Made by a program: the position numbers and the translations under genes | Notes under the pieces: generated by a model | What the model saw: the letters and a program-made list of their open reading frames with translations, nothing else | Told to the model about the DNA's origin: nothing | The model's database searches: none | Source of the DNA: a virus | Virus record (IMG/VR): IMGVR_UViG_3300035211_000046 | Span: 1 to 37,670 of that record | Length of the DNA stretch: 37,670 nt | Direction: 5' to 3' (one strand) | Shown here: positions 1-37,670 of the stretch, piece by piece | Layout of the letters: every line of letters begins with the position of its first letter | How positions within the stretch are numbered: the stretch's first letter is position 1

Positions 1-373
1 ATTTGCCATGACATGGTAGCTCTGATATATGAGCATTCCACCTTTTAATAAAAGTAACATGTTCTTTAGAACATGTTACAATATACTCTAATATTTCGGG
101 TAATCTTAATGTATCTTTTGAAATATACTTACAATGATTGCAAGTCATACATTTAAACATTTCGTCGTTTTCTGAATTATGATAAGACATTTTCATATGT
201 TTATGATGCTCCTTATTTAATTTTTCTGAATAATTTAAAATTTCTTCTTTTGTGCAATCTTCAGAAGATTTAATATTAACTATCTTTCTCTTATCATAGA
301 GCTTACACCAGTCAATATATTCTAATAAAGTTAATCCTCTTTCGATATCATTTTCCTTTAATAAATTAATCAT
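1..373 (-). CDS. Partial hypothetical Cys-containing protein
   Basis: Leftward reading frame whose ATG is at 373-371; it runs off the left end of the window after about 124 codons, so the C-terminus is unseen. The start is supported by a GAGGAG ribosome site lying inside the last codons of the upstream helicase gene, whose stop codon is only one base away, so the two are co-translated. The visible part is mostly helical and charged, with a CxxC-type cluster (C-M-T-C-N-H-C around residues 77-83) and further Cys and His residues, suggesting a small metal-binding element. I do not recognise the family. A 26-bp perfect inverted repeat (54-79) lies inside the coding sequence. Confidence 0.75.
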   Translation of the reverse strand, partial: MINLLKENDIERGLTLLEYIDWCKLYDKRKIVNIKSSEDCTKEEILNYSEKLNKEHHKHMKMSYHNSENDEMFKCMTCNHCKYISKDTLRLPEILEYIVTCSKEHVTFIKRWNAHISELPCHGK

Positions 374-374
374 T

Positions 375-1793
375 TTAAATCATCTCCTCATTAATTAAAT
401 GTTTTTGGTGTGTCCACCATCCCCGCTTATAGCCAGCTAGTTTTTGAAATCTTTTTAAATCATCTTCAGTGATTTTTATATCATTTCTTTCTTTTATTTG
501 ATGGTAGATTAAACCGGGTTTATAATTTTTTATTTCTACAAAATCAATAATTTCTCTTAAGGTTTTTAATTCATTAATATATGAAAATCTTTTGCCCCTT
601 AAAATGTCTTTTTTATTTATTTCTTCTAGCTCTATGTCTATAGTTACAGCTTTATTTTTTTCTTTGTTCTGATTAAAAACATGGCCGCAATATGGACATA
701 TTTTTATTCCTGAGTCTACCACTCTAAAACATGCCGGACATTCTCTTATACCGATTTGATTTTTTTCTTTTTTAAGTTTGCCTTTTAATGTCCATTCCCT
801 GTCATCATCTGGCAAACCATGTTTAAAGCAGTTACCTACATGATCTATAATAACGGCAGTCTTAGCTTCTTTGTAACGCATAGACCTCATTGATTGTTGT
901 ATGTATAAACTTAATGACATTGTTGGTCTTAATAGAATAACGCACTCACAATCAGGAACGTCAAAACCCTCGCCAAACAGATCAACATTTGTTAAAACTG
1001 TAATTTTTCCATCCCTGAAATCCTGTATTGCTTCCGCTCTTTCATTTTTTGGGGTATTTCCATCTAAATGTTTAGCCGGTATATTATTTTCATTAAATTG
1101 ATTTGCTGTGTTTATCGATGATTTAACCGATGCACAATAAACAATCGTTTTTTTACCTGAAGCTAATTTTAAATAGTTTTTTATTGTCTCACCATATATT
1201 TTTTTTTGTTCCATTAAATTTGTCATTTCATCCTTTTTAAATTCCCCGGCCCTAATATGTAAATCCCTTGTGTCAGCAAGTTTTACAGAATACATTTTAT
1301 AAGGGGCTAAAAAATAATTTTCAATTAACCATTTTATTTCTGGGCCCTTAACAAGATAATTGTATATTTCTTCTAATCCTTCACCATTTAACCTGATCGG
1401 GGTAGCTGTAAACCCCAATAAAAAAGCATCGTTAAAATATTCATATATTTTAGTATAACTTTTAGCCAAACAGTGATGATTTTCGTCTGTTATAATCACT
1501 GCTGGGCGTTTCATTTTTTCCAGTCTCCGGCATGCGGTTTGTACCATGTACAAATCAACAAGATCAAAATTTACATTAAACTTATCTAATGTATTTTTAA
1601 TTTGTTCTATTAGTTCCTTACGATGTACAAGAAATAATACTCTGTTGCCTTTGGCGGTCGTATCATTTATAATTTTAGCTAAGATAATTGATTTGCCAGA
1701 ACCGCAAGGGGCTTGGATACAAATCTTTCTATATTGTAATAAGTTTTTTTTAATTTCATTTATTATCGATATTTGATAGTTTCTAAGTTCCAT
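375..1793 (-). CDS. SF2 DEAD/DEAH-box helicase (SSL2/type III-like)
   Basis: 472 aa. Superfamily 2 helicase motifs are all visible: Q-type tip NYQ at 5-7, Walker A APCGSGKS at 28-35, the DEAD-box variant DENHH at 103-107, motif III TATP at 129-132, and in the second RecA-like lobe an arginine-finger motif QQSMRSMR at 299-306. A C-x2-C/C-x2-C zinc ribbon (C352, C355, C366, C369) follows the helicase core, and a helical tail closes the protein. Phages of low-GC Gram-positives often carry such a helicase next to a primase, where it is thought to unwind replication or recombination intermediates. Here it diverges from the AbrB/primase pair and is read from the leftward half of the palindromic promoter at 1813-1859. 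The role in replication is inferred from motifs and position. Confidence 0.9.
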   Translation of the reverse strand: MELRNYQISIINEIKKNLLQYRKICIQAPCGSGKSIILAKIINDTTAKGNRVLFLVHRKELIEQIKNTLDKFNVNFDLVDLYMVQTACRRLEKMKRPAVIITDENHHCLAKSYTKIYEYFNDAFLLGFTATPIRLNGEGLEEIYNYLVKGPEIKWLIENYFLAPYKMYSVKLADTRDLHIRAGEFKKDEMTNLMEQKKIYGETIKNYLKLASGKKTIVYCASVKSSINTANQFNENNIPAKHLDGNTPKNERAEAIQDFRDGKITVLTNVDLFGEGFDVPDCECVILLRPTMSLSLYIQQSMRSMRYKEAKTAVIIDHVGNCFKHGLPDDDREWTLKGKLKKEKNQIGIRECPACFRVVDSGIKICPYCGHVFNQNKEKNKAVTIDIELEEINKKDILRGKRFSYINELKTLREIIDFVEIKNYKPGLIYHQIKERNDIKITEDDLKRFQKLAGYKRGWWTHQKHLINEEMI

Positions 1794-1812
1794 AATATAC
1801 CTCCAAACTTTT

Positions 1813-1859
1813 TATTGACTATATATCTATTATAGTCTATAATAACTATATAGTCAATA
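1813..1859. promoter_or_regulatory. Palindromic bidirectional promoter
   Basis: Two promoters on opposite strands overlap completely. Rightward: TTGACT at 1815-1820, 17-base spacer, TATAAT at 1838-1843. Leftward: TTGACT on the minus strand (1857-1852), 17-base spacer, TATAAT (1834-1829). The whole element is a nearly perfect inverted repeat: 13-bp outer arms (1813-1825 and 1847-1859), 7-bp inner arms (1829-1835 and 1837-1843), centre at 1836. It serves the helicase to the left and the AbrB-like regulator plus primase to the right. RNA polymerase could occupy only one direction at a time. The symmetric arms would also suit a dimeric regulator such as the adjacent AbrB-type protein (inference). 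Confidence 0.8.
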
Positions 1860-1887
1860 TATATTATAATATTTTGGAGGTGTAACA

Positions 1888-2049
1888 ATGATAGTTAAAT
1901 TAAGAGAGGTTAACGGTGCTAAATATATGTTAATTAATAAACCATTAAGAGAAATATTGGGCATAGATAAAGAAGTTGAAATAAAAATTGAAAATAATAA
2001 TATAATAGTTAGTGCAATAAAGTCTGAAGACAAACAGAAAGAAAGGTGA
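1888..2049 (+). CDS. AbrB/SpoVT/MazE-type small DNA-binding protein
   Basis: 53 aa, ATG at 1888 behind a strong GGAGG site at 1876-1880. The short protein has the pattern of a swapped-hairpin AbrB fold: a basic first strand (KLREVNGAKYMLI), a helix-like turn (NKPLREILGI), then acidic-to-hydrophobic strands (KEVEIKIENNNIIV). Proteins of this class bind DNA as dimers and act as transition-state regulators or antitoxins. No toxin gene sits beside it, so a regulator is more likely than an antitoxin. Its stop overlaps the region of the primase start, so the two are co-translated. It is the first rightward gene after the palindromic promoter, which makes autoregulation an attractive but untested idea. 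Confidence 0.7.
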   Translation: MIVKLREVNGAKYMLINKPLREILGIDKEVEIKIENNNIIVSAIKSEDKQKER

Positions 2050-2054
2050 TGCAT

Positions 2055-4427
2055 ATGTTAAATATATCATATGACACAATTGTTAAATATAATAATTTAA
2101 TAAAAATAGATTCACTAAAAAATATGCCAAATAATTGGGTATTGTGGGGGCTTCAAGAAAAAAAGGATAAATTAACGAAGCCTCCAATAAACCCAAAAAC
2201 ATTGGGTTTAGCAATGAGTAATAATTCTAATACCTGGGCCGATTTTGAAACAACAAAATCGCAACAAATAAAAAATGTTGGCCGAGAAATAGAAAATAAT
2301 GGGAAAAAAACTATAATAGCCGGAATAGGTTTAATGTTACCGGGTACAAATTTAATATTTGGAGATATTGATAATTGTCTTGAAGATGGCAAATTAACAA
2401 ACACAGCAGAGGAAATTATTAATACTCTTAATACATATGTTGAAATTTCACCATCTGGAAAGGGATTAAGATTTGTCTTAATAGATGATGGAACATTTGA
2501 TAAATTTAGAGAATCTTTTAATTCTACCCATTATAAAAATAAAAATCCTCTGGAACATATTGAGATTTATTCTCAAAATGATAATAGGTATTGTACTTTG
2601 ACAGGCAATTCATATAATAATAATTTCAGTATTAATAATAATATGGCCATAAAAGAATTATATAAAAAGTTTTGGAAGAGACCGGAACCGAAATCATATT
2701 TTAATGTTAATTATAATACTGGAATTACTAATCTATCAGATCAAGAAATTTTTGATCTAATAATGAAGTCTAAAAATGCCAATAAATTTCAAGATTTATA
2801 TTACCAGCCCGGTCAAGATGGTAATAGCGAAGGAGATATGGCATTAGCGGCAATGTTGGCATTTTATACTAAAGATCATAGTCAGATTAAACGAATGATA
2901 ATAAACAGTTCAAGGAATCGGGATAAATTTAAAAAACATCCTACATACTTGGATAAAACAATAGAGACGGCCATAAATACCAGTAAAGGAAATTATGACC
3001 CGAACTATGGAAAAACTTATAATACAACGATAAATAATAATTGCTATGACAATAATATACGCAATGGAGATAATTGTCAACAATCAAAATCAAATAACCC
3101 TGTGGATAATGTGGATAACTTGGATTTAAAAAAAATTAAATGGCATCCTGACTTTTGTTTTGCTAAGATTGAAGTTATGACACCAGAAGGAAAATTAAAA
3201 AAGGTTTTAATTAGATTATCTGAGTTTTTTAAAAAATATCCCGATAAAGAAAGCCGGCCCAAAATGGTTGGCCTTGATATAATGCATGTTACGGAAAATG
3301 TGACATGTTTATTGAAGCATTATAACATTGTTTTAAAATACAATGTCATAAGAAATTCTTTTGATGTTTTTAAGGATGGTATTATTTCTAAATATAATTT
3401 AGAAACGTTTTTTGTAGAAATCCGGGATAAATGCGAAAAACATGAGTTTAACATTACTAAAGAGAAATTAACAGATATTTTAATTAAGATATCATTAGAT
3501 AATGAGTACAACCCCATAGAAGATTATTTAAAACAATCTTATCAATATTTTTTGGAAAATCCTGATAAAGATATTTTCTATAGATTAATGGATACTATAG
3601 AAAGTAATTCAGAGTGGAAAGAAAAATTTATCGGCAAATTTCTCTTACAAATGATATATTTAGTTTGTTCAGATGATGAAAGCCAAGCGGCAGCCGATTA
3701 TATGTTAGTATTGCAAGGCCCTCAATTTATAGGGAAAACTACTTGGCTAAGGAATTTATTGCCGGAAAAATTCCGGTCTAAATATTTCCTTGGTGGACGT
3801 ACTTTAGACCCTACAAATAAGGATGACAGGATTGAAACTCTGGCCAATTGGCTTGTCGAAATGGGCGAAATATCAAGCACATTCAGAAAAGCCGATCAGG
3901 AAGCTTTAAAAAATTTCATAACTGATTACAAAGATAAATTTAGGCTCCCATATGCTAAGGAAGCCATTGAGAGAAAGCGTAGGACTTCTTTGTGTGGGAC
4001 AACTAACGATAATGAGTATTTAAAAGACTTAACCGGGACTAGAAGATTCTTAACCCTCCATTGTAAGTCTTTTGACAAGGAAGCTAAGATTGATATTGAT
4101 ATGTTATGGGGTTATATGTATTCCCTTTATTTAAATGGTAAAACTTATAAATTTACTAATGAGGAAGTTATTAAGATCATGGATGATAATGAGGAATATA
4201 TAAATAAGCCTGAAAAATTATTAATGATTGAAGATACTTGGGATTTAAACCCGGCAGAAAATGAGGGCGAATGGCTGACAGGTGCAGAAATTTATTCTAG
4301 TCTATCAGATGACAGAGGGCTATTAAATAAATTCACAATAGGCCGGGAGCTGAAAAAAACTAAAATAAAAATTTTGAGAGATAAACACAGGAAAAAAGAT
4401 TTATTTTTTGTAAAATTAAAGGGCTAA
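2055..4427 (+). CDS. Primase-polymerase fused to VapE-type ATPase
   Basis: 790 aa from the ATG at 2055; in-frame starts at 2046 (GTG) and 2049 (ATG) also exist, but AGAAAGG at 2039-2046 is best spaced for 2055. The N-terminal third resembles NrS-1-like phage primase-polymerases: a WVLW...KPPINP entry, the acidic GDIDN motif (about 103-107), the SPSGKGLR loop (about 132-139) and the helical-bundle segment beginning SEGDMALAAML (about 258). After an Asn-rich linker, the C-terminal part is a virulence-associated-protein-E P-loop ATPase: Walker A GPQFIGKTT (about 555-563), NWLVEMGE, FRLPYAKE, GTTNDNEYL, DLTGTRRF. Such fusions prime DNA and load or act as the replicative helicase. It is followed by a terminator and the repeat-rich putative origin. 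Confidence 0.88.
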   Translation: MLNISYDTIVKYNNLIKIDSLKNMPNNWVLWGLQEKKDKLTKPPINPKTLGLAMSNNSNTWADFETTKSQQIKNVGREIENNGKKTIIAGIGLMLPGTNLIFGDIDNCLEDGKLTNTAEEIINTLNTYVEISPSGKGLRFVLIDDGTFDKFRESFNSTHYKNKNPLEHIEIYSQNDNRYCTLTGNSYNNNFSINNNMAIKELYKKFWKRPEPKSYFNVNYNTGITNLSDQEIFDLIMKSKNANKFQDLYYQPGQDGNSEGDMALAAMLAFYTKDHSQIKRMIINSSRNRDKFKKHPTYLDKTIETAINTSKGNYDPNYGKTYNTTINNNCYDNNIRNGDNCQQSKSNNPVDNVDNLDLKKIKWHPDFCFAKIEVMTPEGKLKKVLIRLSEFFKKYPDKESRPKMVGLDIMHVTENVTCLLKHYNIVLKYNVIRNSFDVFKDGIISKYNLETFFVEIRDKCEKHEFNITKEKLTDILIKISLDNEYNPIEDYLKQSYQYFLENPDKDIFYRLMDTIESNSEWKEKFIGKFLLQMIYLVCSDDESQAAADYMLVLQGPQFIGKTTWLRNLLPEKFRSKYFLGGRTLDPTNKDDRIETLANWLVEMGEISSTFRKADQEALKNFITDYKDKFRLPYAKEAIERKRRTSLCGTTNDNEYLKDLTGTRRFLTLHCKSFDKEAKIDIDMLWGYMYSLYLNGKTYKFTNEEVIKIMDDNEEYINKPEKLLMIEDTWDLNPAENEGEWLTGAEIYSSLSDDRGLLNKFTIGRELKKTKIKILRDKHRKKDLFFVKLKG

Positions 4428-4441
4428 TAGCTCTTTTTTTT
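4417..4441 (+). terminator. Rho-independent terminator after primase gene
   Basis: Stem AAAGGGCT (4418-4425), loop AAT, stem AGCTCTTT with one G-U pair, running into eight Ts (4434-4441). It begins inside the last codons of the primase gene and would end the rightward transcript from 1813-1859 before the repeat region. Confidence 0.75.
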
Positions 4442-4446
4442 ATATA

Positions 4447-4594
4447 AAATTGCGTCCAGTAATACAGCTACTAAAATTTTCCAATAATTTTCCAACAAGC
4501 TTTACACACTTTTTTTTAAAACCCGACAGTATTTACACACCTAAATTTTTCCAATAGTTTTTATTTTTTATAAAAATTGCGTCCGGTAATACAG
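4447..4594 (+). repeat. 21-bp direct repeat pair, 127 bp apart
   Basis: The same 21-bp unit (AAATTGCGTCC, A or G, then GTAATACAG) lies at 4447-4467 and 4574-4594, differing at one base. Each copy follows a T-rich, TATAAA-like tract. Between them are related short elements: ATTTTCC at 4476-4482 and 4488-4492 area, and TTTACACAC at 4501-4508 and 4533-4540 area. No coding sequence covers the region. It forms the left half of the putative replication origin downstream of the primase-helicase gene. Confidence 0.7.
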
Positions 4595-4634
4595 TACCTT
4601 TTTACCTAATTTTTGGAATATTTTTTTCCAATTT

Positions 4635-4915
4635 TTGCGGTAGTTGCGTAAGTTATGCGTAAGTTTTTTTTTAAAACCTACGCAAGGTTTAAGCCTTGTG
4701 GCTGTTGACTTACAATGTTTTTGCGTAAGTGCGGTAGTATATTTCCCTAAAAAAAAAGAAAAATTATTTATACATATACATATGTATATGTTGTGTTATT
4801 GTCTGGGTATTTAATAGAAAAAAGTGTCGCAACTACCGCAAATTTTCGCAAGGCTGATTAATACAAGCGTTGATGTATATGTTAAACTTACGCAAAAAAA
4901 ATTGAACCTACGCAA
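4635..4915. other. Iteron-like cluster, candidate replication origin
   Basis: A 9-10 bp unit recurs in both orientations. Forward: TTGCGGTAGT 4635-4644, TTGCGTAAGT 4644-4653, ATGCGTAAGT 4655-4664, TTGCGTAAGT 4721-4730, and TGCGGTAGT starting at 4730. Reverse: ACCTACGCAA 4677-4686, ACTACCGCAA 4832-4841, ACTTACGCAA 4886-4895, ACCTACGCAA 4906-4915. Forward copies cluster left and reverse copies mainly right of a 20-bp perfect palindrome (4772-4791) in an AT-rich tract. No gene larger than a few codons fits. Repeated sites, symmetry, AT-rich DNA and a primase-helicase gene immediately upstream are typical of a replication origin; this is inference from layout. Confidence 0.55.
4772..4791. repeat. 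20-bp perfect palindrome
   Basis: ACATATACAT is followed directly by its reverse complement ATGTATATGT with no spacer. It sits near the middle of the iteron-like cluster, within a purely AT-rich stretch that would melt easily. It could be a binding site for a dimeric initiator or regulator, or a cruciform at the origin. Confidence 0.6.
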
Positions 4916-5078
4916 AATATTTAACATCTTTTATAATATTTTACAGTAAATTATATTTATTTCTATATATGTTTTATTATTACATTATTGTTGTATTATT
5001 TACATAAATGGTAATTTGACAGTGTAATTTTTTATTGATAAAATCATATTGTTAATGGTTTTAAAAATTCTTGTTGGT

Positions 5079-5112
5079 AAAAAAACCGGGTATTTATATA
5101 TTCGGTTTTTTT
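5079..5112. terminator. Hairpin 1 (terminator-like)
   Basis: Perfect 10-bp stem (A7-CCG at 5079-5088, CGG-T7 at 5103-5112) with a 14-base loop. The 3' arm ends in a T-run and the 5' arm begins with an A-run, so it can terminate in either direction. It is immediately followed by an extended -10 promoter. Confidence 0.7.
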
Positions 5113-5113
5113 A

Positions 5114-5122
5114 TGTTATAAT
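5114..5122 (+). promoter_or_regulatory. Extended -10 promoter P1
   Basis: TG-T-TATAAT two bases after hairpin 1. There is no convincing -35 at 17 bp; the extended -10 would compensate. The transcript would be short, ending at the hairpin at 5166-5192. Confidence 0.5.
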
Positions 5123-5165
5123 GTTTACAGGATTAATTTTAAAATTTCTTTATTTATTAATTATT

Positions 5166-5192
5166 AAAAGGGCTATTTATATTAGCCCTTTT
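5166..5192. terminator. Hairpin 2 (terminator-like)
   Basis: Perfect 10-bp stem, AAAAGGGCTA at 5166-5175 with TAGCCCTTTT at 5183-5192, 7-base loop, T-rich 3' side. The next extended -10 element starts four bases later. Confidence 0.75.
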
Positions 5193-5196
5193 ATTA

Positions 5197-5205
5197 TGTT
5201 ATAAT
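5197..5205 (+). promoter_or_regulatory. Extended -10 promoter P2
   Basis: TG-T-TATAAT directly behind hairpin 2. The predicted start lies near 5212, just before the element GATATTTGATTA (5215-5226). A transcript would run about 90 bases to hairpin 3. Confidence 0.5.
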
Positions 5206-5269
5206 ATAACTACAGATATTTGATTAGGTTTTATAAGACTTCTTATTGATTATAGGGTAAGGATATTTT

Positions 5270-5300
5270 AAAAAGATATGTTGTTTGGGCATATCTTTTT
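5270..5300 (+). terminator. Hairpin 3, rho-independent terminator
   Basis: Perfect 11-bp stem AAAAAGATATG (5270-5280) and CATATCTTTTT (5290-5300), 9-base loop, continuing into further Ts. It would close the short transcript from P2. Confidence 0.8.
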
Positions 5301-5370
5301 TTATATTAAAAAAAAGTGTAAAAACGTATAATAACGTGTAGTAAATCATATTTTATTTATATTTTATTTG

Positions 5371-5379
5371 TGTTATAAT
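5371..5379 (+). promoter_or_regulatory. Extended -10 promoter P3
   Basis: TG-T-TATAAT with a predicted start near 5386, followed at 5393-5404 by ATATTTGATAAC. Upstream, AAAAAAGTGTA (about 5310-5320) resembles the operator repeat seen at 34951-34987. The transcript would end at hairpin 4. Confidence 0.5.
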
Positions 5380-5413
5380 ATAATTGAATTCGATATTTGA
5401 TAACAGGCTATTT

Positions 5414-5449
5414 AAAAGGGCTAGAGGATTTTTTTCCTCCGGCCCTTTT
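5414..5449 (+). terminator. Hairpin 4, rho-independent terminator
   Basis: 15-bp stem (5414-5428 with 5435-5449) with one mismatch and one G-U pair, 6-T loop, and a T-run in the 3' arm. Its AAAAGGGCTA foot is identical to hairpin 2. It lies between P3 and P4 with no gene in between. Confidence 0.8.
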
Positions 5450-5480
5450 TCATTTGTAATAGAAAATTGGAAAAAATAAC

Positions 5481-5509
5481 TTGAAAATGATGTACCTTTT
5501 TGATATAAT
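5481..5509 (+). promoter_or_regulatory. Promoter P4 for the small-gene operon
   Basis: TTGAAA at 5481-5486, exactly 17 bases, TATAAT at 5504-5509 preceded by TG-A (extended -10). This is the best promoter in the window. The predicted start (about 5516) coincides with GTTATCAAATAT (5516-5527), the reverse complement of the 12-bp element after P3. It drives the gene at 5546 and probably the whole early block. Confidence 0.85.
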
Positions 5510-5545
5510 ATAATTGTTATCAAATATTGAAGGGAGGTAAAAATT

Positions 5546-5716
5546 ATGGGAAATAAACAAAATCCAAATTCTAAAGATGCCAATGGCGATCATTTCTTCT
5601 TTGAGGGCACTCAGCCAGATATCAAAAAATCAACTTATAAAGAAAAAAACAAAAATGATAATGCTAAAATCGATAAAATAGAAGAAAAACCAGAAAAAGG
5701 CTCAGAAGGACTGTAA
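5546..5716 (+). CDS. Small charged hypothetical protein
   Basis: 56 aa, ATG at 5546 with GGGAGG at 5532-5537. Very hydrophilic and lysine-rich, with an aromatic patch HFFFEGTQPD near residues 16-25 and a repetitive Lys/Asn/Glu tail that looks disordered. It is the first gene behind promoter P4 and so is likely made early and in quantity. The stop at 5714-5716 is three bases before the next start, which shares the message. No family is recognised. Confidence 0.65.
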   Translation: MGNKQNPNSKDANGDHFFFEGTQPDIKKSTYKEKNKNDNAKIDKIEEKPEKGSEGL

Positions 5717-5719
5717 AAC

Positions 5720-6067
5720 ATGAAACAAGTAATAATAAAATTGGGAAGCTCTCTTAGCTTCCCTATTAATAACATGATAGTTAAAGAAGTAGAAAGAGAG
5801 ACGAAAAATTATTATGTTATTGATGGGCTTAAATATAGAAAACGAAAACATATAGTAAATGGGGTTATTGCATACAAGAAAAATGAATCAAGGTACTTCT
5901 CAGATCATTTGGTTTTGGATGCTGAAAATCCCGAAGTAATCGAAATACACAAACAAGCTTGTTTTGATTACTTCTATAACGAAATGTTAAAAGAAGTTAG
6001 AAACTTGCATAATCCCAAGTTTCAAGAACTTTATCAAATATGGAGGAAGCTAAGAAATGGAAAATAA
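5720..6067 (+). CDS. Hypothetical protein
   Basis: 115 aa, ATG at 5720 three bases after the preceding stop. The N-terminal half alternates hydrophobic and basic residues (VIIKLGSSLSF, then YYVIDGLKYRKRKHI), suggesting a beta-rich, nucleic-acid-binding-like surface. The C-terminal half is helical and aromatic (FDYFYNEML, FQELYQIWRKL). I do not recognise a family. The mRNA carries an 8-bp perfect hairpin at 5743-5763 inside codons 8-15. Its 3' arm, CTTAGCTTCC, is complementary to the GGAAGCTAAG element used in ribosome sites of several later genes. The 3' end overlaps the next gene and supplies its GGAGG site. Confidence 0.75.
   Translation: MKQVIIKLGSSLSFPINNMIVKEVERETKNYYVIDGLKYRKRKHIVNGVIAYKKNESRYFSDHLVLDAENPEVIEIHKQACFDYFYNEMLKEVRNLHNPKFQELYQIWRKLRNGK
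5743..5763 (+). promoter_or_regulatory. mRNA hairpin containing the antisense of a recurrent ribosome-site element
   Basis: GGGAAGCT (5743-5750), loop CTCTT, AGCTTCCC (5756-5763): a perfect 8-bp stem early in the coding sequence. TCTTAGCTTCC at 5752-5762 is the exact complement of GGAAGCTAAGA, found at the ribosome sites of the genes at 6057, 8849 and 12534. It could act locally as a structure near the start codon or in trans on those sites; both are inference. Confidence 0.45.
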
Positions 6068-6374
6068 AAGAAAAATGCCAGACCCTAAAAAAGTTATAAT
6101 TAAAATTGATGATTATGAATTTGAGGCCGGACAATATATTCTTATTGCCAAAGGTAAAAAGAATGATGATTGTATCCATTCATTAAGTATTATTTCAAGT
6201 CCTACCACAGGGGCCAATATGCTTGAAGAACTAGAACGACATAGCAATAATATAAAAGAGGAGCTTAAAAAATATAAAAAGAATGATTTTGAGCAATTTT
6301 TAAAAAGTATTATTAGTTGTGATGATTGCCCGGAACGCTTCGATTGTGATGATTACAGAAAAGGAGGAAATTAA
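6057..6374 (+). CDS. Hypothetical protein with C-terminal Cys cluster
   Basis: 105 aa. ATG at 6057 with GGAGG at 6042-6046 and the recurrent AAGCTAAGA spacer. The first half is beta-like (KKVIIKIDDYEFEAGQYILI), the middle is a charged helix, and the end has a C-x2-C-x5-C pattern (CDDC...FDC) that may bind metal or form disulfides. The N-terminal strand layout resembles the next gene (KKVEITLH...YRPNNYVVLFEG), suggesting an old duplication. Function unknown. It overlaps the preceding gene by 11 bases and lies 5 bases before the next. Confidence 0.75.
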   Translation: MENKRKMPDPKKVIIKIDDYEFEAGQYILIAKGKKNDDCIHSLSIISSPTTGANMLEELERHSNNIKEELKKYKKNDFEQFLKSIISCDDCPERFDCDDYRKGGN

Positions 6375-6379
6375 TAAGA

Positions 6380-6775
6380 ATGCTTAATAAAAATGATGAT
6401 ATTAAAAAAGTAGAAATAACCTTACATACTGATAATGGAGTTTATACATATAGACCAAATAATTATGTTGTTTTATTCGAGGGTGATATCAACGGCAATC
6501 TTGGCTTGATTGGTTCTGCCGATATTCTAGATATAAATGCCGCTAAACTGTTTGTATGTAAACTAATGGATATTGTTCAAAGTATTTCCGATTCAGTCGA
6601 GAAAGAAAAAGTAAAAAAAAGAGAACTCGCACAAAATGCAATGTGGGCATTTCCATATTTTGCAAATGATGATCTTGAAGGTTTAAGAAAAGACCCTCAT
6701 TATGATAAAGCTGATAAAGATATAAGATCAGCAATTGAAAAAATAATAATTGAAAATAAAAAAGGAGATAATTAA
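6380..6775 (+). CDS. Hypothetical protein, probable paralogue of the preceding gene
   Basis: 131 aa, ATG at 6380 after AAAGGAGGAA (6360-6369). The beta-rich first 50 residues follow the same pattern as its neighbour: a KKV entry strand, an aromatic strand, then Y-V-V-L and a segment ending in a helix. The C-terminal part is helical and charged (DSVEKEKVKKRELAQ, DKDIRSAIEKIII) and differs from the neighbour. No catalytic motif is visible. Its close spacing in a run of co-directional genes implies one transcript. I cannot assign a function. Confidence 0.75.
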   Translation: MLNKNDDIKKVEITLHTDNGVYTYRPNNYVVLFEGDINGNLGLIGSADILDINAAKLFVCKLMDIVQSISDSVEKEKVKKRELAQNAMWAFPYFANDDLEGLRKDPHYDKADKDIRSAIEKIIIENKKGDN

Positions 6776-6776
6776 A

Positions 6777-7712
6777 ATGGAAAAAAAAGTAAATATGAGG
6801 TCAACAAAGGACGAAATTTTTACAAGATTGAAAGAAGTAACTGCAAATTTAAATGAATTAAAAAAGGAAAACTTAGAGCTAACTAAGAAAAAAATGGCAG
6901 TTAGCAAAGTTGATACAACGATTAATACTCAATTAAACGGCCTAGATAGTGCTATTGGTACAATTAATTATATAAAGTCTGTGTATGATGATCTATCAAA
7001 AGTTAATGATGCCATAGAATTTAAAAAAGAACAGTTAAAAGAATTGACTGACATTGAATATAATGTCAATACTCTTGAGGCTTTAATACAGGCAAACAAG
7101 GAAGCTAAGATAAAATATGAAAAAGAAATCAAGGATTTAAATTTATCTTATGAAGAAAAAGAAAAGGAACTAGAAAAATCAAATACTAGGAAAATGGAAG
7201 AAATTACATATAATGTAATGATAGCAAGAAAGAAATTAAACAATCAGCTTGACGAAGATGCAGAGTCCAGAAGAAAAGTTATACAAGAAGAAGAAAAGGA
7301 ACTAACTAAAAAAGTCGAAGAGTTCAGAGAAAAAGAATCCAAATTTAATGACCTGGAAGAAAAAATCAAAGAGCTAGAAGAAGGAAGAACACAGGCAATT
7401 AATGAAGCTGTTAAGACTGAACTTGGAAAGCAAAAAGCAATTTTAACTAAAGACTTCAATCATGAAATGGCTTTAAAAGATGTTAAATATGAAGCTGAGA
7501 AAGAAAATTTGGATACAAAATTATTAATGATAGATCGAAGGTTAAACGATGAAATTATTAAAAATCAAGAATTAGCTAATAAGTTGTCAGAAGCTTATAG
7601 TAAAATTGAAGCAATAGCCAGTAAGACCGTTGAATCAAGCAGTGATAAAGCATTAAGCTTAAATTTGCAAGAAATTTTAAAGAATCTAAAAAAGGAGAAT
7701 AATTCCAAATGA
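6777..7712 (+). CDS. Coiled-coil protein
   Basis: 311 aa from ATG at 6777, preceded by AAAGGAG; a TTG at 6750 in the same frame lacks such a site. Almost the whole length is predicted coiled coil from heptad-like Leu/Ile spacing and dense Lys/Glu (for example ELKKENLELTKK early and EEKEKELEKS in the middle). There is no membrane segment or enzyme motif. Proteins like this can be filament or scaffold elements or inhibitors that dimerise. The capsid scaffold is encoded elsewhere (21358), so it is not that. Its stop overlaps the start of the lipoprotein gene (ATGA). Confidence 0.8.
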   Translation: MEKKVNMRSTKDEIFTRLKEVTANLNELKKENLELTKKKMAVSKVDTTINTQLNGLDSAIGTINYIKSVYDDLSKVNDAIEFKKEQLKELTDIEYNVNTLEALIQANKEAKIKYEKEIKDLNLSYEEKEKELEKSNTRKMEEITYNVMIARKKLNNQLDEDAESRRKVIQEEEKELTKKVEEFREKESKFNDLEEKIKELEEGRTQAINEAVKTELGKQKAILTKDFNHEMALKDVKYEAEKENLDTKLLMIDRRLNDEIIKNQELANKLSEAYSKIEAIASKTVESSSDKALSLNLQEILKNLKKENNSK

Positions 7713-8095
7713 AGAAGGTAGTAATATTTTTTATAGTTTTATTTATTTTATCCATTATAGCATGTTCCGGGGCTTCTACCCCGGCAGAACATGCCCCGGA
7801 ACCAACGATTAACAAGGAAACTAAGACAACGCCAAATAATAATAATTATGAATTTGGCCCCGGAAAATATTCAGTTAAAAAGAATGGCGATATTTTCCCC
7901 GGTATTTATGATATAAAATGCGTGTCAGGTAGTGGAAATGTAATTTCAGAAGATAATGGTTGGGACGATCTTGTTAATTTAGTAATGGCACAAAAAAAAG
8001 ATGATTTTTATATTAATGAATATAAAAATGCAAGGCTAAACGAAGGGGCAATCCTTGAAGTTGATGGCCTAACAATAAAATTAATTGGGAAGTGA
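7709..8095 (+). CDS. Putative lipoprotein 1
   Basis: 128 aa. A lysine start, a hydrophobic core (VVIFFIVLFILSIIA) and a lipobox ending in Cys19 indicate a signal-peptidase-II lipoprotein anchored outside the membrane. After a Pro/Thr-rich spacer comes a compact beta domain with the pattern GPGKYSVKKNGDIFPGIYDI. This resembles small domains of Gram-positive surface proteins that read G-x-Y-x-V-G-x-D-I-x-x-G-x-Y. A phage-made lipoprotein is often a superinfection-exclusion or surface-masking factor; that role is inferred. ATGA overlap with the upstream gene. The GC-rich CCGGGG/CCCCGG blocks at 7765-7801 are unusual for this genome. Confidence 0.75.
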   Translation: MKKVVIFFIVLFILSIIACSGASTPAEHAPEPTINKETKTTPNNNNYEFGPGKYSVKKNGDIFPGIYDIKCVSGSGNVISEDNGWDDLVNLVMAQKKDDFYINEYKNARLNEGAILEVDGLTIKLIGK

Positions 8096-8099
8096 TGAA

Positions 8100-8363
8100 T
8101 TGATTAAAAAAGAATTAATTGAAAAATTAAATTTAACTTATATAGTAAAATGTCCCGGCAGTGATGAAAGATTTGCAGATAAAAACGATATTATAATATT
8201 TTTATATGATAATTTAGAATTTGAATTTAAATATGTGATAAAAAATTCTATATTTAGCTTAAATTCAGGAAAAATGGGCGAATATAACAACACAGAACAT
8301 TTTTATAAGATGTATAATAAATTTGTTCAATTAGTAAAAGAATTAAATTATTTAGGGAGATAA
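8100..8363 (+). CDS. Hypothetical protein
   Basis: 87 aa if it begins at the TTG at 8100, behind GGGAAG (8087-8092); an in-frame TTG at 8085 would add five residues. Lys- and aromatic-rich with a FEFKYVIKNS strand and a C-terminal helix (FYKMYNKFVQLVKEL). No recognised domain. It begins within five bases of the lipoprotein stop and ends six bases before the next start, so it belongs to the same operon. Confidence 0.6.
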   Translation: MIKKELIEKLNLTYIVKCPGSDERFADKNDIIIFLYDNLEFEFKYVIKNSIFSLNSGKMGEYNNTEHFYKMYNKFVQLVKELNYLGR

Positions 8364-8368
8364 AAAAC

Positions 8369-8749
8369 ATGGAAAAATTTGAAAAGCAACAAAGAAAATT
8401 GGCATTTGAAATAATTGCCAAGCTGATAGATCAAGCATTAGAATACGAAAAGGGACAAAATGGGTTAAATTTTATGTCTACAAAAGAATTTTTTGGTAGT
8501 TTAACCCTAGAAATGATAAACATGAAAAATGATGCTAAAAGAATAGAAAAAACATTTAAGTCTCTGTCTGAAAAGACAGCAGACGAAAAGGACTTAAAAA
8601 TTATGACTCAAATATTAATGAGTGATATTTTCCAGCTTGTTGAAACTGCTGGAAAAATGGGAGCAATTCTAAAGAAATGTAACTCAGAGTTAGACGATGC
8701 GATAATCAGTAGTATTTCAAAATTGGATGCTGAAGACGAAGAAAATTAA
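8369..8749 (+). CDS. Helical hypothetical protein
   Basis: 126 aa, ATG at 8369 preceded by AGGGAGA. The composition is almost entirely helical: KQQRKLAFEIIAKLIDQAL, then MKNDAKRIEKTFKSL, and a final SELDDAIISSISKL. No Cys pairs, membrane segment or enzyme motif. It is the last gene before a 99-base gap that holds a strong stem-loop (8755-8824). Function unknown. Confidence 0.7.
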   Translation: MEKFEKQQRKLAFEIIAKLIDQALEYEKGQNGLNFMSTKEFFGSLTLEMINMKNDAKRIEKTFKSLSEKTADEKDLKIMTQILMSDIFQLVETAGKMGAILKKCNSELDDAIISSISKLDAEDEEN

Positions 8750-8754
8750 TTTTA

Positions 8755-8824
8755 CCCCTCCCCTACCCTCTTTATTCTGTCTATTTTAACAAAATAAGAC
8801 CTATTTGATAGGGTGGGGGAGAGG
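8755..8824. promoter_or_regulatory. GC-rich long stem-loop between operon segments
   Basis: A pyrimidine tract (CCCCTCCCCTACCCT, 8755-8769) pairs with a purine tract (AGGGTGGGGGAGAGG, 8810-8824): 15 bp with one mismatch and one G-U. The 40-base loop contains a smaller TATTTT/AAAATA hairpin. No T-run follows, so it is not a standard terminator. The GGAGG of the next gene (8836-8840) lies just outside. It may be an RNA processing, stability or translation-control element. Confidence 0.55.
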
Positions 8825-8848
8825 CTTAAATTTAAGGAGGAAGCTAAG

Positions 8849-9100
8849 ATGAGTAGAGGAAATAAGAAAAGAAAGGCAAAAGGAATACCGTTAAAATATA
8901 AAAGTCCTAATGTAAATTATTCTGCAGTTGATTTTGCTATAGAAGTAGATGGAAATTATTACGATCATGGAAGAAAGATTTATAAATCAGAAGTTGAAAA
9001 ATATAAATCTTTATTTCTTAGCTTCGTTGCAGATCGAAAAGAAAGAAATGAAGAATTTAGACATATTGAGGCCGTAAGACATGCAAATAATTTAATGTAA
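8849..9100 (+). CDS. Small basic hypothetical protein
   Basis: 83 aa from ATG at 8849, with a near-perfect AAGGAGG at 8834-8840 and the recurrent AAGCTAAG spacer; the frame is open to an earlier Met-type codon at 8813 inside the stem-loop, which I reject. The first 20 residues are highly basic (RGNKKRKAKGIPLKYK), suggesting nucleic-acid contact or a disordered tail. The rest is mixed (DFAIEVDGNYYDHGRKIYKSE). No family is recognised. It lies directly after the GC-rich stem-loop. Confidence 0.7.
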   Translation: MSRGNKKRKAKGIPLKYKSPNVNYSAVDFAIEVDGNYYDHGRKIYKSEVEKYKSLFLSFVADRKERNEEFRHIEAVRHANNLM

Positions 9101-9118
9101 ATAAGGAGGAAACTAAGA

Positions 9119-9283
9119 ATGGATTATAATGTAGTGGGAATATCTTTTGATAATGAATGTTATTATGCCGATCTTGAAGTAGATGAAAAAATATATAAAC
9201 TTCCAATAACTCAAGATCAGGCAGACATATTAAAAATTAATACCTTAATAGGTATTCAAATATTTAGATTAAATATGGGGTGA
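9119..9283 (+). CDS. Mini-protein of unknown function
   Basis: 54 aa. ATG at 9119 with AAGGAGG at 9103-9109 and the variant spacer AAACTAAGA. The sequence is acidic and beta-like (MDYNVVGISFDNECYYADLE), then a short helix and a hydrophobic end (LIGIQIFRLNMG). No known motif. It is supported by the strong ribosome site, the unbroken operon spacing (5 bases to the next start) and the absence of any competing gene. Confidence 0.65.
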   Translation: MDYNVVGISFDNECYYADLEVDEKIYKLPITQDQADILKINTLIGIQIFRLNMG

Positions 9284-9287
9284 CTAA

Positions 9288-9551
9288 ATGAACGACTTAA
9301 TAACACACATAATTTTAGTAGGTATAATGTTAATTTCTCTAATAATAACATTATTAATTATAAATTCTTATAGAAAAAACTCTATAAAAATCTATAATAA
9401 AATAACCAAATCAGATCAAATTAGTAAAGATCAATTATCAACAGTTGAGGAAATGGGAAAAAAACTTCAAGAAAAATTTTACTCACTTGATAAGCAAGTC
9501 GATGAATTAATAAAAAAAATAGAAGAAGTTAAGGAGAATATTAAAAAATGA
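9288..9551 (+). CDS. Small membrane protein with coiled coil
   Basis: 87 aa, ATG at 9288 behind GGGGTGA. One N-terminal transmembrane helix (about residues 7-27, IILVGIMLISLIITLLIIN), then a charged coiled-coil tail (LDKQVDELIKKIEEVKENIKK). This is a single-pass protein probably anchored with the tail in the cytoplasm. Such layouts occur in spanin-like, holin-accessory and exclusion proteins, but nothing here decides between them. The stop overlaps the next start (ATGA). Confidence 0.7.
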   Translation: MNDLITHIILVGIMLISLIITLLIINSYRKNSIKIYNKITKSDQISKDQLSTVEEMGKKLQEKFYSLDKQVDELIKKIEEVKENIKK

Positions 9552-9748
9552 AATGTACTAAATGCGGAAATGATGTAAAGGAAGCTAAGATTATAAAAAA
9601 GGAAGATGTTTGCTTTAGATGTGCTTGTGATATTTTGGAAACTGAAAATATCAAAATGAAAAAGGCATTTAATGAAATTTATAGGGGTTTGTCTACCCTA
9701 CAACTAAAGGGATTTAAAATAATGTTAGGTGATGATGAAAATGACTAA
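9548..9748 (+). CDS. Small zinc-ribbon-like protein
   Basis: 66 aa. C-x2-C at residues 3-6 (CTKC) and C-x2-C-x-C near residues 23-28 (CFRCAC) give a four-Cys metal site typical of tiny zinc ribbons. A helical C-terminus follows. Such proteins in phages often bind nucleic acid or host transcription proteins, but no target can be named from sequence. ATGA-coupled to the membrane protein upstream; the recurrent GGAAGCTAAGA element lies in its codons 12-15. Confidence 0.7.
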   Translation: MKCTKCGNDVKEAKIIKKEDVCFRCACDILETENIKMKKAFNEIYRGLSTLQLKGFKIMLGDDEND

Positions 9749-9989
9749 TTTATATGACTATACAGTTGAAAGTCAGGATTTAATTAGAAATCATGATATT
9801 AAAAGAATTGAAATAAAAATTAAGGATATGCAAAATGAATATGACATAATTTTAGAAGAACTTTACGAACAAAATAATATAGTTCAACGGCAAGAACAAT
9901 TAATTATGTTAACTAGTATAAACTTTCAAATAGTCAGATATACAAGAATTTTAGAAATAACTAAAAGGATGATGAGGAGTAATGGCTAA
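9741..9989 (+). CDS. Helical hypothetical protein
   Basis: 82 aa from ATG at 9741; in-frame GTG 9729 and ATGs at 9732 and 9735 are alternatives, all near the GGTGATG site. The protein is helical with strong heptad character (IKIKDMQNEYDIILEEL, then RQEQLIMLTSINFQIV) and a basic end (RMMRSNG). No recognised family. It overlaps the zinc-ribbon gene by 8 bases and the following gene by 8 bases, so it is translationally coupled on both sides. Confidence 0.65.
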   Translation: MTNLYDYTVESQDLIRNHDIKRIEIKIKDMQNEYDIILEELYEQNNIVQRQEQLIMLTSINFQIVRYTRILEITKRMMRSNG

Positions 9990-10155
9990 ATTTGAAAAAA
10001 TTCTATCTATGGATAGAATCGGATATAATCATTATAAAAATTTATCTGAAGAAGATCAAAAGAAATTTGAAGCGGAATATAAAAAAACGTTCCGCTTCAA
10101 GTTCAATGAATTAAATTATTTAATGAGAAAATATATTAATAAATGGGGTGACTAA
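9982..10155 (+). CDS. Mini-protein of unknown function
   Basis: 57 aa. ATG at 9982 behind GAGGAG (9974-9979). Helical and charged: EKILSMDRIGYNHYKNLSEE, then FRFKFNELNYLMRKY. Overlaps the preceding gene by 8 bases; the next gene begins on the base after its stop. The strong ribosome site and coupling support it as a real gene, though no homology is evident. Confidence 0.6.
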   Translation: MAKFEKILSMDRIGYNHYKNLSEEDQKKFEAEYKKTFRFKFNELNYLMRKYINKWGD

Positions 10156-10362
10156 ATGAACTTAATATCAGTAAGAAAAAATGTTTTACATACACAATAT
10201 AAAAACTGTTTATTATGTTTACATATAAAATATACCGTATTTTATATAATAAGCCCTTGGAAGTATAAAAATTTTAAAATATGTTTATTTACAGATGATA
10301 TAAAATATGGATTTTACAGTAATAAGCATATTGATTTTGAAATTAGAAAGGAATTAAAATAA
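10156..10362 (+). CDS. Hypothetical protein
   Basis: 68 aa, ATG at 10156 directly after the previous stop and behind GGGGTGA, a ribosome site identical over about 19 bases to the one before 9288. Rich in aromatic residues and Lys, with three Cys (CLLC and a later C) and a beta-like pattern (YTVFYIISPWKYKNFKICLF). No domain is recognised. Coupled to the next gene (TAATG). Confidence 0.6.
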   Translation: MNLISVRKNVLHTQYKNCLLCLHIKYTVFYIISPWKYKNFKICLFTDDIKYGFYSNKHIDFEIRKELK

Positions 10363-10751
10363 TGAATGAATGGAAGAGACAAGAAAGAAATTATAATAGA
10401 TTTGTAACTATTATAGAAATTATAACTATTGTGTTTTTCATAATAGGACTAATATTCATAACAAATGGATTTGGTTTATTTGATAGATACATTTGGAAGA
10501 CTGGAAACGCTAAGATCGATCATGATGTATATAAAAATTCATCAAGCTATATTGATGGAAAAGTATCAATGTTAAGTCAGCAAAAAAGAGATTTTGAAAA
10601 GGCCGAAAGCATAGATAATAAGATCATAATTATTAATTATATTAAGGAAGAATTAGACAATTTCGATCTTGATGATATAGAAAATGAAAATTTAAAGAAA
10701 TTTGCTGAAGATATTTTTAATGGAAAATACGATAATTTGGAGGACAATTAA
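10362..10751 (+). CDS. Phage inner-membrane protein (paired with lipoprotein 2)
   Basis: 129 aa. Basic N-terminus, one transmembrane helix (about residues 15-35) ending in NGFGLFDRY, then a helical extracytoplasmic or cytoplasmic domain. The pattern V-Y-x-N-S-x-S-Y-x-x-G...L...R-x-x-F-x-x-A (residues about 56-82) resembles, from memory, a widespread phage membrane protein with an F-E-N-T-x-S-Y-x-x-G signature that often sits next to a lipoprotein gene. The neighbour here is indeed a lipoprotein, starting on the base after this stop. The function of that pair is not established; exclusion of other phages or membrane remodelling is a guess. Confidence 0.7.
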   Translation: MNEWKRQERNYNRFVTIIEIITIVFFIIGLIFITNGFGLFDRYIWKTGNAKIDHDVYKNSSSYIDGKVSMLSQQKRDFEKAESIDNKIIIINYIKEELDNFDLDDIENENLKKFAEDIFNGKYDNLEDN

Positions 10752-11330
10752 ATGAAAAGATTAATATTATTATTTATAATAGGTTTGATATTTTTATCTG
10801 GCTGTAGTACAACAGATGTTAATGCCGATACAAAGCAAACCCAAAAACAGGAAGAATTAGAAAAAGAAATGAGAGCCAAAATAGGAGACCCAGAAATTAC
10901 GGAGTTTTGGGAAGCTCAGAACTATAATAAAATTATGGAGAAAAGAGATAATCCCAAATTAATTTGTTATTGGTATACTAAAAATGAATATACTGGAAAA
11001 TATATTTATGAGGGTCAATGTTCAGGATTCGGAGTGCCTTATTCAACACAAATTAGTAATCCTGAAAAAATAGTTCAAGGTGACAAAGAATTAGGCTATG
11101 ATTTATCAGGATATGTAAATTATCCTATGAGTAAACCACAGGCAGAACCAAATGGCTTATATATGCCAACAAGTTCATCGGCTACATGGGTTTTAGTATA
11201 TGACCCAAAAACAAAGGAATCAAAAGTCGAATATGTAGAGCATTTAATAAGTGTTACCGAAATAAAAAAACGTCCTGAATTATGCGAAAAAGATTCCTTG
11301 CCAGATAATTACTTGCAATTAAAACCATGA
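10752..11330 (+). CDS. Putative lipoprotein 2 (phage lipoprotein family)
   Basis: 192 aa. Signal LILLFIIGLIFLSGC with the lipid-modified Cys at 18. The mature part contains CYWYTKNEYTGKYIYEGQC, then GFGVPYSTQISNPEKI and PQAEPNGLYMPTSSSATWV. From memory these match a phage lipoprotein family with G-x-G-x-P-Y-x-T-Q-x-x-N-P and L-P-Q-A-D-P-N-G-L-x-M-P motifs, usually encoded beside a small membrane protein as here. Role not established. The preserved motifs argue for conserved function at the cell surface or membrane. Its stop overlaps a possible ATG at 11327, but the likely next start is at 11396. Confidence 0.75.
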   Translation: MKRLILLFIIGLIFLSGCSTTDVNADTKQTQKQEELEKEMRAKIGDPEITEFWEAQNYNKIMEKRDNPKLICYWYTKNEYTGKYIYEGQCSGFGVPYSTQISNPEKIVQGDKELGYDLSGYVNYPMSKPQAEPNGLYMPTSSSATWVLVYDPKTKESKVEYVEHLISVTEIKKRPELCEKDSLPDNYLQLKP

Positions 11331-11395
11331 TAAAAGCAAAATTAATTTATGATCTTGGGTATTATGCCCCATATGTTGAGAGGAGATATAGAAAA

Positions 11396-11653
11396 ATGGA
11401 TAACTGGAAGGTTAAACTATTAACCGATACAATGCAAAGCATGACAAATATTAGCCCGGATGAAGATAAAATATTAAAAATTGAAGATTTGAGGATGGAT
11501 TTTAAAAATCTATCTTCAAAAATAATTAATTTGGGAAATCATCCCGGAAATACTACACTATCAATAAGGCATTTAGAAGATGCTTTATATAGGGCATTGA
11601 AATCAATATTAATGGAGGTTCCAACTGTTGAACAGTCAAAGAAAGAAATTTAA
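11396..11653 (+). CDS. Acb2-like small helical protein (candidate anti-CBASS sponge)
   Basis: 85 aa from ATG at 11396, behind GAGAGGAG (11379-11386); an in-frame ATG at 11327 would add 23 residues but has no ribosome site. The central 50 residues follow the pattern of the Acb2/T4 Vs.4 family as I remember it: ISPDEDKILKIEDLR, then a helix to a Pro-containing turn (NHPGNTTLS), then a second helix with the LExA...A...I layout (IRHLEDALYRALKSIL). Family members form small hexamers that bind cyclic di- and trinucleotides and so silence CBASS signalling; some also bind Thoeris signals. Length fits (about 80-100 aa). Similarity is by eye, so the assignment is a candidate. Sits in a block of tiny early genes, where such proteins are usual. 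Confidence 0.55.
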   Translation: MDNWKVKLLTDTMQSMTNISPDEDKILKIEDLRMDFKNLSSKIINLGNHPGNTTLSIRHLEDALYRALKSILMEVPTVEQSKKEI

Positions 11654-12074
11654 AATAATTCCGGGGATGAAACCCCGGAAGTTAGATTTATCTTGCTTAG
11701 ATAAAAAAGTTAATACCTTTGAAATTACGGATAAAAATAATAATATTATCTTTGATTCTTGTGAAAAATATCAAGACAGCGATTATGTTTTAAAAGATGG
11801 GGATACAATGACATTTTATTTTGTTGGTATGCAAGAATCAATGTATACTAAACAAAATCCTAAAAAGCCTATTACTTGTAATATTACAGGTACGCCACCA
11901 TTTGAAGTTATAGAGTATTTATATAAAAATAAAAATATGGACATTAATTCAATATTTACTTTATATCTTAGAATGTGCGAGGATTGTATTAATGAGTTAG
12001 AAGCATATATCAAAGGACAAGAATTTGAAAGAAAATCATTTACTGAGTGTAGTTTTTGCAAAGAAAGGGAATAA
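11628..12074 (+). CDS. Hypothetical protein with paired CxxC motifs
   Basis: 148 aa from TTG at 11628 with GGAGG at 11614-11618. An in-frame ATG at 11667 (residue 14) lies exactly in the loop of an 8-bp GC-rich mRNA hairpin (11659-11680) and could be a second start. N-terminal part basic, then a beta region (YVLKDGDTMTFYFVG). The C-terminal part carries C-x2-C (MCEDC) and C-x2-C (ECSFC), about 25 residues apart, a likely zinc site. No family recognised. Overlaps the Acb2-like gene by 26 bases. Confidence 0.7.
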   Translation: MNSQRKKFKIIPGMKPRKLDLSCLDKKVNTFEITDKNNNIIFDSCEKYQDSDYVLKDGDTMTFYFVGMQESMYTKQNPKKPITCNITGTPPFEVIEYLYKNKNMDINSIFTLYLRMCEDCINELEAYIKGQEFERKSFTECSFCKERE

Positions 12075-12078
12075 ATAA

Positions 12079-12336
12079 ATGAATAATACAAATTTATTAT
12101 ATCAAATCATTTTTACATTAGACTTCGGAATTCAACAACAAATATTTGTTGATATAGAAGAGGCGGCAGAGTTATTGGATTTGGCTAAAAAAAATCAATT
12201 AATAACATTTAAACACATTCAATTTCATTCTAGACGGATTTTATCGACACAGCTATTTAAAAAGTCTTTAATAAACAATAAATATGAACCGTTTACGTTT
12301 TACCATTTTGAAGAAGAAAGGAGGGACAAAAATTGA
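12079..12336 (+). CDS. Hypothetical protein
   Basis: 85 aa, ATG at 12079, weak upstream GGGAATA. Beta-strand-like start (YQIIFTLDFGIQQQIFVDI), an acidic helix (EEAAELLDLAKKNQLI), then a basic, aromatic end. Unrecognised. It is the last gene of the accessory block; its end overlaps the holin start and provides the holin's AAAGGAGGG ribosome site, which suggests that it shares the lysis transcript. Confidence 0.65.
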   Translation: MNNTNLLYQIIFTLDFGIQQQIFVDIEEAAELLDLAKKNQLITFKHIQFHSRRILSTQLFKKSLINNKYEPFTFYHFEEERRDKN

Positions 12337-12518
12337 GTAGATTAAAAAGTAAAGTTGTCTGGGCCAGTATAGCAAGTATTATATTACTGTTCGTTAACCA
12401 AACAGGTTTAGTAAATGATTTACAATTAGATAGTATAAAAAATTTAATTGATGTAGTATTAAGCTGTTTTGTAGTGTTCGGGATTTTAAACAATCCTAAA
12501 ACACCAGATAAATTTTAA
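12333..12518 (+). CDS. Holin, phi-LC3 type
   Basis: 61 aa, TTG start at 12333 with AAAGGAGGG at 12318-12326. Layout of the phi-LC3 holin family: basic N-terminus LKSKVVW, first transmembrane helix (SIASIILLFVNQTGLV), short loop, second hydrophobic segment (LIDVVLSCFVVFGIL) and the conserved-type ending N-x-P-K-T-P-D-K (family: D-P-T-T-x-G-x-x-D-S). Holins accumulate in the membrane and open holes that time endolysin release. It is followed after two other small genes by the endolysin, completing a lysis cassette. Confidence 0.85.
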   Translation: MSRLKSKVVWASIASIILLFVNQTGLVNDLQLDSIKNLIDVVLSCFVVFGILNNPKTPDKF

Positions 12519-12533
12519 GGAGGAAGCTAAGAG

Positions 12534-12887
12534 ATGAATTTTATAAAAATTGGTGGTATTCTATATAATATTAATATGGTAAAAGACTTAGCAAGAGATC
12601 ATAACGCACTAGGCCGCTGTTGTGGGAACAGCGGAAATATAGACCTTGATTATGATCTTAAAGATAAAATAAAAGATAAAGTATTCATACATGAAGTTAT
12701 AGAAGCTTTAAATTTTGAGTATGAATTAAACCTTGAACATAATAAAATTTCTATTTTAGCAATGTCATTACATCAAGTTTTAACTGATAACACAACTATT
12801 TTTCATAATATAGTAGAAAGGGGCCGGATTAATGAAGAATTATATCGGGAGCAAAATCATAAAAGCAAAACCGATGACATACGGTGA
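12534..12887 (+). CDS. HExxE putative metallopeptidase-like phage protein
   Basis: 117 aa, ATG at 12534 behind AAGGAGG (12517-12523) with the recurrent AAGCTAAGA spacer. N-terminal strand IGGILYNI, a CCGNSGNIDLDY segment, then the signature FIHEVIEALNFEYELNLEH and a helix ending LHQVLTDN. This resembles, from memory, a family of small phage proteins reading H-E-I-x-E-A-L-x-x-E. The HExxE/ELNLEH arrangement is consistent with a zinc site, but only the first His-Glu pair of a classical HExxH motif is present. Its function in phages is unknown. It sits between holin and endolysin and overlaps the next gene by 56 bases. Confidence 0.7.
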   Translation: MNFIKIGGILYNINMVKDLARDHNALGRCCGNSGNIDLDYDLKDKIKDKVFIHEVIEALNFEYELNLEHNKISILAMSLHQVLTDNTTIFHNIVERGRINEELYREQNHKSKTDDIR

Positions 12888-13083
12888 ATACAAAAAATTA
12901 AAATATGGTGAAAAAGCAAATTTTGAAAGTAGCCTTAAGGATGAAGCGGAAGGATATATGGTATTATATCCTAATCCGGGAAGACCAAATCATATGAGTT
13001 GGAGCCCGAAAGATGTCTTTGAAATGGCATATAGGGAAATTTTAGATCATGAAATTGATTTAATCAATGATGATATTATTTAG
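12832..13083 (+). CDS. Conserved small phage protein (SWSPKxxFExAY type)
   Basis: 83 aa. Pattern KIIKAKPMTYGEYKKLK near the start, then DEAEGYMVLYPNPGRPNH, then MSWSPKDVFEMAYRE. From memory this matches a common phage protein of unknown function with the K-A-x-P-M-T...D-E-G-Y-x-V-x-Y...W-S-P-K-x-x-F-E-x-A-Y signature. Length is usual for that group. The ATG at 12832 lies inside the upstream gene with AAGGGG at 12817-12823. Located just ahead of the endolysin. Confidence 0.75.
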   Translation: MKNYIGSKIIKAKPMTYGEYKKLKYGEKANFESSLKDEAEGYMVLYPNPGRPNHMSWSPKDVFEMAYREILDHEIDLINDDII

Positions 13084-13098
13084 AAAGGTAGTGATAAT

Positions 13099-13944
13099 AT
13101 GGCATCAATTGGTGGAATACCCTATTATTCAAAACAAATAAAGTATAATAGAACTGCAATAAAAAGAACTAAGAAAGATATCAAAGCAATTGTGGTTCAT
13201 TATACAGCCAATTACAACAATGGTGCTGGCGGTGCTAAACATTTTGAATATTTCAATGGTGCAGACAGAGACTCGTCTGCTGATGTATTCATTGATGACC
13301 ATTCAATATGGAAAATTAATGATTGGTTTAATTATTATAGTTGGGCCATAGGTGACGGAAAGGGTCGCTATGGTTGGACTAACTCGAATACTATTTCAAT
13401 AGAAATGTGTGTCAATAAAGACGGTAATTTCAATAAAATGATTGAAAATACCATAAAATATATTAGATATTTACATTCGCAAGGTTACACTAAGACGCTT
13501 ATAAGACATTATGATGCTTCAAGAAAATTGTGTCCTATTTATTTCGTAGATTTAACAATATCGGGATATAATAAAGCATATACAGACTTTAGAAATAAAG
13601 TCTTTAAAAAGGAGGATACTAAAGTGGCTAAAAACATTTTTGATTATGCAAGTTTAAAATGGTTACATGAAAAAGGATTTATAAAAGGTACAGATTATAA
13701 TTCAAGTAAGCAATTTAATTGTGAACAAATAGCTATTATATTGCAAAGATTGTATAAGGATTTAAACCCAGATGCACAAGAACCGCCAAAAGGTAATATT
13801 TATACAAATAAAAATCTTCAATGGTTATATGATATAGGCTTTATAAAAGGTAAAAAATACATGTCTACTAAAGAATTGAGCTATTTTAATTGTGAACAGA
13901 TAGGGACTATTTTAAAAAGATTGTATGAAGATTTAAAATCATGA
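13099..13944 (+). CDS. Endolysin, N-acetylmuramoyl-L-alanine amidase
   Basis: 281 aa, ATG at 13099 with GAAAGGTAG upstream. Residues 20-165 form an Amidase_2 domain: zinc ligands H34 (VVHYTAN), H137 (RHYDASR) and C145 (KLCP), with SADVFID at 60-66 and ISIEMC at 99-104. It cleaves the amide between muramic acid and the stem peptide. Residues 182-280 hold two repeats of about 40 aa, each L-x-W-L...G-F-I-K-G...F-N-C-E-Q-I...I-L-x-R-L-Y-x-D-L, a likely cell-wall-binding module. An internal GGAGG and GTG start at 13624 (residue 176) lies exactly at the domain linker. There is no signal peptide, so release depends on the holin. Confidence 0.92.
   Translation: MASIGGIPYYSKQIKYNRTAIKRTKKDIKAIVVHYTANYNNGAGGAKHFEYFNGADRDSSADVFIDDHSIWKINDWFNYYSWAIGDGKGRYGWTNSNTISIEMCVNKDGNFNKMIENTIKYIRYLHSQGYTKTLIRHYDASRKLCPIYFVDLTISGYNKAYTDFRNKVFKKEDTKVAKNIFDYASLKWLHEKGFIKGTDYNSSKQFNCEQIAIILQRLYKDLNPDAQEPPKGNIYTNKNLQWLYDIGFIKGKKYMSTKELSYFNCEQIGTILKRLYEDLKS
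13609..13626 (+). promoter_or_regulatory. Internal ribosome site making the free cell-wall-binding domain
   Basis: AAGGAGG (13609-13615), eight bases, then in-frame GTG at 13624-13626, inside the endolysin gene at the linker. Translation from here would give a 106-residue product (13624-13944) with both binding repeats and no amidase domain. Clostridial phage endolysins such as CTP1L and CD27L are known to use an internal start for a free binding domain that joins the full-length enzyme. The match in position and start codon is striking. Confidence 0.75.
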
Positions 13945-13950
13945 TATAAT
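13942..13950 (+). promoter_or_regulatory. Extended -10 promoter at the end of the endolysin gene
   Basis: TG-A-TATAAT overlapping the endolysin stop codon region, with no clear -35. The transcript would start near 13957 and meet the hairpin at 14021-14048. This would be a short leader or a second start for the late operon. Confidence 0.45.
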
Positions 13951-14020
13951 GTATATACCTTAATAAATAAATAAATACTTTTAAATTTCAAATTTTTAAT
14001 TTTTTGGTTTTTAGATAAGG

Positions 14021-14048
14021 GCCTCTAAGTTTGTACAAGCTTAGGGGC
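14021..14048 (+). terminator. Hairpin before the late promoter
   Basis: 12-bp stem with two G-U pairs (14021-14032 with 14037-14048) and loop GTAC. T-rich DNA precedes it; only CTTATG follows, so termination would be weak without help. An extended -10 (14052-14060) begins four bases later, the same hairpin-then-promoter order as at 5079-5205. Confidence 0.55.
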
Positions 14049-14051
14049 TTA

Positions 14052-14060
14052 TGTTATAAT
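14052..14060 (+). promoter_or_regulatory. Extended -10 promoter for the late (packaging/virion) operon
   Basis: TG-T-TATAAT with predicted start near 14067, immediately upstream of the AAAGGAGGGG of the gene at 14083. The transcript would be nearly leaderless. It is the last promoter-like element before the long run of virion genes, so it is the likely late promoter. Confidence 0.6.
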
Positions 14061-14082
14061 CAGGTTAAAAGGAGGGGTGACA

Positions 14083-14505
14083 ATGCAATATAAAGATATT
14101 TATACATTTATAAAAATTATGAATAATTTATATATCGATAATACATTAACTGCGGCCTTAAAGTTTGCAGTGATAAAAAACATGGAAGCCTTAAGAAAAG
14201 AAGAAAAAAGCCTAGTAGAATTACAAAATAGTTTGTTAGATAAACATGTAGAAAAGGACGAAAATAATAATTACAAAAAAGTAGAAACAAATGTTAAGGG
14301 TAAAAAATCTATTATCTTTGTGTATAAAGATAAAGAAGCATATCAGACGGAAATGGAACAAATATCAAATGAAAACTTTGATATGCCAAAGAAATTTCTA
14401 ATGTCAGATATACTGAATTCAAAATTAAGTCCGGCAGAAATAGATACTTTAATAAGATTTAAAATGATAGAGGAGGATGTCAAAAATGGCCGAAGTAAAA
14501 AGTAA
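14083..14505 (+). CDS. DUF1617-like phage protein
   Basis: 140 aa from ATG at 14083 with AAAGGAGGGG at 14068-14077; a GTG at 14077 in frame overlaps that site. Helical: YTFIKIMNNLYIDNTLTAAL, K-x-x-V-I-K-N-M-E-A-L, EEKSLVELQNSLLDKH, and a tail SKLSPAEIDTLIRFKMIEE. The pattern fits the DUF1617-type protein often found near the start of late genes in siphoviruses of Gram-positives, by recollection. Biochemical role unknown. First gene of the late operon; its end overlaps the next gene. Confidence 0.65.
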   Translation: MQYKDIYTFIKIMNNLYIDNTLTAALKFAVIKNMEALRKEEKSLVELQNSLLDKHVEKDENNNYKKVETNVKGKKSIIFVYKDKEAYQTEMEQISNENFDMPKKFLMSDILNSKLSPAEIDTLIRFKMIEEDVKNGRSKK

Positions 14506-14791
14506 AACTTTAACCGAACATTATAAAGGGTTAGAGTTTAAGATAAAATATCTTAAAGAAGAGTATGAACACAAGGAATTTATAATAAATTCCTGCGGAA
14601 AAGAATTTTATTGTGAAATTAAATTTAATGATGATCGACAAAAATTTCAAGCGATTGTTAGGCATGATGGAAGAACGAATAGTTTATCATTTTTCCCGGT
14701 TCCTAAAAATGCAAAAGATAACATATATATGTATATATCTTTTGTTGTTGGTTCTCCAGATAATCAAAATCAAAAAAAATTAGGTGATTAA
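14486..14791 (+). CDS. Hypothetical protein before terminase
   Basis: 101 aa from ATG at 14486 with GAGGAGG at 14470-14476; an in-frame start at 14477 lies too close to it. Mixed alpha/beta: a charged helix (FKIKYLKEEYEHKEF), a strand with Cys (SCGKEFYCEIKF), then RHDGRTNSLSFFPV and a hydrophobic IYMYISFVVG. No known domain. Its end carries the AGGTGATT ribosome site that appears to serve the terminase small subunit. Confidence 0.65.
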   Translation: MAEVKSKTLTEHYKGLEFKIKYLKEEYEHKEFIINSCGKEFYCEIKFNDDRQKFQAIVRHDGRTNSLSFFPVPKNAKDNIYMYISFVVGSPDNQNQKKLGD

Positions 14792-14793
14792 AA

Positions 14794-14816
14794 TTGTCTG
14801 AAAAAAAAAATTAAAC
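14794..14816 (+). other. A10 tract at the TerS start: indel or -1 frameshift site
   Basis: TTG at 14794 follows AGGTGATT with proper spacing and begins a frame (M-S-E-K-K-N) that stops at 14812. The terminase frame is -1 relative to it and opens only after 14799. A run of ten As (14801-14810) joins them. With eleven As, or with a -1 slip of the ribosome or polymerase, the reading is M-S-E-K-K-K-L-N-L-Q-E-E-E, a natural TerS N-terminus. Confidence 0.6.
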
Positions 14817-15236
14817 TTGCAAGAAGAGGAATTTGCGGCTTTTTACTGTAATTATAATAATCAAACTAAAGCCGCATATTATTCCGGCTTATGCAAAAAT
14901 ATAAAATTAAAAAAGACTTATGATAAATTAACGCCAAAAGAAATTAGAATGTTAAGCATTGCCGGGAAAAGAATGCTAAATAAAAGCCATGTTTTGGAGC
15001 GAATTGAAGAATTAACAAATGATGCTAGAGTAAAACTTAAAACAGATTATATAAATTCTCAAGAAGCTATTTATATATTTTATGCTACTATTATGAAAAG
15101 ATCACTGACCGAAACGAAAAGAATTAGTGTTAAAGAAGGCATTGAGGCCGCTAAGGAACTAATGAAAAGATTTGAAGATGGAAAACAGGAGGTTAAAATC
15201 GAAATTATTGACCCAATGAAGGGACGGCAAAAATAA
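14817..15236 (+). CDS. terS: Terminase small subunit
   Basis: 139 aa from the first possible in-frame start (TTG 14817), which has no ribosome site; the true start is probably TTG 14794 in another frame (see the A10 entry). The N-terminal half is a helix-turn-helix-like DNA-binding region (NNQTKAAYYSGL...GKRMLNKSHVLERIEEL) as in terminase small subunits that read pac sites. The rest is helical with a conserved-type ISVKEGIEAAKELMKRF segment and an acidic or basic tail. It binds the packaging site and feeds DNA to the large subunit. Its stop overlaps the TerL start (TAATG). Assignment rests on fold pattern plus position just before TerL. Confidence 0.8.
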   Translation: MQEEEFAAFYCNYNNQTKAAYYSGLCKNIKLKKTYDKLTPKEIRMLSIAGKRMLNKSHVLERIEELTNDARVKLKTDYINSQEAIYIFYATIMKRSLTETKRISVKEGIEAAKELMKRFEDGKQEVKIEIIDPMKGRQK

Positions 15237-16519
15237 TGCAAATTGATATATATGATAATATAATACCGCATTTTGATTATTTAGTTCCTTTAATATGTAA
15301 TATGGAAGTTTCAGAAATAGCAATGAGAGGCGGCAGAGGCTCCACAAAATCATCATTCGCTGGAGCAATGTTACCATTTTCATTGATAATGGATTATGAA
15401 AAAGGGATACAATCTCATGCAATAGCAATAAGAAAAGTTGGTAATACACTAAAAAAGAGTGTTTACAATCAAATTAAGAAAAGTATTAATTTATTTGGCT
15501 TAGACGATTTTTTTAAATGTACAGTGTCACCAATGGAAATAAAATTTATACCATCGGGCCAAACGATATTTTTCTCAGGTTGCGACGACCCAACCAAAAT
15601 AAAAAGTATAACCGTTCCAAATGGGTATATAAAATATAGATGGTTAGAAGAATTCGACCAGTTTGACGGAGAGCCGGAAATTAGAAATTTAAATCAATCT
15701 TTAGCAAGGGGCGGCCCAACTTTAGCATTTTATACATTTAATACTCCTCCATCAATAAACCACTGGGCTAATAAATGGTGGCTTGATTCTTATGATAAAA
15801 AAGGATTAATTCAAGATACAAGTACATGGGAGCATGTCACAAAATATCATCCCGAGTGGTTGGGTGATGATTTTATTTACGAAGCCAATTACTTAAAAAA
15901 TAAAAATCTTCAAGCTTATAAGAATGAATATATGGGAGAAATAACCGGCATTGGTGGAGAAATATTTACTAATGTCAAAAATGTTACTTTGACAGATGAT
16001 GATATTTTAACGTTTGATAAAATAAGACAAGGTCTTGATTTTGGGTTAAGACGTGACCCTTCGGCATTTGAAAAGTTGTGTTATTCAAGAAAACATTCTG
16101 CAGTTTGGTTTTTTGATGAAATATTTGGTTACGGATATGCTAATCGTGAGCTTGCTGATTTAGTAAGGGCAAAAGCTATTTACAACCAAATTATAAAAGG
16201 TGATTCAGCCGAACTAAGATCAATAAACACAATGGCAACAGAGTATAATATAAATATGATACCATGCCAAAAAGGCCCTGACTCAGTAAGGCATGGAATT
16301 AAGTGGTTCCAAGACTTAGAATCAATTAATATTGATAGAAAAAGATGCCCGGCCGCTTATAGAGAATTTTCGACTTATTCTTATGAGAAGAATAAACAGG
16401 GCGAATGGATAAATGAATATCCTGACAAAGATAATCATACGATTGATGCCGCAAGATATGCACTTGATGATATAATTTTACAATCAGGTTGGAGGGTTCC
16501 GAAACATGATAAACATTGA
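15236..16519 (+). CDS. terL: Terminase large subunit, PBSX-type
   Basis: 427 aa. ATPase lobe: Walker A-like GGRGSTKSS (32-40), adenine/coupling region IAIRKVGNTLKKS (63-75), Walker B with catalytic Glu in WLEEFDQF (136-143), coupling motif FNTPPSINHW (168-177). Nuclease lobe of RNase H type: D268 (GLDFGLRRDPSA), D323 (GDSAE) and D404 (TIDAARYALDD). The enzyme packages DNA into the procapsid through the portal and cuts the concatemer. The motif set and the GRGSTKS P-loop match the PBSX/Terminase_3 family. Length is normal. It starts inside the TerS stop and overlaps the methyltransferase gene by 14 bases. Confidence 0.95.
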   Translation: MQIDIYDNIIPHFDYLVPLICNMEVSEIAMRGGRGSTKSSFAGAMLPFSLIMDYEKGIQSHAIAIRKVGNTLKKSVYNQIKKSINLFGLDDFFKCTVSPMEIKFIPSGQTIFFSGCDDPTKIKSITVPNGYIKYRWLEEFDQFDGEPEIRNLNQSLARGGPTLAFYTFNTPPSINHWANKWWLDSYDKKGLIQDTSTWEHVTKYHPEWLGDDFIYEANYLKNKNLQAYKNEYMGEITGIGGEIFTNVKNVTLTDDDILTFDKIRQGLDFGLRRDPSAFEKLCYSRKHSAVWFFDEIFGYGYANRELADLVRAKAIYNQIIKGDSAELRSINTMATEYNINMIPCQKGPDSVRHGIKWFQDLESINIDRKRCPAAYREFSTYSYEKNKQGEWINEYPDKDNHTIDAARYALDDIILQSGWRVPKHDKH

Positions 16520-17237
16520 AAATATTGATTGTTTTAAAGGTATGAAAGAAATTGAGAATAATTCTATAGATATGATCTTAACCGACCCACCATATGCAAA
16601 AACAGCGGCAAAATGGGACAAGATATTTAATATAGATTTGTTATGGAAAGAATATAAACGGATAATTAAAAATAATGGGTGTATTGCAATATTTGGAATA
16701 GAGCCATTTTCAACATTAATCAGATATCCAAATTTAAAAAATTATAAATATGATTGGATTTGGATAAAAGATAAGGCAACAAATTTTTTAAATTGCAAAA
16801 AACAGCCACTAAGAAAAAGTGAAAATATATCTATTTTTTATAAAGAACAAGCTTTATATATACCACAATTATATAAAAATGATCCAAAAAATATCCGGCC
16901 ACCTAAGAAAAAAATGTATAAATCGGATTTATACGGAGATCATTACAAAGTAGTTAAAAAAACAATACCGGAAGACATGTGTTATCCAAATAATTTATTG
17001 TTTTTTAATAAAGAACAAAGACCATACCATCCGGCCCAGAAGCCAATTAAATTATTGGAATATTTAATTAATACTTATACTGAAGAAAATAATTTAATAT
17101 TAGATACCTTTATGGGGTCTGGTAGTACAGGAGTAGCGGCTAATAATTTAAATAGATATTTTATAGGCTTTGAAATAGATAGTAATTTCTTTCAAATAGC
17201 TAAAAATCGTATATTTGGATATAATAGAAAGGGGTGA
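16506..17237 (+). CDS. DNA adenine/cytosine-N4 methyltransferase, beta class
   Basis: 243 aa, ATG at 16506 inside the end of TerL. Motif IV TDPPY at 26-30 comes before motif I DTFMGSGSTG at 200-209, with GFEID at 221-225: the beta-class order of N6-adenine or N4-cytosine methyltransferases. DPPY favours N6-adenine. The central 90 residues would hold target recognition; the site cannot be read from sequence. No restriction gene is nearby, so it is an orphan enzyme, probably protecting phage DNA from host restriction. Its position between terminase and portal means late expression, at the time of packaging. Confidence 0.92.
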   Translation: MINIENIDCFKGMKEIENNSIDMILTDPPYAKTAAKWDKIFNIDLLWKEYKRIIKNNGCIAIFGIEPFSTLIRYPNLKNYKYDWIWIKDKATNFLNCKKQPLRKSENISIFYKEQALYIPQLYKNDPKNIRPPKKKMYKSDLYGDHYKVVKKTIPEDMCYPNNLLFFNKEQRPYHPAQKPIKLLEYLINTYTEENNLILDTFMGSGSTGVAANNLNRYFIGFEIDSNFFQIAKNRIFGYNRKG

Positions 17238-17241
17238 TTTT

Positions 17242-18537
17242 ATGAATGGTGAACAATTAACCCTAATTATAAATAAATGGGTTGAATCAAAAGAATATAA
17301 AAATATGATAGATGGTCTAAATTATTATTGTTCAGAAAATGACATAAAAAAAAGAGAATTTAAATATATTGATGGGCTTGGAGAATTCAAAAAAGATAGA
17401 TATAGGGCAAATAAAAAAATACCTACTAATTTCCTAAGTACATTAATAGATCAAAAAGTAAGTTATTGTTTAAGTAAAGATGTTATTGTGGACAATTTTA
17501 ATTTATCCTTTGATCTTAATGAGGAAATTGATGTAGTAGCCGAAGAAGCAAGTATAAAGGCTCAAGGCTGGACTTTTTTCTATCCTTCTAGTGAAGGAGA
17601 ATTAAAAACTAAAGTTATAGAATCGGAAAATATTATTCCCATGTATGACAATACAATAGAGAAAAAATTAATAGGGATAATTAGATTATATTCAGATGGT
17701 AATAATAAATTCGCTGAATATTGGGAGCCGGAAGGTAAATTTATTTTTATCTTAGAACAAGATGGCTATAAAATTATTGAAGAAACTTCCCATTTTGACA
17801 ATGGTAATTGGGGTTTGATTCCTTTTGCTCCATTATATAATAATAGGCATAAATTAACTGATTTACAAAGGATTAAAACCCTTATTGATTGTTATGATCT
17901 TACAATATCAGATTTCGCAAATAATTTTATTGATTTTCAAGAATTAATTCTTTTTATCCGAAATTATTCGGAAAATGTAGCAACGGAGACGGCGGCAATT
18001 GAATTAATGGATTGGTTGAAAAAATATAAAATGATATCAGTTCGACAAGACGGGGGAATTGATATTATTAGTAGAGAAGTTCCATACCAAGCCAGAAGCG
18101 AATTTTTAATTATACTAAAGAAACTTATTTACACTTTTGGAAAAGGTGTTGATATTGACGATCTTAAAGGTGCATCGTTAACAAATGTTGTAATTAAAGC
18201 TCATTTTAGTTTACTTGATATGAAAGCCAATAAGTTTATCAAAGAAATAAAAAGATATATTAAAGAATGTTTAAGAATAAATAACAAATGGCATGAATTA
18301 CACAATAAAACACAATCTGATATCAATAAAGTTGATATCACAATAAATAAGACTATCTTAATAAATGAGCTAGAGAATGCCGAAATAATGTTAAAATTAG
18401 ATGGTATTGTCTCAAGAAGAACATTATTAAAAAATTGCTTCATGGTTGACGATGTAGAAGCCGAATTAAAAGAGTTAGAAAATGACCAAATGAATTATGA
18501 TGATGGTAGTGAGGATTTGATTCCAAATGAAACTTAA
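17242..18537 (+). CDS. Portal protein, SPP1 gp6-like
   Basis: 431 aa from ATG at 17242 with AAAGGGGTGA upstream; a TTG at 17215 in frame is less likely. The sequence follows the Phage_prot_Gp6 family: KYIDGLGEFKKDRYRANKKIPTN near 40-60 leading to the LIDQKVSYCLSKDV helix, a beta wing (WTFFYPSSEGELK, YWEPEGKFIFIL), FDNGNWGLIPFAPLYNN, the long stem and clip helices, and an acidic tail. Portals form a dodecamer at one capsid vertex, contacting terminase, scaffold and connector. Position after TerL and before the MuF protein is canonical. Confidence 0.92.
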   Translation: MNGEQLTLIINKWVESKEYKNMIDGLNYYCSENDIKKREFKYIDGLGEFKKDRYRANKKIPTNFLSTLIDQKVSYCLSKDVIVDNFNLSFDLNEEIDVVAEEASIKAQGWTFFYPSSEGELKTKVIESENIIPMYDNTIEKKLIGIIRLYSDGNNKFAEYWEPEGKFIFILEQDGYKIIEETSHFDNGNWGLIPFAPLYNNRHKLTDLQRIKTLIDCYDLTISDFANNFIDFQELILFIRNYSENVATETAAIELMDWLKKYKMISVRQDGGIDIISREVPYQARSEFLIILKKLIYTFGKGVDIDDLKGASLTNVVIKAHFSLLDMKANKFIKEIKRYIKECLRINNKWHELHNKTQSDINKVDITINKTILINELENAEIMLKLDGIVSRRTLLKNCFMVDDVEAELKELENDQMNYDDGSEDLIPNET

Positions 18538-19162
18538 AGAATTAAAGCAAGTTTTAAATGATCTAATGAATGTATTAGATGATAAAAATGTAAAAAAAGA
18601 AGTCGGAAAAACTTATAAATACATTAATCAAGAGCTTGCTAAAGATTTGAATAGTTCTGTTAATGCAACGTTCTCCGGCACTGCAAAACAAATTCAAGTT
18701 GATATAATTTTAAATAAAAAAGATAAAAATAAAATTATAAATTCTAAAGTTAAAAGAAAAACTATTTTTGATAGAATTACAAGAAATGGAAAAAAATTAA
18801 CTAAAGATATTAAAAAAATCGGTCTTAATAATAAACTTAATATTAAAAAAAGATTTAATAGGGAATATAACAACACTAAGAGAATAATTAGGACAGATTC
18901 GCACAGAATTATAGAGCGGACTAAAAATTTTTGTAATAGCCTAGCAAATAAGGCCGGATTTGAAACAAAGGGCCGTTGGATATGTTCATTTAGAAATTCA
19001 AGAGATGCTCATATCAGGATGCACAATCAAATAAATGACAAGGATGGATATTTTTCTATAGATGGATTTAAAACAAAATATCCCGGAGGGTTTGGAGTTG
19101 CCAAGCTCGATATAAATTGTCATTGTAAAGTAAAATATGAAAGGATGAAAAATAATGAGTAA
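18527..19162 (+). CDS. Minor head protein, MuF/SPP1 gp7-like
   Basis: 211 aa, ATG at 18527 inside the portal gene end. The C-terminal region (about 115-205) has the MuF pattern: R-x-D-S-H-R-I-I-E, then GRWICSFRNSRDAHIRMHNQ, a DGYFSIDGF segment, PGGFG and the final INCHCKVKY. Such proteins join the procapsid with the portal and may be ejected with DNA. The N-terminal half is short, very basic and helical. No toxin domain is fused to it, unlike some MuF polymorphic proteins. Its end overlaps the next gene by 8 bases. Confidence 0.88.
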   Translation: MKLKELKQVLNDLMNVLDDKNVKKEVGKTYKYINQELAKDLNSSVNATFSGTAKQIQVDIILNKKDKNKIINSKVKRKTIFDRITRNGKKLTKDIKKIGLNNKLNIKKRFNREYNNTKRIIRTDSHRIIERTKNFCNSLANKAGFETKGRWICSFRNSRDAHIRMHNQINDKDGYFSIDGFKTKYPGGFGVAKLDINCHCKVKYERMKNNE

Positions 19163-19502
19163 ATTCCAAAATAGCTTTGAAATACCTGATAGTATTTTAA
19201 AAGATACAAAAAAATTAAATGAATTTTTAGAACAAGCTTATAATTCATTTTGTGTAAATTATTTTAATGCAATAAAGGATTTAATCGGATTTACGCAAGT
19301 TATAGGAGAAAAAGAAAAATCAATTGAAAATAGAAAAGTGCAAATTGTTATTTTTACTGCTGATGATGTAAAAATTAAGGTTAAGGATGAAGCTAAAAAA
19401 CATGGTAATATATCAAAACCCGAAGACTTGCCAAAGTATGTTAAAAATAATATTCCTACCACTATAAATGAGTTAGATAGTAAAAATAAAGAGGTGAAAT
19501 AA
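19155..19502 (+). CDS. Hypothetical head-region protein
   Basis: 115 aa, ATG at 19155. Helical first half (FEIPDSILKDTKKLNEFLEQAY, NYFNAIKDLIGF), a beta strand (KVQIVIFTADDVKIKVKDE), then a Lys-rich, Pro-containing tail. No family is recognised. Its position between minor head protein and the large fibre-like protein suggests a small virion or assembly factor. Starts 8 bases before the upstream stop. Confidence 0.65.
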   Translation: MSKFQNSFEIPDSILKDTKKLNEFLEQAYNSFCVNYFNAIKDLIGFTQVIGEKEKSIENRKVQIVIFTADDVKIKVKDEAKKHGNISKPEDLPKYVKNNIPTTINELDSKNKEVK

Positions 19503-19503
19503 T

Positions 19504-21234
19504 ATGTCATCTTTTGGGAGATATGTACAAAAAGATTTTACAGATGGAAGTGCGGCGGTTCCGTTAAGTGCCGCAAATATGGACGAGATTTCAAGAGTTT
19601 GCGAAATTGCAGACGAAGAACTTGGAAGATCGCAATATTTTAGATTTCGAGATTATAAGCAATATTATTATGATCGGAATACAAAGACAATAGAATATTT
19701 TCAAGACCATACTGATTGGACAGGATTAAGCGGCGGCGAGACTTTGTCCACCGATACAACGAACAAATTTATTGGGGAAGCTGGCGTTAGATGTACAGAA
19801 GACGACGACACAGCTAGTTTTATTGGCATAACTAGAAATATATCATCTATAAATTTAACAGAGTTTAACGATGGTGGAGCCAGTGGAGACGATGATCTTA
19901 TTGCTTATAGTGTTTATATAAGTGATGATACAAAATTGTCAAGTATTACAGTTAAACTTGGGGATGATAACAGTAATAATTATAGTTATAGTGTTTTTGC
20001 TTCAAGTCTTGGAAATGGCTATAATACATTATATGTTAGAAAATCTGAGTTTGCGACAAATGGAACACCTTCCGGGTGGGATGATATAACATGGATAAAT
20101 TGTCAAAGTTATACAGAAACTAACGGTTCCGGCGGTTATTTTACAGCTTTATTTTTACAATTAGTAAGAGAAGACCCGGAGCATCCATATTATTCTAACC
20201 CATTTCAAATTTACCGGGGAGCCATTACAGGCTGGGAAAATATTTTTTCCCAAATATCAGACTTATATCAAATATACAAAGACCCTACAATAAATAGATT
20301 AGGCATGGGAAAAGTAAATGAAAAAAACGAGTCTGGAAATGAATATGATTTACATGTTTTTTGTTCTGTGGTTAATTTCATTGGTAAATTTGAAATGTAT
20401 TGTAAGGATGATGGAGAATTAACTAGTATAACATGGCAAGTCGATATTAATAATTATATCGAGGTCTATTGTCAATTAGATGTTTTCTATTTAAGCCTAT
20501 GGGAAAGTGGAGTGCATACAACCTATTCTGTTGCATTAGACAACCCTTTAGTCTATAATGAAAGGGTAAACTTGTATTTTGAAAAGAATGGCGATTATAT
20601 AAAAGCTATTTTGAAAAAAGATAGCGAACAAATAAAAGTCTTAGAGCATGAGACGACTATTAGTATTGAATCGATAGGTTGTGTTTATTTTGGTCATTAC
20701 TCAACAACTGGCCATAGTTTTATAACTGATTTTAGTTTTTCCAATACTCAAAATGCACAACTATCCTCATGGGATAGACCAAAATATGTTATAAAAACAG
20801 TTTCTACAAGTAAACAAAATGATACAAGTGTCGATGCTGACCCTGAGTTATATGTTGATTTGCCGCCGAATAGCGTTTTTGCATTTGATGTAAATTTACA
20901 AGTTTATTCATCATCTACAACACCAGATTTTCAATGTAGGTGGACAGTAAGCGGCGATGCTGAATTTTTAACAAAAAGACATATTACTTCGGCATCAAAT
21001 AGTACTACCGATATTACTAATAGTAATGGTAAATTTCAAGTTTACCCATATACAACGGCCGTTAGTGCCGGGTTGGATGGCTCAAGAAACGCATGGATAC
21101 ATGAAAAGTTTTTAGTTAAAACAGGAAATATTGGTGGAAGAGTTACATTATCTTGGAGTCAAGACAATTCTGATGCCGCATATACTACACTTGTAGAAGG
21201 TAGTTATTTAAAAATAGATAAATGTATAAGATAG
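19504..21234 (+). CDS. Large modular beta-protein, probable head fibre/decoration
   Basis: 576 aa, ATG at 19504 behind GAGGTG. The N-terminus (SFGRYVQKDFTDGSAAVPL) resembles the attachment start of phage fibres. Residues about 66-222 form a jelly-roll-like domain with D-D-D-L-I-A-Y-S-V-Y-I and LYVRKSEF...GWDDITWI, matching in pattern the domain inserted in the tail protein at 25088. Residues about 280-425 look LamG/concanavalin-like. Residues about 440-576 form a C-terminal beta domain (DLPPNSVFAFDVNLQVYSS) common in phage fibres. Gene position inside the head cluster argues for capsid fibres rather than tail fibres. Binding target unknown; host glycans or mucin are plausible. Confidence 0.65.
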   Translation: MSSFGRYVQKDFTDGSAAVPLSAANMDEISRVCEIADEELGRSQYFRFRDYKQYYYDRNTKTIEYFQDHTDWTGLSGGETLSTDTTNKFIGEAGVRCTEDDDTASFIGITRNISSINLTEFNDGGASGDDDLIAYSVYISDDTKLSSITVKLGDDNSNNYSYSVFASSLGNGYNTLYVRKSEFATNGTPSGWDDITWINCQSYTETNGSGGYFTALFLQLVREDPEHPYYSNPFQIYRGAITGWENIFSQISDLYQIYKDPTINRLGMGKVNEKNESGNEYDLHVFCSVVNFIGKFEMYCKDDGELTSITWQVDINNYIEVYCQLDVFYLSLWESGVHTTYSVALDNPLVYNERVNLYFEKNGDYIKAILKKDSEQIKVLEHETTISIESIGCVYFGHYSTTGHSFITDFSFSNTQNAQLSSWDRPKYVIKTVSTSKQNDTSVDADPELYVDLPPNSVFAFDVNLQVYSSSTTPDFQCRWTVSGDAEFLTKRHITSASNSTTDITNSNGKFQVYPYTTAVSAGLDGSRNAWIHEKFLVKTGNIGGRVTLSWSQDNSDAAYTTLVEGSYLKIDKCIR

Positions 21235-21325
21235 GGTAAATGGTTTATGATAGTTCGATTCTATCATACCCTTTTAATACATAGTGTAAGTTATTATGTA
21301 TTTACTCCTTACTCTTAGCTAGAGT
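21233..21325 (+). promoter_or_regulatory. Structured leader with tRNA T-arm-like hairpin
   Basis: Three hairpins fill the gap before the scaffold gene. First: AGGG (21233-21236) with CCCT (21269-21272), enclosing an 8-bp stem (21246-21253 with 21261-21268) and the 7-base loop TTCGATT, which fits the tRNA T-loop consensus. Second: 8-bp stem AATACATA (21276-21283) with TATGTATT (21295-21302). Third: ACTCT/AGAGT (21311-21325). No T-run. This is likely a structured 5' leader or processing region of the scaffold/capsid message. Confidence 0.5.
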
Positions 21326-21357
21326 ATAAAAAAAGCTATAATTAGGAGGTATAAAAA

Positions 21358-22023
21358 ATGGAATGGTTAAAAAGGTTATTAGGAGATAATTACAGCAAGT
21401 TGAGTTCTGAAACTTTAAGTATTCTTAAGAATTCTTTAGGAGAGTCGGAATATGTAGCGAATGACCCAACGAAAATTATTCCTAAAAATGTATTTAATGA
21501 AAAACTAGAGAAAATTAAATTATTAGAAACTCAAATAACACAATATCAAGAACAGTTAAAAAATACTGGCGACATGGTTACAAGCTCAGAAATGAAGACC
21601 AAGCTTGAAACTCAAAAAGTTGAATTTGAGAATTTAATAAAACAACAAAAGCAAGAATATGAAAAACAAATCGAAAATGACAATAAGAAACATCTGATTG
21701 AAAGTACCTTAGCAAGTCAAGGTTGTTTACATCCTGATCTAGTTATGGGTAAGATAAATTTAGATGATGTTATTGTTAAGGACGATAAAATTTTAAATGG
21801 TGATAAAATAATTTTACCATTAAAGGATAATTACAAGGCTTTATTTACAAATAAAGTCACAGGGAATACCCCTCCAAGTGGAGGAGGCACAAACCCACCA
21901 CCACAGCCAAGTAGTAAGGAAGACTTGATAAAAAAATATAATGAAGCTGAAAAAAATCAAGATTTCTTAACTATGCAAAAAGTATCAAGACAAATAAAAG
22001 ACTTAAGTGGTGATGGCGAATAA
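21358..22023 (+). CDS. Capsid scaffold protein, GP20 family
   Basis: 221 aa, ATG at 21358 with TTAGGAGG (21341-21348). Minor structural GP20 pattern: short N-terminal segment, NEKLEKIKLLETQITQYQEQL coiled coil (about 47-120), the C-terminal domain HLIESTLASQGCLHPDLVMGKINLDDV with D-D-K-I-L, a Pro/Gly-rich linker (NTPPSGGGTNPPPQPSS) and a charged helical end. Scaffolds guide capsid-protein assembly and leave before packaging. Position directly before the major capsid gene is canonical. Confidence 0.9.
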   Translation: MEWLKRLLGDNYSKLSSETLSILKNSLGESEYVANDPTKIIPKNVFNEKLEKIKLLETQITQYQEQLKNTGDMVTSSEMKTKLETQKVEFENLIKQQKQEYEKQIENDNKKHLIESTLASQGCLHPDLVMGKINLDDVIVKDDKILNGDKIILPLKDNYKALFTNKVTGNTPPSGGGTNPPPQPSSKEDLIKKYNEAEKNQDFLTMQKVSRQIKDLSGDGE

Positions 22024-22046
22024 TATTTTAAAGGAGTGATATTATT

Positions 22047-23036
22047 ATGGCTTACACAGACAGTGAAGACCTCAATTATTTAGGTCAAATTTTCATGCTT
22101 GGAGCTAGGCAGACACCGTTTATTAACGCTTTGGGAAATCCAATTGCAAACGGTGAATTAAATCCTGCTGTAGCTTCAAGAACAAATTCATTTGAGTTTG
22201 CAGTCGCTCAGCCGGTTGACACCGGTGCAGGTTCACAGCCAGCCATTACGGAAGCGGCTTCCGTAACTGGAGTAACTGCAAATACAATTACAAGAGGGCA
22301 AGATGTTAATACTTGTCAAATCTTTCAAAGAAAAGCGGAAGTATCATATAAAAAATTATCAACAACTGGCACTGTAAATAATGCTCTTTCGGGTGTTCAT
22401 AATATTGACGGAGCCCAAGCCGGTATGACTTTTGGTGTTGATGGAAACCCGGTGCAATCTGAGCTAGATTTCCAACTTATGACTAACATGCGAGGTATGG
22501 CTTCCGATCTTAACTATTCATGTATTAATGGAAGTTATCAAGGTGCGGCTAGTGCGGCAACAGCGGCAAAAATGAGAGGGTTAGCGAATGCAATTACAAC
22601 AAATGCAGTTGCGGCCGGAACTGCTGATTTAACACAAGCTCACGTAAATGCAGTAATAAAAGCAATGGTGGACGCCGGGGCAATTATGCAAAGGGTTGTT
22701 GCTTTGTGTAATTCATTCCAAAGACAAGCTTTAGGGGCATTATATGAATTTGTTCCAATGGACAGATTTATTGGAGGTTCTCAAGTTTCGGCTTTTTATA
22801 CTGATTTTGGCATGATAGACATTATGTATGATCCTAATATGCCAACAGGTAGTATTTTCTTTGTTGAAATGACTGTATGCAGAATTAAAGCATGTCCAAT
22901 TCAAGGAAGATTAGTACTTGTAGAAGATAAGCCAACAGATGGTGCATCTTATGCAAAACAAGTATATACCCAGTTGGGATTAGATTACGGCCCAGAAGAA
23001 TATCATGGAAAAATTACTGGATTAACTACCTCTTAA
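22047..23036 (+). CDS. Major capsid protein, SU10-like (DUF5309)
   Basis: 329 aa, ATG at 22047 with AAAGGAG upstream. The opening SEDLNYLGQIFMLGARQTPFINAL, the FEFAVAQPVD strand, the QIFQRKAEVSYKKLSTTG E-loop-like segment, LDFQLMTNMRGMASDLNYSC spine helix and the late A-domain stretch DFGMIDIMYDPNMPTG...VCRIKACPIQGRLVLVEDKP match the SU10/DUF5309 capsid group, an HK97-fold family. No separate protease is seen, and there is no obvious N-terminal delta domain, since the scaffold is a separate gene. It is followed by a 7-bp GC hairpin. Confidence 0.92.
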   Translation: MAYTDSEDLNYLGQIFMLGARQTPFINALGNPIANGELNPAVASRTNSFEFAVAQPVDTGAGSQPAITEAASVTGVTANTITRGQDVNTCQIFQRKAEVSYKKLSTTGTVNNALSGVHNIDGAQAGMTFGVDGNPVQSELDFQLMTNMRGMASDLNYSCINGSYQGAASAATAAKMRGLANAITTNAVAAGTADLTQAHVNAVIKAMVDAGAIMQRVVALCNSFQRQALGALYEFVPMDRFIGGSQVSAFYTDFGMIDIMYDPNMPTGSIFFVEMTVCRIKACPIQGRLVLVEDKPTDGASYAKQVYTQLGLDYGPEEYHGKITGLTTS

Positions 23037-23058
23037 TAGGTATTTTACATAAATAACA

Positions 23059-23076
23059 TGGGGGATAATTCCCCCA
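23059..23076 (+). terminator. Hairpin after the capsid gene
   Basis: TGGGGGA (23059-23065), loop TAAT, TCCCCCA (23070-23076), then AATTTTAAT. A strong short stem with a weak T-tract. It probably acts as a partial terminator or 3' stabiliser that raises capsid mRNA relative to downstream genes. Confidence 0.65.
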
Positions 23077-23101
23077 ATTTTAATATAAAAAAGGTGATAA
23101 T

Positions 23102-23329
23102 ATGGATAAAGATACTAAAATGTATTTAGATTTGAAACTCGACCCAATGTCCAAAAAGATCGATGAAATTTCAAAAAAATTAGATAGTTTTGTGACAAAA
23201 GAAAATTGTCAATTGATTCAAAAGGCAAACTCAAAAAAAAACTTTATGAATCTGAGTGATAGACAATTTAATGTTTTGGTTGGTGCTATATGTTCAATAA
23301 TTGGGGCAATATTCGGTATAAATATATGA
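23102..23329 (+). CDS. Small coiled-coil protein with C-terminal membrane helix
   Basis: 75 aa, ATG at 23102 behind AAAGGTGATA. The charged N-terminal coiled coil (PMSKKIDEISKKLDSFV) and a C-terminal hydrophobic segment (FNVLVGAICSIIGAIFGI) give the topology of XhlA-type holin or haemolysin-like phage proteins. Its place between capsid and decoration genes is unusual for a holin, and a phi-LC3 holin is already present at 12333. It may instead be an antiholin-like or virion membrane protein. The stop codon lies in an extended -10 promoter. Confidence 0.6.
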   Translation: MDKDTKMYLDLKLDPMSKKIDEISKKLDSFVTKENCQLIQKANSKKNFMNLSDRQFNVLVGAICSIIGAIFGINI

Positions 23330-23335
23330 TATAAT
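23327..23335 (+). promoter_or_regulatory. Extended -10 promoter upstream of the structured RNA
   Basis: TG-A-TATAAT overlapping the stop codon of the gene at 23102. Predicted start about 23342, which is exactly the first base of the first stem of the RNA described next. No convincing -35 is present. Confidence 0.55.
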
Positions 23336-23341
23336 GGAATT

Positions 23342-23438
23342 AACACTATGGAACAAATGACGTTTTAATCGTCTTCTAGTGTTGAAAATAAGAGATTGAA
23401 AAGAGTTCAATTCTATTTTCCTTAGATATTATTTGTTC
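23342..23438 (+). ncRNA. Candidate structured RNA/leader with pseudoknot
   Basis: Gap of 140 bases with no gene. Stem 1: AACACTA (23342-23348) with TAGTGTT (23377-23383). Stem 1b: GACG (23359-23362) with CGTC (23370-23373), 7-base loop. Stem 2: GAAAAT (23384-23389) with ATTTTC (23415-23420), AGA with TCT, ATTGAA (23395-23400) with TTCAAT (23406-23411). GAACAAAT in the bulge of stem 1 (23351-23358) is perfectly complementary to ATTTGTTC at 23431-23438, giving an 8-bp pseudoknot. It begins at the predicted transcription start and ends about 18 bases before the GGAGG of the next gene. Function unknown; leader, switch or free small RNA are possible. Confidence 0.5.
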
Positions 23439-23469
23439 AAATAAAACAATATTTAAGGAGGTCTAAAAA

Positions 23470-24045
23470 ATGGCTGATAGCTATTTAAACATTTTGCAAC
23501 AAAAAGTAAAAAACCCTAACTTAAGGAAATATTTTAATTATATGTTTGCTCCCGGTACTCCAGTAAATGCCGTTGCAAGTCAAGGGACTTTGACAATGGA
23601 TACACAACCGACTGCCGATGATACCATGACAATTGGTAATAAGACATATACATTTACAGCGGATGGAACTGCCGCCGCCGATGGAGAAATTGATGTCGGG
23701 GCCGATCTTGCCGATTGCAAGACTTTAGTAGTTGCCGCAATAAATGGAACCGATGGAATAAATACGGCCCATACCCAAGTAACCGCCGCCGCTTTTGTTG
23801 GTGATGATATGGTAATTACAGCAAGTACAAAAGGAGTGGCCGGGGATTTAATCGCCACAACCGAAACATTCACAGCCGGAACAAACGTTTTTGATGCCGC
23901 TACATTAGGCACAACAACCGCCGGAGTCGATGGAACAGTTGGCACTGCTGGACAGATGAAATATGATACAAGTTATTTATATCTTTGTGGTGCTGATAAT
24001 ACAATTTCGGATGCTAATTGGTTGAGGATGGGGGCATCGTATTAA
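23470..24045 (+). CDS. Head decoration/virion surface protein
   Basis: 191 aa, ATG at 23470 with AAGGAGG at 23455-23461. A short helical start (LNILQQKVKNPNLRKYF) precedes a beta domain with GTLTMDTQPTADDTMTIGNKTYTF, LVVAAINGTDGINTAHTQV and GDDMVITASTKGVAGDLIATTETF. This is the pattern, from memory, of an Ala/Gly/Thr-rich domain recurring in phage surface proteins. The tail (YDTSYLYLCGADN...NWLRMG) resembles the C-termini of capsid decoration proteins. Codons here are unusually GC-rich (runs of GCC) against the AT-rich neighbours, which hints at a domain acquired from elsewhere. Probably high-copy, given its strong ribosome site and own leader. Confidence 0.7.
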   Translation: MADSYLNILQQKVKNPNLRKYFNYMFAPGTPVNAVASQGTLTMDTQPTADDTMTIGNKTYTFTADGTAAADGEIDVGADLADCKTLVVAAINGTDGINTAHTQVTAAAFVGDDMVITASTKGVAGDLIATTETFTAGTNVFDAATLGTTTAGVDGTVGTAGQMKYDTSYLYLCGADNTISDANWLRMGASY

Positions 24046-24398
24046 TGAGTAATTTATTAACCCAACATATAACCCCTATAATTGTAAACCCATCTGATCA
24101 GGAAAGCACTAACGTTTATGCAGATGTCGACGGTTCAATAATTGACACCTATGGAAAAAGTATCATTTGTTATACTTGTAAAAATACAGATGGAGCAAAT
24201 AGCATTGATTGGAAGGTCTTAGCTTCCATTGATGGCACAACATATATTGAGGCTCAGGCCGAAGCAAGTCTAGCTGCCGCCGCCGTTGGAACATTTACAA
24301 GTTTAGCATATTATCGATATTATAAAGTTCAAGTAAAGGCCACAGTTGCCGACAGTCAAGGAGATGCACAAGTTGAAGGAATAAGCAAAGCGGGGTGA
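24045..24398 (+). CDS. Beta-rich virion protein
   Basis: 117 aa from ATG at 24045, sharing a base with the preceding stop (TAATG). Pattern: IDTYGKSIICYTCKNTDGANSIDWKVLASIDGTTY, an Ala-rich centre, SLAYYRYYKVQVKATVAD and a GDAQVEG end. From memory similar proteins occur in phage structural clusters and are predicted discoidin-like beta sandwiches. Likely a decoration or neck-whisker component; direct evidence is lacking. Confidence 0.65.
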   Translation: MSNLLTQHITPIIVNPSDQESTNVYADVDGSIIDTYGKSIICYTCKNTDGANSIDWKVLASIDGTTYIEAQAEASLAAAAVGTFTSLAYYRYYKVQVKATVADSQGDAQVEGISKAG

Positions 24399-24402
24399 TT
24401 TT

Positions 24403-24726
24403 ATGGCCGGTTTTAACAGGATTTTAAATTTTATTGGTGTGTTAGATAATAAAGAATTTGAATGTATGAATGAAATAGGCCAATTTTGTAAATCAAAGAT
24501 GGATGAATATGTCGCTGTCGATACCGGCTACTTAAAAAGCCGGAATGATTACAAGGTTACAAAATTTTTTCATAGGAAATTAAGATTACTTAATGATGCA
24601 CCATATGCCGGGTATGTTGAAATGGGTACTTATAAAATGCAAGCCCAACCATTTATGAGACCGGCAGTCGAAAAACATATCGGTGAAATAAGGGCTATTG
24701 CTAGGAGGGTTTACGGTGACATTTGA
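24403..24726 (+). CDS. HK97 gp10-like neck/tail completion protein
   Basis: 107 aa, ATG at 24403 with GGGGTGA. Signature AVDTGYLKSRNDYKV, then LLNDAPYAGYVEMGTYKMQAQPFMRPAVEKH, which is the HK97 gp10 pattern (V-D-T-G-x-L-K-x-S, Y-A-x-x-V-E-x-G-T, Q-P-F-x-x-P-A). Members join or complete the head-tail interface. Overlaps the next gene by 11 bases. Confidence 0.88.
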   Translation: MAGFNRILNFIGVLDNKEFECMNEIGQFCKSKMDEYVAVDTGYLKSRNDYKVTKFFHRKLRLLNDAPYAGYVEMGTYKMQAQPFMRPAVEKHIGEIRAIARRVYGDI

Positions 24727-25081
24727 TAAGTTAAAACAATATGCGAATGCAAGAATAGACGAATTAATATCTATTGATCTATATTCAAAATTAGCACCAG
24801 AAACCGCAACATTCCCATACGTTGTAACAAACTTGTCATCTTCTAGTAATGAAATAAGAAATAGAACCGATTGGATTATAGATGTTGATTTTTGGGACAA
24901 TACTAATGATTCTTCAATAATAATTGCTCAATCCGATCTTGTAAAAGCCGGATTTAATTATTATTGGCAATCTGAAACAGAGGGATTTTATCAAAGTCAT
25001 ATTATTTTTGAGGGAGAAATCCCGACTAGTATTCAAAATATGTCAAGAATCCAACAAAGATATTTATTAAAAGTGAGGTGA
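24716..25081 (+). CDS. Tail terminator/completion protein
   Basis: 121 aa from GTG at 24716 with AGGAGGG at 24703-24709; a TTG at 24698 in frame precedes that site. Pattern TFPYVVTNLSSSSNEIRNRTDWIIDVDFWDNTND followed by an acidic helix resembles small tail terminators (DUF3168/gp17-like), which cap the growing tail tube and set its end. Order after the gp10-like gene and before the tube protein agrees. Confidence 0.8.
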   Translation: MTFDKLKQYANARIDELISIDLYSKLAPETATFPYVVTNLSSSSNEIRNRTDWIIDVDFWDNTNDSSIIIAQSDLVKAGFNYYWQSETEGFYQSHIIFEGEIPTSIQNMSRIQQRYLLKVR

Positions 25082-25087
25082 GTTTTT

Positions 25088-26176
25088 ATGGCTAAAGGTC
25101 TAGTGACCCCAACAGTTCCGATTGATGATGATATTGCTTTAGGTGAGGCTAAAATATATGGTAATTATGGCCTACCAACAGAAATTGAGTTGGGCTCAAC
25201 AAGGGGCGGCTTAAAATTAGATATTGAAAGGGCCATAAAAGAAATTAAATCCGATGGGCAATATGGCCCCCACAAAGGAAAAAGAAGATACGAAAAATTT
25301 ATGGCAAAATTAACTATTCAAGCCTTGTGTTTGAAATATTTTAATAGAAAAATTCTTAGCGATGCAGAAAGCGACACTTTATTTGAAAGTAAAGGGTGGA
25401 CAGTCGCAAGTGGTGGAGTTTACGCCGCCGAAACTTCTATAGTTTTAGAAGGTTCTCAATCAGCAAAAGGAACATTAACAAGTTCCGGGGATGGAATACA
25501 TGAAGTTTATGCCAGTGCTAAAGATTTAACGGCCTTTGATAACGGTGAAGTTTCGACAACTGCTGACTATATTGGATTTGCAATTTATGTTACTACTCAA
25601 GATTTAGCCGATCTTGGCAGTGCTGATCTAAGAATCGCATTTCATATGGATGCTGAGGACACCGAAACAAATTATTATTATTATGATGTTTCGGCATCGG
25701 CATTGACTGCCGATGAATGGACAAGTTTTAAAGTTCTTAAGTCTGCATTTACAGAAGCCGGTTCCGGTGATTGGTCAGCGGTAACAGGTGTTAGTATTAC
25801 ATTAGATGCCGCACCATCGGCAGAAGTGGTTTTCTATATTGATAGCATAGAATTAATACAGGCACAAACAAAGTCAACTATCGTTCCAGTAAATGGCGGT
25901 GGTATGACTTACACAGATGAAGGAGACTATAGAAAATTTATTCCTAATCTTACATTGAATGATAATGAATATTATTCAAATGTAACTGTTGTAGGGATGA
26001 AGCACTCAGGAAAACCATTTAAAATTGAGTTGCAAGAATGTTTAAATGATGGAAATATAAGCTTAGCATTTCAAGAGAAAGACGAAGTTGTAAATAGTAC
26101 ACAATTTACGGCTCACTTTGATTCTAATGCAACAGTTATTCCATTGAAAATCAGAGATTGGGACATTGTAGCATAA
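25088..26176 (+). CDS. Tail tube protein with inserted jelly-roll domain
   Basis: 362 aa, ATG at 25088. Residues 1-86 and 273-362 align along their whole length with the 183-aa protein encoded next (shared GxTRGGxKL, YGPHKGxRRYE, DEGxYxx, GKP, LNDGNIS, KDEVV and IRDxD motifs). The extra block, about 87-272, carries a jelly-roll-like domain (about 100-258): LEGSQSAKGTLTSSGDG, YIGFAIYVTT, NYYYYDVSASALTADEWTSF, VVFYIDSIEL. Tube subunits often have extra surface domains that bind glycans on host or mucus. Whether this copy co-assembles with the short one or replaces it is unknown. Confidence 0.8.
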   Translation: MAKGLVTPTVPIDDDIALGEAKIYGNYGLPTEIELGSTRGGLKLDIERAIKEIKSDGQYGPHKGKRRYEKFMAKLTIQALCLKYFNRKILSDAESDTLFESKGWTVASGGVYAAETSIVLEGSQSAKGTLTSSGDGIHEVYASAKDLTAFDNGEVSTTADYIGFAIYVTTQDLADLGSADLRIAFHMDAEDTETNYYYYDVSASALTADEWTSFKVLKSAFTEAGSGDWSAVTGVSITLDAAPSAEVVFYIDSIELIQAQTKSTIVPVNGGGMTYTDEGDYRKFIPNLTLNDNEYYSNVTVVGMKHSGKPFKIELQECLNDGNISLAFQEKDEVVNSTQFTAHFDSNATVIPLKIRDWDIVA

Positions 26177-26194
26177 TTAAGGAGGTGTAAAAAA

Positions 26195-26746
26195 ATGGCA
26201 AAAGGAGTTTTTACCCCAGAAATACCAACAGACAATGATATATTGCTTGGCGAGGGTGTATTTTATGCAGATTATGGAGAAGTCGGCGAAGCTATAATCG
26301 GAGCCACAAGAGGAGGCTCCAAATTAGAAGTTGAGAGAGTTATAAGAGAAATGCCATTTGATGGAGCCTATGGCCCTCATAAAGGATTAAGAAGATATGA
26401 AAGATATGCCCCTAAATTTACAGTAAATTTATTAAAAATGACATATCTAAGTTTATCTTATGGAATGCCATGCGATACTTCCGACGAAGGTAATTACCAT
26501 GAGCTAGTATTTAGATTAAATATAGAAGATGCAGACTATTTAACAAATATAGCTTTTGTTGGTAAAAAACATGATGGCAAACCATGTATTATAATTATTT
26601 ATAATGCCTTGAATGATGGTAATATATCATTGGATTTCAAGGAAAAAGATGAAGTTGTGGGAGAAATGCAATATACTGGTCATTATGACGATAGTACTCC
26701 AACGACTCCACCATTAGAAATTAGAGACTATGATGTTGCGGCATAG
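26195..26746 (+). CDS. Tail tube protein (short paralogue)
   Basis: 183 aa, ATG at 26195 with AAGGAGG (26179-26185). The same protein as its neighbour without the inserted domain: identical spacing of G-A-T-R-G-G-S-K-L, YGPHKGLRRYERY, DEGNYHEL, HDGKPC, NALNDGNISLDF, KEKDEVV and the C-terminal IRDYDVAA. Being the compact version directly before the chaperones, it is the more likely major tube subunit. DNA sequences have diverged well beyond a recent duplication, so both copies have been kept by selection. Confidence 0.85.
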   Translation: MAKGVFTPEIPTDNDILLGEGVFYADYGEVGEAIIGATRGGSKLEVERVIREMPFDGAYGPHKGLRRYERYAPKFTVNLLKMTYLSLSYGMPCDTSDEGNYHELVFRLNIEDADYLTNIAFVGKKHDGKPCIIIIYNALNDGNISLDFKEKDEVVGEMQYTGHYDDSTPTTPPLEIRDYDVAA

Positions 26747-26766
26747 AAAAAAGGAGTGTTTTAAAA

Positions 26767-27189
26767 ATGAGTGAAATTAAAGAATTTGCTTATGATGATA
26801 TTTATATCGTTTCGGAAATGTTGGATAAGATGGAAATTAAATCTTATATGGAATATTTAGAAAGAAAATTATATCAAATAAGTAAAAGTAATTTACCAGA
26901 AGAACAAATGAAGAAAGCAAAAAAAGATGCTTTAAGTCTTGATGTAATGGGATTTTTAGTAACAAAAATTCATAGAGCAAAGCCACAAGTAGACAGATTA
27001 ATTATGTCTTATCATAATTTATCGAATGAAGAATTAAAGTCTTTAGGGCTTAAAAAAAGCATAGTATTTTTCAAAGAAATGTTGAAAAATGGTCTAATAG
27101 ACATGATTAAAGATGTTGTAAGTGAATTTAAAGAAGATGGCACAATGGACGATATTTTTAAATTAGGTTTAAAAAAAACATTGAGCTAG
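26767..27189 (+). CDS. Tail assembly chaperone (gpG-like)
   Basis: 140 aa, ATG at 26767 with AAAGGAGTG. Helical throughout (YDDIYIVSEMLDKMEIKSYMEYLERKLYQI; LSLDVMGFLVTKIHRA; YHNLSNEELKSLG). Position between tail tube and tape measure and the frame junction at its 3' end identify it as the short tail chaperone. The last codons contain T-TTA-AAA-AAA, a classical -1 slippery site, 13 bases before the TAG stop. Chaperones of this type coat the tape measure during tail assembly and are not in the mature virion. Confidence 0.85.
   Translation: MSEIKEFAYDDIYIVSEMLDKMEIKSYMEYLERKLYQISKSNLPEEQMKKAKKDALSLDVMGFLVTKIHRAKPQVDRLIMSYHNLSNEELKSLGLKKSIVFFKEMLKNGLIDMIKDVVSEFKEDGTMDDIFKLGLKKTLS
27168..27177 (+). 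other. -1 programmed ribosomal frameshift site
   Basis: TTTAAAAAAA contains T-TTA-AAA (27168-27174) and A-AAA-AAA (27171-27177) in phase with the gpG-like gene. After a -1 slip, translation reads K-N-I-E-L-E-T-L-M-F-V-Y without a stop into the frame of 27198-27515. This creates the longer G-T chaperone. Confidence 0.85.
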
Positions 27190-27197
27190 AAACTTTA

Positions 27198-27515
27198 ATG
27201 TTTGTGTACAAAGATTTTAATTATGTAAATCATATATTTAGCCTACCCTACAAACAAGGACGAAATTTATATTTAAAATGTTTGGGTAGGCTAAAAAAGC
27301 AACAAGAAGAAAAATTAGAAGCCAAACAATGGGATTTATATTTATTTGATATTGAACAAAGAAATTTTGAAGGTTCATTCAATGATTATAGAGAAAAATT
27401 AAATAGAAAAACTGAAGACCTGAAAATGTCAGATGAAAAAAAAGAACAGGAAGAAAACAGAATAAAAAACGATGTCCAAAAAATTATTGATCTTGATAGA
27501 AGGAGGAATAAATAA
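27198..27515 (+). CDS. Tail chaperone C-terminal part (gpT-like), made by -1 frameshift
   Basis: 105 aa counting from the internal ATG at 27198, but no ribosome site precedes it. The frame is open back to the slippery site at 27168-27177, so it is made as a fusion to the upstream chaperone, total about 245 aa. Contains KDFNYVNHIFSLPYKQGRNLYL and the WDLYLFDIEQRNFEGSFNDYREKL block typical of T domains, then a Lys/Glu-rich helix. In lambda-like phages the T part binds tube subunits and recruits them to the tape measure. Confidence 0.82.
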   Translation: MFVYKDFNYVNHIFSLPYKQGRNLYLKCLGRLKKQQEEKLEAKQWDLYLFDIEQRNFEGSFNDYREKLNRKTEDLKMSDEKKEQEENRIKNDVQKIIDLDRRRNK

Positions 27516-27517
27516 AA

Positions 27518-27895
27518 ATGTTTGAAAATTTTGAGGAAGCTAAGAAGGCCGGATATAAAGGAACGGCTAAAGACTTTGAAAAAGATTTAAATGATACACT
27601 TAGAATAATTGGAGATCAGAAACAAATAATCAAAAATGATACTTTTAATAATAGATTAGAAGGAACATTAAATAAAATGCTAAAGATGATTTATTTAAAT
27701 CTAACATGCCAAGATCATAAAGGTTACTATCAAATATTTGAGTATTTATTTAATTTTATGATTAGAGAAAAATTAAATATGAATAATAAAAAAACATATC
27801 AAGATTATATACTTGATATGAAGTGCAAGGAGGTTGAGAAAAATGCCAATAGTAACATTAACAGAAGTGCAAACATTGGCCCAAATTTCCGGTAA
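27518..27895 (+). CDS. Hypothetical protein between chaperone and connector
   Basis: 125 aa, ATG at 27518 behind AAGGAGGAA (27500-27508). Starts FENFEEAKKAGYKGTAKDFEKDL, then a helical region with Leu/Met repeats (LEGTLNKMLKMIYLNL, YQIFEYLFNFMI). It overlaps the next gene by 53 bases, and its last 18 residues may not be conserved. No family is recognised. The GGAAGCTAAGA element occurs in codons 6-9. Confidence 0.65.
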   Translation: MFENFEEAKKAGYKGTAKDFEKDLNDTLRIIGDQKQIIKNDTFNNRLEGTLNKMLKMIYLNLTCQDHKGYYQIFEYLFNFMIREKLNMNNKKTYQDYILDMKCKEVEKNANSNINRSANIGPNFR

Positions 27896-28466
27896 TGATG
27901 CCCTTATTACTGCACTAATCCCCATAGTAGAAGATAAAATAGTATCTCATTGCAATAATGAATTTATAGGAGTTTATGAATCCTTAAATGGTATTAGTCC
28001 TATTGTGTATAATTATTCAAATACTATCTATTTCCAAAACTCAGATAATTCTTTGAATGATGATACAAACGATTTTACAACTATGAATTTTAAGGTAAAT
28101 GATGTTATTAGAGTTTATAATTCTTTACACAATGATCGAACATTTACGATTGATAGTATTGCCGCTCATAAGATTGTATTAAATGCTATCAATGAAGTAA
28201 AAGACGAAGCCGCCGGAAATACAATAGTATTTGCAAGGGTAGATTATCCGGCTGAGTTAAAGTTAACTGCGGCAATGATGGTAAAATTTAGATTGCAAAA
28301 ACAAGGTGTTATTTTTAAATCTGAAAAAATCGACGATTATTCATATACTAGAGAAGATCAGTTAGTAAATGGTTATCCATCAAGTATTATGAGTGATTTG
28401 ACCGATTATTGCAGTTTGATAAAAAAATCAATACCGGCAAATATTTTATATTTTAGACAGGAGTGA
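27843..28466 (+). CDS. Head-tail connector (gp6/gp15-like adaptor)
   Basis: 207 aa from ATG at 27843 with AAGGAGG at 27827-27833; a TTG at 27834 is too close to it. The N-terminus has the connector pattern VTLTEVQTLAQISGNDALITALIPIVEDKIVSHCN. A beta insert about 50-130 (YFQNSDNSLNDDT...IRVYNSL...IVLNAI) follows, then VDYPAELKLTAAMMVKFRLQKQG, GYPSSIMSDLTDYCSLIKK. Adaptor rings bind under the portal. Such a gene normally follows the capsid genes; here it lies after the tail tube and chaperones. Confidence 0.75.
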   Translation: MPIVTLTEVQTLAQISGNDALITALIPIVEDKIVSHCNNEFIGVYESLNGISPIVYNYSNTIYFQNSDNSLNDDTNDFTTMNFKVNDVIRVYNSLHNDRTFTIDSIAAHKIVLNAINEVKDEAAGNTIVFARVDYPAELKLTAAMMVKFRLQKQGVIFKSEKIDDYSYTREDQLVNGYPSSIMSDLTDYCSLIKKSIPANILYFRQE

Positions 28467-28472
28467 TTTAAG

Positions 28473-28790
28473 ATGATTGAGGATTATTATGTTTCGATGA
28501 CTAGAAAAGTTCCTACAAATCCTAAAAACTCTAAATTTGAATATGTGCCAAGTTATACACAATCTACTATTAACGGTTATATTGGAAGCCGTACCGATAT
28601 ACAACAGCCAGACGGTGGAAAATGGACAATAAAAACGCAATATCGCTTTTATTCAGATACTAACTGTAATCATGGAGATATTATTGTTTTTAACTCAGAA
28701 AATTATAGATTAATTTCTGACATGCAAAATACAATTAATATGGGCCATCATTACAAGGGTTATGTCGAAAAAGTCGAGGGGGTGGACTAA
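28473..28790 (+). CDS. Head-closure (stopper) protein
   Basis: 105 aa, ATG at 28473 with AGGAGTGATT. Pattern DYYVSMTRKVPTNP at the start, INGYIGSRTDIQQPDGGKW, then QYRFYSDTNCNHGDIIVFNSENYRLISD and a final NMGHHYKGYVEKVEG. This fits small head-closure proteins with G-D-x-I...Y-R-V-x-x-x...H-x-x-x-x-L-x-x-I-E. It works together with the connector encoded just upstream. Length is typical. Confidence 0.75.
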   Translation: MIEDYYVSMTRKVPTNPKNSKFEYVPSYTQSTINGYIGSRTDIQQPDGGKWTIKTQYRFYSDTNCNHGDIIVFNSENYRLISDMQNTINMGHHYKGYVEKVEGVD

Positions 28791-30887
28791 TTGCAAATAT
28801 TTGAAGTTTTTGGGGATTTAATATTTAGAGATCATAACACCAGAGAACAACTAAATAATTTATCCGGTACAGTTGATAGAGTGCAGGCAGGATTTCAACA
28901 GTTTGGGGCTAATATAATGAATATCGGTTCAAAAATTAGCGGATTTGGAAATATGATGTACAATAATGTTACCGTACCGATTGTTAATGTTGTAAAAGAT
29001 AGTATTATGATGCGGTCTGATTTGACAGAGTCATTTAATGTTATTGATACTGTTTTTGGAAAATCTTCCGATGAAGTTAAGGACTGGTCTGACAATCTTA
29101 TGCAAGATTTCGGGATGACTAAATTAAGGGCTCTTGATTATGTTGGAAGTATGGGAGCTATGTTAGAAGCTTCCGGCCTAAATGCAAAACAAACCAAAAA
29201 TTTTAGTAAATCACTAGTTGAGTTAACCGGTGATATGTCATCATTTTATAACTTATCACATGAGGAAGTATGGGAAAAAATTAAGGCCGGCATATCTGGT
29301 GAGACTGAGCCACTTAAGTCTTTAGGTATTAATATGAGTGTTGCAAACCTTGAGGCCTATGCACTATCAAAGGGAATTAATAAAGCATGGACAGAAATGT
29401 CACAAGCTGAACAAGTAAACTTAAGATATAACTATTTAATGGGAATAACTAAAAAAGTACAGGGTGATTTTGCTAAAACATCCGATTCATTCGCTAATAG
29501 ATTAAGATTATTAGCCGGCGAATGGGAAACTTTAAAAATGTCTATTGGTGAAAAATTATTACCAGTAGCCGAAAAAGCATTGGACTTTTTTGTAAAATTT
29601 AAGCAAAAAATTCAAGATATACCCGGCATTGGTAAAATGGCGGCCGGTTTGGCAGTTGTAGCGGCAGTAATTGGCCCATTAGCTATATTGTTTGGAACCA
29701 TTGTAACCGCTATAGGTGGCTTTATTGCTGTAGTATCAGCAATAGGGGCCCCAATATTGGCGGCAGTTGCGGCAGTTGGTATAATATTGCCAGTTTTGGC
29801 GGCACTAGAAGCGGCGGTATTATATGTATATTATAAGCTTGGAATTTTAAGATCGGCCTTTGAATTTGTAAAAGGTATTGTTGAAGCGGTTGCGGCGGCA
29901 ATACAAGGAAATGGAGCATTAGCATTTAATATTTTAACTGAAAAATTAGGGATTAGCGAATCAAAAGCTCTTGCATTTGTGGCCCAAATACGGAAGGCTA
30001 CAATGGCAGTTCAAAGGGTCGGCGGCGTTGTTAAGGATGTTGCTAAATTAATTAGTTTAATGTTTGCTGGAAAACAACAAGCTATCATTGATTTACTTGT
30101 TAAAAAATTTGGAATGAGCAAAAAGGAGGCTGTAGAATTTGCGGCTAAATTGCAAAATCTTAAAAATAAAGCTATAGAATTTGCTAATAAGGTAAAATCA
30201 GTCGCTATTACAGCAATGACAGCCTTTGGAAAGAAAATAACCCAAGTTAGTAAATTTATTTACGAACATAGGGCAGAAATAGCAAGAGCGATTGGAAAAA
30301 TGGTTGATTTTGCTGGAAAAGTTATTTCTGCAATGTCTAAAATTTTAAGTGCGGCGGCAAAAGCAAAAACTTTTGCAAGTCGTGTAAAAAGCTATATTGC
30401 TTCCGGTATTTCTGGGGCAATTTCGGCATTAAATAAATTGAGAAGCAGTGCATCTTCAATATTTAGTGCGGTTGCAAGTGCCGCCGGAAAAGTAAAAAGG
30501 GCTATACAAGCTATAGCTGGGGTTGTAGGAACTGTAATAAATAAAATATCCGGTATACATTTTCCTAAGCCTCCAAGTTGGTTTCCGGGATTCGCAAAAG
30601 GTGTTACTAATTTTGCCGGTGGTGTTGCATTGGTTGGAGAAAATGGCCCGGAAATAGTAGAGTTACCCGGTGGTAGTAATGTAATTCCCCATCATAAAGT
30701 TAAAGACTATGTCAGAGATTTACAACCGTTAAGAGTTGATGAATCGCAAACAATAACAAAAGGCCCTCAATCTATCTATATAGATTTTAAAAATATGGTA
30801 GTACACCAAAGGGCCGATGCTGATTATTTATTAAATCAACTTATGTTAAAACTTAAATTAAAGGGGGTTAGAATCAAAAATGCTTAG
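28791..30887 (+). CDS. Tape measure protein
   Basis: 698 aa, TTG start at 28791 directly after the preceding stop, with GAGGGGGTGG upstream. The N-terminal 270 residues match the conserved tape-measure core (GSKISGFGNMMYNNVTVPIV, VFGKSSDEVKDWSDNL, LEASGLNAKQTKNFSKSLVELTGDMSSFYNLSHEEVWEKIKAG within it). Then hydrophobic Ala/Val/Ile segments (about 280-355), a long helical repeat-rich middle, and the C-terminal GVALVGENGPEIVELPGGSNVIP. It sets tail length and helps DNA cross the membrane. At about 1.5 angstrom per residue it predicts a tail near 100 nm. Confidence 0.93.
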   Translation: MQIFEVFGDLIFRDHNTREQLNNLSGTVDRVQAGFQQFGANIMNIGSKISGFGNMMYNNVTVPIVNVVKDSIMMRSDLTESFNVIDTVFGKSSDEVKDWSDNLMQDFGMTKLRALDYVGSMGAMLEASGLNAKQTKNFSKSLVELTGDMSSFYNLSHEEVWEKIKAGISGETEPLKSLGINMSVANLEAYALSKGINKAWTEMSQAEQVNLRYNYLMGITKKVQGDFAKTSDSFANRLRLLAGEWETLKMSIGEKLLPVAEKALDFFVKFKQKIQDIPGIGKMAAGLAVVAAVIGPLAILFGTIVTAIGGFIAVVSAIGAPILAAVAAVGIILPVLAALEAAVLYVYYKLGILRSAFEFVKGIVEAVAAAIQGNGALAFNILTEKLGISESKALAFVAQIRKATMAVQRVGGVVKDVAKLISLMFAGKQQAIIDLLVKKFGMSKKEAVEFAAKLQNLKNKAIEFANKVKSVAITAMTAFGKKITQVSKFIYEHRAEIARAIGKMVDFAGKVISAMSKILSAAAKAKTFASRVKSYIASGISGAISALNKLRSSASSIFSAVASAAGKVKRAIQAIAGVVGTVINKISGIHFPKPPSWFPGFAKGVTNFAGGVALVGENGPEIVELPGGSNVIPHHKVKDYVRDLQPLRVDESQTITKGPQSIYIDFKNMVVHQRADADYLLNQLMLKLKLKGVRIKNA

Positions 30888-32379
30888 ACAATTATTAATT
30901 AATAATGGTATTGCATATGGTGAGGGCGTTTATGGTTCCGGCCTCTATGGTGGATTTTCAGAGGTTAAAATCGCTGATAATTGGAAGTTTCAAAAATCAA
31001 TTAATTCTCAGGCCCCATTTACATTTACTATTATAAATAATCCCGATTCAATCGAAATTAAGAAAGGGCTTGAAGTAAGATTTTTAATTGATAATGTTAA
31101 AAAATTTGCAGGGATTATTTTAAAAATAATCCCTTATGAGCCAATACCAAATTATTTATATTATGATGTAACATGTGCAACATTCGTAAAATTGATTGCA
31201 AAAAGGCGATTTGGTGCAGTTTTTGAAAATAAAACTGCTGGCTATATTGTAAATTGGATGATTGATAATTATTTTTATCAAGAGGGAATAACGGCCGGTA
31301 CTATTCAAACCGGCCCACTTTTTGATAAAGTTGTGTTTAATTATTTGACTGGTGAGGAAGCGTTAAATAAATTACAGACAGCCGCACCGGGATATAATTG
31401 GCATATTGATGACGATAAACAATTACATTTTTATGCTAAAGCTACAAATAAATCAATCTACACAATTAATTCATCATTCCAGCACTCAGGATTTTATTAT
31501 CATGATACGTTGGAGGAATATAGAAATGTCCAGATCATAGAGGGTGGACTTAGAGAAATTGATTTGATCGAAGATTACGAGCCATCACCAAAACCCGACG
31601 GAATAGCCCGGGATTTTGTCGTAAAACATCCGATCGGTCGTGAGCCGACTATTTATATAAATAGTGTAGCGGTTCCGGCCGCTGATGTTGGTGTAAACGG
31701 CTACGATACAGGTAAAAAATGGTATTGGTCTTATAACTCAGATAAAATAACACATGATAGTAGCGAAGCCGTATTGACCGATAGTGATAATATCCTTGTT
31801 GATTTTTACGGGGTTCTTCCAGTTAGGTTAAAATATGAGGATAATGTTAAGATAAACGAAAGGGCCGGAATAGATGGGAACTCTGGAAAATATGAAGAAA
31901 TTTATAAAAATGTTGATATAAAATCAAATTCTGCTGCAGTAAAATATGCAAAAGGATTAGTGGCTAAATATCAAGATCAGGGATATATCGATTTATTTAT
32001 AGATCATGATATTGGTGATCTGGACGTAAATAAATTAGTTAAAGTTGAAAAGCCTTTATTTGGTATAGATGATTGGTTTTTAGTTGAGTCAATTAATGCA
32101 CAGCACCAAACTGCCGAACATGTATCATATAAACTAAAATTGTTATCTGGTGAATTTGTAGGAAATTGGGAAGATTATTTAAAATCATTATTAACGGTTG
32201 AGAATGAAATAAATGCCGATGATATAGTCGTTCAATATAAGTCATTTAGTGAAGTTTGGTCATGGGCCGGAACTTATCAGGCTTCAATTTTTACTTTATT
32301 GGCCCCAGATATTGATCTAGCCCCAGATATTGATCTAGCACCGGGAACGACTAAATTAAGTTATACTTTATATGACTAG
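30880..32379 (+). CDS. Tail hub/distal tail protein
   Basis: 499 aa, ATG at 30880 overlapping the tape measure by 8 bases. First 35 residues GEGVYGSGLYGGF, then a beta-rich domain (WKFQKSINSQAPFTFTII, EVRFLIDNVKKFAGIILKI), the hub-like NWHIDDDKQLHFY segment at about 185-197, and KVEKPLFGIDDWFLVESINAQH near 395-416. The layout fits the hub/tail-associated proteins encoded just after tape measures. No peptidase motif is visible. The C-terminal end contains a perfect 18-bp tandem duplication (L-A-P-D-I-D repeated). Confidence 0.75.
   Translation: MLRQLLINNGIAYGEGVYGSGLYGGFSEVKIADNWKFQKSINSQAPFTFTIINNPDSIEIKKGLEVRFLIDNVKKFAGIILKIIPYEPIPNYLYYDVTCATFVKLIAKRRFGAVFENKTAGYIVNWMIDNYFYQEGITAGTIQTGPLFDKVVFNYLTGEEALNKLQTAAPGYNWHIDDDKQLHFYAKATNKSIYTINSSFQHSGFYYHDTLEEYRNVQIIEGGLREIDLIEDYEPSPKPDGIARDFVVKHPIGREPTIYINSVAVPAADVGVNGYDTGKKWYWSYNSDKITHDSSEAVLTDSDNILVDFYGVLPVRLKYEDNVKINERAGIDGNSGKYEEIYKNVDIKSNSAAVKYAKGLVAKYQDQGYIDLFIDHDIGDLDVNKLVKVEKPLFGIDDWFLVESINAQHQTAEHVSYKLKLLSGEFVGNWEDYLKSLLTVENEINADDIVVQYKSFSEVWSWAGTYQASIFTLLAPDIDLAPDIDLAPGTTKLSYTLYD
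32302..32337 (+). repeat. 18-bp perfect tandem duplication in the hub gene
   Basis: GCCCCAGATATTGATCTA occurs at 32302-32319 and again at 32320-32337, followed by a degenerate third start (GCACCGG). It encodes A-P-D-I-D-L twice and keeps frame. Copy number could vary by slippage near the exposed C-terminus of the protein. Confidence 0.85.
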
Positions 32380-32389
32380 GAGTGATTTT

Positions 32390-32890
32390 ATGAGAATTGA
32401 AGAAAAATTAAAATGGCATGGTCATATATTGGCTGTAGTTCGTGACCATGAAACAAAAAGAATCAAAAAAAGAAAAATTATACAAAATCAGATTACAGAC
32501 TCAGCACTTGACGAAATTGTCAAGGGGCTATATGCTTCTAGCCCAGACATAGAAATTAAAGAAATGGCCTTCGGTGATGGAACGACTTCACCAAGTGCCA
32601 GCGATTCAACATTATCAAATGAAACTTATAGAGTTTCAAATACTGAGCTTGGAAGAACTGACACCGGGCAAGTGACAAGTGAATTTGTGTTAAATTATGT
32701 CGAGTATTTGGCCGTTCAGCCTTCCGGGGTAATTAATGAAATTGGCATTTTTGCCGGTACTAGTGCCGCAGTTTGGGGCGGTGGAGCTGGAAAAGACACC
32801 GGATTATTAATAGCAAGAGTATTATTTCCTTATACCTTGCTATCAGGTGAGGAAATATTTTTTCAAAGAATTGATAATATGACGGCTTAA
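32390..32890 (+). CDS. Baseplate/tail-fibre connector-type protein
   Basis: 166 aa from ATG at 32390 with AGGAGTGATTTT; an earlier ATG at 32372 lies upstream of that ribosome site. Pattern IQNQITDSALDEIVKGLYASSPDIEIKEMAFGDG in the first half, then VSNTELGRTDTG, FVLNYVEYLAVQPSGVINEIGIFAG, and DTGLLIARVLFPYTLL. This is a common phage tail-tip module (E-I-G-I-F-x-G, G-x-L-L-A-R-V) found before fibre genes. It probably joins the baseplate to fibres. Confidence 0.75.
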   Translation: MRIEEKLKWHGHILAVVRDHETKRIKKRKIIQNQITDSALDEIVKGLYASSPDIEIKEMAFGDGTTSPSASDSTLSNETYRVSNTELGRTDTGQVTSEFVLNYVEYLAVQPSGVINEIGIFAGTSAAVWGGGAGKDTGLLIARVLFPYTLLSGEEIFFQRIDNMTA

Positions 32891-32904
32891 TAGGGGGTGA
32901 GATA

Positions 32905-33888
32905 ATGAGCGTAACATATACGACTAATATGGCATTAGGCAAGCCGACGGTATTGGATTCTATTAATGTTTGGGGGACAGAATTAAACACAATATTTGAT
33001 AAATTGGATAAAGCGATTATGTCAAATAATTTTGCGGAAAATTCAGCCAGTCATTCAGGCCTTAATTTCTATTATCAGAATGGCCGATTAATGGATGGAA
33101 TAACTCTTCGGGAAATTTCGGGAAGTTTTGTAACCCTAACAGATGATACAACAAATTATGTTGAAGTTTCAACGGCCGGAACAGTCTCAGCAAATGTAAC
33201 AAGTTTTACGGCTGGAAGTATCCCATTATTTACTGTAATTACATCATCCGGCAGTATATCAACGGTAAATGATAAACGATCTTATATGACAGCTTCATAT
33301 AATTCTTTATTTACATTAAATAGTGATGCAGTAGAAACCGACTATAATTTTTTAGTCGGAACCGGAACAAAAAAAACATGGGCCACCACTTTTGAATATA
33401 TGCAATTATCAGGAAATAGCTCTTTAGCATTTACTAAAACTGCCGGGGCAAATAGTGAGTTATATATAACTAACAATGGTTATTACGATACTACAGATTC
33501 ACGATGGGAATATATTTCAGAAGATGAAGCAAGCAGAATAATTTTAGAAGATGGAAAAATAAAACTGCAAACTGCTGTTAGTGGAGTTGCAGACGACCCA
33601 ATTACTTTTATTGATGTTATGATGATGGATAGTACAAATAATATATTTATTAATGGAGCCAGCAAACCGACTGACTCTGTCGGAGCATTGCATATTAAAC
33701 AGGGAACCGACCCAACAAGTTCATCGGCCGATCAAATTTCATTTTTTGCAACGGCCGGAGCCAATAGCACGTTGGGGATAAGAACAGAAGAAACAGTCGC
33801 CGCCGATACAAACGAAGCCCAATTTTCACATAAGCACAGAATAAATATAAATGGTACCGAATATTATTTAATGTTAATTTCTGTGTAA
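32905..33888 (+). CDS. Tail fibre/receptor-binding protein
   Basis: 327 aa, ATG at 32905 with AGGGGGTGA. N-terminus TTNMALGKPTVLDSINVWGTELNTIFDKLDKAI follows the usual fibre attachment pattern (T-x-N-x-x-L-x-K-P...W-G-x-x-L-N...F-D-x-x-D-x-A-I). Middle: Thr/Ser-rich beta repeats. C-terminus HIKQGTDPTSSSADQISFF, then EAQFSHKHRININGTEYYLMLISV, a typical fibre tip. It is the last virion gene. Receptor specificity cannot be read. Confidence 0.82.
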   Translation: MSVTYTTNMALGKPTVLDSINVWGTELNTIFDKLDKAIMSNNFAENSASHSGLNFYYQNGRLMDGITLREISGSFVTLTDDTTNYVEVSTAGTVSANVTSFTAGSIPLFTVITSSGSISTVNDKRSYMTASYNSLFTLNSDAVETDYNFLVGTGTKKTWATTFEYMQLSGNSSLAFTKTAGANSELYITNNGYYDTTDSRWEYISEDEASRIILEDGKIKLQTAVSGVADDPITFIDVMMMDSTNNIFINGASKPTDSVGALHIKQGTDPTSSSADQISFFATAGANSTLGIRTEETVAADTNEAQFSHKHRININGTEYYLMLISV

Positions 33889-33892
33889 ATTG

Positions 33893-33901
33893 TGGTATAA
33901 T
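33893..33901 (+). promoter_or_regulatory. Extended -10 promoter after the fibre gene
   Basis: TG-G-TATAAT just after the fibre stop codon, no clear -35. A transcript from here runs straight into the hairpins at 33925-34272, which it would express as RNA. Confidence 0.45.
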
Positions 33902-33924
33902 TTTATTTAAATCAGTGGATAAAA

Positions 33925-33961
33925 AAAATAGGTGGGTAAATAAATTTTACTTGCCTATTTT
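33925..33961. terminator. Bidirectional terminator ending the late operon
   Basis: 16-bp stem (33925-33940 with 33946-33961) with three G-U pairs, 5-base loop, A-run before and T-run in the 3' arm. It would end rightward late transcription and stop leftward transcription as well. Confidence 0.8.
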
Positions 33962-33975
33962 ATTTCCGGGTAATA

Positions 33976-34272
33976 TTATACCTAGCAAATTTTTTGCTAG
34001 GTATAAAAGGTTGGTGATAATAATTAAATTTTTGCTAATAATAAAATCAATCATCGGAATTATTAGAAGTAATTCCGATGATGGAATTAACATTTTTATT
34101 CTATCAGATAAAGAAGTAGATGAAAATTTAAATTTTGCTAACAATAAAAAAGATTTTCCAATATACATGGGAGACGAGGAAATTTGAGGTTAGCAAGTAA
34201 AAGTTGCTAGATACATTTATATCTAGCAAGCAAAAAATATTGCTAGGTATATTTATTCCTAGCAATATTTTT
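33976..34272. repeat. Array of perfect hairpins with a CCTAGCAA core
   Basis: Four hairpins: 14 bp (33976-33989 with 33993-34006, loop TTT); 13 bp (34050-34062 with 34070-34082, 7-base loop); 10 bp (34204-34213 with 34220-34229); 15 bp (34233-34247 with 34258-34272). Three share TTGCTAG(G)/(C)CTAGCAA. The last one is a bidirectional terminator facing the leftward genes and is followed by TTATGTTATACT, a relative of the hairpin-promoter junctions elsewhere. About 300 bases with at most one doubtful small gene. Confidence 0.75.
34011..34187 (+). CDS. Doubtful small membrane protein
   Basis: Open frame of up to 58 aa from TTG 34011 (or GTG 34014; an ATT at 34023 is best spaced from GGTGATA). 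It starts with a hydrophobic helix (KFLLIIKSIIGII) and ends in an acidic stretch (FANNKKDFPIYMGDEEI). The frame stays open upstream to 33915 but crosses two perfect hairpins there. Weak start and hairpin content make this a low-confidence call; the region may simply be regulatory RNA. Confidence 0.28.
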   Translation: MVIIIKFLLIIKSIIGIIRSNSDDGINIFILSDKEVDENLNFANNKKDFPIYMGDEEI

Positions 34273-34275
34273 ATG

Positions 34276-34488
34276 TTATACTATTTTATGATTTAATATT
34301 TTATCCTTAGCAAGCAAAATCGTTTTTAATTTTTCTTCATCTGTTTTTGATAGATGAAGATTAATTATTTCCGTCGGAAGTGGACAATATATTTTATAAA
34401 TTTTTATCCCTTCCCTATTCAGATCATTTTTTAAATCTGATAAATTTTTTAAAGTAATATTTTGATCTACATGTATTTTTACTAACAT
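34276..34488 (-). CDS. Small hypothetical protein, leftward cluster
   Basis: 70 aa, ATG at 34488-34486 with GGAGG (minus strand, 34496-34492). Mixed alpha/beta: KIHVDQNITLKNLSDLKNDL, IKIYKIYCPLPTEIINLHL, then a Lys-rich helix. No known motif. Last gene of a leftward group of four; its start overlaps the stop of the preceding one. It ends beside the terminator hairpin at 34233-34272. Confidence 0.65.
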   Translation of the reverse strand: MLVKIHVDQNITLKNLSDLKNDLNREGIKIYKIYCPLPTEIINLHLSKTDEEKLKTILLAKDKILNHKIV

Positions 34489-34634
34489 ATTTCCTCCATT
34501 TCTTTTAACAGATCGTCAAACTTATTAGTATTTGTTTTTTCCTCATAACTGTTAATAAATTTGTGGATAATTTCTCTTAATTCTTTTAAATCTTGCCTCA
34601 TTTCTTTAATAATCTTAATATATTCCTCATCCAT
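34482..34634 (-). CDS. Mini coiled-coil protein, leftward cluster
   Basis: 50 aa, ATG at 34634-34632 with AAAAGGTGAT upstream (inside the previous gene end). Almost fully helical: DEEYIKIIKEMRQDLKELRE, then FDDLLKEMEEIC. The start directly abuts the stop of the gene before it, and its end contains the GGAGG of the next gene. Such coupling supports a real gene. Function unknown. Confidence 0.6.
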   Translation of the reverse strand: MDEEYIKIIKEMRQDLKELREIIHKFINSYEEKTNTNKFDDLLKEMEEIC

Positions 34635-34778
34635 TTAATCACCTTTTTTCATATTATTAAACATATTATAAATAAATAAATTTGATAGATAAATTGTATC
34701 AAAAATTATAATTCTAGCCATAAAACTATCTATATAGAAGTTAAATACTATAATGAGATAGATTAAAAAACTAAACAT
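34635..34778 (-). CDS. Small membrane protein, leftward cluster
   Basis: 47 aa from ATG at 34778-34776, preceded by AGAGGA on the minus strand; the frame is open further upstream to 34832. Hydrophobic start (FSFLIYLIIVFNFYI), a second hydrophobic stretch (ARIIIFDTIYLSNLF) and a basic end (NNMKKGD). Likely one or two membrane segments. Unknown role. Confidence 0.55.
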   Translation of the reverse strand: MFSFLIYLIIVFNFYIDSFMARIIIFDTIYLSNLFIYNMFNNMKKGD

Positions 34779-34797
34779 AATTTCTAGTCCTCTTATT

Positions 34798-34896
34798 TTA
34801 ATTGTTATCATTAATATCCTCACAATCATCATTTTTTATACAAATATAAACACCATTTTCGTAAATATAGAAATCGCATTTTTCACATGGATTCAT
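34798..34896 (-). CDS. 32-aa four-Cys mini-protein, leftward cluster
   Basis: ATG at 34896-34894 with AAAGGAGAG eight to ten bases upstream. Sequence opens NPCEKCDF and has two more Cys (YIC, DDC), a C-x2-C...C-x5-C layout that could hold one zinc ion. First gene of the leftward group, behind the leftward promoter at 34926-34954. Very short, but the ribosome site, promoter and Cys spacing support it. Confidence 0.55.
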   Translation of the reverse strand: MNPCEKCDFYIYENGVYICIKNDDCEDINDNN

Positions 34897-34925
34897 TTTT
34901 TTTATCTCTCCTTTCTTTTTTTTAT

Positions 34926-34993
34926 ATTGTAACATTATTTTTATATAAAGTAAACAAAAAAGTGTAGACATAAACAAAAAAGTGTAGTATAAT
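34926..34993. promoter_or_regulatory. Divergent promoters with duplicated 17-bp operator
   Basis: Rightward: TAGACA (34965-34970), 17 bases, TATAAT (34988-34993). Leftward (minus strand): TTTACT (34954-34949), 17 bases, TACAAT (34931-34926). A 17-bp sequence, TAAACAAAAAAGTGTAG, is perfectly repeated at 34951-34967 and 34971-34987 (20-bp period). Copy 1 overlaps the leftward -35; copy 2 fills the rightward -35/-10 spacer exactly. A protein bound to both copies would control both operons. Confidence 0.75.
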
Positions 34994-35025
34994 ATAATTA
35001 TAGTAAATCAAACGGAGGGGTTTAA

Positions 35026-35388
35026 ATGAAAAAATCAGTTATAACATCAAGTATTATGTATAAGGCTCATAGTTTAACTAAAAAAATGGTTAAAGAGGAT
35101 TCATCATTAAATTATAGGACACAATTGGGAATCAATATTAGACATTATCTAAATATTGAAAAAATAAACAGAGAATTTAGATTACTTCAAATATCAGCTT
35201 ATAGATGGATTAAACAAAGAATTAATCATAATAATAATATCCATTCTGAAGAAATGCACAATTTAATATCTGACTTAAATCTTGAGCTAAATATTAAGAG
35301 ATATTATTGGGGTGGTGCTATGAATGCTTGGCAAGTAAGTCATGACTTAGCTAATAGATACCCTAAAAATATAAAAAGATATGCTTAA
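35026..35388 (+). CDS. Conserved-type phage early protein
   Basis: 120 aa, ATG at 35026 with GGAGGGG (35014-35020). Near the N-terminus SIMYKAHSLTKKMVKEDSSLNYRTQLGINIRHYL resembles, from memory, a short module in phages of Gram-positives reading K-A-H-x-L-T-K-x-x-V-K...Y-R-x-x-x-G. The rest is basic and aromatic (YRWIKQRINH, KRYYWGGAMNAWQVSHDLA). Function unknown. First gene of the rightward operon controlled by the duplicated operator, so it may include a DNA-binding regulator role (speculative). Confidence 0.65.
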   Translation: MKKSVITSSIMYKAHSLTKKMVKEDSSLNYRTQLGINIRHYLNIEKINREFRLLQISAYRWIKQRINHNNNIHSEEMHNLISDLNLELNIKRYYWGGAMNAWQVSHDLANRYPKNIKRYA

Positions 35389-35405
35389 AAGGAGGCTTGA
35401 ATATT

Positions 35406-35660
35406 ATGAAATATTACGTTACCTATACCATAAATGGTAATTTTAAGGTCTATGTTAGTAAAAATTTTGCTAACATAGAAGGCTTTATAAAAGATGTTAA
35501 AATAAACGAAGCTAAAATAAATATCCAACTGGTAGATCATGAACCCAAATTATACAATCCTCTATTTATAAAAATGGAGGCCGAAAAATTAGAAAATCAG
35601 GCAAAAAATTATCAAAGATTTTTGAAACATGTAAGATTAGTACAAAAAAATATTATTTAG
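35406..35660 (+). CDS. Hypothetical protein
   Basis: 84 aa from ATG at 35406 with AAGGAGG at 35389-35395; a TTG at 35397 in frame is too near that site. First half beta-like (YYVTYTINGNFKVYVSKNF), then a helix and a Lys/Gln-rich tail (AKNYQRFLKHVRLVQKN). No recognised family. Lies between the operon's first gene and the ERF gene, so it may take part in recombination or host takeover. Confidence 0.65.
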   Translation: MKYYVTYTINGNFKVYVSKNFANIEGFIKDVKINEAKINIQLVDHEPKLYNPLFIKMEAEKLENQAKNYQRFLKHVRLVQKNII

Positions 35661-35674
35661 GAGGTCATGAAATC

Positions 35675-36397
35675 ATGGCAGAACAAAAAAAAGTTTTAAG
35701 TTTTAACAAAAGAGTTAAATTGGTACAAAATGGATGTTTGGAAGTCCTTGGAAAAGACGATCTAAGTAAAACTAGTAATAGTAAATCAGGGTATTATAGT
35801 CTAAAATCAATATTTTTAACTTTAAACCCGTTATTAGAAAAGTACGAAATTAATCTTGAAATTTTAGAAATTTCTCAAATATCAGTTCATATGGCATGGT
35901 TTGACGATTTGAGCGATCAAACAAGAGATATTATTTTATCTATAGAAAAAATAAAAGATGTCCCAAGATTGGCATCTATTCCAAACGAGGTACAATCATA
36001 CGGTGCGGTACTTACATATGTTAAGCGTTATGCTTATACATGTGCATTGAGGCTAAATAGTACGGATGTTATAGAAAATAATTATCCAAAACAGCTACAA
36101 ACGCCGCAAAAACCAAAACCACAAAGACAAAAACAAGCACCGGAACCAGCACCAGACCCGACTAAAATTACTCAAGAAGATATTAAATATTATTATGCTG
36201 TGTTTAACAAGAAGTTTGAAAAGACAGTTTTGGATTCTGAAATTAACGAACTAATTAAAAAAGCGTTTGGGGTGAAGAGTAAAAACGATATTTTAAAGAA
36301 TGACTTTAGAAAAATGATACAATTTGCCGATGGTGCGACACCAGATCAAATTAAAAAAGTACTCAATGAAAAGATAGAAAAAAGAAACAAAAAATAA
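35675..36397 (+). CDS. erf: ERF-family single-strand annealing protein
   Basis: 240 aa, ATG at 35675 with TTAGGAGG. ERF core in residues 1-135: SGYYSLKSIFLTLNPLLEKYEINL, a beta segment with MAWFDDLSDQ, and the family hallmark QSYGAVLTYVKRYAYTCAL (107-125). A Pro/Lys/Gln linker (about 140-162) leads to a helical C-terminal domain, as in other ERF proteins. These form rings on single-stranded DNA and anneal homologous strands during phage recombination and concatemer formation. No nuclease partner is seen in the window, though one may lie beyond the right edge. Confidence 0.88.
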   Translation: MAEQKKVLSFNKRVKLVQNGCLEVLGKDDLSKTSNSKSGYYSLKSIFLTLNPLLEKYEINLEILEISQISVHMAWFDDLSDQTRDIILSIEKIKDVPRLASIPNEVQSYGAVLTYVKRYAYTCALRLNSTDVIENNYPKQLQTPQKPKPQRQKQAPEPAPDPTKITQEDIKYYYAVFNKKFEKTVLDSEINELIKKAFGVKSKNDILKNDFRKMIQFADGATPDQIKKVLNEKIEKRNKK

Positions 36398-36401
36398 AAT
36401 G

Positions 36402-36426
36402 AGTTGGTCGGGATTTCCGACCAACT
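36402..36426 (+). promoter_or_regulatory. Perfect stem-loop without T-run
   Basis: AGTTGGTCGG (36402-36411), loop GATTT, CCGACCAACT (36417-36426). It follows the ERF stop by four bases. Only A-rich sequence follows, so it is unlikely to terminate; mRNA stabilisation or processing is more plausible. Confidence 0.6.
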
Positions 36427-36451
36427 AAAATAAATCTTAGGAGGAAAATAA

Positions 36452-36667
36452 ATGTTTTATTTTATGAGTATGAAAACCGGCCGAAAATATACACCTAAAA
36501 CAGATTATTTAAGAAATTGTCCTCATTGCAAAAAAAGCTTACATATGAATAAATATCAAGATTTATATGTAAATAAAATGTCTTTGAAGTGCCTTGATGT
36601 AAATATATGTCTTAGAATGGAATATTGCCAAGATTGCAAAGATTTATTTATAAGGAGTGATTATTAA
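36452..36667 (+). CDS. Zinc-finger-like small protein
   Basis: 71 aa, ATG at 36452 with TTAGGAGG (36438-36445). Cys pairs CPHC (about residues 23-26) and CQDC (about 59-62) plus extra Cys at 47 and 53 suggest one or two zinc sites. Basic residues flank the first pair (TGRKYTPK, KKSLHMNKY). Tiny zinc proteins are common beside phage replication genes. Specific function unknown. Overlaps the ribosome site of the next gene. Confidence 0.7.
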   Translation: MFYFMSMKTGRKYTPKTDYLRNCPHCKKSLHMNKYQDLYVNKMSLKCLDVNICLRMEYCQDCKDLFIRSDY

Positions 36668-36668
36668 A

Positions 36669-37001
36669 ATGTTTAACTGGGAATATGAAAGAAATTTTTA
36701 TAACTCAATATTTTTAACAATCCAAAAAGCAGACATTACTTATTATGATAAGGCTGTCGAAGATTTAAAAAATAATTTTTATGATGAAGAATTAGAGGGA
36801 ATTTATGACGAGCTATACGAAAAATTTACAGACCTGGTCAAAATATTCAAGAAAAAAGGCTTAGATATTTATCGAAGCGATAAAGAATATTTTAAATATA
36901 AGGTTAAAGCCCCTTATAGTATTTATTGTGTATGTAATAATGTTAAATTTGTAGTTATAAGCGGTTGCGGTATTTATTGGGAAATTGATAAGGAGGCTTG
37001 A
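36669..37001 (+). CDS. Hypothetical protein
   Basis: 110 aa from ATG at 36669 with AAGGAGTGAT; an in-frame GTG at 36657 overlaps that site. Acidic and aromatic: FNWEYERNFYNSIFLTIQKADITYYDKAVEDL, then a DELYEKFTDLVKIFKKKGLDIYRS helix and a beta-like tail with Cys (YSIYCVCNNVKFVVISGCG). No family is recognised. Lies between two zinc-binding genes in the recombination operon. Confidence 0.65.
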   Translation: MFNWEYERNFYNSIFLTIQKADITYYDKAVEDLKNNFYDEELEGIYDELYEKFTDLVKIFKKKGLDIYRSDKEYFKYKVKAPYSIYCVCNNVKFVVISGCGIYWEIDKEA

Positions 37002-37007
37002 AGCTAT

Positions 37008-37409
37008 ATGATAAAAAAATGTAGGTATTGCGGCAGTCAGGTAATTTTTACACAAAATAAATTTGGATTTATTTATAAATGTACTAAGTGCGATGCCTAT
37101 GTAGGAGTTCACAGAGGAACTCAAGTTCCATTGGGTACGTTAGCCAATAAAGAATTAAGACATTGGCGAGGAATAGCCCATATACATTTTGATTTATTGT
37201 GGAGATATAAAAAGTTTGAAAAGAAAGATAAAAACGGCAGGCATAAGGCTTATGCTTGGCTTGCTAAAGAAATGGGAATCAAAAAAAATGATTGCCATAT
37301 AGCAAGATTTGACATAGACGAATGTCAAAAAGTTATAGAAATATGTCTACCACATTATAAAAAAATAGTAAAAAAAATAATAAAAAAAAAGGAGAATGAA
37401 AAATTATGA
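37008..37409 (+). CDS. DUF3268-type zinc-finger protein
   Basis: 133 aa, ATG at 37008 with AAGGAGG (36991-36997). Zinc ribbon CRYCGS (5-10) and CTKCDAYVG (about 25-33), then HRGTQVPLGTLANKELRHWRGIAHIHFDLLW, which matches the DUF3268 pattern (C-x-A-x-V-G-x-H...P-L-G-x-L-A-x-x-E-L-R-x-W-R...F-D-x-L-W). Found in many phages near recombination genes; function unknown. ATGA-coupled to the next gene. Confidence 0.85.
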   Translation: MIKKCRYCGSQVIFTQNKFGFIYKCTKCDAYVGVHRGTQVPLGTLANKELRHWRGIAHIHFDLLWRYKKFEKKDKNGRHKAYAWLAKEMGIKKNDCHIARFDIDECQKVIEICLPHYKKIVKKIIKKKENEKL

Positions 37410-37670
37410 GATTTAATGTTAATGATAAGGTGGTTATTACTTCCAAAGATGACGAAATAATCGGAGGAATACATAATTTTGATACTAACGAAGCATTATT
37501 GCATAACTTCGGGTATAAAGTAAATTATTCTAGATGCTGGGTTAACAAAATAAAAGGAACTATTAAGAAAATTGGAATAAATAATTTTTTCTTAATAGAA
37601 GATGATGAAATTATAGGTAAAATTTATGTATTCAATAACACTTATGAGGAAATGAAATTAGTAAAAGGAG
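37406..37670 (+). CDS. Partial hypothetical protein at the right edge
   Basis: ATG at 37406 overlaps the preceding stop (ATGA) and follows AAAGGAG. 88 codons are visible without a stop before the window ends. The sequence looks beta-rich and compact (FNVNDKVVITSKDDEIIGGI, RCWVNKIKGTIKKIGINNFF), with two K-V/V-I hydrophobic strands typical of small SH3-like barrels. No family is assigned. The gene continues beyond the window. Confidence 0.65.
   Translation, partial: MRFNVNDKVVITSKDDEIIGGIHNFDTNEALLHNFGYKVNYSRCWVNKIKGTIKKIGINNFFLIEDDEIIGKIYVFNNTYEEMKLVKG

Follow-up and report, generated by a model that had tools for sequence, protein, structure and literature searches.

A phage helical-hairpin protein distantly related to Acb2 and Tad1, with divergent ligand-facing residues

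A short open reading frame in the window, by which we mean the entire 37.7-kb viral contig analysed here (siphophage-like and of low GC, ~30%), was originally predicted to encode an Acb2-type cyclic-nucleotide sponge directed against CBASS. This locus raises the question of whether its product (hereafter the window protein) is an Acb2, a more remote relative built on the same hairpin, or a small helical protein that resembles Acb2 by chance. The gene itself, its relationship to the Acb2/Tad1 hairpin superfamily and the state of its ligand-facing residues were therefore examined, and their bearing on function was considered.

The hairpin gene and its surroundings

An 85-aa ORF, of the length originally predicted and preceded by a Shine-Dalgarno-like sequence of its own, is present on the plus strand (Table 1). 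The frame stays open upstream for 23 extra codons, to an ATG at 11327, and these codons correspond to the beginning of another gene, of 109 aa, which is whole in a related contig, L002 (IMG/VR 3300033291_000004). Through a deletion, the relic of this gene is fused in frame to the hairpin ORF, and it probably lies outside the protein. Since the homologous ORF of L002 starts at the equivalent point, with the codon GTG, and the upstream codons correspond to a separate gene there, the 85-aa protein is the likely product of the hairpin gene.

Table 1. Features of the hairpin locus, in window coordinates
Feature	Position	Strand	Basis
Window protein, hairpin, distant Acb2/Tad1 relative (ATG at 11396, stop ending at 11653)	11396..11653	+	ORF; PF24729 and phrog_1454 as top matches; dN/dS
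GAGGAG, Shine-Dalgarno-like, ~10 nt 5' of the start at 11396	11379..11384	+	Read from the sequence
In-frame relic MIKAKLIYDLGYYAPYVERRYRK of the 5' end of the 109-aa gene intact in L002	11327..11395	+	ORF and comparison with L002
Codon 18 (Asn), position of the ligand-stacking Tyr (Vs.4 Y8)	11447..11449	+	Alignment
Codons 19-46, turn I19-S20-P21-D22 and first long helix (23-46)	11450..11533	+	Alignments; model helix
Codons 50-72, second long helix with L60-E61-D-A63...A67...I71	11543..11611	+	Alignment; Vs.4 interface residues (PMC10097602); model helix

The copy in L002, with 94% identity, was the sole close relative found. The two genes differ by 17 synonymous and 7 non-synonymous changes, and the resulting dN/dS of 0.076, the lowest among the nine genes compared, indicates a conserved protein. 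The hairpin gene is thus a real and conserved one that is subject to purifying selection. The DNA flanking it has been exchanged on both sides between the window phage and L002, which fits an accessory gene located in a fast-changing segment. With respect to the host, the terminase and portal proteins of the window are nearest to those of phages of Blautia, Staphylococcus, Geobacillus and Clostridioides and of unnamed human gut phages (32-40% identity), suggesting that the host is likely a member of Bacillota; a search with the terminase against genome contigs returned no match.

Several additional features of the two contigs were noted. The cassettes upstream of the hairpin gene differ (10362-11395 in the window and 5398-6000 in L002), the window keeping only the first 20-odd codons of the 109-aa gene, and the lysin has been swapped at the same place (Amidase_2 at 13099-13944 in the window, Amidase_3 at 7545-8264 in L002). 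On the minus strand, opposite to the rest, 375-1793 encodes a superfamily 2 helicase of 472 aa that contains a zinc ribbon, and the adjoining gene is that of a VapE/NrS-1-like replication protein (2046-4427); as for many phage helicases, the profile of this helicase is related to those of defence-system helicases. In addition, the 320-aa phrog_29668 protein encoded at 6750-7712 matches LmuB weakly in PADLOC (E=4e-4) and has no Pfam family.

Relationship to the Acb2/Tad1 hairpin superfamily

The best Pfam family for both copies was PF24729 (Acb2_Tad1_hairpin), with 14.0 bits (E=0.059) for the window protein and 16.7 bits (E=0.0087) for the L002 copy. The profile comparison pointed to the predicted family, but neither score reached its curated cut-off of 27 bits. 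Likewise, phrog_1454 was the best PHROG for the window protein (E=9.8e-4) and for the L002 copy (E=9e-5). The match of phrog_1454 to Vs.4 of T4, a proven Acb2 and cGAMP sponge (PMC10097602), is similarly weak (E=7.1e-4). The same PHROG matches, at E=7e-32, gp102 of mycobacteriophage BigBubba, which was published as a protein that sequesters cyclic nucleotides (PMC11953737), and, at E=3e-32, a protein from a phage of Paenibacillus.

An independent profile was built from 68 Gram-positive-type hairpin proteins of viral contigs, with the known Proteobacterial Acb2s left out. Against this profile Vs.4 scored 14.9 bits, the L002 copy 12.4, Vibrio D70 11.0 and the window protein 10.2, followed by a Rhizobium phage protein (7.5), an Erwinia phage protein (6.4) and the PaMx33 Acb2 (-0.4), while the best of 20,000 shuffles gave 8.9 and the reversed window protein -1.7. 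Among 6,081 ORF stretches from all loci gathered, only known members and the L002 copy outranked the window protein. In the opposite direction, a search with the window protein alone distinguished the ORFs of the family from 6,004 other ORFs with an AUC of 0.95 (0.975 for the L002 copy); its reversed sequence reached 0.62, and three shuffled versions 0.53-0.77. Judged from these comparisons, the likeness to Acb2 is weak yet more than chance.

A profile made from seven very diverse members gave the window protein 2.1 bits and decoys up to 12.2, with no separation from shuffles, and hhalign with a shallow profile returned P=0.0067 and a probability of only 5.7%. For these reasons the evidence for the relationship is good, not overwhelming. 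Under an alternative hypothesis, the window protein is a small helical hairpin of phage origin with no kinship to Acb2, and its heptad-like pattern came to resemble that of Acb2 by convergence or chance; two-helix folds are of low complexity, and the seven-member profile, the unreached Pfam cut-off and the lack of a significant fold match (see below) would all agree with such an origin. However, the window protein outscored its shuffles, its reversed sequence and thousands of genuine ORF stretches, the family was favoured in both the query and the reverse searches, and the colinear match is gapless and takes in the loop before helix 1 (P21, K28, R33). We consider this hypothesis rather improbable.

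When the window protein was searched directly, no relative emerged from phages, plasmids or 84,980 genomes. A scan made with the combined alignment turned up no bridging sequence, and neither NCBIfam nor PADLOC yielded a meaningful match to the window protein. Two candidates were rejected: an IMG/VR match in L020, a short wrong-frame stretch within a 245-aa gene, and a match in the Vibrio 1.121.O phage, which overlaps a different 116-aa protein.

Predicted hairpin and ligand-facing residues

The two-helix pattern with a central proline turn that had been proposed was also predicted here, with two long helices (~23-46 and 50-72) joined by the turn N48-H49-P50. A first model, based on the two close sequences, had a pLDDT of 63 and placed a helix at 3-19 and a hairpin at 23-46/53-73. 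A second, with 35 family members added to the alignment, reached a pLDDT of 79, with values above 90 through most of the hairpin; because it contains family sequences, this model leans on the assumed relationship and is not independent. The secondary structure of both fits a short N-terminal helix followed by two long helices, at a pLDDT of 63 in one case and with a family-informed alignment in the other. The fold comparison, in contrast, gave no support to the original prediction, as Foldseek found no significant match with either model; Vs.4 chains were among the many non-significant matches of the second (E ~4-5).

The models also bear on a ribbon-helix-helix antitoxin or FitA-like DNA-binding protein, which is suggested by a weak Pfam match to PF22513 (E=0.11). 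This match spans only 16 residues and is absent from the L002 copy, no beta-strand is predicted, and no toxin gene was recognised among the neighbours scanned, so that such an identity seems very improbable.

The Gram-positive-type PF24729 proteins (phrog_1454; for example those of Paenibacillus phages Halcyone and Dante, BigBubba gp102 and that of the Faecalibacterium phage FP_oengus) share the size class and hairpin register of the window protein. The alignment with them is gapless over 57-59 residues (15 to 73), with 10-19 identities, or only 17-32% identity across the aligned stretch. The kept residues are P21, R33, K37, S/A56, L60, E61, A63, A67 and I71, R33 and L60 being invariant in the Gram-positive-type alignment. 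The LExA...A...I ending named in the original prediction, in which a gapless match across about 50 residues was noted, is found in place, as L60-E61-D-A63...A67...I71. In contrast, the window protein lacks the F-x-Y-H of the subfamily, including Tyr18 (N) and His19 (I), as well as Gln25 (K), the SRE motif (50-52), Thr58, Trp66, Asn68 and Arg73, and it is extended at the N terminus and ends in a charged tail. At the ligand-stacking position 18, where the window protein has N, 97% of the aligned Gram-positive-type members have Y.

In Vs.4, residues of the hexamer interface (A66, A73, A77 and L29) and of the ligand site (Y8, K23, S74, R79 and F82) have been described (PMC10097602), and they were transferred to the window protein through our own alignment. 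By this correspondence, the small interface residues A66, A73 and A77 are represented by S56 (A in L002), A63 and A67 (S in L002), and L29 by L39. Most ligand residues of the Acb2 pocket are changed: basic charge is kept at two ligand contacts (R33 for K23, where the Gram-positive-type family also has its invariant R, and K69 for R79), but the aromatics are lost, and Y8, S74 and F82 are replaced by N18, L64 and L72. As the interface positions are kept and the ligand residues changed, the assembly scaffold looks retained and the known base-stacking mode does not. Divergence of the ligand-facing residues is what is unusual about this protein.

Vs.4 of T4 (PDB 7UQ2) consists of a short N-terminal helix and a long hairpin, as predicted for the window protein, and in the alignment of the two EEKIGKVNAIK lies against EDKILKIEDLR. 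The PaMx33 Acb2 (phrog_717) and Acb2 homolog 43 (PDB 9PTQ), the latter the best PDB match for the combined alignment, have the same overall hairpin by alignment. Neither gives a direct pairwise match with the window protein, and the PaMx33 Acb2 itself matches neither phrog_1454 nor the Gram-positive-type profile. Tad1 (CbTad1, PDB 7UAV/8SMD) has its hairpin domain, which belongs to the same Pfam family, at the C terminus; compared with Tad1, the window protein is much shorter, with 85 aa and no strands in either model, and is without the N-terminal beta domain.

Possible function and distribution of the family

Taken together, these results suggest that the window protein should be filed as a distant Acb2 relative and not as an Acb2. 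A superfamily relation is indicated by PF24729 and phrog_1454 as top matches and by a score near that of Vs.4, but a clear Acb2 identity is at odds with a score below the cut-off, the loss of the stacking Tyr and most near-invariant residues, and the lack of a significant fold match. We favour, with moderate confidence, the explanation that it is a divergent member of the Acb2/Tad1 hairpin group, most likely a counter-defence sponge with a remodelled site. Such a protein would fold into a short helix at the N terminus followed by a hairpin of two helices, would most likely self-assemble through small-residue helix faces as Acb2 does, and would most likely be made on infection as a stoichiometric sponge; by binding a defence second messenger, it may block CBASS-type or Thoeris-type effectors. 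The hexamer, the nucleotide binding, the identity of the ligand and the anti-defence role are what we infer for the window protein, and canonical Tyr stacking is probably not how a ligand is held. More tentatively, the site of an Acb2-scaffold sponge may have been rebuilt, without the stacking Tyr, SRE and the W-N motif, for a signal that differs from the known ligands of Acb2 and Tad1.

The main rival is that the window protein descends from an Acb2/Tad1-scaffold hairpin which has lost nucleotide binding and taken on a new job, as an assembly adaptor or a binder of a phage or host protein; chance similarity is less likely than this. Loss of binding would account for scaffold positions that are kept while nearly all polar hallmarks of the family and the stacking Tyr are gone, and the strong purifying selection means that some function has been kept. 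However, the proven sponge Vs.4 gives a match to the Gram-positive-type subfamily that is only a little better, and basic residues persist at two of the Vs.4 ligand contacts. Thus, we regard loss of binding as possible but doubtful. If the window protein bound a nucleotide without the canonical stacking Tyr, the Acb2 scaffold would be seen to tolerate a rebuilt pocket, which would point to a signal missed by current sponges; if it bound nothing, it would illustrate how the scaffold of a sponge comes to be reused.

The expectation that this protein would extend the family to a phage of a low-GC Gram-positive proved wrong. Matches already exist in 59 Paenibacillus records and in Brevibacillus and Faecalibacterium phages, the two Paenibacillus proteins tested exceed the PF24729 cut-off (86-96 bits), and the Gram-positive-type form of the hairpin is carried by hundreds of viral contigs. 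Tad1, moreover, has been described in a prophage of Clostridium botulinum (PMC11722364). Since the Paenibacillus, Brevibacillus and Faecalibacterium phages already have members, Acb2-type hairpins are widespread in phages of low-GC Gram-positives, and this protein adds nothing new to the host range.

For anti-defence work, the larger resource is this wider Gram-positive-type hairpin family, which is partly misannotated. In several records, clear Acb2_Tad1_hairpin genes (789-1004 of L022, and those of Paenibacillus and Brevibacillus phages such as Halcyone, Xenia and Jenst) are labelled 'phosphomannomutase', a misannotation that hides a widespread candidate anti-defence family.
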